The translations under genes were made by a program, and so were the position numbers. The notes beneath the pieces are model-generated. The model made no database searches. It was not told the DNA's origin and saw nothing but the letters and a program-made list of their open reading frames with translations. Positions 1-61,195 of a stretch of 61,195 nucleotides of DNA are shown piece by piece; positions within the stretch are counted from its first letter, which is position 1; every line of letters begins with the position of its first letter. The stretch is from an uncultured Bacteroidota bacterium (GTDB taxonomy: Bacteria; Bacteroidota; Bacteroidia; Flavobacteriales; Flavobacteriaceae): the NCBI GenBank assembly GCA_902574335.1, contig CACGNO010000002.1, forward strand, positions 1 through 61,195, given 5' to 3'.

Positions 1-338
1 CTGATGTTTTATCCCCAAGAATAGAAAAAAAATTAAATGATTTAGAAGTAAAATGGACTAAAGGTGTTTTTTATAAAACTGTTATTAGTGATCTATCTAA
101 CCTTAAAAATGTATACTACGATATTTTAGTTTTTTTCAGCCCCTCAGGAATTGAATCATTATTTTCAAATTTTCCTGACTTTAAACAAAATGAAACTAGA
201 ATTGCAGTTTTTGGAAAAAATACGGTTAATGCAGCCAAAAATGCTGGATTGAGAATTGACATTGAAGCGCCTTTAAATAAAATACCATCAATGTCTAGGG
301 CCCTTTATCTCTATATTGAAAAAGCAAATAAAAAATAA
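1..338 (+). CDS. hemD: Uroporphyrinogen-III synthase, C-terminal part
   Basis: The gene is cut by the left edge; the open frame begins at base 3 and ends with TAA at 336-338, leaving about 111 residues. The enzyme closes and rearranges hydroxymethylbilane to uroporphyrinogen III in heme synthesis, in the cytosol. The visible part has the family's C-terminal landmarks: a hydrophobic strand followed by FFSPSGIESL, then RIAVFGKNTVNAAKNAGL, and a final helix after the PS-M segment. It converges with the thioredoxin-like gene, whose stop codon starts at the next base. The identification rests on remembered family patterns; the N-terminal half is not visible. Confidence 0.8.
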   Translation, partial: DVLSPRIEKKLNDLEVKWTKGVFYKTVISDLSNLKNVYYDILVFFSPSGIESLFSNFPDFKQNETRIAVFGKNTVNAAKNAGLRIDIEAPLNKIPSMSRALYLYIEKANKK

Positions 339-884
339 TTAGCTTTTAAACTTACTCTCGAAATTGTTTAAAAACTCCTTGAAATCATCTTGTGATTTTA
401 TTTGCAAGTATTTTTCATCTCTAAATAAATTCAAATAAATCTCAATTTGTTGTGGAGTCAAATATCCAGTTATTGGAGCAATTGGATTAGTATTTTTATC
501 AAAGAACACAATTGTAGGATAACCATACACACCTAAATACCTGGTAAAATTATGAGATGAATTCCTAGCGGATTTAGTTTCTTTGTATCCAGGATTTTTA
601 TAAACCTTGCCTTTATAATTAACAACTGAATTTCCTTCCGCATTAAACTTAACGGCGTAAAAATTATCATTTAGAAACTTAGCTACTTCTTGATTTTGAA
701 AAGTATTTTTATCCATCAATTTACATGGACCACACCAATCGGTGTAAATATCCATTATAATGTTCTTTGGATTGGTTTTTTGTAATTCTTGCGCTTTCTC
801 AATACTCATCCAATTAACTTGTTGAGCATGAGAAAATTCAAAAAGAAAAAATAAAAGGATTAAACTATTTCTAATTAAAGCCAT
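339..884 (-). CDS. Exported thioredoxin-fold protein
   Basis: A 181-residue protein with an N-terminal signal peptide (hydrophobic stretch at residues 5-18, ending in HAQQ), so it should act in the periplasm. A thioredoxin fold is shown by MDIYTDWCGPCK near residue 50 with both redox cysteines, and by a later GYPTIVFFD segment containing the cis-proline. It most resembles the thioredoxin-like/DUF255-like proteins of Bacteroidota, with an insertion between the active site and the cis-proline. The start overlaps the end of the peptide transporter gene upstream by 14 bases, so it is probably the last gene of the minus-strand operon. The likely role is disulfide reduction or isomerisation in the envelope; the substrate is unknown. 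Confidence 0.8.
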   Translation of the reverse strand: MALIRNSLILLFFLFEFSHAQQVNWMSIEKAQELQKTNPKNIIMDIYTDWCGPCKLMDKNTFQNQEVAKFLNDNFYAVKFNAEGNSVVNYKGKVYKNPGYKETKSARNSSHNFTRYLGVYGYPTIVFFDKNTNPIAPITGYLTPQQIEIYLNLFRDEKYLQIKSQDDFKEFLNNFESKFKS

Positions 885-2421
885 GCATTTTTTTCTTTAA
901 AAATCCATTCAATAAAAACATCACAATTCCCGCACCAATTGGGATAAATGTAAATATTAAAAAGAATCCTGATAAACCTGCTTGCTCTGAAATTACATTA
1001 ATATAACTTCCAGTAAAACCTCCAATAAGATTTGCAAAAAAACTTGATAATAACCAGAAACCAAACATTAAACCTACCAGTCTAATAGGTGCAAGTTTAC
1101 TAACATACGATAATCCAACTGGTGAAACGCACAACTCACCAAGAGTATGGAATAGATATGCAAAAACTAACCAAAATATACTGACGCTAGCAGTTTGAGC
1201 CCCGAATGGAATTGACATAGAACCATATGCAAGAAACCCAAATCCAAGACCAAGGAGAATTAATCCAATAGAAAATTTTACAGGACCTGATGGATTATAT
1301 TTTGATGCCCAAATCTTAGAAAAAATTGGAGCAAATATTATAATAAATAAGGAATTTAATACAGAAAACCATGAAGCTGGAATTTCAGTTGCATCTTGAC
1401 TAAATTCATTGTTAATCATCCAAATAACTATTCCCCAAATTATAGCAAAACTTGTTCCAAGAAATATGTTTGATAGGAAATACTTTTGAAAAATATTCTG
1501 AAATAGTCTAAATAATACATATGTGATAACTACCATTGGTACTATTGTTATAATTGTATTAACTGTTTTAAATATAAAAGATGATTCCCCTGTTAAGTTT
1601 CTTTCAGTATAGTCGTTTGCAAAAATTGTCATCGATCCACCAGCTTGTTCAAAAGCCCACCAAAAAAATATGGTGGCAGCTGAAAAAACTAGTATAACTA
1701 AAATTCTATCCCATTCAACGCTTGTGATTGGTGTTTTAGTTTTTTCTTCATTTTCTTTATCTACTTTTTTTTCTGGTTTTAAACCAATTGAACCAAATAT
1801 ATTTTGGGCAAAATAAAATTGTAACATACCGAAGAACATAAAGATTCCTGCAAGTCCGAATCCCCAATGCCATCCAACTTTCTCACCTAAATATCCACAC
1901 AAAAGAATTCCTAAAAATGCCCCACAGTTTATGCCCATGTAAAAAATTGTATAAGCTCCATCTTTTCTAATATCATCATCTTTATAGAGCTGACCAACAA
2001 TTGAAGAAATATTTGGTTTAAATAAACCATTTCCTATTATCAATAATGCAATACCAAGAAAGAAAAAAGTATCAGCAAAATATTCAAGAGCCATTGAACC
2101 ATGGCCTAAAGCCATAATAAAAGCACCCATTACCGTTGCATTTCTATAACCTAAAAATTTATCAGCTAATATCCCCCCAATTAGTGGAGTAAAATAAACA
2201 AGTCCAGTATACCAACCATATAAAATAAGTGCATCTTCTCTTTCCCATCCCCAACCTTCATTCATTATTGATGAAGTAAGAAAAAGAACAAGAATTGCTC
2301 TCATTCCATAATAGCTAAATCGTTCCCACATTTCAGTAAAAAACAATACAAATAACCCAGTTGGGTGATCAAAAATTGTTTTTTGATTTAGTTCTGATCC
2401 ATTAAATTGAGCTCCAATCAT
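871..2421 (-). CDS. POT-family proton-dependent peptide transporter
   Basis: A 516-residue inner-membrane protein with about 12-14 hydrophobic helices. The proton-coupled oligopeptide transporter signature EMWERFSYYGMR lies at about residues 30-41, matching the ExxERFxYY motif used in proton coupling. The second family signature is visible as a GNGLFKPNISS stretch near residue 130. Length fits the family. Such proteins import di- and tripeptides with protons. It sits between the CutC-like gene upstream (31 bases) and the thioredoxin-like gene downstream (overlap), all co-directional. Assignment to the family is firm; the exact substrate is inferred. Confidence 0.92.
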   Translation of the reverse strand: MIGAQFNGSELNQKTIFDHPTGLFVLFFTEMWERFSYYGMRAILVLFLTSSIMNEGWGWEREDALILYGWYTGLVYFTPLIGGILADKFLGYRNATVMGAFIMALGHGSMALEYFADTFFFLGIALLIIGNGLFKPNISSIVGQLYKDDDIRKDGAYTIFYMGINCGAFLGILLCGYLGEKVGWHWGFGLAGIFMFFGMLQFYFAQNIFGSIGLKPEKKVDKENEEKTKTPITSVEWDRILVILVFSAATIFFWWAFEQAGGSMTIFANDYTERNLTGESSFIFKTVNTIITIVPMVVITYVLFRLFQNIFQKYFLSNIFLGTSFAIIWGIVIWMINNEFSQDATEIPASWFSVLNSLFIIIFAPIFSKIWASKYNPSGPVKFSIGLILLGLGFGFLAYGSMSIPFGAQTASVSIFWLVFAYLFHTLGELCVSPVGLSYVSKLAPIRLVGLMFGFWLLSSFFANLIGGFTGSYINVISEQAGLSGFFLIFTFIPIGAGIVMFLLNGFLKKKMHGFN

Positions 2422-2452
2422 ATTTTTATTTTTTTTAAATGTATTTATTTAA

Positions 2453-3079
2453 TTATAATTTACCAACGATTTTTTTTCCATGGTAAAACTTTCCTTGAAT
2501 TTTTTCATGCAAATAATCTAGATTTTCATTGGTAATTTTTCCAGCTGAAATAACTTCAAATTCGGGTGGTGAGATTGCTATCATTTTTTTTAAGTTATCT
2601 AATCCATGTTCGGCATTATCAGCACCCCCAGAGGAAAGAACTCCATTGATTTGTTTAATTTCAATTAATTGTTTTAGAGAATTTAAAGTAGATGAGGTCA
2701 AGTCAATTGCTTTATGAATAATTACTTTTAAAGGTTTTGATAAATCAGTTAAATATTTGATTTTTTTTATGTCTAGCTCCATGTTTTCATCCAAACATCC
2801 AAAAACAACTCCATCAAAATTATGTTGATTGCATAGATTAATTGTTTTTTTCATTTCTTTCAAATCTTGTTCACTGTATACAAATGACCTTGAATGAGGT
2901 CTAACCATAACTCGAATTGGACACTTAACAATTTTTTTTATTGAGATTAAATCTTCAATCCTGGGAGTTAATCCATCCTCGTCTAGTTTTGAACAAAACT
3001 CAATTCGGTCAGCTCCTAATTTAACAGCATTTATTGCGTCTCTAATATTATCAACACAAACTTCTTTTATTATATCCAT
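2453..3079 (-). CDS. cutC: CutC-family TIM-barrel protein
   Basis: A CutC-family protein of about 208 residues. I chose the start at 3079 (MDIIKEVCVDN) because family members begin with this strand; an upstream extension to 3145 would overlap nagB and adds residues unlike the family. Landmarks are GADRIEFCSKLDEDGLTP, IRVMVRPHSRSFVYS, FDGVVFGCL, KAIDLTSS and LSSGGADNAEHGL. CutC was named for copper homeostasis in E. coli, but that role is disputed and the reaction is not settled. The position seven bases after the NagB/PIG-L stop, within an amino-sugar operon, argues for a part in sugar metabolism rather than copper handling. That last point is inference. Confidence 0.85.
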   Translation of the reverse strand: MDIIKEVCVDNIRDAINAVKLGADRIEFCSKLDEDGLTPRIEDLISIKKIVKCPIRVMVRPHSRSFVYSEQDLKEMKKTINLCNQHNFDGVVFGCLDENMELDIKKIKYLTDLSKPLKVIIHKAIDLTSSTLNSLKQLIEIKQINGVLSSGGADNAEHGLDNLKKMIAISPPEFEVISAGKITNENLDYLHEKIQGKFYHGKKIVGKL

Positions 3080-3086
3080 TAAAATT

Positions 3087-4997
3087 TTAGAAATGATATC
3101 TTCTAAATGTTTCCATTGCTTGGTAATCTGCCATACCAAGGTCATTATAGGTTATGGCAATTTCTCTATTCCTATCTTCAACTCTCTGCCAAAACTCTCT
3201 TTCATCATCACCTTGAAACATAACACTATTATTTTGGGATTGATGATAAAAAATAGCTCTTCTTTTTCTTAAAACTTGCAAAGGGCTTAAAGGTACTGCC
3301 ATATCAATTTCATGTGAATCCCACTCATGCCAAGCGCCTCTATATAACCAAACCCAACAGTCTTTCATAAAATTAAGTTTCTTTAAATTTTTTAAAGAGT
3401 GAAATAATAATTCAATACAAACCTTATGAGTTCCGTGGGGGTCAGCTAAATCACCTGCAGCAAATATTTGATGTGGTTTAATTGATTTAATTAAATCGCA
3501 CATAATTTTTAAATCATCTGAGGTGGGTTTATTCTTTTTAATTTTACCAGTCTCATAAAAAGGTAATTTTAAAAAGTGAACATTAGAATCATTTAATCCT
3601 ATAAATCTTGTGGCTGCCAATGATTCTTTTTCTCTGATTAGTGACGCCAGTTTTCTTACACTTCTGTCTTTTATTATTTTCTTTTCATCAGATAATAAAT
3701 TCTTTAATTCACTGATTAAACTTGAAGATCTATCAAAAAAATCTTCATAAAGCTCGACAAACTTTAACACCTCCTCATTAGAGACTGCTATATTGCCAGA
3801 GGTTTGATAGGCAACATGGACATCATGACCTTGACTTACAAGCCTATCAAATGTACCACCCATTGAAACAACATCATCATCAGGATGAGGACTGAAAATT
3901 ATAACTCTCTTTTTGGCTGGATTTTTTCTTTCTGGTCTATGTGTATCATCCGCATTAGGTTTACCACCAGGCCATCCAGTAATTGTTCTTTGTAATTTAT
4001 TGAAGGCCTCCAAGTTTATGTCATAGTGAGATTTTTGGACTAATAAATCTGAGAGATTATTTTGGTTGTAATCTTTTTCAGTAAGTCTCAATATTGGTTT
4101 TTCAGTTTTGCTTGAAAGCCAGTGAATAGCTCTATTTTTTATTTCTTCATCCAAAGTTTGTTCACCAACTTGCCAAGGCTGTGATATTCGGGTAAGTAAT
4201 GATGAGGAATCCATATCCAGGACGATAGTTGCGTTATTATGAGACTGAATTAAGCTTGCGGGTACATTGACATTTTGTCTAACTTCAACTGTTTTTTTTA
4301 TGGCATTTGATTTACTTTTTCCCCAAGCCATTAAAATAATCCTCTTAGAAGTTAAAATTGTTTTGATGCCCATTGTTATTGCAGATGAGGGAACATTCTT
4401 GATTCCATTAAAATTTAGCCTTGCATCGTGTCGAGTTTGGTAATCTAGTTTAACTAACCTTGTTATTGAATTTAAATTTGATCCAGGTTCATTAAATCCA
4501 ATATGGCCATTTGCTCCAATTCCTAAAATTTGAATATCAATCCCACCACAAGATTTAATCTTTTTTTCATAATCTTTACAAAAGTTATCAATTACTTTCT
4601 TATTCAGATCACCGTCTGGTATATGAATATTATTTCGATCAATATCTGTATGATTAAATAGGTTCTCATCCATAAATTGATTATAACTTTCCTTATGATC
4701 TTTAGAAATACCGTAATACTCATCAAGATTAAATGTTACTACTTTTTTGAAACTAACTTTTTCTTTTTTATGAATTTCAATCAAGTTCTTGTAAACACCT
4801 TTAGGTGAGGACCCTGTTGCTAATCCTAGAACGGTCTTTTTATTTTTTTTATTATTTTTTTGAATAAGTTGTATTATTTCCTTTGCAATTAAAAGTTCAG
4901 CATTTTCTTTATTATCAAAAATTACAGTGTGAATTCTTTCAAAACGAGTAGTTGATGAAGAGCCGGGGTTTTTATATTTGATTGAGTTTGGATTCAT
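3087..4997 (-). CDS. nagB: Glucosamine-6-phosphate deaminase fused to a PIG-L deacetylase domain
   Basis: A 636-residue cytosolic fusion. The N-terminal part (about residues 20-280) is NagB, which converts glucosamine-6-phosphate to fructose-6-phosphate and ammonia: LGLATGSSPKGVYKNL binds the phosphate, FNLDEYYG carries the catalytic aspartate, and LGIGANGHIGFNEPGS is the family signature. The C-terminal part (from about residue 365) is a PIG-L/LmbE-type zinc deacetylase with IIFSPHPDDDVVSMGG and a later ADPHGTH. The same fusion is common in Bacteroidota, where it may deacetylate before deamination. It lies five bases after the sodium symporter gene and seven bases before cutC. Confidence 0.95.
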   Translation of the reverse strand: MNPNSIKYKNPGSSSTTRFERIHTVIFDNKENAELLIAKEIIQLIQKNNKKNKKTVLGLATGSSPKGVYKNLIEIHKKEKVSFKKVVTFNLDEYYGISKDHKESYNQFMDENLFNHTDIDRNNIHIPDGDLNKKVIDNFCKDYEKKIKSCGGIDIQILGIGANGHIGFNEPGSNLNSITRLVKLDYQTRHDARLNFNGIKNVPSSAITMGIKTILTSKRIILMAWGKSKSNAIKKTVEVRQNVNVPASLIQSHNNATIVLDMDSSSLLTRISQPWQVGEQTLDEEIKNRAIHWLSSKTEKPILRLTEKDYNQNNLSDLLVQKSHYDINLEAFNKLQRTITGWPGGKPNADDTHRPERKNPAKKRVIIFSPHPDDDVVSMGGTFDRLVSQGHDVHVAYQTSGNIAVSNEEVLKFVELYEDFFDRSSSLISELKNLLSDEKKIIKDRSVRKLASLIREKESLAATRFIGLNDSNVHFLKLPFYETGKIKKNKPTSDDLKIMCDLIKSIKPHQIFAAGDLADPHGTHKVCIELLFHSLKNLKKLNFMKDCWVWLYRGAWHEWDSHEIDMAVPLSPLQVLRKRRAIFYHQSQNNSVMFQGDDEREFWQRVEDRNREIAITYNDLGMADYQAMETFRRYHF

Positions 4998-5002
4998 AAA
5001 TC

Positions 5003-6787
5003 TTACTGCATAATTTTTTTAGAATATTTAAATAATAGATATCCTGAAATTATTGTAATTAATAAAAATATTAAACCTAAATTAATTTCACCATATATAA
5101 GATAACCTGTTGAAAACAATGCACTGTATATTGATATACATCCAATAATCATACATATTATTCCCCTAGGTACAATCCAATCTTCTTTTTGATTACTAAT
5201 ACCAGAATTATTTTTGATAATATTCCATCCAGGTCCACCAGGTTTTGTTTTATTGTAAAACTTTACAAGAGTTTCAGTATCATCTGAAGGTGTAATATAT
5301 GTAACTATTAACCAAATTAACGTAGTTACCAGTACTATGGATGGGAACTTCATATAAGCTGGCAACATATTATCATTGAAAATCAAATTGAATATTGATT
5401 CATTTGTCAGTGCAATAGAAATAATTCCAGAGCTTAACATTGCAGCAATTTCGCTCCATGCATTTATCCTCCACCAGAACCATCTAAGTATGAAAATTGA
5501 ACCTGTTCCAGCTCCAAACATTAGAATTATATCGAAAAGTTGATATGCATTTGTAAGTGAAATAGCAATAATAGAACTGACAATCATCAAAATAACAACC
5601 GATAACCTACCAACATTAACCAATTCCTTTTGATTAGCATTTTTATTAATTAGTTGTAAATAGAAATCATTAACTACGTAAGATGAACCCCAGTTTAGGT
5701 GTGTTGAAATTGTTGACATATAAGCTGATATTAATGATGCAAGTACAAGTCCAAGAAGTCCAGTTGGAAGTAAAGTTAACATTGCTGGGTATGCCAAATC
5801 CTGTCCTAACTTATCCTCAGAAATATTTGGAAATGCTTCACTCAAAGATGCTATATCAGGAAAAACAACTAAAGAAGCGAGAGCAACAATTATCCATGGC
5901 CACGGTCTTAGCGCATAATGCATTATGTTAAAAAAAAGAGTTGCGCCTAGGGCATGATTTTCATTTTTTGCTGCAAGCATTCTCTGAGCTATATATCCTC
6001 CACCACCAGGTTCAGCACCAGGATACCATGAACTCCACCATTGAACAGCAAAAGGAATTATTAACAAGGTCCATAGAGTTTCCTTGTCCGTTAAATCAGG
6101 AAACATTGAAATTTTATCAGCAATACTTTCATTATTAATTATAGAATCAATACCTCCAACTTCAGGTAAATTTACCAGATAAACTGCAGCTCCAATTGAT
6201 CCTGCCATTGCTGTAAAAAATAAAATAAAATCAGTGTAGACTACTCCTCTAAATCCTCCGGCAGTACTAAAAATAAGAGTAACACCACCTGCATAAAGCA
6301 CTGTCTCAATAGCTGATAAATCAAGCATTATAGCTCCAATTTTTATTGCAGCTAAAGTAACACCGGCCATTGCCAAAACATTAAAAATAATTCCAAGATA
6401 TATTGATCTAAAACCTCTTAAAAATCTGCCAGCCTTTCCACTGTATCTTAATTCATAAAACTCCATGTCGGTAGAAACGTCTGACCTTCTCCATAATTTT
6501 GCATAAACAAAAACCGTAAGTAAACCAGTCAAAAGAAAAACCCACCAGACCCAATTTCCTGAAACTCCATTAGTTCTAACAATGTCTGTTACTAAATTTG
6601 GTGTATCAGTTGAGAAAGTAGTTGCAACCATTGACAAGCCTAAAAGCCACCAAGGTAAAGTACGACCTGAAAGAAAATATTCTGAAGTGCTTTTAGATGA
6701 TTTTTTTGAAACAGCAAAACCAATAGCAAGTACTAAAACAAAAAAGAAAATTATAATACTTTTATCTATTAAGCTTAATTCTATCAC
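5003..6787 (-). CDS. Sodium:solute symporter (SSF family)
   Basis: A 594-residue inner-membrane protein with about 13-14 helices and SSF-type motifs: SEYFLSGRTLPWWLLGLSMV near residues 35-55, STDTPNLVTD and GGFRGVVYTD. The first codon is GTG at 6787; no ATG gives a better start. The protein probably imports a sugar or amino sugar with sodium, since it is encoded directly ahead of NagB/PIG-L (five-base gap) and behind a sugar nucleotidyltransferase and a sulfatase. Substrate assignment is by context only. Tryptophan-rich loops (FAVQWWSSWYPG) resemble a Bacteroidota-specific SSF subgroup. Confidence 0.9.
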   Translation of the reverse strand: MIELSLIDKSIIIFFFVLVLAIGFAVSKKSSKSTSEYFLSGRTLPWWLLGLSMVATTFSTDTPNLVTDIVRTNGVSGNWVWWVFLLTGLLTVFVYAKLWRRSDVSTDMEFYELRYSGKAGRFLRGFRSIYLGIIFNVLAMAGVTLAAIKIGAIMLDLSAIETVLYAGGVTLIFSTAGGFRGVVYTDFILFFTAMAGSIGAAVYLVNLPEVGGIDSIINNESIADKISMFPDLTDKETLWTLLIIPFAVQWWSSWYPGAEPGGGGYIAQRMLAAKNENHALGATLFFNIMHYALRPWPWIIVALASLVVFPDIASLSEAFPNISEDKLGQDLAYPAMLTLLPTGLLGLVLASLISAYMSTISTHLNWGSSYVVNDFYLQLINKNANQKELVNVGRLSVVILMIVSSIIAISLTNAYQLFDIILMFGAGTGSIFILRWFWWRINAWSEIAAMLSSGIISIALTNESIFNLIFNDNMLPAYMKFPSIVLVTTLIWLIVTYITPSDDTETLVKFYNKTKPGGPGWNIIKNNSGISNQKEDWIVPRGIICMIIGCISIYSALFSTGYLIYGEINLGLIFLLITIISGYLLFKYSKKIMQ

Positions 6788-6819
6788 CCTTTAAATTTAG
6801 AAAATAATTTCACCTTATA

Positions 6820-7653
6820 TCAATTAGAATCAATTAATTTTTGAATAGAATTGATATCAGCTTTTGATGTCAAATCTGGTACATGCTCAGCAATAGGAAT
6901 ACCCCTCATATACAAACCATCTTCACTTATCATATTAACTAAAGCTGATGGTAACTCTTTTTCATTTCTTATAGGATTAATAGGGCAATTTTTTATGAAA
7001 TCAAAAGACTGATTACCATTAAATTTAAAGATATTCATACTTACCCTAATTTTTCCATTTTCATCAATATTCTCGGAGACTTGTTCTGGTGTTGGTTTTT
7101 CAATAAAATTTACCAAATTAAATTCAGCATCCATCATTAAGATTGAGAATGAGGATACTCTCTCTTTTGGAAAATCTAAAGAATCTCTATCGTACGCTAA
7201 AACTGCATTTTCAAAACTATTTTCTCTAATTAACTTAAGAGATGAAGTTGAATATAAATTATCACTATTACATACACAAAAACTAGTTTTTTGTAATTCA
7301 GGTAATTGTTGCATTGTTTGTGAGACAGCATCTGCGGTTCCAAAAGGCTTAACTCTATCATTAGGAATTTTCTGAATTGCATATTTAACTTCAATTTTTG
7401 AAGGTAATTTTAATTCGTCTATTTGATTTTTAAAATCTTGAAAATCCTTTCCAACAACCATAATCACGGTTTCAAAACCTGCATCCAATATGTTTTTAAG
7501 AAGAAAATATATAAATGGCTTGTTACCAAATGTAATTAAGGATTTGCTTTTATTGTTAGCCTCGTTTGCTTTACTATCATCTATATTTGAGTCAACAGAT
7601 TTTTTCATTCTGGAAGACATTCCAGCTGCTAACACTACAATTGTTTTTGTCAT
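6820..7653 (-). CDS. NDP-sugar-pyrophosphorylase-like nucleotidyltransferase
   Basis: A 277-residue protein of the sugar-phosphate nucleotidyltransferase fold. It starts with KTIVVLAAGMSSRMKKS, the nucleotide-binding LxAGxxxRM loop, and has FCVCNSDNLY in the place of the metal-binding aspartate motif. FIEKP, seen near residue 165, is typical of glucose-1-phosphate uridylyl/thymidylyltransferases. No left-handed beta-helix acyltransferase domain follows. It is two bases after the sulfatase gene and 32 bases before the symporter. A role in activating a sugar-1-phosphate fits, but both sugar and nucleotide are unknown. A MobA-like role is less likely given the FIEKP motif. Confidence 0.8.
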   Translation of the reverse strand: MTKTIVVLAAGMSSRMKKSVDSNIDDSKANEANNKSKSLITFGNKPFIYFLLKNILDAGFETVIMVVGKDFQDFKNQIDELKLPSKIEVKYAIQKIPNDRVKPFGTADAVSQTMQQLPELQKTSFCVCNSDNLYSTSSLKLIRENSFENAVLAYDRDSLDFPKERVSSFSILMMDAEFNLVNFIEKPTPEQVSENIDENGKIRVSMNIFKFNGNQSFDFIKNCPINPIRNEKELPSALVNMISEDGLYMRGIPIAEHVPDLTSKADINSIQKLIDSN

Positions 7654-7655
7654 AT

Positions 7656-9200
7656 TTAATTATCTAAAGCTTTAATTTTAAATTTTTCAAGTGATGGTGT
7701 CGTTCTAGCATTCAAAATAATGGATTCAATTTTTTTAACAATATCAGGATAATCATTTGAAACATTTGTTAATTCCTTAATATCATCATCAAGATTATAT
7801 AATTGCAAAGTTTGTGGACCATTTTGAAGATTGGTTTTAACACCTTTCCATTTTCCATACCTTACAGCTTGTTGACCGCTTTGAGTTGAAAATTCCCAAT
7901 ACAAGTATTCATGTTTTTTTTGATTTTTATTAGTTAAAATAGGCAAAAAACTAAGTCCGTCAATATAACTAGGTTTATTTATTTTTAAAATATCTACGAC
8001 AGTTGCATAAAAATCTTGAAAAGCAGAAATATGATTAGTTATTCTTTCATTTTTAATTTGGTCAGGCCAATGTGCAATCATAGGCACTCTAATTCCTCCT
8101 TCATAAACTCTACCCTTTACTCTTTTTCTATCACCATTTAAGATGCCTGCACTATTAAAATAATCGATATCAACATGATTTACATGTGTTGGGCCATTGT
8201 CACTTGTAAAAATTATCAAAGTATTTTCATATTTACCAATCTCTTTAAGCTTCTCAACGATTTCTCCAACTTGTTGATCTAGGTAAGAGATCATTGCAGC
8301 ATATGTAGCTTTTGGATACTGATTGGGATAATAAGATCTACCAACATAGGGTTTTTCAGGCCCTATTTTTTCTCTGTAATAATTAACCCATTCTTTAGGA
8401 GCTTGTAAAGGTAAATGTGGAATTGGTGAAGCATAATAAAGAAAGAAATTTGAATTTTTATTCTCATCAATAAAATTTAAAGCTTCGTTATGCATCAATG
8501 TTGCTGAATAATCAGCTTGATTATATTTTTTATAGCTTTCTTCTGAATTTATATCTGCACCTGAATCAAGACCTTCTTGTTTTGTTACTATGTAGTTATT
8601 CAAAATATCCTTTTCAGTATTTTTCCATAAATGTGTAGGATAAAATGTATGAGCTTGTCTTTGACAATTATATCCATAAAAAAAATCAAAACCCATCAAA
8701 TTTGGAATACTATTAGTATGTGGAGCACCTAACCCCCATTTACCTACCATTCCAGTTTTATACCCATTATCTTTGAAAACTTTAGCTACAGTAACTGTTG
8801 AGTCAGGGAGAGGCCTTTGACCCTCAAGTGAAGGATCATTAAACATAGCTTCAAAACTCCAAACATTACCTCTTTCAGACCACTCTCCATTATTTCTAAT
8901 GTGAGTGTGGCCAGAATGTTGACCTGTCATAAGTACACTTCTTGCTGGTGCACAAACTGGGGATCCGGTATAATGATCAGTAAATAATAAACCATTTTTT
9001 GCAAGAGCATCTATGTTAGGAGTTTCAATAATCTTTTGCCCATATACTCCCAATTCACCATAACCAAGATCATCAGCCAAAATATATATAATATTTGGAC
9101 TAGATTCATCATTTGAAGATTTGGAGCCAAATACGATTATAACATAACCTATTATTAAAATTGAAAATAAAAAAATAGTTGATTTTAATTTTTTATTCAT
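7656..9200 (-). CDS. Sulfatase (Cys-type, formylglycine-dependent), exported
   Basis: A 514-residue S1-type sulfatase. An N-terminal hydrophobic segment (residues 8-25) directs export or membrane anchoring. ILADDLGYGELG (D43, D44) forms the calcium site, and CAPAR at 83-87 is the CxPxR motif whose cysteine becomes formylglycine. A later FTSDNGPTH supplies further metal ligands. It hydrolyses a sulfate ester, probably on an algal or host glycan; the subfamily cannot be told by eye. It heads the minus-strand operon that includes NagB, which suggests a sulfated amino sugar. Activation needs the formylglycine-generating enzyme, which is encoded at 11600-12649. Confidence 0.93.
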   Translation of the reverse strand: MNKKLKSTIFLFSILIIGYVIIVFGSKSSNDESSPNIIYILADDLGYGELGVYGQKIIETPNIDALAKNGLLFTDHYTGSPVCAPARSVLMTGQHSGHTHIRNNGEWSERGNVWSFEAMFNDPSLEGQRPLPDSTVTVAKVFKDNGYKTGMVGKWGLGAPHTNSIPNLMGFDFFYGYNCQRQAHTFYPTHLWKNTEKDILNNYIVTKQEGLDSGADINSEESYKKYNQADYSATLMHNEALNFIDENKNSNFFLYYASPIPHLPLQAPKEWVNYYREKIGPEKPYVGRSYYPNQYPKATYAAMISYLDQQVGEIVEKLKEIGKYENTLIIFTSDNGPTHVNHVDIDYFNSAGILNGDRKRVKGRVYEGGIRVPMIAHWPDQIKNERITNHISAFQDFYATVVDILKINKPSYIDGLSFLPILTNKNQKKHEYLYWEFSTQSGQQAVRYGKWKGVKTNLQNGPQTLQLYNLDDDIKELTNVSNDYPDIVKKIESIILNARTTPSLEKFKIKALDN

Positions 9201-9272
9201 GATGTATAATTTAAGGACTTTTAAATATATGTCTATTAAAAGAATATAACAATAACTATCTTAGCTAAATCT

Positions 9273-10592
9273 ATGAAAGAGGGATTTTCAAAGCTTGATA
9301 AAAATGAAAAAATTGATTGGGTGATCAATAATTTTTTTAATTCCTCTGAAAGCGATTCCGAACTTCTTAAAAAATATTGGTCTAATCACATTGAGCTTCA
9401 GAAAATTCATGATGAATTTTCTGAAAATACAATTTCAAATTTTTTTCTTCCTCTTGCTATTGCTCCTAATTTTATTATAGATAAAAAAAACTATACTATT
9501 CCTATGGTAACAGAGGAAAGTTCCGTTGTTGCAGCTGCTTGCAAATCGGCTAAGTTCTGGTCAAAAAGAGGTGGATTTAAAACGGAAATTATTGACGTAA
9601 TTAAAAGTGGACAAGTTCATTTTAAATATGATGGTTATAAAGAAAGAATGTTTAAATTTTTTAAACAAATAAAAAAAAGGTTGATATCTGATTGTTCAGA
9701 AATTAACAAAAATATGAAGAAAAGAGGGGGAGGAATTTTGGATATTGAATTGATTGATAAAACAAGTGATGTCGAAAATTATTATCAAATAAGTTCTCGA
9801 TTTAACACAGTAGATTCAATGGGAGCAAATTTCATAAATTCATGCCTTGAGCAATACGCAAAAACATTTGAGACTGAATTCTTAAATTCAAAGTTATTTG
9901 AAAAAGATGAAAAGCTAGAAATTATAATGAGTATACTTTCTAACTATGTACCTGAATGTTTAGTTAGAGCTGAAGTTAGGTGTAAAGTTGATGAGCTAAA
10001 AAATAAAGATATTCATGATCCAAAGATATTTGCTCAAAAATTCGTTGACGCAATTAAAATTGCAAATAATGATATTGGCAGAGCCGTAACCCACAACAAA
10101 GGAATCATGAACGGAATAGACTCTGTAGTTATTGCAACTGGAAATGATTTTAGAGCAGTTGAAGCATGTGCTCATGCTTATGCTTCAAAAAATGGTAATT
10201 ATACAAGTCTATCTTATGCTACAGTTCAAAAAGATGAGTTTGTTTTTTGGATGGAAATTCCTATAGCAGTTGGAACTGTGGGTGGTATTACAAATCTACA
10301 TCCTTTAGTAAAATGGTCTTTAAAATTATTAAAAAACCCATCCGCAAAAGACCTTATGAGAATTATTGTGGTTGCTGGTCTTGCTCAAAATTTTGCTGCA
10401 TTAAGATCTTTAATCACATCTGGAATTCAACTTGGACATATGAAAATGCATTTAATTAATATCTTGAATTCATTAGATGCTGATAATAGTGAAAAGAAAA
10501 TATTAGTTGAATATTTTAAAAAACATAAAGTTAGTTTTCGTAAGGCTGAAAATGCTCTAACTAAATTGAGAAGAAATGAGCTTAAAATTTAA
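9273..10592 (+). CDS. mvaA: Hydroxymethylglutaryl-CoA reductase, class II
   Basis: A 439-residue cytosolic enzyme that reduces HMG-CoA to mevalonate (or the reverse) in isoprenoid synthesis. Catalytic residues of class II enzymes are visible: Glu in MVTEESSVVAAACKSAKFW, Lys in THNKGIMNGIDSV, and His in SGIQLGHMKMH near the C-terminus. DSMGANFINS matches the HMG-CoA-binding loop. Although class II enzymes are often called degradative, in Flavobacteriia they serve the biosynthetic mevalonate route. It overlaps the GHMP kinase gene by 17 bases and diverges from the sulfatase operon across 72 bases. Confidence 0.95.
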   Translation: MKEGFSKLDKNEKIDWVINNFFNSSESDSELLKKYWSNHIELQKIHDEFSENTISNFFLPLAIAPNFIIDKKNYTIPMVTEESSVVAAACKSAKFWSKRGGFKTEIIDVIKSGQVHFKYDGYKERMFKFFKQIKKRLISDCSEINKNMKKRGGGILDIELIDKTSDVENYYQISSRFNTVDSMGANFINSCLEQYAKTFETEFLNSKLFEKDEKLEIIMSILSNYVPECLVRAEVRCKVDELKNKDIHDPKIFAQKFVDAIKIANNDIGRAVTHNKGIMNGIDSVVIATGNDFRAVEACAHAYASKNGNYTSLSYATVQKDEFVFWMEIPIAVGTVGGITNLHPLVKWSLKLLKNPSAKDLMRIIVVAGLAQNFAALRSLITSGIQLGHMKMHLINILNSLDADNSEKKILVEYFKKHKVSFRKAENALTKLRRNELKI

Positions 10593-11487
10593 AAGTCATG
10601 GAAAACTTTTAATAACTGGAGAGTATTTTATCTTAAAGGGTGCTCACTCACTTTGTATTCCTACCAAATTTTTTCAGACATTAAAAATTGAAGATTTAAA
10701 TGAAAAAAATTTAGTTTGGAAGAGTTTTGATCATAACAATGAACTTTGGATTGATACAAAATTTAGCATTCCTGATTTAGAAATTTTAAAATCTAAAAAT
10801 AAAGAGACCATTTTTTTACAAAATCTACTTTTAAATGCAAAAAAAATAAATCGAAGTTTTCTTAAATCGAATCACGGATTCAAAGTTGAATCAAAAATGA
10901 ATTTTGATAAAAATTGGGGGCTTGGATCGTCATCAACATTAATTAATAATATATCTAGCTGGGCAAAAATTAATCCCTATGATTTACTTTGGTCTATAAG
11001 TACAGGTAGTGGTTATGATATTGCATCTGGTCAATCAGAAGGTCCAATTTTATACAAACTAGAAAATAAAAAACCTGTATATGAACTTGTTAATTTTAAA
11101 CCAATGTTTCATGAACAATTATTCTTTGTTTATATGAACAAAAAACAACAAACTGATAAGGAGATTAGTTATTTTAATGATAATATTAAAAATGATAAAA
11201 ACATAATTGATACTATATCTTCAATTTCTCAAAAATTGATAGATTCTGAAAATTTTCAAAGTTTTAAAAGTTTGATTTTAGAACACGAAAAAATTTTATC
11301 AACTCAATTGAAAAAGAGAATGGTAAAGGAAATTTATTTTTCAGATTACCCAGGAGAAATTAAAAGCTTAGGAGCCTGGGGAGGTGATTTTATTTTAGCT
11401 GCAGGCCCAATTAATACCAAAAAATATTTTGAAGAAAAAGGTTATAAAACGATTTTTTCATACAAAGACATGTTAAAAAACACTTAA
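10576..11487 (+). CDS. GYDIA-family GHMP kinase (mevalonate pathway)
   Basis: A 303-residue GHMP-superfamily kinase. The N-terminus reads HGKLLITGEYFILKGAHSL, the usual substrate-side motif, the ATP loop is WGLGSSSTLINN near residue 115, and SGYDIASGQSEGPILY is the feature that names the family. Members occur in Flavobacteriia beside HMG-CoA reductase and are presumed to act in the mevalonate pathway, probably as a mevalonate or phosphomevalonate kinase. The gene starts inside the end of mvaA (17-base overlap), which supports co-translation. The exact phosphorylation step is not settled by sequence. Confidence 0.9.
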   Translation: MSLKFKSHGKLLITGEYFILKGAHSLCIPTKFFQTLKIEDLNEKNLVWKSFDHNNELWIDTKFSIPDLEILKSKNKETIFLQNLLLNAKKINRSFLKSNHGFKVESKMNFDKNWGLGSSSTLINNISSWAKINPYDLLWSISTGSGYDIASGQSEGPILYKLENKKPVYELVNFKPMFHEQLFFVYMNKKQQTDKEISYFNDNIKNDKNIIDTISSISQKLIDSENFQSFKSLILEHEKILSTQLKKRMVKEIYFSDYPGEIKSLGAWGGDFILAAGPINTKKYFEEKGYKTIFSYKDMLKNT

Positions 11488-11559
11488 ATGTAAAGTTTGG
11501 CATGATTAATGATTTCTACATAACAGAATACATAATATTTTTTGGTTAGTTGTTGTTTT

Positions 11560-11594
11560 AAATGCCCAAATCATCTCAAAAGGTTTGGGCATTT
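11560..11594. terminator. Bidirectional hairpin between convergent genes
   Basis: An 11-base-pair perfect inverted repeat, aaatgcccaaa at 11560-11570 and tttgggcattt at 11584-11594, with a 13-base loop, followed by a T-rich run. It lies between the GHMP kinase (ending 11487) and the convergent formylglycine-generating enzyme gene (ending 11600), so it can serve both. Confidence 0.8.
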
Positions 11595-11599
11595 ACTTT

Positions 11600-12649
11600 T
11601 TAATCTGAGTAAACTGTTCTAAAACCTGTGTGTAATGAGCTTGAGTCAGGTGTTGTTTTCATTCTTGCTGCATTACGATATCCACTACAATAAGAATCAT
11701 TACATAAAAAACTACCACCTCGAATTACCTTCTTTTGACTATAGGGTTCAACTGGATCATAACTACTATCAGGACCTTGAGGATTTACTGCACCTCTCTT
11801 TGGTAACATTGAATAATATTCAGAGTGATACCAATCAAAACACCACTCCCAAACATTACCACCAATATCATAAAGTCCATATCCATTAGGTGAAAATGAT
11901 TTAACAGGAGATGAATAATAAAATTTATCTAAGATAGTATTGGTATTAGGAAAGCTACCATTCCAACTGTTTGCTTTATAATCAACTTCATCAATTTTTT
12001 CATTTCCCCAACTGTAAATTTTGTTTGATTTACCTCCTCTTGATGCATATTCAAATTCTGCCTCTGTTGGTAATCTTTTTCCTGACCAATTACAATATGC
12101 TATTGCATCTTCCCAACTTACATGAACCACAGGATAATCATCTTTACCCAAAATATCACTATCTGGCCCAAATGGTTGTCTCCAATTTGCATTTCTAACT
12201 AATGACCACCATTTTGAGTAATCATTTAAGTTTTCAGTCTGAACCTCGCTAAATACTAGTGAAGCAGGCTCAAGTAAACTATCATCTGGTTTTGGTGTAC
12301 CTGGTGGCAATGCAGATTTAATTTCATCCCAATTAATTTTTCTTTCTGCAGTTGTAATATATCCAGTTTCATCAACAAATTTTTTAAACTGAGCATTTGT
12401 AACTTCAGTTTGATCCATCCAAAATGAACTTACTTCAACACTGTGTTTTGGAAATTCATCACTCCTTGCTTCTTCATTATCACCTCCCATAAAAAAATTT
12501 CCTCCCTCAATAAAAACCATTCCATCCTTGACTATAGAACTAATGTTTTGTGATTTTTTATTGGAATCACAACCTAACAAAAGCAATAAAACAAAAACTA
12601 AAAAAAATTGAAATATATTATCGATTTTATTCACTTTTAATTGAAACAA
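11600..12649 (-). CDS. Formylglycine-generating enzyme (sulfatase activator), lipoprotein
   Basis: A 349-residue SUMF1/FGE-type protein. The N-terminus has a hydrophobic stretch ending in LLLGC, so it is probably a lipoprotein facing the periplasm. The fold is shown by FIEGGNFFMGG, EFPKHSVEVSSFWMDQTEVT, LPTEAEFEYASRG and NVWEWCFDW. Both cysteines of true FGE are kept at residues 316 and 321 in SFLCNDSYCSGYR, followed by TTPDSSSLHTGFR, which matches human FGE around Cys336/Cys341. It should oxidise the CxPxR cysteine of the sulfatases at 7656-9200 and 26462-27895. It is divergent from the symporter operon with 27 bases between starts. Confidence 0.9.
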   Translation of the reverse strand: MFQLKVNKIDNIFQFFLVFVLLLLLGCDSNKKSQNISSIVKDGMVFIEGGNFFMGGDNEEARSDEFPKHSVEVSSFWMDQTEVTNAQFKKFVDETGYITTAERKINWDEIKSALPPGTPKPDDSLLEPASLVFSEVQTENLNDYSKWWSLVRNANWRQPFGPDSDILGKDDYPVVHVSWEDAIAYCNWSGKRLPTEAEFEYASRGGKSNKIYSWGNEKIDEVDYKANSWNGSFPNTNTILDKFYYSSPVKSFSPNGYGLYDIGGNVWEWCFDWYHSEYYSMLPKRGAVNPQGPDSSYDPVEPYSQKKVIRGGSFLCNDSYCSGYRNAARMKTTPDSSSLHTGFRTVYSD

Positions 12650-12676
12650 ATTATTACTAAATTACATACATCAAGG

Positions 12677-12931
12677 ATGAAAAACAATAAAGCTGAAATT
12701 TACTGGAAAAAAAATCTTAGATACTTAACCATACTTTTATCAATTTGGTTTATAGTTTCATTTGGTTTTGGAATACTTTTAGCTGATCAATTAAATGAAA
12801 TTCAATTTTTTGGTTTCAAACTTGGATTTTGGTTTGCTCAGCAAGGTTCGATATACACCTTTGTTATTTTAATTTTTGTTTACATTTTTTTGATGAATAG
12901 ACTTGATAAATTTTATAGGTCTAAAAAATAA
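12677..12931 (+). CDS. DUF4212 small subunit of a sodium/solute symporter
   Basis: An 84-residue membrane protein with two helices (about residues 14-36 and 49-74). The pattern YWKKNLRYLTILLSIWF then FGFKLGFWFAQQGSIYTFVILIFVY is that of DUF4212, found next to an SSF large subunit. I start at ATG 12677 (MKNNKAEIYW) because family members begin there and because the alternative at 12641 overlaps the divergent FGE gene. The large subunit starts six bases downstream. It heads an eleven-gene plus-strand operon. Confidence 0.9.
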   Translation: MKNNKAEIYWKKNLRYLTILLSIWFIVSFGFGILLADQLNEIQFFGFKLGFWFAQQGSIYTFVILIFVYIFLMNRLDKFYRSKK

Positions 12932-12937
12932 ATCATA

Positions 12938-14617
12938 ATGTCTTTACAAATTTGGATTTGGATAATTGTAGGTTTGACTTTTGCTCTATACATAGGTATA
13001 GCTATATGGTCAAGGGCAGGGTCTACAAATGAATTTTACATAGCTGGAAAAGGAGTTAATCCTATTGCAAATGGTATGGCCACTGCAGCTGATTGGATGA
13101 GTGCAGCATCCTTCATTTCCATGGCAGGAATTATATCTTTTATTGGATACGATGGATCAGTTTATTTAATGGGTTGGACTGGTGGATATGTTTTACTTGC
13201 ATTATTACTCGCACCATATTTAAGAAAGTTTGGAAAATTTACTGTACCTGATTTTATTGGGGATCGGTACTACTCTAATGTTGCTAGAACTGTAGCTGTT
13301 TTTTGTGCATTAATCGTTTCATTTACCTATATAGCTGGTCAGATGAGAGGGGTAGGAATTGTTTTTTCTAGATACTTAGAAGTTGATATAAATTCAGGTG
13401 TATTTATTGGAATGGGCATAGTTCTTTTTTATGCTATTCTAGGTGGTATGAAGGGAATAACTTACACACAGGTTGCTCAATATTGTGTTTTAATTTTTGC
13501 ATTCATGGTGCCTGCAATTTTTATATCTATTCAGATGACTGGAAATCCAATACCACAACTTGGTTTTGGATCTGAATCAACTGATGGAGTTTACTTACTT
13601 GATAAATTAAATGGTCTTCATCAAGAATTAGGGTTTAGTGAGTATACATCTGGATCCAAATCTACTTTAGATGTTTTTCTAATAACTGCTGCCCTAATGA
13701 TTGGAACTGCTGGACTTCCGCACGTTATTGTTAGATTTTTTACTGTAAAAAAAGTCAGCGATGCAAGAAAATCTGCAGGATGGGCACTACTATTTATAGC
13801 AATACTTTACACAACAGCACCTGCTATTGCAGTTTTTGCTAGAACAAATTTAATTGAGACAGTTTCAGAAAAAGATTACTCAACAATGCCTTACTGGTTT
13901 AAAAAATGGGAAGATACTGGTCTATTAAAATATGATGATAAAAATAATGACAATATAATTCAATATCTAGGTGATGAACAATTAAATGAATTAACAATAG
14001 ATAAAGATATAATGGTTTTAGCTAACCCTGAAATTGCCCAACTTCCAAATTGGGTTATCGCACTTTTAGCTGCTGGTGCAATTGCAGCTGCACTATCAAC
14101 TGCTGCAGGACTTTTACTTGTTATTTCATCTTCAATTTCACATGATTTAATTAAAAGAATAATTAATCCAGAAATCAGTGATAAAGGAGAATTAATTGCT
14201 GCTAGAGTATCTGCTTTTTTTGCAGTTATGCTGGCTGGATATTTTGGAATAAATCCACCTGACTTTGTTGCTGCTACAGTTGCGTTGGCTTTTGGTTTGG
14301 CAGCGGCATCATTTTTTCCTGCAATTGTATTGGGAATTTTTTATAAAAAAATGAACAAAGAAGGGGCTATTTCTGGTATGCTAATTGGAATTTTATCAAT
14401 GCTTTTTTATATGACTAAATTTAAATTTGGCTGGTTTGGTGGTGGAAGCTCAGATGATTGGTGGTTTGGTGTATCACCTGAGGGATTTGGAACAATAGCA
14501 ATGCTTATCAATTTAATTGTTTCTATAACAGTTGCAAATTTTACAGCATCTCCACCTGAAAAAATTATAAAGCTTGTTGAAAACATAAGACTCCCAAGTG
14601 ATGATGAAGAATTATAA
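12938..14617 (+). CDS. Sodium:solute symporter large subunit (SSF family)
   Basis: A 559-residue inner-membrane protein of the SSF family, of the type that pairs with DUF4212 proteins and is related to acetate permease Act[20 protein letters not shown] near residue 33, [32 protein letters not shown]-like residues around 380-400 and [14 protein letters not shown] are visible. A polar insertion with DDKNNDN lies near residue 325. It probably carries a small carboxylate or sugar acid with sodium; the substrate is inferred from the downstream catabolic genes only. The last 20 bases overlap the next gene. Confidence 0.9.
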
Positions 14618-15362
14618 AAAATTTATTTTAATTTTTTTTCCGTTTTTATTATTTTCTCAAACAGAACTTTTTGAGAAAAAAAAATTCATAGTTGAGAATG
14701 ATACTCTCAGATACAGAATTTTAGCTCCTTTAGATTATGATGCAAATGAAAAATATCCATTACATCTTTTTTTACATGGTGCAGGTGAAAGAGGAAATGA
14801 TAATGAATTACAGTTATTTCATGGATCAAATCTATTCTTAAACAACACCAATAGAAAAAAATATAAATCATGGGTTATTTTTCCACAATCTCCAAAAAAT
14901 GATTGGTGGGGAGGGTATTACGATCCATACAAATACGATTACAATGTAAAAAGGTCTAAATCCCTTGAACTTGTGATAAAACTCATGGATATTTTTATCG
15001 AAAGACAAGATGTCGATACAAACAAAATTTATGTAAGTGGTCTTTCAATGGGGGGTCTTGGTACTTTTTCAATTTTAAATGCAAGACCTGAAATGTTTGC
15101 TGCAGCAACCCCAATTTGTGGAGATGGAGATCCAAGCTCAGTTGAAAATTTTGCAAAGAAAGTTGCTATTTGGATTTTCCATGGATCAGCTGATAAAGTT
15201 GTTTTGCCACAACAATCATTAAAAATGGCTAATGCAATTTTAAATGCTGGGGGTAATCCTAAAATTACCATTTATGAAAATGTTGGACATAATAGTTGGG
15301 ATACAGCTTTTGCAGAAAAAGATTTTCTAAAATGGATACATTCAAAAACAAAAAACAAATGA
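14598..15362 (+). CDS. Exported alpha/beta-hydrolase (esterase/phospholipase-like)
   Basis: A 254-residue secreted alpha/beta-hydrolase. A signal peptide spans about residues 1-20 (ending LLFSQ). [14 protein letters not shown] gives the oxyanion region, [10 protein letters not shown] near residue 148 carries the nucleophilic serine (GxSxG), [10 protein letters not shown] the acid residue, and [10 protein letters not shown] the histidine. Such enzymes often remove acetyl, feruloyl or other ester groups from glycans. It overlaps the symporter gene by 20 bases and the SGNH hydrolase by 4, so the genes are probably translated together. Confidence 0.85.
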
Positions 15363-16084
15363 ATAAATATTTAATACTATCAATAATGATTTTAAGTCTA
15401 TCATCATGTAATAATGAAAAGGGAAGTAATTCTGTTTTTATTCAAGGTGGAGGCACACTTGATGATTGGGCAAACCTCTCTAAATATGATGAATCCAACA
15501 AAAAACTGATGAATGTAATAGATGAAAACAGAGTGGTTTTTATGGGCAACTCAATTACTGAGGGTTGGTCAAACTTTGATCCAGATTTCTTTATTGATAA
15601 TCCTTATGTTAACAGAGGAATTAGTGGTCAAACTACACCTCAAATGTTAATTAGATTCAAACCAGATGTAGTAAGTCTTAAACCAAAGTCAGTAGTAATA
15701 TTAGCAGGAATCAATGATATTGCAGGGAATACAGGTCCTATAAAAATTGAGAATATTGCAGAGAATATATTTTCAATGAGTGAAATAGCTAAATCAAATA
15801 ATATTGAAGTATTTATTTGTTCTGTTTTACCTGCTAAAGCATTTCCATGGTCACCATCCATAAAAAACGTTGCTGAAAAAGTTATTAAGTTAAATTCTAT
15901 TTTAGAAAAATACTGTTTAGATAACAAAATTCAATATGTTGATTACCATTCAGAAATGAATGATGGAAATGGAGGTCTAAAGGTCCCCGAACATACGACT
16001 GAAGACGATTTAGTTCATCCAAATAAGGAAGGTTACAAGGTTATGGAAGAGTTGATATCAATTTTTTTAGACACTAATAACTAA
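15359..16084 (+). CDS. SGNH/GDSL-family lipoprotein esterase
   Basis: About 241 residues. I start at ATG 15359, which overlaps the previous stop as ATGA and gives a clean lipoprotein signal (MILSLSSC); a longer reading from 15296 would bury the signal. The SGNH blocks are in order: FMGNSITEGW (Ser), NRGISGQT (Gly), ILAGINDIAGN (Asn) and DLVHPNKEGY (Asp-His). It probably removes acetyl groups from glycans or small molecules in the periplasm. The closest remembered relatives act in carbohydrate ester removal, in line with the neighbouring hydrolases. Confidence 0.88.
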   Translation: MNKYLILSIMILSLSSCNNEKGSNSVFIQGGGTLDDWANLSKYDESNKKLMNVIDENRVVFMGNSITEGWSNFDPDFFIDNPYVNRGISGQTTPQMLIRFKPDVVSLKPKSVVILAGINDIAGNTGPIKIENIAENIFSMSEIAKSNNIEVFICSVLPAKAFPWSPSIKNVAEKVIKLNSILEKYCLDNKIQYVDYHSEMNDGNGGLKVPEHTTEDDLVHPNKEGYKVMEELISIFLDTNN

Positions 16085-16111
16085 TTTTTTTTAAATTAGA
16101 TATGGTGTAAT

Positions 16112-18388
16112 ATGAAAAAAAATGCGGCTTTTTTTGTAGTTCCATTTATTTTAATAATCCTATTAAAATATTTTAGCTCTGATAAATTCAGTGACGATTA
16201 TATTGATAATTCTAACGCTGACTATGAGATTATAAATGTCTCAAATGTTCCAGAAACCATCGATTTTAATTTTCATGTTAATCCAATTCTTTCCGATAAA
16301 TGTTTCGCTTGTCATGGTCCTGATGATAAGCAGAGAAAAGCTAATTTGAGGCTTGATACTAAAGAAGGACTTTATCAAATGACAGAAGACCTTATAAAAA
16401 GGGTTATTGATTTAGATAATTTAGAAGAAAGTGAAATGATTAGGAGAATTTTTCATGAAAATAAATCCATTGTAATGCCACCTCCTGAGTCAAACTTGAG
16501 TTTATCCGATTACGAAAAAAATATTTTAAAAAAATGGATACTCCAAGGTGCAGAATGGAAAAAACATTGGTCATTCATCAAACCTGAAAAACCAGAAATA
16601 CCACAAATTCAAAACAATCAGTGGGTAAAAAATGAAATTGATATTTTCATCGCAAAAAATATTGAAAATCAAAATTTAGAATTTTCAAAAACAGAATCAA
16701 AAGAAATTCTATTGAGGAGATTGTATTTTGATATTGTAGGACTACCTCCGTCAATAGATGACATTGATCAGTTTTTAAATGATAAGTCAGAAAATTCATA
16801 CGAAAAGGTTGTTGATGAACTTCTTAAATCTCAAAACTATGGAGAAAGAATGGCGTCAATATGGATGGATATTGCAAGATATGGAGATAGCCATGGTTAT
16901 CAAGATGATACTGAAAGAACTATGTGGCCATGGAGAGATTGGGTAATTCATGCATACAATAAAAACCTTCCATATGATGAATTTATTACTTGGCAACTAG
17001 CTGGAGATTTAATTCCAAACGCTACAAAAGAGCAAATAATTGCAACTGGATTTAATAGAAATCATAAAATAACTCAAGAGGGTGGCGTAATCCCCGAAGA
17101 ATATCGAGTTGAGTATGTTGCTGATAGAGCAATTACAACTTCAAAATTAATGATGGGGCTTACTATGGAATGTGCCAGATGCCACAGTCATAAATATGAT
17201 AATATTACACATGATGAATTTTATGGCTTTTATGGTTTTTTTAATAACATAAATGAAAAAGGTCTTATCGCATACGGCGACTTCGCACCTGAACCAAAAA
17301 TAACAGTATCTAAGAATGAATTAAATGAAGGACTAGATTTTATAAAACTTCCTGACAGCCTAGATAAAGTTACTTTCATGGTTATGAAAGAAACGGAGAA
17401 CCTTAGAAAGACATATGTTTTAAATAGAGGACTTTATAATTTACAAATGAATGAAGTCAAAAATATGACTCCATCTGCTGTGCTTCCATTAAAAAAAGAA
17501 AATAGTAATCGATTAGATTTAGCAAAATGGTTTTTTTCGGACGAAAACCCTTTAACCTCAAGAGTGGTTGTAAACAGAATATGGCAACAATTTTTTGGAG
17601 TTGGTATTGTTGCTACGCCTGATGATTTTGGAAGTCAAGGTAATAGACCTATAAACCCTGAGTTGCTTGACTGGTTAGCTGTGACTTATCAAAACGAAGA
17701 TAAATGGGATACTAAAAAATTTATCAAGAGAATAGTTATGTCATCAACATACAGACAGTCAAGCGTAACTACTGACTTAAATTATAAAATTGATCCAGAA
17801 AATGTTTACTTATCTAGATACCCAAGACAAAAATTATCTGCTGAAATGATAAGAGATAATTTCTTAAAAACAAGTGGTTTATTGGTTAATAAATTAGGTG
17901 GTCCAAGTGTAAAGCCATTACAGCCTGATGGTCTGTGGGATGAAGTTACTGGCGGTGGTGGTGGAAGCCTAGCTAAATACGTAATGAGTAGTGGGGAAAA
18001 TTTATATAGGAGAAGTTTATATACATTTTGGAAAAGGACAGTTCCACCTCCTACGATGATGATTTTTGATGCTGCATCCAGAGATAATTGTGAAGTTAAA
18101 AGACAGAACACTAGTACACCATTACAATCATTAACATTAATGAACAATCCAGAATTTCAAAAAGCTGCTCTTCATCTTTCATCGAATATTTTTTATAAAA
18201 AATTATCCTTAAATGAAAAAATAAATATTGTGTATAGGACCATTACAGGAAGGAAGCCTAACAAGAAAGAAGTTACAATGCTAGAAGAATATTTTGATGA
18301 TGAAAATTTATTAAATGAAGAATCTGTGGCGTTTGATAAACTTTGTATGTTAATTTATAACTTAGATGAAACCAGTCAAAAAAGCTAA
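16112..18388 (+). CDS. Planctomycete-type cytochrome with DUF1549 and DUF1553 domains
   Basis: A 758-residue protein with an N-terminal membrane anchor (residues 5-17). A c-type heme site, CFACHGPDDKQRKANLRLD near residue 65, opens the PSCyt1 domain. DUF1549 follows from about residue 165 (RLYFDIVGLPPS, MASIWMDIARYGDSHGYQ, ECARCHSHKYDNI with a second CxxCH), then DUF1553 (LTSRVVVNRIWQQFFG, STYRQSS, YPRQKLSAEMIRDN, NTSTPLQSLTLMN). The family is abundant in Planctomycetes and Verrucomicrobia in glycan-degrading regions; its reaction is unknown but an oxidoreductase role is presumed. Its stop overlaps the DUF1501 start (TAATG), the usual pairing. Confidence 0.93.
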   Translation: MKKNAAFFVVPFILIILLKYFSSDKFSDDYIDNSNADYEIINVSNVPETIDFNFHVNPILSDKCFACHGPDDKQRKANLRLDTKEGLYQMTEDLIKRVIDLDNLEESEMIRRIFHENKSIVMPPPESNLSLSDYEKNILKKWILQGAEWKKHWSFIKPEKPEIPQIQNNQWVKNEIDIFIAKNIENQNLEFSKTESKEILLRRLYFDIVGLPPSIDDIDQFLNDKSENSYEKVVDELLKSQNYGERMASIWMDIARYGDSHGYQDDTERTMWPWRDWVIHAYNKNLPYDEFITWQLAGDLIPNATKEQIIATGFNRNHKITQEGGVIPEEYRVEYVADRAITTSKLMMGLTMECARCHSHKYDNITHDEFYGFYGFFNNINEKGLIAYGDFAPEPKITVSKNELNEGLDFIKLPDSLDKVTFMVMKETENLRKTYVLNRGLYNLQMNEVKNMTPSAVLPLKKENSNRLDLAKWFFSDENPLTSRVVVNRIWQQFFGVGIVATPDDFGSQGNRPINPELLDWLAVTYQNEDKWDTKKFIKRIVMSSTYRQSSVTTDLNYKIDPENVYLSRYPRQKLSAEMIRDNFLKTSGLLVNKLGGPSVKPLQPDGLWDEVTGGGGGSLAKYVMSSGENLYRRSLYTFWKRTVPPPTMMIFDAASRDNCEVKRQNTSTPLQSLTLMNNPEFQKAALHLSSNIFYKKLSLNEKINIVYRTITGRKPNKKEVTMLEEYFDDENLLNEESVAFDKLCMLIYNLDETSQKS

Positions 18389-19857
18389 TGCAAGAATTAC
18401 ATAAACATTTTATAAATAATAATAGACGTAATTTTTTAAAAAAAACAGGTCTATGCATTGGTGGATTAGCATTAGGTTCAATTGTTAATCCTTTTGAAAG
18501 TTCAAATGAAGATCCTTTCTCGATTATTAAAAATCAATTAAATCTTCCACATTTTGCACCCAAAGCAAAAAGGATTATTTATCTATTTCAAAGTGGTGGA
18601 CCAGCACAGCAAGATCTCTTCGATTATAAGCCAAAACTAACTGACATGAGAGGAATTGATTTACCCGAATCTGTTAGAATGGGGCAAAGACTTACTGGAA
18701 TGACCTCAGGACAAGATAAGTTTTCACTTGTTGGAGGGGTAACTAAATTTAAACAATATGGCGAATCTAGAGCATGGGTTAGTGACCTTCTGCCATATCT
18801 CAGTAAAGTTGTAGATGAATTGTGTTTTATTAAATCGATGAATACTGAAGCTATAAATCATGATCCTGCAGTAACATTTTTCCAAACTGGATCTCAACAA
18901 CCTGGAAGACCTAGTATGGGTTCTTGGCTTAGCTATGGACTTGGTAGTCTAAATAAAAACTTACCATCATTTGTTGTATTACTTTCCAGAGGAACTGGGA
19001 GACCAAAAGGTCAGCCTTTGTACTCAAGATTGTGGGGTAACGGCTTTTTAAGTTCTTTGCATCAAGGAGTTCAATTTAGGTCGGCTAAAGATCCTGTCTT
19101 ATTTCTTAAGGATCCTGAAAATCTTTCCAGGCAAGAAAGAAGAAAAATGTTGGATTACTTGTCTGAGCTTAATGAAGAACAATTAAGTATGTTTGGTGAT
19201 AAAGAAATTGAAAGTAGAATTTCACAATATGAAATGGCCTACAGAATGCAAACATCTGTACCAGAAACAATGGATATTTCAGATGAACCAGAAAATATTC
19301 TTAAGATGTATGGTCCTAACTCAAAAAAACCTGGTACATATGCAGCAAATTGTATACTAGCTAGAAAATTGATTGAAAAAGATGTTAGGTTTGTTCAGCT
19401 CTACCACATGGGTTGGGATCAACATGAAAACTTACCAACTCAAATTAAAGGTCAAGCAAGTGATATTGACCAACCAACTGCAGCATTAATAATGGATTTA
19501 AAACAAAGGGGATTACTTGAAGATACTTTAGTTGTTTGGGGAGGTGAATTTGGACGAACCTCATACAGTCAAGGCTCTCAAGCTGCATTAAAAAATAATA
19601 CTTATGGTAGAGATCATCATCCAAGATGCTTTACAATATTTATGGCTGGTGGTGGTGTTAAACCAGGTTTTTCATATGGCGAAACTGATGATTTGGGCTA
19701 TAATATAGTCAAAGATCCTGTTCACGTACATGACCTTCAAGCTACAATTCTACATCTCTTTGGAATTAATCATGAGAAAATGACACATAAATATCAAGGA
19801 AGGAGATTTAGATTAACTGATGTTCATGGTGATATTAAACATGATCTTTTAGCATAA
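18388..19857 (+). CDS. DUF1501 protein with Tat signal
   Basis: A 489-residue protein with a twin-arginine signal (NNNRRNFLKKTGLCIGG), indicating folded export. DUF1501 belongs to the alkaline-phosphatase/sulfatase fold but lacks the formylglycine cysteine motif. Landmarks are YLFQSGGPAQQDLFD, INHDPAVTFFQTGSQQPGRPS, FVQLYHMGWDQHENL, VWGGEFGRTS and GRDHHPRCFTIFMAGGG. It is the constant genomic partner of DUF1549/DUF1553 cytochromes and probably works with that protein in the periplasm. Its substrate is unknown. Translation is coupled to the upstream gene by a one-base overlap. Confidence 0.93.
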   Translation: MQELHKHFINNNRRNFLKKTGLCIGGLALGSIVNPFESSNEDPFSIIKNQLNLPHFAPKAKRIIYLFQSGGPAQQDLFDYKPKLTDMRGIDLPESVRMGQRLTGMTSGQDKFSLVGGVTKFKQYGESRAWVSDLLPYLSKVVDELCFIKSMNTEAINHDPAVTFFQTGSQQPGRPSMGSWLSYGLGSLNKNLPSFVVLLSRGTGRPKGQPLYSRLWGNGFLSSLHQGVQFRSAKDPVLFLKDPENLSRQERRKMLDYLSELNEEQLSMFGDKEIESRISQYEMAYRMQTSVPETMDISDEPENILKMYGPNSKKPGTYAANCILARKLIEKDVRFVQLYHMGWDQHENLPTQIKGQASDIDQPTAALIMDLKQRGLLEDTLVVWGGEFGRTSYSQGSQAALKNNTYGRDHHPRCFTIFMAGGGVKPGFSYGETDDLGYNIVKDPVHVHDLQATILHLFGINHEKMTHKYQGRRFRLTDVHGDIKHDLLA

Positions 19858-19876
19858 GAAGAGTTTTAGGGACACA

Positions 19877-20842
19877 ATGAAGATAAATTTTATAATTTCA
19901 GCTTTTTTACTATTTAATATTACTGTTTTTTCACAAGAAAAAGATTTTGAAAATTACAATCAGAAAATAGCTGGAAACGATTATGGTTTAGAAATGATTT
20001 CCATAAATGGAGGTGTTTTTAAAATGGGTAGTCCAAATTATGAAACCAACAGAATGGCTGATGAAGGACCAGTAAATAAGGTTGAAGTTGATTCTTTTTG
20101 GATTGGTAAATTTGAAATTACTTGGGATTTATACCATCTTTTTATGAGTAGAGAGATTGATGAAAATCATGTTTCAGTTGACAAAAAAAATGAAATCAAT
20201 ATTGAAGTTGATGCAGTAAGTGCTGCTACTACACCATATGTAGAAATGAGTTTTGGGATGGGAACAGATGGTTACCCAGCTATTTCGATGACACAACTTG
20301 CTGCATCGAAGTTTTGTGAATGGCTTTCTGCAATGACAGGAAATTATTATAGGTTACCAACAGAAGCTGAGTGGGAATATGCATGCAGAGCAGGATCTGA
20401 TATGCCTTTTAGTTTTAATGATGAAAATCAAATATCAGAATATGCTTGGTACGATGAAAATAGTGATGGAAGATATCATAAAGTGGGTCAAAAAAAACCT
20501 AATCCATGGGGTCTTCACGATATGCATGGTAATGTATCTGAATGGACTCTTGATCAATATAAACCAACAGCATATGTAAGATCTGATACTCTTATTTCAA
20601 ATCCATTAGAAATTGCAACTAAATTATATCCAAGAGTTGCTAGGGGTGGGTCATTTATGGATAGGTCATATAGACTTCGAAGCTCTGCTAGATTAGCATC
20701 AAATAAAAAATGGAAAAAACAAGATCCTCAAATACCAAGAAGTATATGGTGGCATACAGATGCTCAATTTTTAGGTTTTAGAGTTTTAAGACCGTATAAA
20801 ACACCATCATTAGAGGAACAAAAAAAATACTGGATTAAATAA
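19877..20842 (+). CDS. SUMF1-like protein lacking FGE cysteines, exported
   Basis: A 321-residue secreted protein (signal peptide to about residue 20, VFSQEK). The formylglycine-generating-enzyme fold is clear: MISINGGVFKMGSPNYETN, SFWIGKFEITWDLYHLFM, RLPTEAEWEYACRAGS, LHDMHGNVSEWTLDQY and ARGGSFMDRSYRLRSSARL, ending GFRVLRPY. The place where true FGE has its cysteine pair reads SFMDRSYR, so it cannot activate sulfatases by the known mechanism. Such members are often carbohydrate- or ligand-binding or have other oxidase-like roles. It follows DUF1501 by 19 bases in the same operon. Confidence 0.88.
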   Translation: MKINFIISAFLLFNITVFSQEKDFENYNQKIAGNDYGLEMISINGGVFKMGSPNYETNRMADEGPVNKVEVDSFWIGKFEITWDLYHLFMSREIDENHVSVDKKNEINIEVDAVSAATTPYVEMSFGMGTDGYPAISMTQLAASKFCEWLSAMTGNYYRLPTEAEWEYACRAGSDMPFSFNDENQISEYAWYDENSDGRYHKVGQKKPNPWGLHDMHGNVSEWTLDQYKPTAYVRSDTLISNPLEIATKLYPRVARGGSFMDRSYRLRSSARLASNKKWKKQDPQIPRSIWWHTDAQFLGFRVLRPYKTPSLEEQKKYWIK

Positions 20843-20862
20843 ATTATTCTTAATTTAATGAT

Positions 20863-21777
20863 GTGTTAAGAAGACATTTTCTAAATAATTTTAGCCTTGG
20901 TACATCATCTTTAATGATTCCGAATTTAGCTAAAGAATTTATATCCCCTAATAAAAGTTCATATAAATTTAATTTAAAATATGCACCACACTTTGGGATG
21001 TTTAAAAACTCAGCAGGCGATAATTTGATTGATCAATTAAATTATGTCGCAGATCAAGGGTTTACTGCTTTTGAGGATAATAATTTGAAAAAAAGAACCA
21101 TTGATAACCAAAGCAAAATGTCTAAAACAATGCAAAAAAGAGGTATTGAAATGGGAGTTTTTGTTGCACATACAATACACTGGAAAGAGCCTAATTTAGC
21201 AAGTGGAGATAATAATAAAAGAGAGCAATTTCTAAAAGAAATAAAAGAATCTGTTGAAGTTGCAAAAAGAATAAATGCAAAATGGATGACTGTTGTACCT
21301 GGGTATAAAGACTTACGTCTTGATTTATCTTACCAAACTGTAAATGTTGTAGATTCATTGAAATATGCTTGTGAAATTCTTGAACCCCATGGTTTAATTA
21401 TGGTTTTGGAACCTCTAAATTTTTTGAATCATCCTGGATTATTTCTAACTGAAAGTCCCCAGGCTTACGAGATATGTAAATCAGTTGACTCACCCTCATG
21501 TAAAATTCTTTTTGATATATATCATCAACAAATTCAAGAAGGAAACTTGCTACCTAATATTGAAAAATGCTGGAATGAAATTGCCTATTTTCAAATAGGT
21601 GATAATCCCGGAAGAAAAGAACCCAATACAGGAGAAATTAATTACAAAAATATTTTTAAATACATTTATAATAAAGGATTTGAGGGAATATTGGGAATGG
21701 AACATGGAAATAGCAAAAAAGGTCGAGATGGTGAAATTGCTGTTATAGAAGCTTATAAAAAAGTTGATAATTTTTAA
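20863..21777 (+). CDS. TIM-barrel isomerase, hydroxypyruvate-isomerase-like
   Basis: A 304-residue xylose-isomerase-like TIM-barrel protein. The start is GTG at 20863; an in-frame stop at 20851 leaves no other option. A short Tat-like leader (LRRHFLNNFSLGTSSL) suggests export. VVPGYKD, LEPLNFLNHPGLFLT, KILFDIYHQQIQEGNL and FQIGDNPGRKEPNTGEINY with GILGMEHGNS match the hydroxypyruvate isomerase/sugar epimerase family, including metal-ligand Glu, Asp, His and Glu. It probably interconverts keto and aldo sugars or acids. The next gene is a Gfo/Idh/MocA oxidoreductase, a frequent partner. Confidence 0.85.
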   Translation: MLRRHFLNNFSLGTSSLMIPNLAKEFISPNKSSYKFNLKYAPHFGMFKNSAGDNLIDQLNYVADQGFTAFEDNNLKKRTIDNQSKMSKTMQKRGIEMGVFVAHTIHWKEPNLASGDNNKREQFLKEIKESVEVAKRINAKWMTVVPGYKDLRLDLSYQTVNVVDSLKYACEILEPHGLIMVLEPLNFLNHPGLFLTESPQAYEICKSVDSPSCKILFDIYHQQIQEGNLLPNIEKCWNEIAYFQIGDNPGRKEPNTGEINYKNIFKYIYNKGFEGILGMEHGNSKKGRDGEIAVIEAYKKVDNF

Positions 21778-21788
21778 AATTTAATACA

Positions 21789-23102
21789 ATGAAAAACATA
21801 AAAAGGAGATTTTTTATCAAAAGTTCATCTTTAGTTGCTGGAGGTCTTGTTTTACCTTCATTTAACATAAATAGAATGGCCAATAATTCTAATAATAAAA
21901 AACTTAAAGTCTCAGTAATTGGCTGTGGAGGCCGGGGAACTGGAGCTGCAGTTCAAGCACTTAGAGCAGATGATAATGTTGAGTTAGTTGCTATGGCAGA
22001 TGCATTTAAAGATAGATTGGAAAATAGTTTAAGTGCTATAAAACAAGAAATGGATGGAGAAAAAACTATTGATGTTAAAGAAAAAAATCAATTCACAGGA
22101 TTTAATGGCTATAAAAAAGCGATTGATTTAGCAGATGTTGTAATCTTAGCTACTCCACCTGGATTCAGGCCAATACATTTTAAATATGCTATAGATAATG
22201 ATAAGCATGTCTTTATGGAAAAACCAGTTGCTACAGATGCTCATGGTGTAAGACAGGTTTTAGAAACTGCCAAAGTTGCTAATCAAAAAAAATTAAATGT
22301 TGTTGTTGGACTTCAGAGACGATACCAATACAGCTATCTAAATATTCTGAAACAAGTAAGGAGAGGTGTTATAGGAAAAATTACATCTGGTCAAGTAAGA
22401 TGGAATGGAGCTGGTGTTTGGGTTAGAGGACGTAAACCAAATCAAACTGAGATGGAATACCAAATGAGAAACTGGTATTATTTTAATTGGCTGTGCGGAG
22501 ACCATATTGTTGAGCAACATATTCATAATATTGATGTTGCGAACTGGTTTTTAAATGAATATCCAATAAGTGCGCAAGGTATGGGGGGAAGAGAAGTGAG
22601 GAAAGGTATTGATCATGGTGAAATATTTGATCACCATTTTGTTGAATTTAAGTATGCTAGTGGGGCAACAATTTCAAGTCAATGCAGACACCAACCTGGA
22701 ACTCACAGACAAGTAAATGAATTAATAGTTGGGACAAAGGGTAAGGTTAATATAACTAATAAAGGTGTTATTGATATTGAGGATCACGATGGAAATATTG
22801 TACATACATATGACGGAAGAAAGGATGAAAGTCCATATCAAATTGAACACAATCGTCTTTTCAAATCTATTCGTGACGGAGGCCATTTAAATGATTCAGA
22901 ATATGGAGCAAAAGCTACTATGTCAGCAATTCTTGGTAGAATGGCAACTTATTCTGGAAAATTAGTTTCGTGGGATGAAGCAATTAATGCTGAAGATAAC
23001 ATGATTCCTGAAAATCCAAATTGGAATTCAAATCCGCCATCAATGCCTGATAAAAATGGAAAGTATAAAATTCCAGTCCCAGGTGAATATAAAATTAGTT
23101 GA
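21789..23102 (+). CDS. Gfo/Idh/MocA-family oxidoreductase with Tat signal
   Basis: A 437-residue NAD(P)-dependent oxidoreductase. The leader KRRFFIKSSSLVAGG is a twin-arginine signal. The Rossmann fold starts with KVSVIGCGGRGTGAAVQAL near residue 40, followed by VFMEKPVATDAHGV with the family's Glu-Lys-Pro, and the C-terminal domain has WNWNG-like substrate residues and HNIDVANWFL. It likely oxidises or epimerises a sugar. These exported members are common in Bacteroidota and Planctomycetes glycan loci. It follows the isomerase by 11 bases and precedes an esterase by 9. Confidence 0.9.
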   Translation: MKNIKRRFFIKSSSLVAGGLVLPSFNINRMANNSNNKKLKVSVIGCGGRGTGAAVQALRADDNVELVAMADAFKDRLENSLSAIKQEMDGEKTIDVKEKNQFTGFNGYKKAIDLADVVILATPPGFRPIHFKYAIDNDKHVFMEKPVATDAHGVRQVLETAKVANQKKLNVVVGLQRRYQYSYLNILKQVRRGVIGKITSGQVRWNGAGVWVRGRKPNQTEMEYQMRNWYYFNWLCGDHIVEQHIHNIDVANWFLNEYPISAQGMGGREVRKGIDHGEIFDHHFVEFKYASGATISSQCRHQPGTHRQVNELIVGTKGKVNITNKGVIDIEDHDGNIVHTYDGRKDESPYQIEHNRLFKSIRDGGHLNDSEYGAKATMSAILGRMATYSGKLVSWDEAINAEDNMIPENPNWNSNPPSMPDKNGKYKIPVPGEYKIS

Positions 23103-23111
23103 TAGAGTTAT

Positions 23112-24023
23112 ATGTTAAATAGAATTAAATTTTTAATTTTTTTATTAATTCTAATTTCATTTTCATGTGAAAAAAAATTGGATGAAAATAACGTTATACC
23201 TGAAATAACCTACCCTTATGATTTTTTTATGAATCACAATGGTCTAAATAGGTTATACACGTTATATAAACCTGATAATTTAAAAGAAAAAGCTCCTTTA
23301 GTTTTTGTACTCCATGGTTATACAAGTAATAACAATAATATAATGAACTATTCAAAAATGAATGAGATAGCTGATGAATATGGTTTTATGGTATGTTACC
23401 CTCAAGGCACAAGAAATACATATACAGGTCAAACTCATTGGAATGCTAATTTAAAAGAAATGAGTTCTATTGCTGATTCAGATTTTCTCAATGATTTAGC
23501 AATAAAACTACAAGCTGAATACAACTTAAGTGAAAAGAACACATTTGCATGTGGAATGTCAAATGGTGGCTTTATGAGTTATACTTTGGGTTGTGAAAAA
23601 TCTGATACTTTTAAAGCAATTGCATCAGTAACAGGTACAATGAGTGGTTATGATTGGAAAAATTGTAATCCAAGTAAAGTTCCCGTTTTACAAATTTCAG
23701 GAACAAATGATCTTGTTGTCCCAATGGATGGATCAATGTCTGCAGCAGGAGGCTGGGGAGGTGCTCCAAATATTCAAGATATTATGAATTATTGGGCGGA
23801 TATAAATGAATGCAGTAAATCCGAATCAGGAAATCTTCCTGACATTGATAAAAATGATAATTCCTATGCAAGTATAGATAAGAATACAGAATGCTTCAAA
23901 AATCATCAAGTTTGGCTCTATACGATACATGGCGGAGGACATACTTGGCCAGGTGCTTGGGGAAATATGGATATAAACGCTAGTCAAGAAATTTGGAAAT
24001 TTTTTAGCAGATACCTAGAATAA
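23112..24023 (+). CDS. PHB-depolymerase/feruloyl-esterase-like lipoprotein
   Basis: A 303-residue alpha/beta-hydrolase of the LpqC/polyhydroxybutyrate depolymerase type. The leader ends ILISFSC, a lipobox. LVFVLHGYTSNNNN, the nucleophile GMSNGGFMSYTLGCE near residue 150, and GGGHTWPGAWGN are characteristic; the last block carries the catalytic histidine. Relatives include feruloyl and acetylxylan esterases as well as PHB depolymerases; in this catabolic operon a glycan esterase is more likely. Six or more cysteines are spread over the protein, possibly disulfide-linked. Confidence 0.87.
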   Translation: MLNRIKFLIFLLILISFSCEKKLDENNVIPEITYPYDFFMNHNGLNRLYTLYKPDNLKEKAPLVFVLHGYTSNNNNIMNYSKMNEIADEYGFMVCYPQGTRNTYTGQTHWNANLKEMSSIADSDFLNDLAIKLQAEYNLSEKNTFACGMSNGGFMSYTLGCEKSDTFKAIASVTGTMSGYDWKNCNPSKVPVLQISGTNDLVVPMDGSMSAAGGWGGAPNIQDIMNYWADINECSKSESGNLPDIDKNDNSYASIDKNTECFKNHQVWLYTIHGGGHTWPGAWGNMDINASQEIWKFFSRYLE

Positions 24024-24027
24024 TATT

Positions 24028-25404
24028 ATGAGTTATAACAGAAGAAACTTTATTAAAACATCAAGTCTAGGCGCAATTGCTGCATCCTCATTAAGTATCA
24101 ATTGTCAAAACAATTTATCAATTCCAAGTGAAGGGGTTTACATGGGTGATTTTGCAGACAAACCAATTAAAAAAATAAGAGCAGCATTTATCGGTCTGAA
24201 CCGTGGTGGTTCACATCTAAGAAATTTTGCCACTATTGAAAACACTGAAGTTGTTGCACTAAGCGATTTATATGAGGAAAATGTCAAAAGAGAATTGGAA
24301 AGACTTTACCAATATAATTCAAACACCAACAATGTTAAAACATACTGGGGTGATAAAAATAAATGGAAAGTAATGTTAAAAGAAGTGCGTCCTGATGTAG
24401 TCTTCATAAGTACTAACTGGAATAATCATGCACCAATGGCAATACAATCAATGATTGATGGAGCTCATGCATTTGTTGAAGTACCAATGGCTGTTACTCT
24501 TGAGGAAATGTGGGATATTGTAAATACATCAGAAAAAACTCAGAAACATTGTATGATGATGGAAAATGTAAATTATGGTAGAGCTGAATTAATGTACTTA
24601 AATATGTGTAGACAAAATGTTATTGGAGAATTATTACATGGTGAAGCTGCATATATTCATGAATTAAGATGGCAAATGATGCAAGAAGATAAAGGTACAG
24701 GATCTTGGAGAACACTGCATTACAGAGGAGAGAATGGAAATGTTTACCCTACTCATGGTCTGGGGCCTATTGCTCAGTACATGAATCTCTGTAGAAAAGA
24801 TGATAATTTTAAGTCCCTTGTATCATACTCTAGTCCAGCTTTAGGAAGGAAATTATATGCTGAAAAAAACTTTCCAAAAGATCATAAGTGGAATAATATG
24901 GAATTCAAAAATGGAGATTTAAATACTTCAATTATTAAAACGGAGATGGGAAGGACGGTATTGGTTCAATGGGATGAGACTAGCCCTAGGCCATATACTA
25001 GACTAAATTTAATTCAAGGTACCAAAGGAACATTAGCAGGTTACCCAACAAGGGTAGCTCTTGAAGGAGGGTTTGAAGATCTTTCAATAGATCATCACTC
25101 ATGGATTCAAGGCGATGATCTAGAAAAACTTTATGAAAAATATGATCACCCACTCTATAAAAGATTAAACTCAAAAACAAAGAAATCTGGACATGGAGGA
25201 ATGGATGGAATTATGATGTACAGAATAGTTGAGTGCTTACATAAAGGGCTTCCATTAGATCAAAATGTATATGAAGGGTGTTTCTGGTCATCTGTAACGC
25301 CATTAAGCGGTAAATCAGTAAGAGAGGATGGTAAGCCACAAACATTTCCAGATTTTACAAGAGGAAAGTGGAAAAAAACAAATCCGTTAGATATAGTTCT
25401 ATAA
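24028..25404 (+). CDS. GH109-like Gfo/Idh/MocA glycoside hydrolase or oxidoreductase
   Basis: A 458-residue protein with a Tat-like leader (SYNRRNFIKTSSLGA). It resembles GH109 alpha-N-acetylgalactosaminidase, which uses tightly bound NAD: AAFIGLNRGGSHLRNF (Rossmann), VVALSDLYEENVKRE, MMMENVNYGRAELMYLNM, VIGELLHGEAAYIHELR and WRTLHYRGENGNVYPTHGLG. The tyrosine and histidine of GH109 chemistry seem to be in place. Activity on N-acetylgalactosaminides is plausible, but other oxidoreductase roles in this subfamily cannot be excluded. It is the last gene of the 12.7-kb operon. Confidence 0.85.
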   Translation: MSYNRRNFIKTSSLGAIAASSLSINCQNNLSIPSEGVYMGDFADKPIKKIRAAFIGLNRGGSHLRNFATIENTEVVALSDLYEENVKRELERLYQYNSNTNNVKTYWGDKNKWKVMLKEVRPDVVFISTNWNNHAPMAIQSMIDGAHAFVEVPMAVTLEEMWDIVNTSEKTQKHCMMMENVNYGRAELMYLNMCRQNVIGELLHGEAAYIHELRWQMMQEDKGTGSWRTLHYRGENGNVYPTHGLGPIAQYMNLCRKDDNFKSLVSYSSPALGRKLYAEKNFPKDHKWNNMEFKNGDLNTSIIKTEMGRTVLVQWDETSPRPYTRLNLIQGTKGTLAGYPTRVALEGGFEDLSIDHHSWIQGDDLEKLYEKYDHPLYKRLNSKTKKSGHGGMDGIMMYRIVECLHKGLPLDQNVYEGCFWSSVTPLSGKSVREDGKPQTFPDFTRGKWKKTNPLDIVL

Positions 25405-25540
25405 AATAAAAAAGCTCCCCGATTGGAAAGCTTCTCATTGGTTTCTACAAACCTCTTGGTAATAATTACCAAGAATACACAACAGTGCAAATGTACAATT
25501 ATTTTTTTTTAATTGATTTACTTGATATTTTAGTGGTATT
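25405..25540 (+). terminator. Intergenic hairpins ending the catabolic operon
   Basis: The 136-base gap contains a perfect 8-base-pair hairpin with a 3-base loop (cttggtaa/ttaccaag, 25455-25473) and a weaker upstream pair (aagct/agctt, about 25421-25432) after an A-rich run. A run of T follows at about 25501-25510. I read this as a terminator region; the exact hairpin used is uncertain. Confidence 0.5.
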
Positions 25541-26461
25541 ATGATAAAGATTTTTAGAATAATATTTTTTATTAACATAACACTCTTTTGTGGTGAATTT
25601 TATGGACAAAACGAATCATTTAAAGTTATGGCCTGGAACATCTTACATGGGGGAAATGACATTGAAAATGGCCAACAAAATGTTGTAAAAATAATTAAGG
25701 AGATTGACCCCGATATAATACTTATGGTAGAAACATATGGATCAGGACCATACATTGCAAATGAACTTGGCTATAACTTTCATCTTGTTGCTTCTGATGG
25801 CACCTCTCTTGATAATAAATCAGTTAATCTTTCTGTTTTTTCAAAATTTCCTTTTGGTGAGAGAATCGATACTGACTATCCATTTTTCTTAGGTGGATCC
25901 GAAATTATTATTGATGGTATTAAAATGCGTTTTTTATCAAATTGGTTTCATTATCTACCTTGGAATAATGAACCTGAAAAAATGGGAAAAACAGCAGAGG
26001 AACTTCTAGAATGGGAAAAAACAGAACATAGATATAGCATGATTCAAAAAGTTTTACCCTATTTTGAAAAATATGCTTCCCAATCCGATTTGATTCCTAT
26101 AATAGTTGGGGGTGATATGAATAGTCCATCTCATCTTGACTGGTCTAAAAAAACAAAAAAAATTCATAATAATCTTGTGGTACCTTGGTATTCGACAAAA
26201 ATTTTTGAGGATATTGGTTTTTCAGATTCTTTCAGAGAAAAAAATCCAAATCCTTTAAAAAAACCCGGAATAACTTGGGATAATAAAATGAGAAATGATT
26301 CGCATCGAATAGACTATATATTTTACAAAGGAAAAAACATAAAGGCAATTAAATCTGATTCTTACATGGCATTTTTTAATGAACCAATTATAATTAATGG
26401 TAAGGAAATCCCATATCCATCAGACCATGGAATTGTAGTAACAGAATTTAAACTAAATTAA
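25541..26461 (+). CDS. Secreted endonuclease/exonuclease/phosphatase-fold protein
   Basis: A 306-residue protein with a signal peptide (residues 1-22, ending EFYGQN). The EEP fold is visible in order: KVMAWNILHGGND, DIILMVETYGS with the metal-binding Glu, IVGGDMNSPSHLDW, RNDSHRIDYIFYKGK and PSDHGIVVTEFKL with the final catalytic Asp-His. It may hydrolyse phosphodiesters of nucleic acid, phospholipids or sugars outside the cytoplasm. It converges with the sulfatase, the two stops touching at 26461/26462. Substrate unknown. Confidence 0.88.
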   Translation: MIKIFRIIFFINITLFCGEFYGQNESFKVMAWNILHGGNDIENGQQNVVKIIKEIDPDIILMVETYGSGPYIANELGYNFHLVASDGTSLDNKSVNLSVFSKFPFGERIDTDYPFFLGGSEIIIDGIKMRFLSNWFHYLPWNNEPEKMGKTAEELLEWEKTEHRYSMIQKVLPYFEKYASQSDLIPIIVGGDMNSPSHLDWSKKTKKIHNNLVVPWYSTKIFEDIGFSDSFREKNPNPLKKPGITWDNKMRNDSHRIDYIFYKGKNIKAIKSDSYMAFFNEPIIINGKEIPYPSDHGIVVTEFKLN

Positions 26462-27895
26462 TTATTTAAGAGGTCCGAAATTCTGAAAACCAGGTCCTTC
26501 TTTTTTTAAAGCTCTACTGATCCATCTTGAATATTCTGGTCTATCAATCCACTTATCAAAATATTTAATATAATTTTCAATTATTACCCAATGCTGAGGA
26601 TGATTGAATTTCATTGCATTTACTTCCATATCTACAGAATTATTCCAAATCATAAATTCATTTTTCATTAATTCAAACACTTGTGAATTAGATTTTGATA
26701 TATCTATGGATTCAGTAGGGTCATTTGATAAATCATAAAGCTCAAACTCTAGTTTTTCAATATCATGAGCAATAAGCTTAATATTATTATCAATTAGAGC
26801 TCCTCTATTATCAAATCGAAAAGGGATTTTCAAAGTTCTTTTATGCTTATTTGCATCAAAAAGGTTAGTAACACTTTTACCATCCAAATTTGAGTATTTA
26901 TTGTTAGGGTATAATCCTACAATTTCTAAAATAGTTGGGAAGATATCCATTGTAGAAGCTGGATATTTTGTGATTCCTGGGTTAATAGTTTCAGGCCACT
27001 CAATAATTGCTGGCACTCTTAATCCGCCCTCCCACATTGTATTTTTATTTCCTCTCAACTCCCCAACAGTGGATGGGGAAATGTTTTTTAAACCTCCATT
27101 ATCACTACAATACCAAATAATGGTATTTTTTTCAACACCCATTTCTTTCAAACCTTTTCTAAGGATACCAATACTCCTGTCAAATGCTACTAGTTCACCA
27201 TAATGTTCTCTACTATTTTTATCTAAATTTTCAAACCCAACCTTATCATCTTCACTTGCAACAAATGGGTCGTGTGGTGATCCATCCCATATAACGGTAA
27301 AGAATGGGTTGCTGTTATCAACATTTTTTTTGATAAAATTAAGAGCCTCACCTACAATCACCTCGGATGAGCTACCTTCAAAATCTTTAATTTGTCCATT
27401 TTCACCCATGATTGGGTTGATATCAAAGAAATTTGTTACACTTACCCATTTATCGAAACCAAATTCACCTGGATTATATTCATCATCCTCAAAAATTGGG
27501 ACCCCTGGTCCACGAACTCCATTTAAATGCCACTTTCCAAAATGTCCTGTATTATATCCTATTTTTTTAAGTTCTTGAGCTATTGTAAGCTCATTCTTGC
27601 TTAATGAATATCCATGGTAAAAAACACCAGTACGGTCATTATTCCTTCCTGTCAAAACACTAGCTCTTGTTGGTGAACATTGTGGAGCACCAGCATAAAA
27701 TCTATCCAAGCGTAAACCATTTTTTGCCATTAAATCAAGGTTAGGAGTTTTTAATAAAGGATGGTTATAGTAGCCTGTTTGACCCCACCCTTGATCATCA
27801 GTCATTACTAATATAATATTAGGATAATCAGACTTTTTTTTGTTCTCGCATGAACTTATTAGAAAACAAAGGAAAATGATAAAAATCCTTACCAT
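26462..27895 (-). CDS. Sulfatase (Cys-type), lipoprotein
   Basis: A 477-residue S1-type sulfatase. The leader has a lipobox (FLISSC, Cys16), so it should be a lipid-anchored periplasmic or surface enzyme. NIILVMTDDQGWGQTG provides metal ligands, CSPTR at 73-77 is the formylglycine site, HFGKWHL lies near residue 118, and WYCSDNGG gives the second metal pair. It follows the general arylsulfatase A/N-acetylgalactosamine-sulfatase pattern. The lactonase and Rieske genes lie upstream on the same strand (gaps 9 and 37 bases), so the three may be co-transcribed. It depends on the FGE at 11600-12649. Confidence 0.92.
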   Translation of the reverse strand: MVRIFIIFLCFLISSCENKKKSDYPNIILVMTDDQGWGQTGYYNHPLLKTPNLDLMAKNGLRLDRFYAGAPQCSPTRASVLTGRNNDRTGVFYHGYSLSKNELTIAQELKKIGYNTGHFGKWHLNGVRGPGVPIFEDDEYNPGEFGFDKWVSVTNFFDINPIMGENGQIKDFEGSSSEVIVGEALNFIKKNVDNSNPFFTVIWDGSPHDPFVASEDDKVGFENLDKNSREHYGELVAFDRSIGILRKGLKEMGVEKNTIIWYCSDNGGLKNISPSTVGELRGNKNTMWEGGLRVPAIIEWPETINPGITKYPASTMDIFPTILEIVGLYPNNKYSNLDGKSVTNLFDANKHKRTLKIPFRFDNRGALIDNNIKLIAHDIEKLEFELYDLSNDPTESIDISKSNSQVFELMKNEFMIWNNSVDMEVNAMKFNHPQHWVIIENYIKYFDKWIDRPEYSRWISRALKKEGPGFQNFGPLK

Positions 27896-27904
27896 AATAC
27901 TTGA

Positions 27905-28939
27905 TTAATTGAGCTTGATTCTGTAGACTTTTGGGTTGTTGACAAAACCAGTCACATATAAATAAGACTCATCATCATCAAATGTTGCATTGGTTAAATG
28001 TCCAAAATCAATTTTAGCCATTAAATCTCCCTCAGGTGAAATGACTAAAAGTCCACCAGGACCAGATGTGAAAATATTTCCAGAAGAATGTACAGTCATA
28101 CCATCAAAATTACCTTCATAAATTTCAGATAATTCTTTTCCATCAAATAAAACACTTGATTCATTTGTCTCAAGATTTAAAGAAATTATTCTTGGATTTC
28201 CATCTAATAATCCCATTTTATTCACATAAAGGGTCTTATTATCTGGAGAAAGACCAATTCCATTTGGCAAATCAATTTCTTTAGTTACTAAAGAAAGTTT
28301 ATTGTCATTTGGGTTAAAATTATATACTCCATTAAAGTCTAACTTCTTTACCTCATCTTCAACAAATTGAAATGTCTGTAAGTTAAAAAAACCGAATGCT
28401 GGATCAGTGAAGTAAAAAGACCCATCACTTGCATAGACTAAGTCATTGGGACTATTAAATTTTTTACCTTCAAAATTATCTACAACTGTGACAAAATTTG
28501 GATTTGTAGAAGGTGAGTTCTCAATTAATGCTATCCGTCTGTCTCCATGTTGACAAACAACTATATTCCCATCTGAATTAATTACCAGTCCATTTGCACC
28601 TAATAGTCCAAAATCGACATTTAGAGCATACCCAGTATTTCCGCTTGGAGATATATATTCAGAAGCACCATCAGTTTCATTCCATTTATATAATTTGTTA
28701 CCCATTACATCAACAAAAAGCAAGGATTTTGAATTACTATCCCAAACAGGTCCCTCAGGTAATGATATCGAATCTGCTAAAACTTCAATTTCTGAGCTGA
28801 CATCGATTATTGATTCAATTGAACTATTGTATATTTCAATTTTTGGATTTGGAGCTGGTTGTTCATCTGATATAAATTTCCAAAATATTATAAAAATTAT
28901 AAAAGCTACGGGTAAAATCCAGTTGTTATTTTTTTTCAT
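27905..28939 (-). CDS. SMP-30/gluconolactonase-family protein
   Basis: A 344-residue six-bladed beta-propeller of the SMP-30/gluconolactonase/LRE family with an N-terminal membrane anchor (residues 8-22). Landmarks are SLPEGPVWDSNSKSLLFVD (first metal-ligand Glu), LGANGLVINSDGNIVVCQHGDR, KFNSPNDLVYASDGSFYFTDP (Asn and Asp ligands) and DLPNGIGLSPDNKTLYVNKM. It probably opens a sugar lactone outside the cytoplasm. It lies between the sulfatase and the Rieske oxygenase genes on one strand, in line with oxidation of a sugar acid or aromatic compound. Confidence 0.88.
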   Translation of the reverse strand: MKKNNNWILPVAFIIFIIFWKFISDEQPAPNPKIEIYNSSIESIIDVSSEIEVLADSISLPEGPVWDSNSKSLLFVDVMGNKLYKWNETDGASEYISPSGNTGYALNVDFGLLGANGLVINSDGNIVVCQHGDRRIALIENSPSTNPNFVTVVDNFEGKKFNSPNDLVYASDGSFYFTDPAFGFFNLQTFQFVEDEVKKLDFNGVYNFNPNDNKLSLVTKEIDLPNGIGLSPDNKTLYVNKMGLLDGNPRIISLNLETNESSVLFDGKELSEIYEGNFDGMTVHSSGNIFTSGPGGLLVISPEGDLMAKIDFGHLTNATFDDDESYLYVTGFVNNPKVYRIKLN

Positions 28940-28976
28940 AATTATAGTTTTAATACAAGTTAATTTTTTTTAAAAG

Positions 28977-30074
28977 TTAGTTAGAATTCATGAACACTGA
29001 AAGTAAGTTGTGAAAATGATGTACACCTTGTTCTTTAGTTGGTGAAAATCTTCCTGCCTTGTAAAATGATGATTTTAATCCTATGTGTACATTTTGAACA
29101 ACAAATTCATCCTCTTCTTCAACCTTTTGTAAATCACTTCCAGCACCTTGATTTAACTTAGATTTATCAAAAACATATGATCTAAATGAAACTTTAGTTA
29201 AATCATTTGAGATTGGTTTAACAATATTAATTGAAAGACCCCAGGGATAAAAATTGAACATCATATTTGGAAAAACCCAATAGTAGTAGGCCGCAATATT
29301 TTTTCCATAGTCTATGTGATCTTCAGGTAAATCAAAAACATTTGAATCATCTTCACCGAATCCAATTTGTAAATTACAATATTCATAAACTTCTGTTTTA
29401 TAGTTTTGATAATCTAATATTTCATTTAATCCCTTGTGGACAAATGGTATATGAAAACCTTCTAAATAATTATCACAGTATAGAGCCCAATGAGAATCAA
29501 TTTTAAAATCTTTTGAGAGAGATTGATCAAATCGAAATTTTTCTAAGGGTAAAAATCCAACTCTTTCACTCATTTTATTTATTACTTTATTAAAATCAAA
29601 AACCGGGTTAAATCCAATAAACAATAATTCACCCCATTTTCTTAAAGGAAAATTATGAAGATTATCACAAGGTCTAGGAAAGTTTTTAGCATCTTTAAAT
29701 TCAGGCATATATTCAAAATTTCCCTCATTATCAAATCTTCTTCCATGGTATGTGCAGACTAGCTTTTTCATCTCGCCAGGCTCTAATACCATAATGTTTC
29801 CTCTGTGAGTACAAACGTTTGTTAAACAAACAATTTCACCATTATCCGTTCTAGAAACTATAACTGGTTCTGACAAATAATTATTTAAAACAGTAAGTGG
29901 GTAGACATGATTTTTTTCAGGAACAAGTTCCGTATCTCCAATCCATTGCCATGATTTTAAAAATATTTTTGACTTGATATCTTCAAATACATTAGGGTCC
30001 TTATAGAATGAAGAAGGCAAAGTTTCAGCTTTTGAAATATCCGGGTCAATATTATAATTATATTTATTAGGCAT
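28977..30074 (-). CDS. Rieske non-heme iron oxygenase, alpha subunit
   Basis: About 365 residues from ATG 30074 (MPNKYNYNIDPD); the longer reading to 30110 would overlap the divergent permease. The Rieske 2Fe-2S site is VCTHRGN plus LVCTYHGRRF (CxH and CxxH), and the mononuclear iron site is DNYLEGFHIPFVH with two histidines. It resembles choline-monooxygenase-like and aromatic-ring hydroxylating oxygenases. A matching reductase is not in the window. Substrate cannot be read from sequence; the neighbouring lactonase and sulfatase are the only hint. Only 28 bases separate it from the permease start. Confidence 0.9.
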   Translation of the reverse strand: MPNKYNYNIDPDISKAETLPSSFYKDPNVFEDIKSKIFLKSWQWIGDTELVPEKNHVYPLTVLNNYLSEPVIVSRTDNGEIVCLTNVCTHRGNIMVLEPGEMKKLVCTYHGRRFDNEGNFEYMPEFKDAKNFPRPCDNLHNFPLRKWGELLFIGFNPVFDFNKVINKMSERVGFLPLEKFRFDQSLSKDFKIDSHWALYCDNYLEGFHIPFVHKGLNEILDYQNYKTEVYEYCNLQIGFGEDDSNVFDLPEDHIDYGKNIAAYYYWVFPNMMFNFYPWGLSINIVKPISNDLTKVSFRSYVFDKSKLNQGAGSDLQKVEEEDEFVVQNVHIGLKSSFYKAGRFSPTKEQGVHHFHNLLSVFMNSN

Positions 30075-30102
30075 AATTAATAATGAAATATAGATTTTTA
30101 TT

Positions 30103-31395
30103 GTGACCAAACAAAATCAAAAAATAGGTCTGTTAGCTGCGACATCTTTAGTAGTTGGAAATATAATAGGAGCTGGAATTTTTGTTCTTCCAGCAAGTTT
30201 AGGAAAATTTGGAAGCATAAGTATTGTAGGTTGGTTATTTACAGCTACAGGTGCTCTAATTTTAGCTAAAATATTTAGCAATTTTAGTAAACAGCTTAAA
30301 GGAAAAAGTGGAGGTCCATATATATACTCTAAAGTTGTCTTTGGAGATTTTATTGGCTTTCTTGTTGCCTGGGGATATTGGATTTCATGTTGGGTAAATA
30401 ATGCTGCAATTGCTGTAGCTATAGTAAGTGCATTAAGCTTCTTTTTTCCTGAACTTGTAATAAATCCATATTATGCGACCTTAACTGGACTTTCATTCAT
30501 ATGGTTTTTTACATATACATCATCCAGGGGGTTTAAGTCATCTGGAAATATTCAAATTTTAACAACTATTGCTAAACTCATTCCATTAACACTAATAATT
30601 ATACTGGGTTTTTTCATTTTTGATTTAAAAATATTTCCAGAATTTAATCTCACTAATCAAACTGACTTAGAAGTTTTACCTGTTGTTGCTGTTATGACTC
30701 TCTATGCCTTCTTAGGCTTAGAATGTGCAAGTATTCCAGCTGAAAACATAATAAATCCTGAGAAAACAATCCCTAAGGCCACCATGATAGGTACTTTAAT
30801 TTCAACAATAATTTACATATTAAGTACAATCATTTTATTTGGAATTATTCCTACAGAAACATTAATAAACTCACCTGCTCCATTTGCTGAAGCTGGAGAA
30901 GTAATGGGAGGTAAATATCTGGGATATTTCATTTCTGTAGGTGCTGCCATTTCAGCTATTGGAGCTCTTAATGGATGGATTCTAATAACAAGCTATATGC
31001 CAATGACAATGGCCAATGATAATCTTTTTCCAAAAGTATTTAAGAGAAAAAATAAAAAAGGTTTTCCTATTATAAGTCTAATTCTAGGTAGCATACTAAC
31101 ATCATTTGTAATGACCATGAATTACACAGAAGGATTAGTTGAAAGATTTGAATTTTTAATATTATTAACTACCCTGTCAACCCTTATTCCATACTTTTTT
31201 GTAAGTGCATCATATTTTTTATTTCATATTGAAAAAAAGTTTTTAAATATTAAAAATTTTAAATCGGTAACGCTTGGGGTACTAGGTTCTTTATATTCAT
31301 TATGGGCAATTTTTGGGTCTGGTATTGAGTCAATATTCTATGGGACTTTACTCTTATTTGCTGGTATTCCTTTTTATTTTATCTTTAAAAAATGA
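30103..31395 (+). CDS. APC-family amino acid permease
   Basis: A 430-residue inner-membrane protein with 12 helices. Start is GTG at 30103. VVGNIIGAGIFVLPASLGKFG is the APC signature in helix 1, followed by SGGPYIYSKVVFGDFIGFLVAWGYW and the helix 6 region VVAVMTLYAFLGLECASIPAENI. It looks like the AdiC/PotE branch of amino acid/polyamine antiporters. The hypothetical gene downstream overlaps by four bases (ATGA). Likely housekeeping amino acid transport; substrate not assigned. Confidence 0.9.
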   Translation: MTKQNQKIGLLAATSLVVGNIIGAGIFVLPASLGKFGSISIVGWLFTATGALILAKIFSNFSKQLKGKSGGPYIYSKVVFGDFIGFLVAWGYWISCWVNNAAIAVAIVSALSFFFPELVINPYYATLTGLSFIWFFTYTSSRGFKSSGNIQILTTIAKLIPLTLIIILGFFIFDLKIFPEFNLTNQTDLEVLPVVAVMTLYAFLGLECASIPAENIINPEKTIPKATMIGTLISTIIYILSTIILFGIIPTETLINSPAPFAEAGEVMGGKYLGYFISVGAAISAIGALNGWILITSYMPMTMANDNLFPKVFKRKNKKGFPIISLILGSILTSFVMTMNYTEGLVERFEFLILLTTLSTLIPYFFVSASYFLFHIEKKFLNIKNFKSVTLGVLGSLYSLWAIFGSGIESIFYGTLLLFAGIPFYFIFKK

Positions 31396-31772
31396 GTGAT
31401 ATAGCAAAAAATCTTTTTGAAAAAAACAAAACCAAATATTTAGAAGGGGATTCTAGTGTTGAGGAATTAATAAATCGATATAATGAATATCATGGACTAG
31501 AGTTAGATGAAGGATCTCTTTGGGATAAGAAATTTATTTCTGCTTATTTTCTTATTCTGAATCCTGACCATGAAAATTATGATTATGAATTAACAAAACT
31601 TGAAACTGATCATGCTGCAGCATCTATTCATTTTAGTGAAGCAGTACATATGGGTTTTATCGATCCTGAAGGAGAGGTATGTAGAACTATTCTGATGAAG
31701 GAGGATTTAGATTTATTTGAGCTGAACCAGATAATGCCCAGCATTATCTTTGATTCATACAAAATAAAATAG
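31392..31772 (+). CDS. Hypothetical protein, 126 residues
   Basis: I do not recognise this family. The protein is soluble, acidic and predicted helical, with no signal peptide or cysteine motif (one Cys). ASIHFSEAVHMGFIDPEGEVCRTI looks like a conserved core. It starts in an ATGA overlap with the permease stop, so it is probably translated with it, and it converges with the HAD gene with no gap. A regulatory or accessory role for the permease is possible but unsupported. Confidence 0.6.
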   Translation: MSDIAKNLFEKNKTKYLEGDSSVEELINRYNEYHGLELDEGSLWDKKFISAYFLILNPDHENYDYELTKLETDHAAASIHFSEAVHMGFIDPEGEVCRTILMKEDLDLFELNQIMPSIIFDSYKIK

Positions 31773-32276
31773 TTAATATTTTACATGTTGCACCTTCCAC
31801 CTAACATTTGTTTTTGACAACATTTTTTCTGCTGCCTTAATATTTTTTATTGAATCATCAGCATAATATATATCATTATATCCATCATTCTCAATTTTAT
31901 CTTTAATCCAATCTGCCTTGTCTTTAGGATTATTTGATGAAAGTGCTTTAACATAAATTTTTGAAACATCAATGTCTATTTCACTTAAATACTTCCTTAT
32001 TGGTTTATAAGTTGATCTTGCAGTGAGTATATACAGACCTCCTTTGCCTTTTTTAAGCATCCTTCTTAAAACTTTTGTAATCTGTTTTATTTCCTTTGGG
32101 TTTTTTACTTTTTTAAAATCTGAAAAATCAAATTGGTCTCCATCTTTTTCATTATAGATAGCATATTGACCAGGTGTTAGCTTGATTTGTGAGTCTCCAT
32201 TATTAACATACACATAAGAGTCAGTTCTAACTAATGTATCATCAAAATCAAAGATTCTCAACCTTTTATAACTCAT
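31773..32276 (-). CDS. Small HAD-superfamily phosphatase
   Basis: A 167-residue HAD protein. Motif I is RIFDFDDTLVRTD (nucleophile D10, acid D12), motif II the Thr in YILTARST, and the final acidic motif is DIYYADDSIKNI. The cap is minimal. HAD proteins of this size are frequent in phages and near RNA-repair or nuclease genes. It lies three bases after the DUF2779 gene on the same strand, so they are probably co-transcribed. Substrate unknown; a nucleotide or nucleic-acid 5'/3' phosphate is a reasonable guess. Confidence 0.8.
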   Translation of the reverse strand: MSYKRLRIFDFDDTLVRTDSYVYVNNGDSQIKLTPGQYAIYNEKDGDQFDFSDFKKVKNPKEIKQITKVLRRMLKKGKGGLYILTARSTYKPIRKYLSEIDIDVSKIYVKALSSNNPKDKADWIKDKIENDGYNDIYYADDSIKNIKAAEKMLSKTNVRWKVQHVKY

Positions 32277-32279
32277 TAC

Positions 32280-34175
32280 TTATTTATTTGAAAATCCATG
32301 AATTTTAAGTTCAGAGGCAAAAAACTCATAAATCATTACCATAGCTAGTGTATCTAGTTCACAATATTTCAGTAAAGATTCCTTAATGATTTTTCGTTCC
32401 TGAGAGGACATTTCAAGATATTGTATTTTGGCATACGCTGTTAAAGCATCCCCTCCGTTATTCAATTTATTTATATCGCCTACAGGTTTGGTAATTGTAG
32501 AAAAATCTGGAATTGGCAACGAACTATATGGGTCTAAATTTCCATCTTGAATCCATATATGGTCATTTGAAAAGTTTAAAGATGTCGTATTAATTTCCCC
32601 AATTTTTTTTGAATATTTTTTATTTACAAATTCACAAATTTTTATTACCGCGGGCAGAACAACTTTTATTGAATTTGATCCTTTCATGTACGAATCATAA
32701 AAATATTTTTTTACTAAATCACACATGTCAATCATGTCTCTCTCTCCCCTCCAAATAAGTTTATTATTTTCTTTTTTATTAGTTACAGATTGAATAAAAT
32801 CCATTAATTCATTTTTATCTATTTCATCTGAATCTATTAACTGATCATAGATTGCATTTAAAATAGAATTTTCATGAGTAGCGTATTTAAAGACTGAACC
32901 ATTATCAAATTCTAAATCATTTTTTAATGATCTAACAAAATCATAATTTGGAAACTTACCAGGTTCTGCATTAATATATTCAGATTTGTGCTCAATTTTA
33001 CCATCGGAGTATATAATGTGATGGGAGTACTGAAATGCTATTTGCTCATAGGGATGTCTTCCCTTTGTAAATGGTAATGCTGATGTACATGTTTCAAAAT
33101 CAATAAAATGTAAAGGAAATTTCCATTCCAACATTTCGTTTCTTAAATTATCAACATCTAAATAAAAGTTTACGGGTTTATTTAAACTTTCATTCACTCT
33201 TTTTTCAATTTGTAGCAATTGTCTATTTTTTATACTTAAATGAGTTTCTAAAGGTTCATCAAAATCTGATTTTTGGAGTTGATCTAAAAAAAATATATTT
33301 GATTTAAATAATGGTTTTTGATTTCTAAATTGCCACAGTTCATAAATATTTGGTCGTAACTTATCCTCATCACTAATATTAAATTGTTCCATCCAGCACT
33401 CTCTGCATACGTGCCCATTGTAGTCTTTCCAATTTATTTGTTTTTGGTTTGTATATAATTCAGTGAAATTTTCAATAAGACCCTTAAATGATAAGCCATG
33501 GATTTTATGAATGTCTTTTGATATAATATCATTGATTAATCCGCTAAGATTTCTTGGTTCCATGATTGGATTTCCAATATCTTCGATTGATTCAACTTTT
33601 ACATCAATTCCAGTTCTACTATTAGGGTTTTTAGTGATTTGGAAAAGTTGATTTAAGCCATCTATACTTGCTCTTTTTGATTTATCAGCTAGCATTAAAT
33701 ATGACTGTATGCTGTACTCAGGATAACTTTTTTGGACAACATATTTTTGAAAAGCTAAATCAAATAAATACAACCTCCACTCAGGACGAATTCTTCCAGA
33801 ATTATTTATAAAAACATTATTCATTGTTGAATCAAATGATTTTGCTTTAACCTCAATCACTTTAATTACATTACCAGTTTTCACTAAAATATCTGTTCGT
33901 ACAAAAAGATTTTCATGTAAAAAGGCTGCTTCATAAATTATGGAATCTGGCTTCTTTAATAAATCATTTGTATTTTTTAATGAATTAGCATAATCACGAT
34001 CATCAATTAAATAACCAGGTCTGTAATGAAGTCTAGATAATTCCTCAGCCTGAAAACCTCCATCGGCTAAGGCTGATAAAAATTCATTTTTCTCATCTGA
34101 AGATTTATAATTAACGGTCAGCTTAAGCGGACATTCGAGACCTTTTTTAAATAAGGTTTTTGTTAAATATTTCAA
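32280..34175 (-). CDS. DUF2779 protein: Cas4-like nuclease plus DnaQ-like domain
   Basis: A 631-residue protein. The N-terminal part has a Cas4/RecB-type PD-(D/E)XK core: D95 in FVRTDILVKTG and E108-V-K110 in KVIEVKAKS. A cysteine at position 15 and a VCREC pair near residue 258 could hold an iron-sulfur cluster as in Cas4. The C-terminal part is DUF2779, with an exonuclease-like motif HFIDFETCTSALPF near residue 365 and YCELDTLAM near the end, which fits a DEDD-type fold. Such proteins are usually found in variable or defence-related regions. Function is unproven; DNA or RNA processing is the inference. Confidence 0.8.
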   Translation of the reverse strand: MKYLTKTLFKKGLECPLKLTVNYKSSDEKNEFLSALADGGFQAEELSRLHYRPGYLIDDRDYANSLKNTNDLLKKPDSIIYEAAFLHENLFVRTDILVKTGNVIKVIEVKAKSFDSTMNNVFINNSGRIRPEWRLYLFDLAFQKYVVQKSYPEYSIQSYLMLADKSKRASIDGLNQLFQITKNPNSRTGIDVKVESIEDIGNPIMEPRNLSGLINDIISKDIHKIHGLSFKGLIENFTELYTNQKQINWKDYNGHVCRECWMEQFNISDEDKLRPNIYELWQFRNQKPLFKSNIFFLDQLQKSDFDEPLETHLSIKNRQLLQIEKRVNESLNKPVNFYLDVDNLRNEMLEWKFPLHFIDFETCTSALPFTKGRHPYEQIAFQYSHHIIYSDGKIEHKSEYINAEPGKFPNYDFVRSLKNDLEFDNGSVFKYATHENSILNAIYDQLIDSDEIDKNELMDFIQSVTNKKENNKLIWRGERDMIDMCDLVKKYFYDSYMKGSNSIKVVLPAVIKICEFVNKKYSKKIGEINTTSLNFSNDHIWIQDGNLDPYSSLPIPDFSTITKPVGDINKLNNGGDALTAYAKIQYLEMSSQERKIIKESLLKYCELDTLAMVMIYEFFASELKIHGFSNK

Positions 34176-34232
34176 ATCATATTATTTAAAGATTGGAAAA
34201 TTAAATATATTCATTTGAAATATAAATATAAA

Positions 34233-34685
34233 ATGAAGAGAGTATATATTGACCTAGACGGTGTATTGGCAGATTTTGAAAAAGGCAGAAAAAATCACCC
34301 ATTAGGAAATCAAACACCTTACAAAGGAAGACCAGACAGACTGCCAGGATTATTTAAAGATTTAGAACCAATTAAAGGTTCAATAGGTGCAGTAAATAAA
34401 TTGCTTAATAATCCTAATTTTGATGTTTACTTCCTTTCAACTGCTCCATGGGATAATCCTGATGCATGGACTCATAAAAGACTTTGGATTGCAAATCATT
34501 TTGATGAAAAATTGATCAGAAAAAGATTGATCTTATGTCACCATAAAAATTTTTTAAAAGGAGATTTTCTGATTGATGATAGAAAATGGAATGGAGCACA
34601 AGATTTTGAGGGTGAGTGGATAGAGTTTGGAGGTCAGCAATTTCCAGACTGGGAGTCAGTAATGAATAGGTTGGAATCTTTCTGA
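34233..34685 (+). CDS. 5'(3')-deoxyribonucleotidase-like HAD protein
   Basis: A HAD protein of about 150 residues from ATG 34233; an alternative ATG at 34215 adds six lysine-rich residues. Motif I is VYIDLDGVLADFE, motif II lies in YFLSTAPWDNPDAW, and the terminal motif is FLIDDRKWNGAQDF. This matches the NT5C family, which removes phosphate from (deoxy)nucleoside monophosphates and is common in phages. It diverges from DUF2779 across 57 bases. A nucleotide-salvage or nucleotide-depletion role is possible. Confidence 0.82.
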   Translation: MKRVYIDLDGVLADFEKGRKNHPLGNQTPYKGRPDRLPGLFKDLEPIKGSIGAVNKLLNNPNFDVYFLSTAPWDNPDAWTHKRLWIANHFDEKLIRKRLILCHHKNFLKGDFLIDDRKWNGAQDFEGEWIEFGGQQFPDWESVMNRLESF

Positions 34686-34763
34686 TTTTATCTTTTGAAT
34701 GTTAATTTCTAAACGCAGATAATGAAATTTGGTATATTGTAAATTAAAAAAAAATTATTAACA

Positions 34764-35720
34764 GTGAATGGCATAAAAGAAGTGTTAACAGAAATTTGTG
34801 AGGAAATTATTGAGCTAAATAATAAGCCCTTTGAAGACGATCAAGTAATTAGCAATCATATATTTGATGAAAAAGGTGTTCAAATCAAAATGGGTTGGAG
34901 TTTGATTAAAAAACTTGGATTGGATGATCAAAAACGGAAAGTGCTTAATCTACAATTTGAAAAAAAAATCATTAATAAAGAACTTGCTAAAAATGATTAT
35001 TTAGATATTTTTTTATTTCATAAGGGTAAAAAAATTGGCATTGAATTAAAATTTAAAACGAAAGGGATTCATATCACAAAAAAGCCAAAAGCAACTCAAG
35101 AAAGAAAAGAAAAGTTTAAATATCATTTTTCAAATCAGGGAGCCGAAACAAATGGACATCATAGTTTTTTTTGGGATTTACACAGATTAAATAAATTTAT
35201 AGGCAATGAAGAGATTGATTTGGGATATCAAATCTTTATAACAAACGATTCAAGCTATTGGAAAAAGAAAAAAAAGGGGAATGCTAAAGGATATATTATA
35301 GTGAACCAAAATGGTAAGGCTGAAATCTCAGGAACTGAAACTAAAAACAATTCTCACATTTTTGAAATGAGTCATGAGACCCCTTTCCCATCAGATAAAA
35401 AAATGGATGCGCCAAATTGGTTAAGTGTTGATAGTATAAAGGGACAGAAAGTGGGTCGTAATAAACTTGTGAAAAATTTAGAGAAAAAGAAAAAGGAGCA
35501 AAAATTTCTTTATTGTCAAAATCCAATTGACCTTGAACATATTGTTGATGACAAAATCGAATGGTTACCCCAAAAAATTGAACACCTTGGTAAAGAGCAG
35601 GATAATCCCGCGAGGAGTAAAACAGAGAAAAGTAAAACATTCAATTTAGTAGCTGATGATGATCAACAGGCAATCACTAAATTTGCTTTTGTTATAGTAG
35701 AATTAGAAAAAAAGTCTTAA
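34764..35720 (+). CDS. Hypothetical protein with PD-(D/E)XK nuclease-like motif
   Basis: A 318-residue soluble, lysine-rich protein starting at GTG 34764; the ATG at 34768 is out of frame. I do not recognise the family, but DYLDIFLFHKGKKIGIELKFKTKG (D81, E94, K96) has the spacing of a PD-(D/E)XK nuclease active site, and a Glu at position 15 may complete it. The region after residue 215 is charged and possibly flexible. Restriction-endonuclease-like enzymes often look like this. Neighbours are nucleotidase- and nuclease-like. No methyltransferase is present, so an ordinary restriction-modification system is unlikely. Confidence 0.65.
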   Translation: MNGIKEVLTEICEEIIELNNKPFEDDQVISNHIFDEKGVQIKMGWSLIKKLGLDDQKRKVLNLQFEKKIINKELAKNDYLDIFLFHKGKKIGIELKFKTKGIHITKKPKATQERKEKFKYHFSNQGAETNGHHSFFWDLHRLNKFIGNEEIDLGYQIFITNDSSYWKKKKKGNAKGYIIVNQNGKAEISGTETKNNSHIFEMSHETPFPSDKKMDAPNWLSVDSIKGQKVGRNKLVKNLEKKKKEQKFLYCQNPIDLEHIVDDKIEWLPQKIEHLGKEQDNPARSKTEKSKTFNLVADDDQQAITKFAFVIVELEKKS

Positions 35721-35778
35721 TCTTTATAGGCTACCAATTCAACCCCTACTAATCCACAACTAATTAGTTTTAATGTTT

Positions 35779-35943
35779 TTACGTGTTTTTATTTCTTAAA
35801 TGAATAATTATTCCTCCTATGATATCATAATCTTTTAAATGAAAAGATTTGGATACTTGACCGCTTTCAATTAATTCCTTACCAGTTACTAAATTTTTTG
35901 GATTGTTCCTAATAATCTTATTAGATTTCTTCTTTTTTGACAT
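35779..35943 (-). CDS. Small basic protein, 54 residues
   Basis: A short frame from ATG 35943 to TAA 35779-35781. The product starts MSKKKKSNKIIRNN, continues with KNLVTGKELIESGQVSKSF and ends in a hydrophobic strand DIIGGIIIHLRNKNT. It begins five bases after the stop of the 92-residue gene on the same strand, the usual spacing inside this operon, and the sequence looks like a natural protein rather than random frame. Family unknown. The poly-lysine start suggests nucleic-acid or membrane-surface contact. Confidence 0.5.
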   Translation of the reverse strand: MSKKKKSNKIIRNNPKNLVTGKELIESGQVSKSFHLKDYDIIGGIIIHLRNKNT

Positions 35944-35948
35944 TAAAA

Positions 35949-36227
35949 TTATCTTTTCAAAAGAACATCAGCATTACCTATAACAGTAGATAAATTTTCA
36001 CCAAATTCTTTTTGGGCTTTTGCCATATCTTTCTCAAATTCTTTTTGAAGTTTTGCCATGTTATCCATTGATCTTCTTAACTTACTTTGATCACTAGATT
36101 TAAATTTATATGCGTGTCCCTTACTTGATTTTAGATTTGATTTTTTAGCTATATCACCATAGGTTGTTTTAATAGCTCTTCCACCACCTGGGCATGGAAT
36201 TTCTGTTTTTTCTCTGTATAAATCCAT
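35949..36227 (-). CDS. Small hypothetical protein, 92 residues
   Basis: Unrecognised. The first half has EIPCPGGGRAIKTTYGDIAKKSN and a basic stretch; the second half is a charged amphipathic helix (MAKLQKEFEKDMAKAQKEFGENL) that could be a coiled coil. It follows the channel-like gene by 63 bases on the same strand and precedes the 54-residue gene by five. One cysteine sits in a CPGGG turn. It may be an accessory or binding partner of the channel protein, which is inference from position. Confidence 0.6.
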   Translation of the reverse strand: MDLYREKTEIPCPGGGRAIKTTYGDIAKKSNLKSSKGHAYKFKSSDQSKLRRSMDNMAKLQKEFEKDMAKAQKEFGENLSTVIGNADVLLKR

Positions 36228-36290
36228 TTTAATTTAATTTAAAAATTCAAATAACAATTTAAAAAAAAAATATTTGTTATAAAAGATTAA

Positions 36291-38384
36291 CTAGTCTTCA
36301 CTTCCATCTAAATTTATCCTTGATTTAAAAGAATTTCTTCTATAATACAAATAGAATATACTCCCGATAGTTAATAAAAGTAATACTAGTCTTGAGTAGG
36401 CTAATCCTGTGATGTAGTAATCCTGAAAAAAGTCAAATACAAAAACAGAAACTGATGCAAGCCCAACTATTAAATAAAATATGATGAATATATAATCAAC
36501 GATTGTCAGAGTTAGTGGGTTGGGTCTTTCTGTAGAAAAATACAATGCTATACCCGACAAAAAAGATGTCGTTAATAAAGCGATAACTCTATCAATTTGT
36601 TCAGATGGAAGATACATTCCGTAAACAACCAATGCAATTAAAAAAAGTAATGGAATTAAAATCTTTATAACTGTAAATGAACTTTTTCTAGACATGATAT
36701 ATGAAATTCTATTTTCTTCTGAAATTAGTACATAGCTGTCTTTAAAATGAGGATGATAATTTTCTTTTTTCCTAATAACTCCCGATCTTACAGATGATAT
36801 ATTCCATCCATGTGAATTAAACTTTCTATCAATATCTTGATTTTTAATGCCATCAAGAATTCCATATTTTTGGTCATCAATAATAGAGTAAGAAATAAAA
36901 ATATTCTGGATGTCAAATGGATAACTTTCAGCTCTTGAAAAGAAATAAAATTCCGCAGAAATATAATACCTAAAATAAAAATAATCATTTTCTATTTTTT
37001 CTGATTTAATCAATTTTATTTCAGAATCATTATCAATAATATTATTAAATCTTATTATATCAATTCCTGATTTGTGTTTTGTTGTTAATTCAAAATAAAA
37101 ATTTGATTTAAAAGTATTGTCTTCAATTGAAATATCCTTTATATCAATGAAATCAAAATTAGGATAGCTTACGTCAACTATTTTCTTTTCATCTTTTTTA
37201 GTTATTAACTGCCTTTCAAATAAAGACATTTTAAGATTTTTTTCTGCTGAATTTTTTATTTCTACCAAATAATTTGTTGCAAGTGGTCTAGATTGATTTT
37301 TGAAATAAATTAAGTCACCTGAACCTGCAAAAACATCTTTGGAACCATCCAATTTGGAGAGTCTTTTTTTCGTTTCACTTAAGAAGTTTTCATTACATAT
37401 ATCTGCACTATTTTTACTATACAAATAGTGTATAAGTAAAACTTTGTCAATAACAATTTGAAAATACCAGTTTAAATAATCATTTATGTTTTTCTGAATA
37501 CCAGAATTTACAGAGAAGATTCTATCTTGCAAAGCAAGTTTCTCAACAAAATCATCTGGCATTAGATTAAGTATTTTGTTATTAAATCTATTATCAATTT
37601 TATTAAGAGAATTGTGAATTAATCTTGTATCAAGTCTTAAACCAACCAAAGTCAAATCGTACTTGTTTTCTAAAAAAACAGATAAAAACTCTGATCTTGA
37701 ATTATTATAAGTAGCCTTAGAATCTGGTTGATCTGAGGACTTATTAAGCTGAAAAGGGGTAATGTAACCATTTAGAAGAGCAATCTCGTCTTTTTTAGCA
37801 GAAGAGAAAAAATCTTTTAGATTATAATAGTTATTATCTTTCCATTTATTGATAAACCTTAAATATATCCCATTATTTTTTGCGAATAAATCAAGTGCTT
37901 CTAATTCACTTTTTGGAACTGATGTTTTATTTTTCTCCAAACAAATTGGAAATATAATTTTTGCATTGGGATAGATTTTCCTTATTTGTGTTACTGCATC
38001 ATCACTCCCAAATGTAAGTCGTGTTCGAAAAATATTTTCGTGATTATAATCTTTAAAAACATTAAAACTATCAAAATAAATAGCATCACTCAAAAATTGA
38101 GACCAATCATCAGTCTTAAAATAATTTGGTGCTTGACAAACAACGTTGATATTATTTTTAGTTACAAATTTTTTATAATGTTCAATGGATGCAGTTTTAT
38201 TGTCAACAACATCATAGAAGATTTTAAATTTGATGTTATTTTTTTTTAGAAGAGAGTTAATTTCTTTTTCTAAAGAAAAAGTAATTTTTTTTATGTGCTT
38301 TGATATAATTGATTGCTGTTTATTCCCAGCCCAACCCTCTAGAATTTGATAAAACGTGTAAAAATTAATTTGAAATTTGCTCAT
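36291..38384 (-). CDS. Pentameric ligand-gated ion channel homologue fused to type I periplasmic-binding domain
   Basis: A 697-residue protein. Residues about 10-385 look like a type I periplasmic-binding (LivJ-like) domain: KFKIFYDVVDNKTASIEHYK, NINVVCQAPN, and near its end DVFAGSGDLIYFKNQSRP, which matches the usual closing strand of that fold. Residues about 410-565 form the channel's ligand-binding domain with the Pro-loop signature YPFDIQN at 488-494. Four helices follow: M1 571-591 (with the ILIP kink), M2 597-617, M3 626-650 and M4 663-681, aligning by eye with GLIC. No signal peptide is visible and no upstream start exists before a stop. Basic residues crowd before M1 and after M4, which suggests both ends face the cytoplasm, opposite to known channels. 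Confidence 0.75.
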   Translation of the reverse strand: MSKFQINFYTFYQILEGWAGNKQQSIISKHIKKITFSLEKEINSLLKKNNIKFKIFYDVVDNKTASIEHYKKFVTKNNINVVCQAPNYFKTDDWSQFLSDAIYFDSFNVFKDYNHENIFRTRLTFGSDDAVTQIRKIYPNAKIIFPICLEKNKTSVPKSELEALDLFAKNNGIYLRFINKWKDNNYYNLKDFFSSAKKDEIALLNGYITPFQLNKSSDQPDSKATYNNSRSEFLSVFLENKYDLTLVGLRLDTRLIHNSLNKIDNRFNNKILNLMPDDFVEKLALQDRIFSVNSGIQKNINDYLNWYFQIVIDKVLLIHYLYSKNSADICNENFLSETKKRLSKLDGSKDVFAGSGDLIYFKNQSRPLATNYLVEIKNSAEKNLKMSLFERQLITKKDEKKIVDVSYPNFDFIDIKDISIEDNTFKSNFYFELTTKHKSGIDIIRFNNIIDNDSEIKLIKSEKIENDYFYFRYYISAEFYFFSRAESYPFDIQNIFISYSIIDDQKYGILDGIKNQDIDRKFNSHGWNISSVRSGVIRKKENYHPHFKDSYVLISEENRISYIMSRKSSFTVIKILIPLLFLIALVVYGMYLPSEQIDRVIALLTTSFLSGIALYFSTERPNPLTLTIVDYIFIIFYLIVGLASVSVFVFDFFQDYYITGLAYSRLVLLLLTIGSIFYLYYRRNSFKSRINLDGSED

Positions 38385-38405
38385 ATTAAATAAATCTAAA
38401 AATAG

Positions 38406-38900
38406 TTAAATCTGTATTTTATCAAGTTTTATTTTGTGATTTATATGACTTTCACTATTTGTTAGTTTATAACAACAAAGAGTGTGTTTGTAATGTATAG
38501 CTTTCAATGATTTTAATGTTGGATTTTTTTCAGCAATTAAACGATCAACTAGGGAGTTAACTCCGCCACTTAAATGTTCAATTTGAATTCTATCTGAAAT
38601 TCCTTTCATTTTAAGTTCTTTGTTAATTCGTATTCTATCAATAGTTTTTAAATATGTCTCATGGTAAATATTTTCTTTATCTAACAAAGCTCTTAATCTT
38701 TTTGTTGAAATAAATTTTGAATATCCATCAATTTGTCTAATCATATGTCTATAACCATATTTGTTTACAAAATCATTTTGCTTGTGATTTTTTAATCCTC
38801 CCAAAATTGTTTTCCATGTACTTAGAATATTTCTTTTATTAAGATTAGAGATTGAATCTGTGTTAGCTCTAAACAAATTGGAAACTTTATTTTCTTTCAT
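38406..38900 (-). CDS. Hypothetical basic protein, 164 residues
   Basis: I do not recognise it. The protein is soluble, basic and mainly helical, with ILSTWKTILGGLKNHKQNDFV, a RIRINKELKMKG helix and a C-terminal CCYKL pair. No signal or membrane segment is seen. It starts four bases after the ATPase stop and ends 21 bases before the channel start, so it is translated between the two large membrane proteins. An adaptor or DNA/RNA-binding role is possible but not supported by a motif. Confidence 0.6.
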   Translation of the reverse strand: MKENKVSNLFRANTDSISNLNKRNILSTWKTILGGLKNHKQNDFVNKYGYRHMIRQIDGYSKFISTKRLRALLDKENIYHETYLKTIDRIRINKELKMKGISDRIQIEHLSGGVNSLVDRLIAEKNPTLKSLKAIHYKHTLCCYKLTNSESHINHKIKLDKIQI

Positions 38901-38904
38901 TTAG

Positions 38905-41900
38905 TCACTTAATTAATTTCTTTGCTTGCTCAATTAAATCAATTTCCGTTTTGCGAAATTTTTTATCCAATTTTTCTAAGTTCTTTATTGAATCCTTAAT
39001 AAGTTTTGAACCGTTAGATGATTTATTGTAAACTAAATTAATTCCTTTTTCAAGTTGACTCAAATTATAAATTTTGGGGAAAATGTAAAAATAGTTTGAA
39101 GCTTTATCAATCATTTTAATTGCCTCATTATATTTCTTTTGCATTGATAAACATTTTGCATAATTTAAGATACTTTGCCCATAGCCTACAATAGTAAGTC
39201 TTTCTCTTCCTGATTTTGTGTAAAATAATTCTTTAGTATCTTTTGAAAGTGGAATAAGCTCACCATCAATAAAATCCCACTTTTTTGGTGCTTTGTACTC
39301 AAAGTTTTTTTTGTGGAAATCCAATGCTTTAAAGTTATAGTTTAAGGCATTTTTTAATGAGTTTTTCTTTAAATATAAACTAGATAATTTTTGATAACGT
39401 TGTGCCAATTGAGAATAGGTAACCCCCGAGGTTGATCTTAATAATTGTTTTGTTTTATTATCAAATTCCTCTAAATCTTTATTTTGAGATAAAAAATAAT
39501 TAAGGGCTTTTTTCCAAATAACTATACAATCGTTAAAAAAATTAGGACAATTTGGTGAGTATTCTGTGTGCCACTCTAAATCATTAGCAATATTAACACA
39601 TGCTTTATCAAACTCATTAGATTCTTCACTAAAATCTATTTTTAATCTATTTAAATAATCTAGTTGTAAATCTTTATAAACTGTAAAGTCCTTTTTCAAA
39701 AGGTAATGTAATTTTTCTGCGTCTATAAACCACATGGAAGCTTTATTAACTGAGCCTTTATCTAAAATTTTAGCTAAGAATTTTTTTGCGTCATCAAAGT
39801 TTTGTTGGGCAATTTCGGGGTTTTGCTCAATATACAGCTTACCAGGTCTAACTGTACCGAAATCAAAATTATAATATGTTTTTTTTGTTGATCCTTTACA
39901 TGTACTTAGAATAAACTTTATGAAAGTTAACACCCAAGCTTCATTAATTTTACCATCAATTTTCAAACTTTGATTATATAGTTGGAAAACTTCAGTTGAT
40001 TTTTTACCATCTTTATAATTTGAATGACAATAACTCAAATAACTATTAATACAATCATATAAGAACTTTGGAGTTTGATTTTTTAAACTTTCAATTAATG
40101 ATTTGTATTTATTAGAAATTTCATCAATTTTTTCTTTAGACTCACCAACATTTCTGGAAGCTTTTTCAATTTCCCATAATTTTTGTTCCCTTACAGCTAA
40201 TTTGTGAAATTTAGTAGATTGTAGTTGCTCAACAGCGGATTCAAACATTACTTTTTGACCTTGTTCGATTTCCTTTTGTCTTTTTTCATATTCACCTGAA
40301 ATAATCATTTCAACTTCATCATCAAGATCCAAATTTATATTGCCAAGATATTTAATAAAATATATTAGAGATAGACCATTTAACTTGGTTGGAAATTTAT
40401 TAAATGTGGAAATGAAACTTTTAAAATTTTCATGTTTAAATCCAATAGTAGTAGTAGTAACAATGGATTCTGCATACATATTCATAATATCTCCATTTAA
40501 GATAATCAGTAGCCTTAAATCATTTGATAATTGATCAGGATTAATTCCAACTGGTAAAGGGATTTTAGACTTTCTATTTTCTTCTTCAGCTAATTCGTCC
40601 AATATTTTTTGCTTTTCAGCAAATGAAAAATTGACATCATCAGCAATTATTCTCAATTTTTTAACTAAATCTGCAAGCTCATTATAATTTTTCTTTTCAA
40701 GTAAATTTGCAAAAGCATCTAGTTTTCCTAATTTTTTAAAGTATAAATATCTACATACAACATCTAAAATAAGTTTATTGCAATTATTTCTGTAATATTC
40801 TATTGAGCTGAGTGTAAGCATTCTCCTTATAACTTTTAGTAGATTTTCAGTATCGTGTTTTTCAGGATTTTTAATTATATCTAATTGCAATTCCAGGTAT
40901 CTTTTATTGTACTCTATAACTATTTGTTTTTCTCCCTCATCCTCTATAGAGGCATCTTTAAAATACGATTTAAGTGCGCTAACTATTCTTCTATCTTTAA
41001 ACTCATAGAAATTATCTTGACTAGATACATCAATTAAAAGGTCATTATTTACAGCCTTTTCTAAAAAATCTAATACATCCAAAAGTTTATACCCCCAAAC
41101 CTGTGCAAGAATATCTGCATCAAATTTATTTCCTATAACAGAAGCACTTTCAAGAATTCTCCTCCACTTAGGGTCGAATGTATCAAAAATGGAATGATAA
41201 TAGCTATCAATATCCTCATCTGGTGGAAGTGATTCTATATCTACTGTTTTAGTTAAAAGATATCCATCAGGTGAATATTTCAATGAACCATCGGATATCC
41301 AGGATTCTAAAACTTTAAAAACATATAAAGGAGTTAATTTTGCATTTTCACTTTCAGATTTTAACTGTTCATTGTATTCATTAAATAAAGTATTGATTTG
41401 ATTCATAGAACTGCTTGCAATTCTAAATTCATTGTTTTCAATACTTAAGTTTTTTACAAAGTCAACAAGTTTAAATGAATTGATATCCAACAAATCATCT
41501 AACTCAAAAGGATTAGTAGTTTTATCATCTAAATTAACTAGTTCATTTTTAAGTTCTTCATAGTTTAAACCTCTATATGGCGGTTTAATATCTGCACGAA
41601 CTGTTATTACGATACACAAATTTTTTCTTAGGAAGATATTTCTATTTACAGTTTTGATAAAATGTTTAAGTAATGTAAGAGTTTCGGGATCAATCCAGTG
41701 AATATCCTCCATAACGAATAAAACTTTTTTATTAGTACTTGTAAGTTTATCCATTATCTCAAGTGAAATTTCATTCATGGTTTTTTTAGAGCTACTACTA
41801 TATTCAGATATTCCCAATGGTATTCCAACTCTGTCACTGGCAGCATCCATTAAACCTTTTGTAAGTTTATCTGTTGTTTCTGATCTACTATTCCAATTAT

Positions 41901-43725
41901 CACCTAATATTTCACTAAAAGCTTCTAAAAAGGGTTCAAATGATATTGCAGTTTCATCTTGAATCTCGTCACAATCTCCATAATAAACCGTCCAGCCATT
42001 TTCTTCAGTAAAATGATGTTTTCTAGCTTCATTCAAACTTCTGGTTTTTCCCATACCCATAGGAGCATTAATTAGCATTATATCTAAATTATCATCAGAC
42101 ATTTGATTTTCTATAGCTTCATAAATTAATTTGCCAGGATTCATTACACTTTTAACATATTTAACTTTATCAAGAATTAGAGTTTCTTTAGAATCCTTGG
42201 ATTTTTTTTCAAATAATCTGGCAGAATAGTTATCCAATATTTGATTTAATATTGATATTGGAGCAATTATTGTAAAACTTAGTAAGAGATTTTGAATTGA
42301 AAGTTCATAAATTATAATTCTATTAAAAATTATTAGAGCTATTAGACCAAGAACTAGTCCTGTAACTGCTTGCCTTCTCTTATAGTTGTTTTTAGTTACA
42401 AAACCATATTGGAAGTACGATTTACCTAGAAGATTACCAATCAAAAGGGTAATAAATATCAACAGAACATTAATTAAAAATGGATATGTTTCATACTGAA
42501 TAAAATAGAAAATGAAAATTGGAAAATAGGTAGCATATAAACATGAATTCGCAAAAAAAGTATAACCCAGCGTAGTATGAAAACCATCAATATCTAATCT
42601 ATTAACAACAAATAAGTTTAAAATTATAGGTAAAAAACTCATTAAAAATGTTAGAGATAAAATCCACACCAAAACGTTTATTTCACCAACATCCACATCG
42701 CCTTTTGGTATTATAAATGAACACAAATAGATCATTACAAACGACAAAATTATTGGCAAGAAAAAATATAAGGCTACGTATTTGACTTTATTTAAAATAG
42801 AGATAAAGAACTCTTTATTTAAATCGTTTGAGGAAATTAGAATATTTTTTCTATTGATAAAAATTAAAGAAAAACTGTAAGCTAGTGAGACAAAAATTAT
42901 TGCTAAAATTAATACGAGTATTATTTCCAAAAACAATGATAGATTTCTTTTATCGACTGTGTATCCTTTAGTAAATATAGATTCAATGAAACCTTGGGAC
43001 TCATTATATGTTTTAAAATCAGTCTTAACCAGCCAAATTTTATTATCTATTATATCGATGTTTCCAATAGAAAAAATACCAAGTTTATCAAGTTTCAGAT
43101 TGTTAATTATAGTTTTTACATCATCTTCTAGAAGTTGCCCATTTATTAATTTATTAGATTTTTCAAATCCTAGAACTTCAATTAATTCATTTTCTTGTAG
43201 TATGCGGTGGTTACTATTTGAAATTAAAGATTGATTTATAATCTCAAAAGTTGCATCATCACAATCTTCTCTTATTAAAATGGACGTAATTCCTGCCTCT
43301 GAAAGAGGAATATTTCCAAGAACACGATATTTAAGATTTAATAGTTCTGTTAATGCATCATCATATGCATACTCAATAGCATCATCAACAAATCCATAAT
43401 ATGAGGGTACACCTGAATAAAACTCAAAAAATTCTATTTTACTGATTACGTTATTATCAATTGTATTTTTTGTTAATAATATAGTTTCTTCAATTTCACT
43501 CGCATAATTATTATCATCTTGAATCAGTAATATCGAATCCACATATTTTAATGCTAAGTCCAAAAAAAACTCAGTATTATAATTTTGTCTAGAAATATAT
43601 TGTAATGTGTTTATATGGTTTTTATACTTTTCTATTTGCACTGAATCTTGAACAGAAACTATTTTGTCATTGGAAAATAGATTCAACGAGAAAAGCAATA
43701 AAAAAAAACTTAAATAATATTTCAA
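38905..43725 (-). CDS. Membrane-bound STAND/AAA ATPase with CsgG/FlgO-like periplasmic domain
   Basis: A 1606-residue protein. A signal peptide (residues 1-18) is followed by a periplasmic region; around residues 120-250 the pattern NHRILQENELIEVL ... LKLDKLGIFSIGNIDI resembles CsgG/FlgO/LpoB-type domains. Several helices fill about 265-500. A STAND-type ATPase follows: Walker A NAPMGMGKTRSL near residue 560 and Walker B VLFVMEDIHWIDPETL near 670, with a winged-helix-like region at about 855-960. The rest (about 1000-1606) is helical, with TPR-like pairs such as LALNYNFKALDFHKKN-type segments. It heads the operon with the 164-residue protein and the channel homologue. The likely role is ATP-gated signalling across the inner membrane; the trigger is unknown. 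Confidence 0.75.
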   Translation of the reverse strand: MKYYLSFFLLLFSLNLFSNDKIVSVQDSVQIEKYKNHINTLQYISRQNYNTEFFLDLALKYVDSILLIQDDNNYASEIEETILLTKNTIDNNVISKIEFFEFYSGVPSYYGFVDDAIEYAYDDALTELLNLKYRVLGNIPLSEAGITSILIREDCDDATFEIINQSLISNSNHRILQENELIEVLGFEKSNKLINGQLLEDDVKTIINNLKLDKLGIFSIGNIDIIDNKIWLVKTDFKTYNESQGFIESIFTKGYTVDKRNLSLFLEIILVLILAIIFVSLAYSFSLIFINRKNILISSNDLNKEFFISILNKVKYVALYFFLPIILSFVMIYLCSFIIPKGDVDVGEINVLVWILSLTFLMSFLPIILNLFVVNRLDIDGFHTTLGYTFFANSCLYATYFPIFIFYFIQYETYPFLINVLLIFITLLIGNLLGKSYFQYGFVTKNNYKRRQAVTGLVLGLIALIIFNRIIIYELSIQNLLLSFTIIAPISILNQILDNYSARLFEKKSKDSKETLILDKVKYVKSVMNPGKLIYEAIENQMSDDNLDIMLINAPMGMGKTRSLNEARKHHFTEENGWTVYYGDCDEIQDETAISFEPFLEAFSEILGDNWNSRSETTDKLTKGLMDAASDRVGIPLGISEYSSSSKKTMNEISLEIMDKLTSTNKKVLFVMEDIHWIDPETLTLLKHFIKTVNRNIFLRKNLCIVITVRADIKPPYRGLNYEELKNELVNLDDKTTNPFELDDLLDINSFKLVDFVKNLSIENNEFRIASSSMNQINTLFNEYNEQLKSESENAKLTPLYVFKVLESWISDGSLKYSPDGYLLTKTVDIESLPPDEDIDSYYHSIFDTFDPKWRRILESASVIGNKFDADILAQVWGYKLLDVLDFLEKAVNNDLLIDVSSQDNFYEFKDRRIVSALKSYFKDASIEDEGEKQIVIEYNKRYLELQLDIIKNPEKHDTENLLKVIRRMLTLSSIEYYRNNCNKLILDVVCRYLYFKKLGKLDAFANLLEKKNYNELADLVKKLRIIADDVNFSFAEKQKILDELAEEENRKSKIPLPVGINPDQLSNDLRLLIILNGDIMNMYAESIVTTTTIGFKHENFKSFISTFNKFPTKLNGLSLIYFIKYLGNINLDLDDEVEMIISGEYEKRQKEIEQGQKVMFESAVEQLQSTKFHKLAVREQKLWEIEKASRNVGESKEKIDEISNKYKSLIESLKNQTPKFLYDCINSYLSYCHSNYKDGKKSTEVFQLYNQSLKIDGKINEAWVLTFIKFILSTCKGSTKKTYYNFDFGTVRPGKLYIEQNPEIAQQNFDDAKKFLAKILDKGSVNKASMWFIDAEKLHYLLKKDFTVYKDLQLDYLNRLKIDFSEESNEFDKACVNIANDLEWHTEYSPNCPNFFNDCIVIWKKALNYFLSQNKDLEEFDNKTKQLLRSTSGVTYSQLAQRYQKLSSLYLKKNSLKNALNYNFKALDFHKKNFEYKAPKKWDFIDGELIPLSKDTKELFYTKSGRERLTIVGYGQSILNYAKCLSMQKKYNEAIKMIDKASNYFYIFPKIYNLSQLEKGINLVYNKSSNGSKLIKDSIKNLEKLDKKFRKTEIDLIEQAKKLIK

Positions 43726-43794
43726 AATCTTAGCGTTGTATTACTAAATTTAAAATAATTATTAGAAATTAGAATATAAACTCAACTAAAAACT

Positions 43795-44280
43795 ATGTCA
43801 TTTGAGAATTTTTTTCATTGTGTAAAGAATGGAATAAAAAGAAAAATTAAGTCAAGAAGACTTAAAATGGAGGTTTCTATTAATGAATTTGGTGCATTTT
43901 CAAATAAGTATTTTAAAAAAATAAATGATAAAGATTTGTCATTTAAATTTGTTGTTGATGAGATTGATAAAAATAGTATTTTATTTGTTTTGAGGTCCTT
44001 TTTTAATATGTATGTTGAGGTTAAGGAAAACTCTATTATTGTTTTTAAAAATTTTCCTAAAAAATTTATATTAATAAAAGAGGTAAATAAATCAAATCAT
44101 CACTTTACGCCTAGGACTTTTAAAAAAGGAACAATCATGTATTCAATTTCACCGTCTTACTCCTCAGCTAATCGAATGAATGGTGTACCACTTTGGGATA
44201 GTTTAGAGACTATTGAAGAGACAGAGCTCATACCAAGTGTTCAAATAAATTATGATTACATTAATCCATATATTTATTAG
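43795..44280 (+). CDS. Hypothetical protein, 161 residues
   Basis: Unrecognised. The frame starts at ATG 43795 with a basic leader (KNGIKRKIKSRRLKMEV); an internal ATG at 43867 is an alternative start. The middle has alternating strands (LSFKFVVDEIDKNSILFVL, YVEVKENSIIVFKNFP) and the end is hydrophilic with YDYINPYIY. It is one of two plus-strand genes between the two big minus-strand operons and diverges from the ATPase gene across 69 bases. No cysteine or membrane feature of note. Confidence 0.55.
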   Translation: MSFENFFHCVKNGIKRKIKSRRLKMEVSINEFGAFSNKYFKKINDKDLSFKFVVDEIDKNSILFVLRSFFNMYVEVKENSIIVFKNFPKKFILIKEVNKSNHHFTPRTFKKGTIMYSISPSYSSANRMNGVPLWDSLETIEETELIPSVQINYDYINPYIY

Positions 44281-44320
44281 AAATTATATAATTAATTCAC
44301 TTTAAATAAAAAATAAAATT

Positions 44321-45154
44321 ATGGCTATGATGGTAGATTGGGAATATTTTTTTCCAAATGTTTATTTTAAACACGACAGGTTTGAAACTTGGTCAAAAGA
44401 GGATTTAGGTAAAGTTATTGACGAAGATGGCAATTGGGATCCGCAAAAAGATTTTGAATTTCACATGCAAAAATTAAAAGTAGATTCAAAATACTTTGAT
44501 GAAAAAAATAAGGATTTATTTCCTGAGAACTTTGCAAAACCAATATACTCTATTAAAAGATTTGAAGAAGCACGAATTGAGCTTTTAAATAGAGTGCAAA
44601 TTTCTTTTGTTGAGCAAAGAGAAATAAGCAGTTATAATGAAGATATAGATGATTACGAATATGAAGATTACCCTACATATAAAATTGAATTACTGGAATT
44701 GAACAAAAATATTGAGGTTGAAAAAGGAACAATTGGTTCGGGCGCTGATGAATGTACATTTTCTATTAGGAGTAAAAAAAATGTAATCACAAGCCATAAG
44801 TTTAATGCAATTAATATTCTTTATGACTGGTTATTAAGTTTAGGCCCGAGAGGATCATATGATAATAAGTGGCAAATTTTTGCTTATGGAGTTTCTGAAT
44901 ATGATGAAACTTTATCTTATGTAGATACCTTTGTGTCCGATGCTGAAGAGAGCCAAGCAAGTATACCTGGTTTTGAGAATGAAAACAAAAATAAAATAAT
45001 CTCTCAATCTATAAAAACAAACTTTAAAGACTTAAAAAATAAGAAAGAATTGTCAGGATTAGCAGAAGAATTACTTGCTGAAAAACTACATTTAAAAACG
45101 GATACTGCTACTGATATACGTGAGCTTTTGAAAGAATGGAATCCTTTTATTTGA
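44321..45154 (+). CDS. Hypothetical acidic protein, 277 residues
   Basis: Unrecognised. A soluble, acidic protein starting MAMMVDWEYFFPNVYFKHD; an aromatic N-terminus, an acidic EDIDDYEYEDY stretch near residue 110, and a helical C-terminus (SGLAEELLAEKLHLKT). GTIGSGADECTFSIRSKK looks like a conserved beta-rich core. It follows the 161-residue gene by 40 bases on the same strand and may be co-transcribed. It converges with the MoxR operon (55 bases to the last gene). No known domain is claimed. Confidence 0.6.
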   Translation: MAMMVDWEYFFPNVYFKHDRFETWSKEDLGKVIDEDGNWDPQKDFEFHMQKLKVDSKYFDEKNKDLFPENFAKPIYSIKRFEEARIELLNRVQISFVEQREISSYNEDIDDYEYEDYPTYKIELLELNKNIEVEKGTIGSGADECTFSIRSKKNVITSHKFNAINILYDWLLSLGPRGSYDNKWQIFAYGVSEYDETLSYVDTFVSDAEESQASIPGFENENKNKIISQSIKTNFKDLKNKKELSGLAEELLAEKLHLKTDTATDIRELLKEWNPFI

Positions 45155-45208
45155 AAGCAGTTGAGGGTTCTGATTATTAATCAAAAAATGTTAAGAAGAG
45201 GGGGTTAT

Positions 45209-45574
45209 TTATTCTCCAAATGTTTTAACCATTGTTTCGTCAACTAATCTCTTAATAGTTGTGTAAAATGCAATAATTGCTAAGGCACCCCCTACCAGAA
45301 AATCTGTATACTCTAATGAATCAAAGATGTATTCCTCAAGATAATATAAGTGTCCCATGGATATACCATGTTGTACAAAAAGGAGAATTCTTGTAATAAA
45401 CTTTTGAATAGTTTTTCCAAATGGAATAAAAATAATTCCTAGTATGGTTAGAGGAATACTAATTATTGAGCTAATTATAGAAGCGGGGATAAAGATTAGT
45501 AAACGAAATATTTCATTTTCCTCCAAGTGCTTCTCATCATCAAAAATATTTTTAATATGATTTATTAATCCCAT
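45209..45574 (-). CDS. Small membrane protein, last gene of the MoxR operon
   Basis: About 121 residues from ATG 45574 (MGLINHIKNIFDD); a start at 45637 would overlap the ligase-like gene by 50 bases and is less likely. Two or three hydrophobic segments are visible: FRLLIFIPASIISSIISIPLTILGIIFIPFG-type residues near 25-55 and VGGALAIIAFYTTI near 95-108. Family unknown. It lies 13 bases after the ligase-like gene. It could anchor the operon's products to the inner membrane. Confidence 0.55.
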   Translation of the reverse strand: MGLINHIKNIFDDEKHLEENEIFRLLIFIPASIISSIISIPLTILGIIFIPFGKTIQKFITRILLFVQHGISMGHLYYLEEYIFDSLEYTDFLVGGALAIIAFYTTIKRLVDETMVKTFGE

Positions 45575-45587
45575 AAGTCTGAATAAA

Positions 45588-46934
45588 TTATACTTTACTC
45601 CATCCTTTTTTAATATTGGATTCAATTTCAGCATCAAAGATTTTTAGAGCTTGGGCTTTATCATTTGTGACTTTAATGTCTCTATTCAATTTGGTTGCTC
45701 TGCTTGGTGAATAGTCAATTCCATAATAAACATATTTAGGATATTCTGTACTAGCTGAATTTGTTTCCCAGATAAAGAATTTTTTAACCATTTTTAAGCC
45801 TTTCATTTCTTTAACATAAAGTTCCTTTCTTAAGATTTTTGATGGGGATTTTTTATCTACAGATTCTTTTTCTTCTCCAAAAGCAATAATTCTTTCAATT
45901 TGATTTAGACCAATATCACTGATGTTAATTTTTTTATCTGATCTAAACCTTGTAAAAACCGGCGTTGTCAAACTAACTGATGGACAATAATCTTCAACTA
46001 TATATGTCTTATCAAATTTTAAAATATGTTTTTTTATAATGCCGTTTGTAGTAGAATTAATGATGTCAGTCGATTCTACTTCCACAACATGTTTTGGCTC
46101 TATCATTGTAAAAGGTATTTTAGAGCTTGACATTTGTAAAATATCAGAGTTTACTTTAATTTTTTCAAAGTCTACAGCAAGTTTTTCTCTATCGGAAATA
46201 GAAAAACCATTAGCAATAACACCAATAATAAGAAATGTATTTTCAGAGCTCATTACACCTACTAAAATTTCTTTCATTAGTGTAGAATCGTTTTGATATC
46301 CTGTAATGAAGCCAAGAATTGCCATATCAAAACTTAAATATTCTTTTATTTTAAAAACTGGCCCGTTCTCTCCTCTAACAATAAGTCCCTCTTCCTTCGA
46401 ATCAACAACTCTGCTATTAAATTCAGCTTCAATATCTTTTTTGCTATTTAATTCAATCTCATCCAGAAAGTAAACTTTACCACTATTAGGAAAAAGGGAT
46501 TTAAGTAAGTCTTTTTTAATACTCCATTCATTTTCTGAAAAAGTCTTGTTGTTGTGTTCTAACAAATCAAAAACAGATATTCTTATATCACTCTTTGAAT
46601 TACTGATTTCTTTTTTTAAATCATAAGACCTTGTTCTCTTCTCGTCACAGTGGAAATATATCTCGCCAACAAATATGCCATCCTCATTTTTTAAAATATT
46701 TGATATTTCCTTTGATAATTCCTCTCTTTCAAAAGCTGTACTGTTGTGATTAACAATGGTAATATTATTTTTATCCTTCAAAATAAAACAAAGGTGTCCA
46801 TCAATTTTTGTAGATACATAATAATTGTCCAAATCGAAGACCCTTGATGATATTTGATCACTTCTTACTGGTAGATACTTACTAGCAACAGTATTTTTAT
46901 AATTCAATAATCTTTCTGATAATTGATCGCTCAT
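45588..46934 (-). CDS. ATP-dependent ligase-like nucleotidyltransferase with WGR-like C-terminus
   Basis: A 448-residue protein. Covalent nucleotidyltransferase motifs are in order: motif I KIDGH (K43, the likely AMP-bound lysine), motif III GIFVGEIYFH (E91), motif IV EEGLIVRG (E182) and motif V VFKIKEYLSF (K195, K197). This is the DNA/RNA ligase and capping-enzyme superfamily. The middle (about 200-330) may be an OB-like domain. The last 75 residues (KFFIWETNS ... KALKIFDAEIESNIKKGWSKV-type ending) resemble a WGR domain by its final A-x-x-x-F ... KKGW pattern. It overlaps the upstream gene by four bases. It may seal nucleic acid or transfer AMP to another target; this is inference. Confidence 0.7.
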   Translation of the reverse strand: MSDQLSERLLNYKNTVASKYLPVRSDQISSRVFDLDNYYVSTKIDGHLCFILKDKNNITIVNHNSTAFEREELSKEISNILKNEDGIFVGEIYFHCDEKRTRSYDLKKEISNSKSDIRISVFDLLEHNNKTFSENEWSIKKDLLKSLFPNSGKVYFLDEIELNSKKDIEAEFNSRVVDSKEEGLIVRGENGPVFKIKEYLSFDMAILGFITGYQNDSTLMKEILVGVMSSENTFLIIGVIANGFSISDREKLAVDFEKIKVNSDILQMSSSKIPFTMIEPKHVVEVESTDIINSTTNGIIKKHILKFDKTYIVEDYCPSVSLTTPVFTRFRSDKKINISDIGLNQIERIIAFGEEKESVDKKSPSKILRKELYVKEMKGLKMVKKFFIWETNSASTEYPKYVYYGIDYSPSRATKLNRDIKVTNDKAQALKIFDAEIESNIKKGWSKV

Positions 46935-47641
46935 ACTACAGTTTTATATTCTTGATTTGATAAATGCATAATTAGACAATATGAATTACCACTAATTTTT
47001 CCCTCTAGAAAAGCCCTATACGGTCTACCATTATCATTCATAACTAATGGCTCATTACCTTTACCGCCACCTAACATCATGAAAGATTCCTTATCATGTA
47101 AATCTTTTGCAATTGTATATAAAAAATCGAATGTTAATCCATTAACATGTTTAAGTTGATATTTTGAACTTAAGACAATTTTGTTGTATAGTTTTTTCTT
47201 AGGAATATATTTACCTGTCCATTTTACAATATCTTCCCCAGTAATATTTGAGTTAATATGTTTTTGTTTTTTTTCTTCAACTAATTCTCCTTTTGGATCT
47301 AATATTTGTTCACTAACAATTACATTATAAACTGGCTTAAGATTTTTATCCGTGTAAATTTTATCTGTTTTTCCTATAAACTTTCCAAAAAGCTCAAAAT
47401 CTATTTCAGAGTCATCTTTCAATAATTTTTCGGAGAAATTAGCATAGTCATCATCAGTTGGTTCAGGCTTATTTAGAATATGATTTATACTGTTTTCAGC
47501 AGTTGATTTAAGTACTTTTCTGTTTGTTGGTTTTTCACCATTTTCAAGTGCTAAATAAATTAAATTACCTGTTTTAACAGACTTAAAATTTATGTCTGCA
47601 TCTCTTTTATTATTGTCTTGTATTCTTATATATCTTAACAT
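46931..47641 (-). CDS. Hypothetical protein, 236 residues
   Basis: Unrecognised. A soluble mixed alpha/beta protein starting MLRYIRIQDNNKRDAD. ESFMMLGGGKGNEPLVMNDNGRPYRAF near residue 190 looks like a conserved turn-rich block, and GEDIVKWTGKYIPKKKLY precedes it. It ends in an ATGA overlap with the ligase-like gene and starts two bases after the 198-residue gene, so tight translational coupling is likely. It may be the partner or substrate of the ligase-like enzyme; no motif proves it. Confidence 0.6.
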   Translation of the reverse strand: MLRYIRIQDNNKRDADINFKSVKTGNLIYLALENGEKPTNRKVLKSTAENSINHILNKPEPTDDDYANFSEKLLKDDSEIDFELFGKFIGKTDKIYTDKNLKPVYNVIVSEQILDPKGELVEEKKQKHINSNITGEDIVKWTGKYIPKKKLYNKIVLSSKYQLKHVNGLTFDFLYTIAKDLHDKESFMMLGGGKGNEPLVMNDNGRPYRAFLEGKISGNSYCLIMHLSNQEYKTVV

Positions 47642-47643
47642 AA

Positions 47644-48240
47644 TTAAAGCATTGAGAAGTCTAATTCATCATCAATTTCTTCTTCTTCCTCCTCTAGATT
47701 TATATTCTCTTGTTCTAGGTAAACAAATTCATTCTTTTTACCAACTGTCATAAAAAACCCTGAATCATTTGAAATAATATAAGCATCATCTCCTTCATAA
47801 TCTTCTCTGTAGTTAAATACTAGGAAATAAACTTCATCATTCTTAAATAAGTTTTTCCATTTATCTAATTGATTATCCGCTATATCAAGTTGATATATTG
47901 ATTTAACATTCACAGATAAAAACTCATCTAAGTCTATTTTTCTACATTTATTTTCTAAAGCAAAAATTGAGCTTACTTTTTCTACTTTTTCATCATGCTC
48001 ATTAAAACCAACCAAGTCAGATCTTTTAACAAAACTTCCATTCTTATCAACTAGGACTTGAGATATAGAGCCCCTTGGTAAAATTCTTGATCCTTGATAC
48101 AAATCAGACACTACACATTCATTTCCCTGGTTATCTTTAACAATTTTTTTTGAGGAGCCATACAGCTTTTTTCTGTCTACTTTTGTTATTTCTGACTCCA
48201 GAACTTGACCCTCAAGATTGAATTTGATTTTTCTGCCCAT
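47644..48240 (-). CDS. Hypothetical protein, 198 residues
   Basis: The family has no name I can give, though the pattern VDRKKLYGSSKKIVKDNQGNE ... LPRGSISQVLVDKNGSFVKRSDL feels like a conserved beta-rich family met near WGR/MoxR genes. The C-terminus is very acidic (NLEEEEEEIDDELDF). No signal peptide or membrane segment. It lies 20 bases after the LRR gene and two before the 236-residue gene in the MoxR operon. A structural or adaptor role is possible. Confidence 0.6.
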   Translation of the reverse strand: MGRKIKFNLEGQVLESEITKVDRKKLYGSSKKIVKDNQGNECVVSDLYQGSRILPRGSISQVLVDKNGSFVKRSDLVGFNEHDEKVEKVSSIFALENKCRKIDLDEFLSVNVKSIYQLDIADNQLDKWKNLFKNDEVYFLVFNYREDYEGDDAYIISNDSGFFMTVGKKNEFVYLEQENINLEEEEEEIDDELDFSML

Positions 48241-48260
48241 TTAAATAAATATATTAAATA

Positions 48261-51200
48261 TTAATTTATAAAAATAGATTTTGGATTATGGAGTACAATT
48301 TTATCTATAGATAGTTTTTTTAAGTTTTTCAATCCACTTAATGAATTAAAATCGTTGATTTTAGCCTCAACACTATAACCCATTACTCCTTGAACTGAAA
48401 ATGATTCTAAAGAATTACAATTTTTTAATAGACTAAATTCGAATGGAGCAGAGTTGCGTCCATATATATTGTAATTTATGTCAAGTTTCTTTAAATTTTT
48501 ACATGATGATAGGGCGTTCAAATTTGTAGTGGAAACATCAATTATATATAATTCCTCTAATTGATTAAAGTTTTTTAGAACATCTAAATTGTCCATAGTT
48601 GAATCATCTCCCCAACTGTTTCTTAAGTTGATTGTTAGCTTTTTTAACTTTTTGTTGTTTTTGATAAAATCCAATGATTCAAGTTTTTTAAAATTTCCTG
48701 TGGTAATTTTTATCTCCTCCAAATTTTCTAAATATTCTAGTGATTTAAGATCAGTAATTGAGTCTGAATAATAACCAAATGAAAGATTTAGATATTTTAA
48801 TTTAGTTAAGTTTTTAAAAAACTTTAAACTACCTGAAACTGATATATCTAATTTGGTAATATTAGAGCTTTTAAACCAATCTGACCTATCTGTCTTTTTT
48901 GGCCCTTTGTTTGTTTCTTCAAAAATTTTAAAATCAATATGTAAATGATCTAATGAAGTTAGTTTATCAACTGGGATAAATCTATCAAATAACCCTTCTC
49001 CAAATTTTCCACCTGAATAAGGAGGGTCTAAAGAAAAAGTATTAATGTTTAATTTATTGATGTTCTCTTTTTTTATTGACTCGTGAATATCTGCATCTTC
49101 TGGAGCATGAGCAATTAGAGAAAATAATCCATAATCCAGGCTTGGCTGCGCTGGGCTTGAGCCTTCGAAGAATTTATTTCTGGTAAGTCCTTCTTCACTT
49201 ATTTTACAACCCTCTAATAGTGTTTCAAATAATTCCGTAATGTTTAAAGAAACAAGCTTAGAGATTGCTTGATCAATTTGATCATAATCTCTACTTGTTA
49301 TTTGTTTTTTAATTTCAGAAAACGCTTTTCTATCATCACTTGAAAGTTTAGGTCTATCTTGTTTCTTATTTGATTGGGATATTGATTTACCATCGATTAT
49401 CGTCAATAAAGAAGCAAAATCTTTATCACTTTCATCCGTTAAAGAATCACCAGAGTAATTCAAGGTGTAAAGTGAGTTAAGATATATAGCAAGCCTATGT
49501 CTTTTTTCAAATGCCAAATTATCAGCAGTAAATACTTCTTTATATTCAGAGGGTATTGTTTCAAAATTGTAATCATCATTAACTGTTATTTTAGCGAACT
49601 GTTCTTTACCAGCGATAAACATAGTGTTCGAAATAAGACCTTCTTTAATTGTTAAAACAAGAGAATTTTTATTAACATCCTTTAATAAATCCATTTCGGA
49701 ATCAGAGTACTGAGACCTAAATGATTTATTTTTAATAATCCGTTTAAAATTTTCAAATAGAGATTTGCCAAGGAAATCTGGTGAATACATTGAATATGAT
49801 CTCTCTAATTCTAAATAACAAAACCCATTGTATGGTTTATCATTTTTTAGAAAACCACCAGAATCACCACCAATTCTATGGATGTCTAAACTTTCTAGGT
49901 CAAAACCAAGAATTGCGCTTTTATTTCCTAAAATATTTTCTCCTTTAGAATTATAAAACGCCGTTACTTTAGAAAGTTTATTCTTTTTATATAAAGCTTC
50001 TAGTTTCAAATCACCTGTTGTGTAGTATTCTTTGTAAAGACCTTCCCTAAATCCTTCTACGACTTGACACTCATTAAAAACACCTTTTGATTCGTCTTGG
50101 CGGCTATCTCTCCAGCTTCCCCGGTTAGCATAAGAACCGATGTGATAATTTAAAATTGTACCTGTAAATGGAACTGCTTTATATCTAATCACAGAATCCA
50201 CAAGTTGAGTATCTTCTTCATTAACCCTATTTTCTAAATTACTTTCAGCTTGCTTTGAATCTGTCATTAAATTTCCATTTCCAATACCAAAAAAATTAAA
50301 TTTATCTAGAGTCAAATGTTTTAAATTCTTTAACTCCTTTAAACCATTTTTTTCAGTTGAAAATTCATTGTCAATACGCTTATTAGCTTGTAATTGAGAA
50401 ATTCTTGCTGAGATATCAAAACTTGTATTCCAGTTCCCGTCTGAACTAAGATCTAATGATTCTAATGAACTACAATTTTTTAAATCTGATAAGTTAGCAG
50501 AATCATTTACAGGCATTGATAAGTCTTTTAGATTTTTACACGCAAATAATCCCGTCATATCTAAATTTTCATCCCCAATTAAAGCTCCCCCTAAAACTAA
50601 ATGTTCTAATTCGTTAAGGCTTGCTAAAAAATTTATGTTCTCCAGTTGTTCATTGGATTGACTGTAGCTTGAAGATGAAACAGAAAGATTTAGACTCTTT
50701 ATTTTTTTACATTCAGCTAAAAAATCCAAGTTTTTAAATCCTTGTGAATAAAATTTCAGTTCTTCAAGGTTTTTCAAAAAATTGAATTTTTCAAGATCAT
50801 CCAGATTATATCCACTGGCGAATTGAATATCAAGTTTTTGGAGCTTTGGAAGATTTTTTAACCAATTTAAACTACCCTTGACTTTTGTGACTATTAAATT
50901 AGTGATAGTATTATTTAGAAAAACTTCTTCAAGATCAACTCCCATATCCTTATTGACATCACTAGGGTTATTATAATGAGCGGTTTTGATGTTGAATTTG
51001 TCAAAATTAATCACTAATGATTCTAGATTAAAAAACTTCTTTAAAGAAACAAAGTTTTCAATTCTAGTGTTGTAATCAAAACTTCCAAAATCAAATATAT
51101 TTATATCTAAAGACGTTATATATTTTTTGTCAATAGAAATATCGACTTTAGCATCATTTGGTGCATCTGCTATTAAATTTATTAAAGCATAATCCAAAAA

Positions 51201-51320
51201 TGGTTGAGCTGGACCAGATCCAGTAAACATTTTAGGTCTTTCTAATTTTTCATCACCAATAATTTTACATCCAAATAAAAGAGTTTCATAAACCTCTGTT
51301 TTTTGTAGTGACCTTAACAA
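48261..51320 (-). CDS. Giant leucine-rich-repeat protein (two helical+LRR units, MORN-like segment)
   Basis: At least 1019 residues, read from TTG 51320, but coding clearly continues upstream: the same frame from 51473 gives natural protein including GIELTADDKKTISKIKKLL, which matches the start of the other LRR protein. No ATG is present there. Each half has a helical module (RDLEQIDLGVELL type) and then LRRs of about 22-25 residues (LKNLEELKFYSQGFKNL, LENLEEIKITTGNFKKL). Between them lies a segment with MORN/YwqK-like repeats (EGLYKEYYTTGDLKLEALYKKNK). It is soluble and probably a protein-binding scaffold. See the frameshift entry at 51409-51476 for its likely union with the DUF285 gene. Confidence 0.75.
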   Translation of the reverse strand: MLRSLQKTEVYETLLFGCKIIGDEKLERPKMFTGSGPAQPFLDYALINLIADAPNDAKVDISIDKKYITSLDINIFDFGSFDYNTRIENFVSLKKFFNLESLVINFDKFNIKTAHYNNPSDVNKDMGVDLEEVFLNNTITNLIVTKVKGSLNWLKNLPKLQKLDIQFASGYNLDDLEKFNFLKNLEELKFYSQGFKNLDFLAECKKIKSLNLSVSSSSYSQSNEQLENINFLASLNELEHLVLGGALIGDENLDMTGLFACKNLKDLSMPVNDSANLSDLKNCSSLESLDLSSDGNWNTSFDISARISQLQANKRIDNEFSTEKNGLKELKNLKHLTLDKFNFFGIGNGNLMTDSKQAESNLENRVNEEDTQLVDSVIRYKAVPFTGTILNYHIGSYANRGSWRDSRQDESKGVFNECQVVEGFREGLYKEYYTTGDLKLEALYKKNKLSKVTAFYNSKGENILGNKSAILGFDLESLDIHRIGGDSGGFLKNDKPYNGFCYLELERSYSMYSPDFLGKSLFENFKRIIKNKSFRSQYSDSEMDLLKDVNKNSLVLTIKEGLISNTMFIAGKEQFAKITVNDDYNFETIPSEYKEVFTADNLAFEKRHRLAIYLNSLYTLNYSGDSLTDESDKDFASLLTIIDGKSISQSNKKQDRPKLSSDDRKAFSEIKKQITSRDYDQIDQAISKLVSLNITELFETLLEGCKISEEGLTRNKFFEGSSPAQPSLDYGLFSLIAHAPEDADIHESIKKENINKLNINTFSLDPPYSGGKFGEGLFDRFIPVDKLTSLDHLHIDFKIFEETNKGPKKTDRSDWFKSSNITKLDISVSGSLKFFKNLTKLKYLNLSFGYYSDSITDLKSLEYLENLEEIKITTGNFKKLESLDFIKNNKKLKKLTINLRNSWGDDSTMDNLDVLKNFNQLEELYIIDVSTTNLNALSSCKNLKKLDINYNIYGRNSAPFEFSLLKNCNSLESFSVQGVMGYSVEAKINDFNSLSGLKNLKKLSIDKIVLHNPKSIFIN

Positions 51321-51408
51321 CTCTACTCCTAAATCAATTTGCTCTAGATCTCTGGCTGTTAATAATTTTTTAATCTTAGAAATAGTTTTTTTATCATCTG
51401 CTGTTAAC

Positions 51409-51476
51409 TCAATTCCAAGGGAATTTGCGGCTTGTGTTGCAACATTTACTCTTTTGGTTTTTTGTTTTAAGATTTA
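51409..51476 (-). other. Probable one-base frameshift joining two genes
   Basis: The upstream DUF285 frame ends in an unlikely tail (KCCNTSRKFPWN, TGA 51409-51411), while the +1 frame over the same bases reads a natural linker (KRVNVATQAANSLGIEL) and runs into the LRR protein. The +1 frame opens after TAA at 51474-51476 and has no ATG or GTG start. A run of six A on the minus strand (51458-51463) is the likely site: with five A the two frames join into one reading of 1566 residues from 52962 to 48261. It could be a sequence error, a mutation or recoding. Confidence 0.7.
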
Positions 51477-52962
51477 AAAATGGGCTATATTCTTTGATGT
51501 TAAATGCCGTAGCACCTTGAAACATGGTACGAGATTTTGGTAATTTTTCATTTAATTTCCAGTTTATTAAATCTTGATTAAATGAAGTTGCGTCTTGAAA
51601 TAACCCCTTCATTTGAGTAACATTACTTACATCCCAACTACTTATGTCCTGATTAAAAGATGTGGCACCACTAAACATATATGACATATCTGCTACATTA
51701 CTAATATCCCAATTGCTAATATCCTGATTAAAAGATGTGGCACCATTAAACATATTTTTCGTGCTCATGTTGCTTTGGGATTTCAATTTCCATTTTCCAA
51801 TAGGAGAATTAAATGAAGTAGCCCCATAAAACATACCTTCAACCCAAGAAAGTGAGTTCACATTCCATTCATTAAGATCCTGATTAAAAGATGTGGCACC
51901 ACTAAACATATAGTTCATACTACCTACTTTACTCACATTCCAATTTCCAATAGGTTGATTAAAAGATGTGGCACCACTAAACATACCGCCCATATTTACT
52001 ACATTACTCACATCCCAATTGCTTATATCCTGATTAAAAGATGTAGGATTATTCTTAGCATTTTCTCTCAGAACAGCGGAATGTTTTTTTGTTTGCCATT
52101 CATTATCCCATTCCCCATTTCTTCCACCACTAAACATATTGTTCATAGTACCTACTTTACTCACATTCCAATTTCCAATAGGTTGATTAAAAGATGTGGC
52201 ACCACTAAACATACTGCTCATATTTTCTACATTACTCACATCCCAATTTCCAATGGGTTGATTAAAAGAAGTGGAACCTGCTCTAGTGTATTGAAAAGTT
52301 CCCACAAACGCGATAATACCTATTGCAACAACATCACTAAACATTCCACACATTGTGTTTACATTACTCACATCCCAATTGCTAAGATCCTGATTAAAAG
52401 ATGTAGCGCCACTAAACATATAATCCATATTTTCTACATTGCCCACATCCCATCCATTAAGATCCTGATTAAAAGATGTGGCACCTAGAAACATTTCTGA
52501 CATGTTTTTTACATTACTCACATTCCACTTACTAATATCCTGATTAAAAGATGTTGGACCCATGTAATAATTTCCTACATACTTTGAGCTTTTAAACATG
52601 CCATGCATTGATTCTACCTTGCTTGTATCCCAATTGCTGATATCTTGATTAAATGTGGGCCAACCACTAAATACTTCTTCCATCGACGAAACATTACTTG
52701 TATCCCAATTGGTAATGTCATCATTAAAGCCCTCTGGAACGGCATCTTGGTAGCCTCCCGGTATTTGGAATAGATAATTAAGACTGGTTAATTTACTTGT
52801 AACGACTCTATTTAAAGGATATTCCCTTGATTTAACTATTCTCTTTATATCAGCTACTCCTCTGGCAACATAATACTCTTCACCATTAAACTCATAAACT
52901 TTACCGCGTTTTGCCTCTTCTTTAGCAACAACAGTTATTCCGTTTTTATGTAAATAAATCAT
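51409..52962 (-). CDS. BspA-like DUF285 repeat protein (probably N-terminal part of the LRR protein)
   Basis: A 517-residue frame. The N-terminus MIYLHKNGITVVAKEEAKRG with YEFNGEEYYVARG is a short beta domain seen ahead of cytoplasmic DUF285 proteins; there is no signal peptide. From about residue 55 there are some 15 DUF285 (BspA-type LRR) repeats of about 25 residues with the pattern MFxGATSFNQDISNWDVSNV. One repeat carries an insertion (near residues 205-225, FVGTFQYTRAG) and another a longer one (NEWQTKKHSAVLRENAKNN). It follows the metallopeptidase gene by 11 bases. See the entry at 51409-51476 for the frame problem. Confidence 0.8.
   Translation of the reverse strand: MIYLHKNGITVVAKEEAKRGKVYEFNGEEYYVARGVADIKRIVKSREYPLNRVVTSKLTSLNYLFQIPGGYQDAVPEGFNDDITNWDTSNVSSMEEVFSGWPTFNQDISNWDTSKVESMHGMFKSSKYVGNYYMGPTSFNQDISKWNVSNVKNMSEMFLGATSFNQDLNGWDVGNVENMDYMFSGATSFNQDLSNWDVSNVNTMCGMFSDVVAIGIIAFVGTFQYTRAGSTSFNQPIGNWDVSNVENMSSMFSGATSFNQPIGNWNVSKVGTMNNMFSGGRNGEWDNEWQTKKHSAVLRENAKNNPTSFNQDISNWDVSNVVNMGGMFSGATSFNQPIGNWNVSKVGSMNYMFSGATSFNQDLNEWNVNSLSWVEGMFYGATSFNSPIGKWKLKSQSNMSTKNMFNGATSFNQDISNWDISNVADMSYMFSGATSFNQDISSWDVSNVTQMKGLFQDATSFNQDLINWKLNEKLPKSRTMFQGATAFNIKEYSPFLNLKTKNQKSKCCNTSRKFPWN
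51600..52740 (-). repeat. Tandem coding repeats (DUF285, about 75 bp per unit)
   Basis: The plus strand shows many near-identical blocks such as aaagatgtggcaccactaaa followed by catat-type residues, spaced about 75 bases or multiples, matching the 25-residue protein repeat. Several blocks differ by only a few bases, so recent unit gain or loss by recombination or slippage is likely. Open frame is kept on the minus strand throughout. Confidence 0.8.
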
Positions 52963-52973
52963 ATTTTAAATTT

Positions 52974-54152
52974 TTAATTAGTCATTTTAACAACCCTCCC
53001 AAATTTAAGGTGTGGGCCTACTTTTCCATCTTTTGTAATACACCAAAAAACCTTGCACGGTGGTTTAATTTTTGGTTCAGGTGCATAACCGTCTGTTAAA
53101 TATATGCAACCATCATATCTTTCAAATCTATTAGATCTAATATGTTCAAAAACTGGGTCAAATGAGGTGCCTCCTCCTCCATGAACAAATTCTGGTGTAC
53201 GGCCTCTGTATGAATATTTTTTTTGAACATCAGCGTCACATTCAAGGACATCAACCTCAGCGCCAAATTTCCACATACTATGTATTTCACTGAAAAAAGT
53301 ATTAAAATCATCTATATTAATTGAACCTGAAGTGTCAATGGCAACAGCAAGTTTTTGGAATCTTTTAATTTTTATTCCTGGACGAGTACCAAATCTCTTA
53401 CTAAATCTTTTCATAGTGTGATAAACTCTTGTTCTTCTACTTGTTGATGAAAAAAGCTTAAGTGCTCGTTTCCAATCTATTTGTGGATTACGTTTTTCAA
53501 TTATACTTTGAATCAATGATTTGATACCAAGGGGAATTGTACCATGATCTTTTATAGGTGTACGATCTTTTGCTTGAATAATCATTCTATCAACCTCTGT
53601 TTCCACTACTTCCATACTGAAGTTTTCATTTTCCCCCCACATCTTGTGGTCACTATGAGTACCCTGTTCAGATATTTCCATGAGTCTCTTCATATATTCT
53701 GAATCTTTTGAAGCATTTTTTTTTAAATTTTCATAATACCACTCAACAGATTTATCTTTCGGCAATTTTAATTCAGGAAATGTTTCTAAGGTAACTGCTG
53801 AATCCGGTAATTTCCATGGGGCTATTAATTGATTTACTACTATGTCAGCAGCAATATTAAAAAGCTGGTTGTCATAGGTTTTGGTTTTCATTCTAAACAG
53901 ATGCTTAAATATTATATGGAGTGTTTCATGCTTAATAACAGCAACTCTTTCAGTCATGGATCTTAATTCTTTTAAAAAGAAATTTTCGTTTACATATAAT
54001 GCAATTTTTCCTGATTTAAATCCAACAGCTGCTGTTGGGACTTTATCGGTAACTTCGCGAATAACACCACTTAAAAAATGTGCATAAAAGGGCTCTTTTA
54101 AGAGCATCTTAATTATACACCTTGATATTTCTTCGTTTATGTCTTTACTCAA
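52974..54152 (-). CDS. Metallopeptidase-like/vWA protein (DUF2201 type)
   Basis: A 392-residue cytosolic protein. The N-terminal half is a putative zinc metallopeptidase with VIKHETLHIIFKHL (HETLH at 75-79) and FNIAADIVVNQL as a third-ligand region. The C-terminal half (from about residue 265) is a von Willebrand A domain: AIDTSGSINIDDF is the metal-ion-dependent adhesion site, GGGGTSFDPVF carries its threonine and IYLTDGYAPEP its aspartate. This is the DUF2201 family, regularly encoded with a MoxR ATPase. MoxR probably remodels or activates the vWA protein. An LRR gene lies between it and MoxR (6 and 10 bases). Confidence 0.88.
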   Translation of the reverse strand: MSKDINEEISRCIIKMLLKEPFYAHFLSGVIREVTDKVPTAAVGFKSGKIALYVNENFFLKELRSMTERVAVIKHETLHIIFKHLFRMKTKTYDNQLFNIAADIVVNQLIAPWKLPDSAVTLETFPELKLPKDKSVEWYYENLKKNASKDSEYMKRLMEISEQGTHSDHKMWGENENFSMEVVETEVDRMIIQAKDRTPIKDHGTIPLGIKSLIQSIIEKRNPQIDWKRALKLFSSTSRRTRVYHTMKRFSKRFGTRPGIKIKRFQKLAVAIDTSGSINIDDFNTFFSEIHSMWKFGAEVDVLECDADVQKKYSYRGRTPEFVHGGGGTSFDPVFEHIRSNRFERYDGCIYLTDGYAPEPKIKPPCKVFWCITKDGKVGPHLKFGRVVKMTN

Positions 54153-54158
54153 AATAAT

Positions 54159-56747
54159 TTATTCTTTTCTTAAACCTTCCATGAGAGGCTTTATTAATGA
54201 AGAAATACCTTCTAAAGTTTCTAAATTATGTTTCTCCGCTTTTAAAAATGATAGATTTGAAAGTTTTGTTAGTGAATTTAAACTTTTAATATTTGGACAT
54301 CCGCTGATTGTCACAATTTCTAATGAAACTATTTGACCTATTTCATCTATATTTTTCAGCATAGGATTATCATTGAGGTTAACATTCTTCAATAACGGAA
54401 GATTTTTTAATCCATTTGTTGAGGTTATTCCACAATCATTTATTTGAATGCCTGATAACTTGCTAAAGTCTGAAACATGACTTAAATCAATAAGATTTTT
54501 ACAATTTCTTATTCCCAAATTCTCAAGGTTGACCAGACCAACAATACCAGAAAGATTTTTTAATTCTGGATTAAAATCAAATATTAAGGTTTTCAAATTC
54601 TTTAATCTTGATAAATCAGAAACATTTGATATGCCAGTATCTTTAATAGTTAGTTTTTCTAAATTACTAAATCCTGAAACTGACAGAAGAGAAGTAATAT
54701 TAGATCCACTTAATGTCTTTTCCTTAAAACTTCCTTTGATTTCCTTTGCAATGGTACAAGAATCAGGGGCAATTGAAATCAATCCTTCCAAAGCATAATC
54801 TCTAAACTTTTTTGTTTTATCATTTCCTAAAAATTTACTGTTGGGTACAATTTTGTTGCTTATAAATTTTACGTCCTCCAGAAAAAAATCGAAGATGTCT
54901 TTGTCAGATATTGAATTTGCTAATTCTAAGCCTAATTCAATATTACTATAATCATCTGAAAGTAATAATTTTTCTAGTTTTTCTGATGTGGCTTTATCTG
55001 ATGTATCTAATTTAATTTCAGATTCTTTTTTCTTAAATTTTGACAAATACTCATTCACTTTTTCAAATGAATCCATTAATAAGAATCTTGGTTTTGGTTT
55101 AACCTTATAGCACTTCTTCAGTATTAATACATCTAATAAATTAAGGCCAGATAAACTGGCAACACTTTCAAGATTTGCACAATCTGTAAAATCACAACAT
55201 TGCAAAAGCGAAAATTCTGACAGATAGTCAATATTTTTAATACTTGGGCAACCATTGATTACAAGTAGTTGAATTCCTGAATTTTTTATACCCTCAACGG
55301 ACTCTAGATTTGGACATTCCTTAATTTGAAACTCATTCAAAGTTGGGTCACCCCAATCTCTGTTTGGATAGTATTCCCTACATTTTTCTCCTGTATATTT
55401 TGCTTGATAAAGATTTCCATAGCCAACTTTAACTACCTGTTCTGTTATGCCCCAAAAAGGATTATCTTGAGATCCAGTATTACCAGACCATTCATTAGTT
55501 TCCTCATCCCATTTTGGATGATTTTTATTATTAAATATTTTTTTACAATTAGTTAAGGAATCTAAATTTGAAATTCCACTTCCTGAAAGTTTTATTACTC
55601 TTAAGTCCTTGCAGTTTTCTATTCCATTTAGACTTGCAAGTGAAGAACAGTAGTCTAAGATAATTTCTTTCAATTTCACAGAGTTTTTGAGCCCCTCAAT
55701 ATTCTCTAAGTTTTTACACCCTGAAACATTTATACAATAAATATTTTTTGCATTAACAAGACCGTCAAGATTTTTTATTGGTGTATCTACTGCCTTTACA
55801 CCATGTATATTAACTGAGTTTTCTAGTCCTTTTAATGAATTTATCTGTGTAGATGAAATATCAATTAATTTTATGTTTTTTAATTTGCTTAAAGGGCTAA
55901 TATTGTCTAATTTTTTTGAGTAATATAAATCAATAAACTCTAAATTTTCTGATGAAGTAAGGCCTGAAATATCACTTAAATTATCTTCTGATAATTTGAC
56001 ATAATTTAAATTTTTAAGGTTACCAAGAGCATCAACATTGCTATATCCTAAACCTGAGGTTTGTAGATATTTCAATTTTTGTAAAAATTTTAATCCCTCA
56101 TTAGAAAAATCAGGAGATTTTGCACTAAAAGTAGCTTGTAGTTTTAAGGTTTCGATAGTTACTAGATTTGATAAAAAATCTAGATGATCAACCTTTTCTT
56201 TTTTAGGAAAATCTATAAGTAGAATTTTAAGTTTTTTAAACCCCCATTTTTCATCATGATTTGGGAGAAAATCACTCCAAGCAATTTCTAGTCCTTCAAT
56301 AGGCAAAGAATATATCTCTTCAAAACCTGTAATTTCTTCAAATCTGTCTAGTTTTAAAAACTTTAGATTTGAAAAATTTGATAAATATTTGGCGTATACT
56401 TTAGAAGGCGTGTAGGAATGGCCGCTAACAACTTCTCCTTTAATTCTTAATATTTTAACAGAGTCTCTAATTTCAAATCCTATTGAACCTTTGGGTGAGA
56501 AATTTAACAACCCTAGTATTGCTGTTTGAAAATAATGTTCGTCTGGACCTGCCCCTTTCCAGTCATGCTTAAAGGATCCAGACCATTGATCAAAGGTATA
56601 TTCAACATTTCCTAATAACTCATCATATATCTTGGGGTTATTAATCGACCGAACGAGCTCTATACCCATTTCTATTTTTTCAAAATCTCTAGTTCTAATT
56701 AGTTTCTTTATTTTGGCAACGTTTTGTTTTTCTTCTTTAGTAAGCAT
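54159..56747 (-). CDS. Leucine-rich-repeat protein, 862 residues, two helical+LRR units
   Basis: A soluble protein that starts MLTKEEKQNVAKIKKLIRTR, a helical module (RDFEKIEMGIELVRSI) followed by LRRs of about 22 residues (LKNLNYVKLSEDNLSDISGL, LKNIKLIDISSTQINSLKGL). A second copy of the module occurs near residue 600 (ATSEKLEKLLLSDDYSNIELG) and another LRR set follows. An insertion with aromatic residues (PKWDEETNEWSGN and EYYPNRDWGD) sits near 420-480. The same architecture is in the LRR protein at 48261-51320, so they are paralogues. It lies between MoxR and the vWA gene, and could recruit targets to that ATPase. Confidence 0.85.
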   Translation of the reverse strand: MLTKEEKQNVAKIKKLIRTRDFEKIEMGIELVRSINNPKIYDELLGNVEYTFDQWSGSFKHDWKGAGPDEHYFQTAILGLLNFSPKGSIGFEIRDSVKILRIKGEVVSGHSYTPSKVYAKYLSNFSNLKFLKLDRFEEITGFEEIYSLPIEGLEIAWSDFLPNHDEKWGFKKLKILLIDFPKKEKVDHLDFLSNLVTIETLKLQATFSAKSPDFSNEGLKFLQKLKYLQTSGLGYSNVDALGNLKNLNYVKLSEDNLSDISGLTSSENLEFIDLYYSKKLDNISPLSKLKNIKLIDISSTQINSLKGLENSVNIHGVKAVDTPIKNLDGLVNAKNIYCINVSGCKNLENIEGLKNSVKLKEIILDYCSSLASLNGIENCKDLRVIKLSGSGISNLDSLTNCKKIFNNKNHPKWDEETNEWSGNTGSQDNPFWGITEQVVKVGYGNLYQAKYTGEKCREYYPNRDWGDPTLNEFQIKECPNLESVEGIKNSGIQLLVINGCPSIKNIDYLSEFSLLQCCDFTDCANLESVASLSGLNLLDVLILKKCYKVKPKPRFLLMDSFEKVNEYLSKFKKKESEIKLDTSDKATSEKLEKLLLSDDYSNIELGLELANSISDKDIFDFFLEDVKFISNKIVPNSKFLGNDKTKKFRDYALEGLISIAPDSCTIAKEIKGSFKEKTLSGSNITSLLSVSGFSNLEKLTIKDTGISNVSDLSRLKNLKTLIFDFNPELKNLSGIVGLVNLENLGIRNCKNLIDLSHVSDFSKLSGIQINDCGITSTNGLKNLPLLKNVNLNDNPMLKNIDEIGQIVSLEIVTISGCPNIKSLNSLTKLSNLSFLKAEKHNLETLEGISSLIKPLMEGLRKE

Positions 56748-56757
56748 AATCGTTGAT

Positions 56758-57888
56758 TTATAGGGTTGATAATAGTTTACTTGCTAATTTTTTATCCCTT
56801 GTCATTTCTTTGATTTCATCTCCACCATGTTTTTGTAAATCCATATACAAACTCATGAGTAGGTCATTTGGGATGGTATCAAGAAGTAAAAATTGAACTA
56901 AATTTTCACTGTGATTTTTTTCTGGATTATAATCTTTTGATGTTAATTTCAAATACAGTCTTGAACACATTGTTGAAAGACGATCTACTCTTTTTGCTCC
57001 AGAGTCATCAACTGAAATATCCTTAATTTTTTTTGAGATTGATTTAAAATCTTTTGCATCTAAAATTTCTTCAGGGTCAATCAGTTGTGTTAGTTCGTCA
57101 TTAACAAAAGCAATAAACGAGGAAACCGTTACTTCATCTAAAGAACTTAAGGCAAGAGCTTCAACTAGTTGTAAATTTCCTTTAAGATCTTCAATTGAAG
57201 CAATTTGTTCAAAAAACTGAGTTAAACTTCTAGGGGTTGTTCTTTCAGAATTTACAAGTTCAGGATACGTTAAAACAAAAGAAATACCTCTCTCATCTAC
57301 ATCAGCTGAATATGCCCACTCAGCCCATATTTTGGCATCGAACTTAAGTGTTGTATGTAGCATTCTTGTTAGCATTGCACCATCCATTGGGGTAACTGAA
57401 TAATCTCCTCCTTCAGGGTTAGCGGTGGCTACAATTTGCCACTTTGGTGGTAATTTCCAAGATGTTAACTCAAAGTTTTGCAACAATTGCATACAGCCTC
57501 TTAATATTCTATCATCGGCTCTATTTATATCGTCTAACAATAATATACCAGGTCCTTCTTCTCTTGGAACCCAATCTGGAGGACTATAAACAGTATATTC
57601 GTCACCTGAAATTTTTTCATCAGGATCGATAACATTAGGCATCCCATGTAAGTCTCCCATTTCCTCAAACTGTGCGGGTGCTATATAAGAGAACTTCCAT
57701 TTTTGTTCTAATGCATAATCTCTAACTATTTGGGTTTTTCCTAATCCATGTGTTCCCCATATACAAACAGCCGTACCTCTTTTATTGTCTTTACTTAGGT
57801 CATTATTTCTTTGAAAAATGTGAGATAAGATTTGTTTTATTTCTTTACTGTTTCCTTTTTTACCAAACTCTATAAATTCTATTGCCAT
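56758..57888 (-). CDS. MoxR-family AAA+ ATPase
   Basis: A 376-residue cytosolic AAA+ ATPase. Walker A is GTHGLGKT at 45-52, Walker B GILLLDDINRAD near 120, and sensor 1 lies in WQIVATANPEGGDYS near 150. MoxR proteins act as chaperone-like unfoldases or assembly factors for vWA-domain partners, often inserting metals or activating enzymes. Here the partner is the DUF2201-type vWA protein two genes downstream. It is the first gene of an eight- or nine-gene minus-strand operon. It diverges from the BRCT gene over 157 AT-rich bases. Confidence 0.9.
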   Translation of the reverse strand: MAIEFIEFGKKGNSKEIKQILSHIFQRNNDLSKDNKRGTAVCIWGTHGLGKTQIVRDYALEQKWKFSYIAPAQFEEMGDLHGMPNVIDPDEKISGDEYTVYSPPDWVPREEGPGILLLDDINRADDRILRGCMQLLQNFELTSWKLPPKWQIVATANPEGGDYSVTPMDGAMLTRMLHTTLKFDAKIWAEWAYSADVDERGISFVLTYPELVNSERTTPRSLTQFFEQIASIEDLKGNLQLVEALALSSLDEVTVSSFIAFVNDELTQLIDPEEILDAKDFKSISKKIKDISVDDSGAKRVDRLSTMCSRLYLKLTSKDYNPEKNHSENLVQFLLLDTIPNDLLMSLYMDLQKHGGDEIKEMTRDKKLASKLLSTL

Positions 57889-58045
57889 AGTTAGTGAATT
57901 AATATTAATCTAAAAATTAAGAAAATTGAGGTAAACCATCAAGTATTTAATAAAATATTAATGAAAGTCTTTATATAGTTATTCGCTTCTGAAGCATTAT
58001 TAGATTCTCTAATTTTTTTTATTAAATTGAATAAAAAATTAAATT

Positions 58046-58849
58046 ATGAGTAAAGAAAGTCTTAACGGAAAATTAATTGTTATTTCTGGGGTTTTTGAAA
58101 AATATTCAAGAAAGGAATTAAAAACTATAATTGCAGATGGTGGCGGTAAGGCTTCATCTTCAATCTCAAAAAACACATCTCTTATACTAGCTGGCGATAA
58201 GATGGGACCATCTAAAAAAGAAAAGGCAATTGAGTTAAATATTGAAATGATTGGAGAGGAAGAATTTATCACAAGATTCTTAAATCCGTCAAAAGAAAAT
58301 GAAGAAAAAATAAGTGTTTCTGAACTTGGATTGGAGGATATTACGTTTTTAGATTTTATAGGGTTATATACGGAAGATGAAATTAGTGAAATAAAAAATG
58401 AATTAGCCTCTGAGGGTAGCTACTATGACGAATGGATTGAATTTGAAAAAGATGAGGGTTCAGAAAAAATTACAGCATACTTGCAAACAGGATCTTTTGA
58501 GATTATTGATCGCATCAATGAAATGAAGATATGTGAAAATGACCCCTTTATAATGATAGTTAAAGATTCGTGGTCAGGCGAGAATGAAGATGGAGAGGAA
58601 GTTGGATACGTTTCTTTTGAAGCGCTTTACGCTGAGGAGGAACCACCAGTTCTAAAAGGTGGAGAATACGATAAAAAATCATTTATGACTAAGAGTGAAT
58701 TAGATGAATTTAATGAGCTTTGTGAAAATGAAAGTGTATATATGGATGATTGTAAATATCAAGAATTTTACTTTATAAAAAAGAGCAACTATAATGCTAA
58801 AGAATGGATTGAAAAATGGTTGTCAGAAGACTATGGGCATAACAATTAA
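58046..58849 (+). CDS. BRCT-domain protein
   Basis: A 267-residue protein with an N-terminal BRCT domain (residues 7-80): LNGKLIVISGVFEKYSRKEL, IIADGGGKASSSISKNTSLI, LAGDKMGPSKKEKA and EMIGEEEFITRF, as in bacterial NAD-dependent DNA ligase but free of any ligase domain. The acidic C-terminal part (about 95-267) is unrecognised, with WIEFEKDEGSEKITAYL and AYFIKKSNYNAKEWIEKWL-type segments. BRCT domains bind DNA ends or protein partners. It diverges from the MoxR operon, which encodes a ligase-like enzyme; a functional link is suggested by position only. Confidence 0.8.
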   Translation: MSKESLNGKLIVISGVFEKYSRKELKTIIADGGGKASSSISKNTSLILAGDKMGPSKKEKAIELNIEMIGEEEFITRFLNPSKENEEKISVSELGLEDITFLDFIGLYTEDEISEIKNELASEGSYYDEWIEFEKDEGSEKITAYLQTGSFEIIDRINEMKICENDPFIMIVKDSWSGENEDGEEVGYVSFEALYAEEEPPVLKGGEYDKKSFMTKSELDEFNELCENESVYMDDCKYQEFYFIKKSNYNAKEWIEKWLSEDYGHNN

Positions 58850-58860
58850 AATAACTTATA

Positions 58861-59115
58861 ATGAACATTAAAATAATTATTACGGGAGTTTTATTTTTAT
58901 TTCTTTTGGTGACCAATTATAAGGGGGCTGTAGGAAGAATCGAAAGAAAAAATCAATGGACAGGTGAAAATCAGTGGAATTTAGGACCGGTAAGTGAAAA
59001 AGAGGAAATTGCATTCATGGAGGGTCGTCATAAAAAATTAGCCTTAATTCAAGCCTTAATAGGTGCTTTAATATGGTCAGGGATTGTATTTGGATTAATG
59101 TCCATATTTATATAA
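58861..59115 (+). CDS. Small membrane protein, 84 residues
   Basis: Unrecognised. Two hydrophobic helices, at about residues 3-19 and 61-82, flank a polar loop with GRIERKNQWTGENQW. It follows the BRCT gene by 11 bases on the same strand and is probably co-transcribed. No catalytic motif is visible. A signal-like first helix means the loop may face the periplasm. Confidence 0.6.
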   Translation: MNIKIIITGVLFLFLLVTNYKGAVGRIERKNQWTGENQWNLGPVSEKEEIAFMEGRHKKLALIQALIGALIWSGIVFGLMSIFI

Positions 59116-59145
59116 CCTAATTAAGAATTTAATTAAAATCCATAC

Positions 59146-59180
59146 GATTTTACCTGTGTTATAATTTTGTAAATTAGGGT
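59146..59180 (+). promoter_or_regulatory. Bacteroidota-type promoter, copy 1
   Basis: A TAATTTTG box at 59162-59169 fits the -7 consensus TAnnTTTG, and the next ATG is at 59195. The 35-base block is identical to 59972-60006 and contains one TGTGTTATA motif just upstream of the box. It should drive the 69-residue gene. Confidence 0.7.
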
Positions 59181-59194
59181 TATAAAATTGAGTT

Positions 59195-59404
59195 ATGTAC
59201 AAAATAGACGGAAAAAAAATTGAGGAGTTAACTATGTGTGGACTTAGTGATCAAAAACAAGTTCTGAAGACCCTTTCTGAAAGGGATTATATTAAGTGTA
59301 TAAATTTAAATCTAGATGATGAAAATCCATACATTGAATACGAAACAGATGATGATGATAGAGTTTATGATGATATAAACGAAATAACAGATGAAATGGT
59401 TTAA
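59195..59404 (+). CDS. Small acidic protein, 69 residues
   Basis: Unrecognised and strongly acidic at the C-terminus (YETDDDDRVYDDINEITDE). It begins MYKIDGKKIEELTMCG. No signal or membrane segment. It has its own promoter (59146-59180). It shares the short MxKIxGKK-like opening and acidic tail with the next small gene, so they may be distant paralogues. Acidic small proteins of this kind can be inhibitors or DNA mimics, but nothing here proves that. Confidence 0.5.
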   Translation: MYKIDGKKIEELTMCGLSDQKQVLKTLSERDYIKCINLNLDDENPYIEYETDDDDRVYDDINEITDEMV

Positions 59405-59450
59405 AACAAAAACTTTCAAATAACTATGTGTAAAGAAGACTTAAGTAATC

Positions 59451-59480
59451 ATCTGTATTATAATTTTATAAATTAGGTTT
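59451..59480 (+). promoter_or_regulatory. Bacteroidota-type promoter, variant copy
   Basis: The block resembles the other two copies (ctgtattataattttata then aattagg) with a TAATTTTA box at 59461-59468 in place of TAATTTTG. The ATG of the 66-residue gene is at 59497. Confidence 0.55.
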
Positions 59481-59496
59481 AATAAATATTGAATTT

Positions 59497-59697
59497 ATGA
59501 AAATATATGGTAAAAAAACTGTTATTACTGATTGTGAGTGGGAACTTGAAGACCAACCAGACCTTAAAGAAAAATTAGAATCAATGAATGATCATGAACT
59601 CATTAACTTTTTAAATTCTAATGGTAAATATGAGGATACTGGTGAAGACGAACTTAATTTTGAAGTAGACTACATTGGAGACGATTGGAAAGATTAA
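59497..59697 (+). CDS. Small acidic protein, 66 residues
   Basis: Unrecognised. It starts MKIYGKKTVITDCEWELEDQ and ends with a strongly acidic stretch (DTGEDELNFEVDYIGDDW). It is preceded by its own promoter at 59451-59480 and ends three bases before the 175-base direct repeat that reaches tRNA-Asp. A weak match of start and tail with the 69-residue protein suggests duplication. Confidence 0.5.
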   Translation: MKIYGKKTVITDCEWELEDQPDLKEKLESMNDHELINFLNSNGKYEDTGEDELNFEVDYIGDDWKD

Positions 59698-59802
59698 TTT
59701 ATAACACACTTTAATTTCTTTTCTTTTAAAAAATCAGTATAACCTACTGATTATTATATAATTATATGATATTATTAAAAATAGGGAGTGACTCGAACCA
59801 CC

Positions 59803-59834
59803 AAAAAAAATAACTCCTTGAAAATCAAGGAGTT
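59803..59834 (-). terminator. Copy of the tRNA-Asp terminator
   Basis: A 10-base-pair stem (aactccttga/tcaaggagtt, loop aaa) at 59812-59834, followed on the minus strand by a run of eight T (59803-59810). It is identical to the hairpin at 60762-60793 but stands after a truncated tRNA. Confidence 0.75.
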
Positions 59835-59853
59835 ATAAATTCCGAAGTGGTTG

Positions 59854-59875
59854 CGGTCTGGACGGGACTCGAACC
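59854..59875 (-). pseudogene. 3' fragment of tRNA-Asp
   Basis: Twenty-two bases identical to the 3' end (acceptor 3' strand and most of the T arm) of tRNA-Asp at 60813-60834. The anticodon, D arm and 5' half are missing; the sequence to the right (aatcctttaactacc) is unrelated. It looks like an attachment-site remnant. Confidence 0.85.
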
Positions 59876-59917
59876 AATCCTTTAACTACCTAGAGACTAA
59901 TGTTTTAACCTCACCTC

Positions 59918-59938
59918 TTATAACACGGTGTGTTATAA
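59918..59938. promoter_or_regulatory. Perfect palindrome with TGTGTTATA half-site
   Basis: ttataacac and gtgttataa form a 9-base inverted repeat around ggt. The motif TGTGTTATA recurs at 59155, 59929, 59962 and 59981 on the plus strand and at 59700 and 60659 on the minus strand. It may be an operator for the small-gene promoters, or a recombinase site. Confidence 0.45.
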
Positions 59939-59971
59939 AATTGTTCGTTTTTATGTTACTCTGTGTTATAT

Positions 59972-60006
59972 GATTTTACCTGTGTTATAATTTTGTAAAT
60001 TAGGGT
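59972..60006 (+). promoter_or_regulatory. Bacteroidota-type promoter, copy 2
   Basis: It is identical over 35 bases to 59146-59180, with TAATTTTG at 59988-59995, 43 bases ahead of the ATG of the 201-residue gene at 60039. Two TGTGTTATA motifs lie at 59962 and 59981. Confidence 0.7.
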
Positions 60007-60038
60007 CAAGAAAAAAAATTAAACTAAAAAGACATCTT

Positions 60039-60644
60039 ATGGACTTAATTGAAAACAATTTATCATCCTTAGAAGGTTATATAAAGGATCTTAACAATGT
60101 TATAAAATGTAAAAATATTAGTGAGTTAACTAACTTGTTAGGTCAAAGTTCAACATATTTCGTAGGGGGAGAAGATTTTGGTCTAGATGAAGTAAAAACA
60201 TCTCTAAAGAATAAAGGACTCAAGACTAATAAGGATATGATAATAAATTATATATGTTATAATAATCTATCCTATAATATAAAATATGTAATTGAAGAGG
60301 ATATTAATGTTTTTAATAATTTACATCAACAAGATGAAATAAATAAATTTAGAAATGATATAGATAGAAATAATAAATCTCTTTACATTTCAATGTGTCT
60401 TGAAAATATTTTAATTATTTGTAACATAATTGAAACAATATGGGATAAAAATAATATTAATGAAATTTCAAATATTAACGACTTAGTATCAAAAGGAAGT
60501 AAATCGGTAAGTTGGATGAAGAATAACGAAAGTGTAATGAGATTTTATAATAATGGTAGTGAAAAAACTTGGAGATTTAGATTCATTCAACAACTTGGAA
60601 TTCAATTGGAAAAACAAATTTCACTCATCAAAGGAATTATTTGA
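60039..60644 (+). CDS. Hypothetical islet cargo protein, 201 residues
   Basis: Unrecognised. A soluble, helical, very Asn/Ile-rich protein (MDLIENNLSSLEGYIKDLN; YICYNNLSYNIKYVIEED; CLENILIICNIIETIWDKN). Codon use is more AT-rich than in the neighbours. It is the only gene inside the 959-base unit bounded by the 175-base direct repeats and tRNA-Asp. It carries its own promoter. It may be a cargo gene of a small integrated unit; no integrase is in the unit. Confidence 0.6.
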   Translation: MDLIENNLSSLEGYIKDLNNVIKCKNISELTNLLGQSSTYFVGGEDFGLDEVKTSLKNKGLKTNKDMIINYICYNNLSYNIKYVIEEDINVFNNLHQQDEINKFRNDIDRNNKSLYISMCLENILIICNIIETIWDKNNINEISNINDLVSKGSKSVSWMKNNESVMRFYNNGSEKTWRFRFIQQLGIQLEKQISLIKGII

Positions 60645-60659
60645 AAATCTTAAAATCTT

Positions 60660-60834
60660 ATAACACACTTTAATTTCTTCTCTTATCTAAAATCCGTATA
60701 ACCTACTGATTTATATATAATTACATGACATTATTAAAAATAGGGAGTGACTCGAACCACCAAAAAAAATAACTCCTTGAAAATCAAGGAGTTATAAATT
60801 TCGAAGTGGTTGCGGTCTGGACGGGACTCGAACC
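60660..60834. repeat. 175-bp direct repeat, right copy
   Basis: This matches 59701-59875. It covers the terminator and the 3' end of the intact tRNA-Asp. Only about 25 bases separate it from the stop of the 201-residue gene. Confidence 0.9.
60762..60793 (-). terminator. tRNA-Asp terminator
   Basis: A perfect 10-base-pair hairpin at 60771-60793 (aactccttga/tcaaggagtt) followed on the minus strand by eight T (60762-60769), 19 bases after the 3' end of tRNA-Asp. It ends the trxA-tRNA transcript. Confidence 0.85.
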
Positions 60835-60886
60835 CGCGACCCCCTGCGTGACAGGCAGGTATTCTAACCAGCTGAACTACCAGACC
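60813..60886 (-). tRNA. tRNA-Asp (anticodon GTC)
   Basis: A 74-base tRNA on the minus strand. The acceptor stem is GGTCTGG/CCAGACC with discriminator G, the anticodon arm CCTGC-CTGTCAC-GCAGG has anticodon GTC, and the T loop is TTCGAGT between GCGGG and CCCGT. CCA is not encoded directly after the discriminator. It starts six bases after the trxA stop and is probably processed from the same transcript. Its 3' end is duplicated at 59854-59875. Confidence 0.95.
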
Positions 60887-60892
60887 AATTAT

Positions 60893-61195
60893 TTAAATTA
60901 AAGGATTTAGAAAATCTGCATAAACGCTTTTCTGTGCAACACCAACTTGACGATTAACTAATTCACCTTTATTAAAAACTAAGACAGTTGGAATATTTCT
61001 TACTCCAAATTCTGCAGCAAATTTTTGTTGTGAATCAACATCAACTTTACCAATTACAGCCTTATCCTCAAATTCATTACTTAATTCTTCAACAATCGGT
61101 CCTAACATTCTACAGGGACCACACCATTCTGCCCAAAAATCAACTAGGACTGGCTTGTCTGACTTTAATACTAATTCTTCAAAGTTGTCGTCTGT
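60893..61195 (-). CDS. trxA: Thioredoxin, N-terminus beyond the window
   Basis: At least 101 residues; the gene runs off the right edge in frame (first visible codon ACA at 61195-61193, TDDNFEELVLK). The active site WAEWCGPCRML has both redox cysteines. FGVRNIPTVLVFNKGE contains the cis-proline, and the C-terminus QVGVAQKSVYADFL is that of TrxA. This is the general cytosolic disulfide reductase. tRNA-Asp follows after six bases. The size and lack of a signal in the visible part fit the housekeeping form rather than the exported thioredoxin-like protein at 339-884. Confidence 0.93.
   Translation of the reverse strand, partial: TDDNFEELVLKSDKPVLVDFWAEWCGPCRMLGPIVEELSNEFEDKAVIGKVDVDSQQKFAAEFGVRNIPTVLVFNKGELVNRQVGVAQKSVYADFLNPLI

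What the first reader, a model, noticed from the sequence alone, without database searches (positions are those of the whole stretch)
36291..38384. Venus-flytrap/pentameric channel fusion with apparent inverted topology
The sequence shows a type I periplasmic-binding-like domain, a Pro-loop ligand-binding domain (YPFD at 488) and four helices that align by eye with GLIC. Related prokaryotic fusions are known from surveys, but known channels need a signal peptide and place both ends outside. Here no signal peptide is visible, no earlier start exists, and basic residues concentrate before M1 and after M4 while the M1-M2 and M3-M4 loops have almost none. The positive-inside rule then predicts a cytoplasmic sensor. 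A channel gated by an internal ligand would be new.
Basis: partly seen in the sequence, partly recalled or inferred. Interest (0 to 1): 0.87.

Follow-up and report, generated by a model that had tools for sequence, protein, structure and literature searches.

The report
Ion channel that may face inward
A bacterium carries a relative of nerve-receptor ion channels that lacks the export signal seen at the front of the relatives compared with it, so its large sensor probably sits inside the cell and would open the pore in response to an internal rather than an external signal.

Summary
Window 36291-38384 (minus strand) encodes an intact 697-aa protein. Residues ~400-697 are a divergent pentameric ligand-gated ion channel (pLGIC): all 39 PDB sequence hits up to E=1 are pLGICs, marker residues and pore are present, and Foldseek ranks GLIC first from a poor model. 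There is no signal peptide, no earlier start, and no membrane segment before M1, whereas 32 of 32 control channels with an intact 5' end (33 collected) have a hydrophobic leader. Classical-inside minus classical-outside K+R is -6 here and +1 to +6 in the 33 controls. This predicts a cytoplasmic sensor (inverted topology). Caveats: the charge pattern alone is not significant against random placement (P = 0.16), and no second copy of this architecture was found. The gene is third in a tight run behind a 1606-aa AAA_16 (STAND-like) membrane protein, at a site whose cargo differs between related genomes. Verdict: credible new variant, unproven.

The parts
36291..38384 (-). 697-aa predicted ion channel with N-terminal domain, no signal peptide (P0001)
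   Evidence: ORF; codon usage; 39 of 39 PDB hits up to E=1 are pLGICs
37200..38384 (-). residues 1-395: soluble N-terminal domain with alternating helix/strand pattern, family unidentified
   Evidence: No Pfam/PDB/profile match; weak models with helix/strand alternation, mean pLDDT 44.5 and 35.4; no membrane segment
36681..37187 (-). residues 400-568: pLGIC ligand-binding-domain-like region ending at the pre-M1 arginine (R566)
   Evidence: Alignment with L042-L048 and with 9 other channels
36912..36923 (-). YPFD Pro-loop motif, residues 488-491
   Evidence: P489, D491 nearly invariant; motif as in Table 1 of PMC4795631
36621..36677 (-). M1 (about residues 570-588), with conserved P578
36531..36587 (-). 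M2 pore helix (about 600-618); D598 just before it (invariant in 8 rows) sits where GLIC has its -2' acid; T606 (6'), L609 (9'), A613 (13') are invariant in the 8 rows
   Evidence: prime numbering assigned by me from GLIC numbering, recalled
36435..36491 (-). M3 (about 632-650)
36348..36404 (-). M4 (about 661-679)
36294..36341 (-). C-terminal tail, residues 682-697, 4 K/R (33 controls: 0-1)
38406..38900 (-). 164-aa ORF, no family; 21 bp before the channel gene and 4 bp after the preceding gene
   Evidence: no match in the 22 other genomes of the genus
38905..43725 (-). 1606-aa protein: N-terminal hydrophobic leader (by eye), five to seven membrane-compatible segments between 264 and 493, AAA_16 ATPase (541-705, E 5e-12), sub-threshold nSTAND and TPR signals
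   Evidence: homologues at 74-77% in 3 of 22 other genus genomes

Best explanation
It is a divergent bacterial pLGIC that has lost the export signal and gained a large N-terminal domain, so that its soluble domains and its C-terminus lie in the cytoplasm and the four-helix pore is inserted upside down relative to described members. Shown by computation: pLGIC homology, marker residues, an intact pore sequence, four and only four membrane-compatible segments, no signal peptide or leading helix, and a K+R distribution opposite to 33 relatives. Inferred: the inverted insertion itself, assembly as a pentamer, cation selectivity (acidic D598 at the -2' ring), and gating by a cytoplasmic ligand or partner acting on the N-terminal or pLGIC domain, which opens the pore and changes membrane potential or ion balance. 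Close spacing behind the membrane STAND-like ATPase suggests co-transcription and perhaps one pathway; this is a guess from gene spacing.
For: 39 of 39 PDB hits up to E=1 are pLGICs, best 0.016. Relatives L002 (9e-7) and L003 (2e-4) by tblastn in 395 genomes, and 7 relatives at E 3e-5 to 1e-9 from a pattern-limited scan of the 84,980-species collection. Marker residues of PMC4795631 Table 1: YPFD 488-491, W527, R566, P578, P621 or P623. Foldseek top hit GLIC, E 2.7e-10. Signal-peptide peak 0.42 against 2.28-3.12 in six closest complete homologues. 32 of 32 controls with an intact 5' end have a strong hydrophobic peak N-terminal to the ligand domain: 11-residue mean 2.28-3.71 against 1.95 in P0001, 15-residue mean 1.64-3.11 against 1.30; P0001's own peak is a D/K-containing stretch near 304 that scores +10.1 for insertion. 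K+R difference -6 against +1 to +6 in 33 controls; M3-M4 loop 1 against 3-7; C-tail 4 against 0-1.
Against: Singleton: no orthologue of the full architecture in the other 22 genus genomes (themselves 55-87% complete), in 296 order or 395 phylum genomes by tblastn, in 397 family genomes by HMM, nor in viral contigs or plasmids; the samples overlap. It comes from a 56.6%-complete metagenome-like bin. The charge pattern by itself is not unusual against random placement of its ten loop K/R (P=0.16); the controls are individually no stronger (0.056-0.645). Controls include near relatives of one another. Mean pLDDT 44.5. The relatives all follow the ordinary N-out plan.
Confidence: 0.6

Rival explanations
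1. A degenerating or mis-assembled copy: the gene lost its signal peptide by mutation or assembly error and is no longer exported or functional.
For: Singleton in a 56.6%-complete bin, in one of 23 genus genomes and at a variable site.
Against: Full-length open frame with in-frame codon usage in all four parts. Conserved residues and pore intact. No signal-like segment in any frame within 240 nt upstream. Loop charges changed as well, which a simple loss of the leader does not explain.
Confidence: 0.18
2. Ordinary N-out topology reached without a signal peptide: M1 acts as a reverse signal anchor and about 565 residues are translocated.
For: All 32 controls with an intact 5' end carry an export leader, so N-out is the family norm; pLGIC residues and pore are conserved.
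Against: Very long leaderless N-tail (14% K+R over residues 1-560); from general knowledge (recalled, no call) bacterial N-tail translocation without a signal is limited to short, weakly charged tails. Loop charges oppose it.
Confidence: 0.15
3. A hidden transmembrane helix near residue 304 anchors the chain, leaving residues 1-300 inside and the pLGIC ligand domain outside in the usual way.
For: The most hydrophobic stretch before M1 is here, 15-residue mean 1.30. Cache-like fused relatives L038-L041 use leading helices.
Against: 19-residue mean 0.92; D and K in its middle; insertion sum +10.1 against -2.8 to +1.4 for M1-M4.
Confidence: 0.05

Closest known systems
Signal-peptide pLGICs of about 340-350 aa (L042, L043, L045-L048; L003)
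   Same: Ligand-binding-domain-like region plus M1-M4, 24-31% identity; in L042-L048 the same residues at 6', 9', 13'
   Different: Signal peptide, no N-terminal extra domain, 5-6 K/R in the M3-M4 loop, no C-tail
PBP-I/pLGIC fusions of Magnetospirillum and Bradyrhizobium (Tasneem et al., PMC549065; passages seen)
   Same: A large extra N-terminal domain in front of a pLGIC
   Different: That paper places extra domains after a signal peptide; here there is none, and PBP-I identity got no support. Their sequences were not compared here
DeCLIC (PMC12664993; passages seen)
   Same: N-terminal domain accounting for roughly half the protein
   Different: Its N-terminal domain is periplasmic; [quoted passage not shown] Not compared by sequence here
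Cache-like fused pLGICs of the same phylum (L038-L041, frames of 721-740 aa)
   Same: Sensor fusion of similar total length
   Different: Leading membrane helices, basic M3-M4 loop (3-5 K/R); sub-threshold dCache match in 3 of 3 tested

Membership tests
pLGIC / Pro-loop receptor superfamily | [F/Y]PxD Pro-loop motif (Table 1, PMC4795631) | tested here: met
   YPFD at 488-491
pLGIC / Pro-loop receptor superfamily | beta9 aromatic, pre-M1 Arg, M1 Pro, M2-M3 Pro | tested here: met
   W527, R566, P578, P621 or P623
pLGIC / Pro-loop receptor superfamily | Sequence homology over ligand-binding and channel domains | tested here: met
   7 loci at E 3e-5 to 1e-9; alignment from LBD to M4. Pfam models do not reach P0001; one relative, L042, reaches Neur_chan_memb at 27.9 bits against a cut-off of 28.1
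pLGIC / Pro-loop receptor superfamily | Four C-terminal membrane helices | tested here: met
   Exactly four candidate segments
pLGIC / Pro-loop receptor superfamily | pLGIC fold | tested here: inconclusive
   GLIC is top Foldseek hit, E 2.7e-10, but model pLDDT 44.5
pLGIC / Pro-loop receptor superfamily | Pentameric assembly and ligand-gated ion flow | not testable with these tools
   Needs protein work
pLGIC with usual N-out topology | Signal peptide or leading helix that exports the ligand domain (shared by members in PMC549065 and by the controls here; not what defines the superfamily by descent) | tested here: not met
pLGIC with usual N-out topology | Basic M3-M4 loop | tested here: not met
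   1 K/R against 3-7 in 33 controls
Type I periplasmic-binding protein (Peripla_BP_6) | Profile match of residues 1-400 | tested here: not met
   hhalign score 13.9; 23 of 40 shuffles of itself score as high (mean 14.7, max 23.6); 29 other window proteins have median 16.0; 4 of 4 left-out true members score 188-386
Type I periplasmic-binding protein (Peripla_BP_6) | Two-lobed alpha/beta fold | tested here: inconclusive
   Alternating secondary structure only; model pLDDT 35.4, no Foldseek hit at E<=0.001, though AMPA receptor chains, which contain such a domain, appear among the weak hits
Known anti-phage defence proteins | PADLOC model match for channel or neighbours | tested here: not met
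   0 of 6 proteins

The most novel reading that the evidence does not exclude
A pLGIC with truly inverted topology whose cytoplasmic sensor opens the pore in response to an internal signal, working as the membrane-depolarising output of a STAND-type ATPase in a variable, immunity-like locus.
Probability: 0.15. Interest if true: 0.92.

Novelty: new variant of a known kind. Interest (0 to 1): 0.7.

Why it matters
To general knowledge, pLGICs from bacteria to human synapses carry their ligand-binding domain outside the cytoplasm. A member inserted the other way round would be gated from inside the cell, would test whether the fold tolerates inversion and how topology flips in evolution, and would give a natural sensor-channel for intracellular ligands. 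The claim is directly testable with topology reporters on one gene.

Tried and rejected
Type I periplasmic-binding identity for residues 1-395: Pfam, PDB phmmer and a Peripla_BP_6 profile with shuffles, window proteins and left-out positives; no support. The first version of that test was flawed: one of its 25 profile rows (L068) was a wrong-strand frame and the query itself was among the 30 window proteins; one search repeats it with 24 rows and 29 window proteins, same outcome, and only its numbers are used. Structure prediction of the whole protein and of residues 1-409: too poor beyond the pLGIC match. The idea that the relatives have a separate sensor gene beside the channel that was fused here: 18 neighbouring ORFs of L042-L048 do not match residues 1-400 (best blastp E 0.94). 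PADLOC gave nothing and PHROGs no usable lead; a PHROG hit to residues 164-218 (E 0.0015) and a Pfam SRPRB hit (E 0.01, under its cut-off) I treat as chance. Hits L004 (TPR/CHAT-like), L005 (80-aa two-helix frame), L007 and L008 (ABC ATPase frames) and L009-L011 were read and judged not to be channels. Viral contigs (P0001, A4) and plasmids (P0001): nothing; tblastn of plasmids with two relatives found 3 records with partial distant matches, not followed. Rows left out of the 33 controls: L014 (self), L021 and L023 (cut), L022 (cut, same place as L006), and 9 of the 39 matches that came without a locus. L044 (5' incomplete) counts for charges, not for leaders. L088 and L089, found later in the same family, are outside the 33: L089 has a leader by eye; L088's leader needs the GTG start upstream of its first ATG, so a leaderless reading from that ATG cannot be excluded. 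Both have the ordinary charge pattern, 3 K/R in the M3-M4 loop and none in the C-tail.

Full report
The object. Window 36291-38384, minus strand, is an open frame of 697 codons starting with ATG. Upstream in frame there are seven sense codons and then TAA; the 164-aa ORF before it ends 21 bp upstream, and the other two frames in the 240 nt upstream hold many stops and no signal-like stretch. Codon usage is in frame in all four parts of the protein (0.14-0.29 bits per codon in frame, negative in the other two frames). The window is contig C2 of a 921,769-base, 52-contig genome estimated at 56.6% complete.

What it is. Pfam gives only two matches under their cut-offs and NCBIfam none. In the PDB, 39 of 39 sequences up to E=1 are pLGICs, best E 0.016. 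tblastn at E<=0.01 rang in 6 of 395 genomes of the phylum: self, two channels (L002 at 9e-7, L003 at 2e-4), the channel fragment L006 (0.0048), and two non-channels, L004 and L005. An HMM of L003, L002, L006 and the window protein rang in 31 of 395 phylum genomes, own genome included, with 39 matches. A scan of the 84,980-species collection, limited to contigs that match one of two peptide patterns, gave 7 relatives, L042-L048, at E 3e-5 to 1e-9 out of 308 pattern matches. Alignment shows the residues that Jaiteh et al. list as most conserved (PMC4795631; abstract and section 7 read): YPFD at 488, W527, R566, P578 and P621 or P623. D598, T606, L609 and A613 are invariant in the 8 rows; by GLIC numbering (recalled) they would be -2', 6', 9' and 13'. 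Foldseek puts GLIC first, E 2.7e-10, from a poor model (pLDDT 44.5), so this supports and does not prove the fold.

No export signal. The best 11-residue hydrophobicity in the first 45 residues is 0.42 (0.91 with the upstream codons) against 2.28-3.12 in the six closest complete relatives. Of 33 control channels, one (L044) lacks its 5' end; all 32 others have a strong hydrophobic peak N-terminal to the ligand domain, on reading a signal peptide or, in four Cache-like fusions, leading membrane helices. Two later family members also appear to have leaders, though that of L088 needs a GTG start. On an insertion scale entered from memory, only M1-M4 score between -2.8 and +1.4; the next best segment anywhere scores +10.1. 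Tasneem et al. (PMC549065, passages seen) report an amino-terminal signal peptide in all bacterial members they found, extra domains lying between it and the ligand domain. [quoted passage not shown]

Charges. K+R in the loops that are cytoplasmic in ordinary pLGICs minus K+R in those outside is -6 here and +1 to +6 in 33 controls. The M3-M4 loop has 1 against 3-7 and the C-tail 4 against 0-1. Two limits: random placement of this protein's ten loop K/R would put so few inside with P 0.16, and single controls reach only 0.056-0.645 in the other direction; and the controls include near relatives of one another. The charge shift therefore corroborates the missing signal and would not carry the claim alone. 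It does argue against a simple recent loss of the leader.

The N-terminal domain. By eye the layout is suggestive, but the test failed. Proteins of 25 of the 30 loci returned by a Peripla_BP_6 search of 118 phylum genomes were made into a profile; one row turned out to be a wrong-strand frame and was dropped, leaving 24. The domain scores 13.9; 23 of 40 shuffles of itself score as high (mean 14.7, max 23.6), 29 other window proteins have median 16.0, and four of four left-out true members score 188-386. phmmer against the PDB gives only weak hits, mostly antibody chains (best E 0.15). The family is unknown; an orphan sequence limits all these tests, and the weak Foldseek list does contain AMPA receptor chains, so the label is unsupported rather than excluded.

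Surroundings. Upstream in the same direction lie the 164-aa ORF and a 1606-aa protein with a hydrophobic leader (by eye), five to seven membrane-compatible segments between 264 and 493, an AAA_16 ATPase domain and sub-threshold nSTAND and TPR signals; the gaps are 21 and 4 bp. The large protein is found in 3 of the 22 other genomes of the genus (one cut by a contig end), the 164-aa ORF and the channel in none of the 22; those genomes are 55-87% complete. In G839 the large gene is followed after 9 bp by a 1402-aa TPR protein instead, and in G834 by four small genes on the other strand with no match in the window, while outer flank genes keep 82-98% identity. So the channel is cargo at a variable site behind a recurring STAND-like gene. 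That is the kind of place where defence genes are often found (general knowledge), but no PADLOC model matches, and I do not claim defence.

Mechanism. Best reading: the chain is inserted with N- and C-termini inside; an internal ligand or partner acting on the N-terminal or pLGIC domain opens a cation-type pore and alters membrane potential. Shown: anatomy, homology, leader absence, charges. Inferred: orientation, pentamer, selectivity, ligand. Confidence in inverted topology 0.6. Rivals: broken or mis-assembled gene (0.18), leaderless N-tail export (0.15), hidden helix near 304 (0.05).

Literature. Ten full-text searches, seen as listings apart from the three papers named above, showed no report of an inverted pLGIC; the library lacks most subscription papers and preprints, so this is weak evidence of novelty.

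Noticed in passing
window 34175-43795; L055; L056: Variable site: flank genes and the 1606-aa STAND-like gene recur in two related genomes, but the genes between them differ (channel plus 164-aa ORF, a 1402-aa TPR protein, or four small opposite-strand genes).
   Followed up: partly
window 38905-43725: 1606-aa protein with a hydrophobic N-terminal leader, membrane segments and an AAA_16/STAND-like ATPase, unmatched by PADLOC.
   Followed up: partly
L038-L041: 721-740 aa pLGIC frames with leading membrane helices and a Cache-like sensor (dCache match under the cut-off in 3 of 3 tested); another fusion design that keeps the usual topology.
   Followed up: partly
L088:1159-2469: A same-family pLGIC with an extra N-terminal stretch that looks TPR-like by eye (no Pfam match); its leader needs a GTG start.
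   Followed up: partly
L045:6654-7766, L047:6714-7775, L048:3908-4966: Three of the closest channel relatives are followed at once by a multi-pass HGSNAT_cat/Acyl_transf_3 protein (3 of 3 tested); a similar-looking protein lies beside the channels of L043 and L046 by eye. A possible conserved pair.
   Followed up: partly
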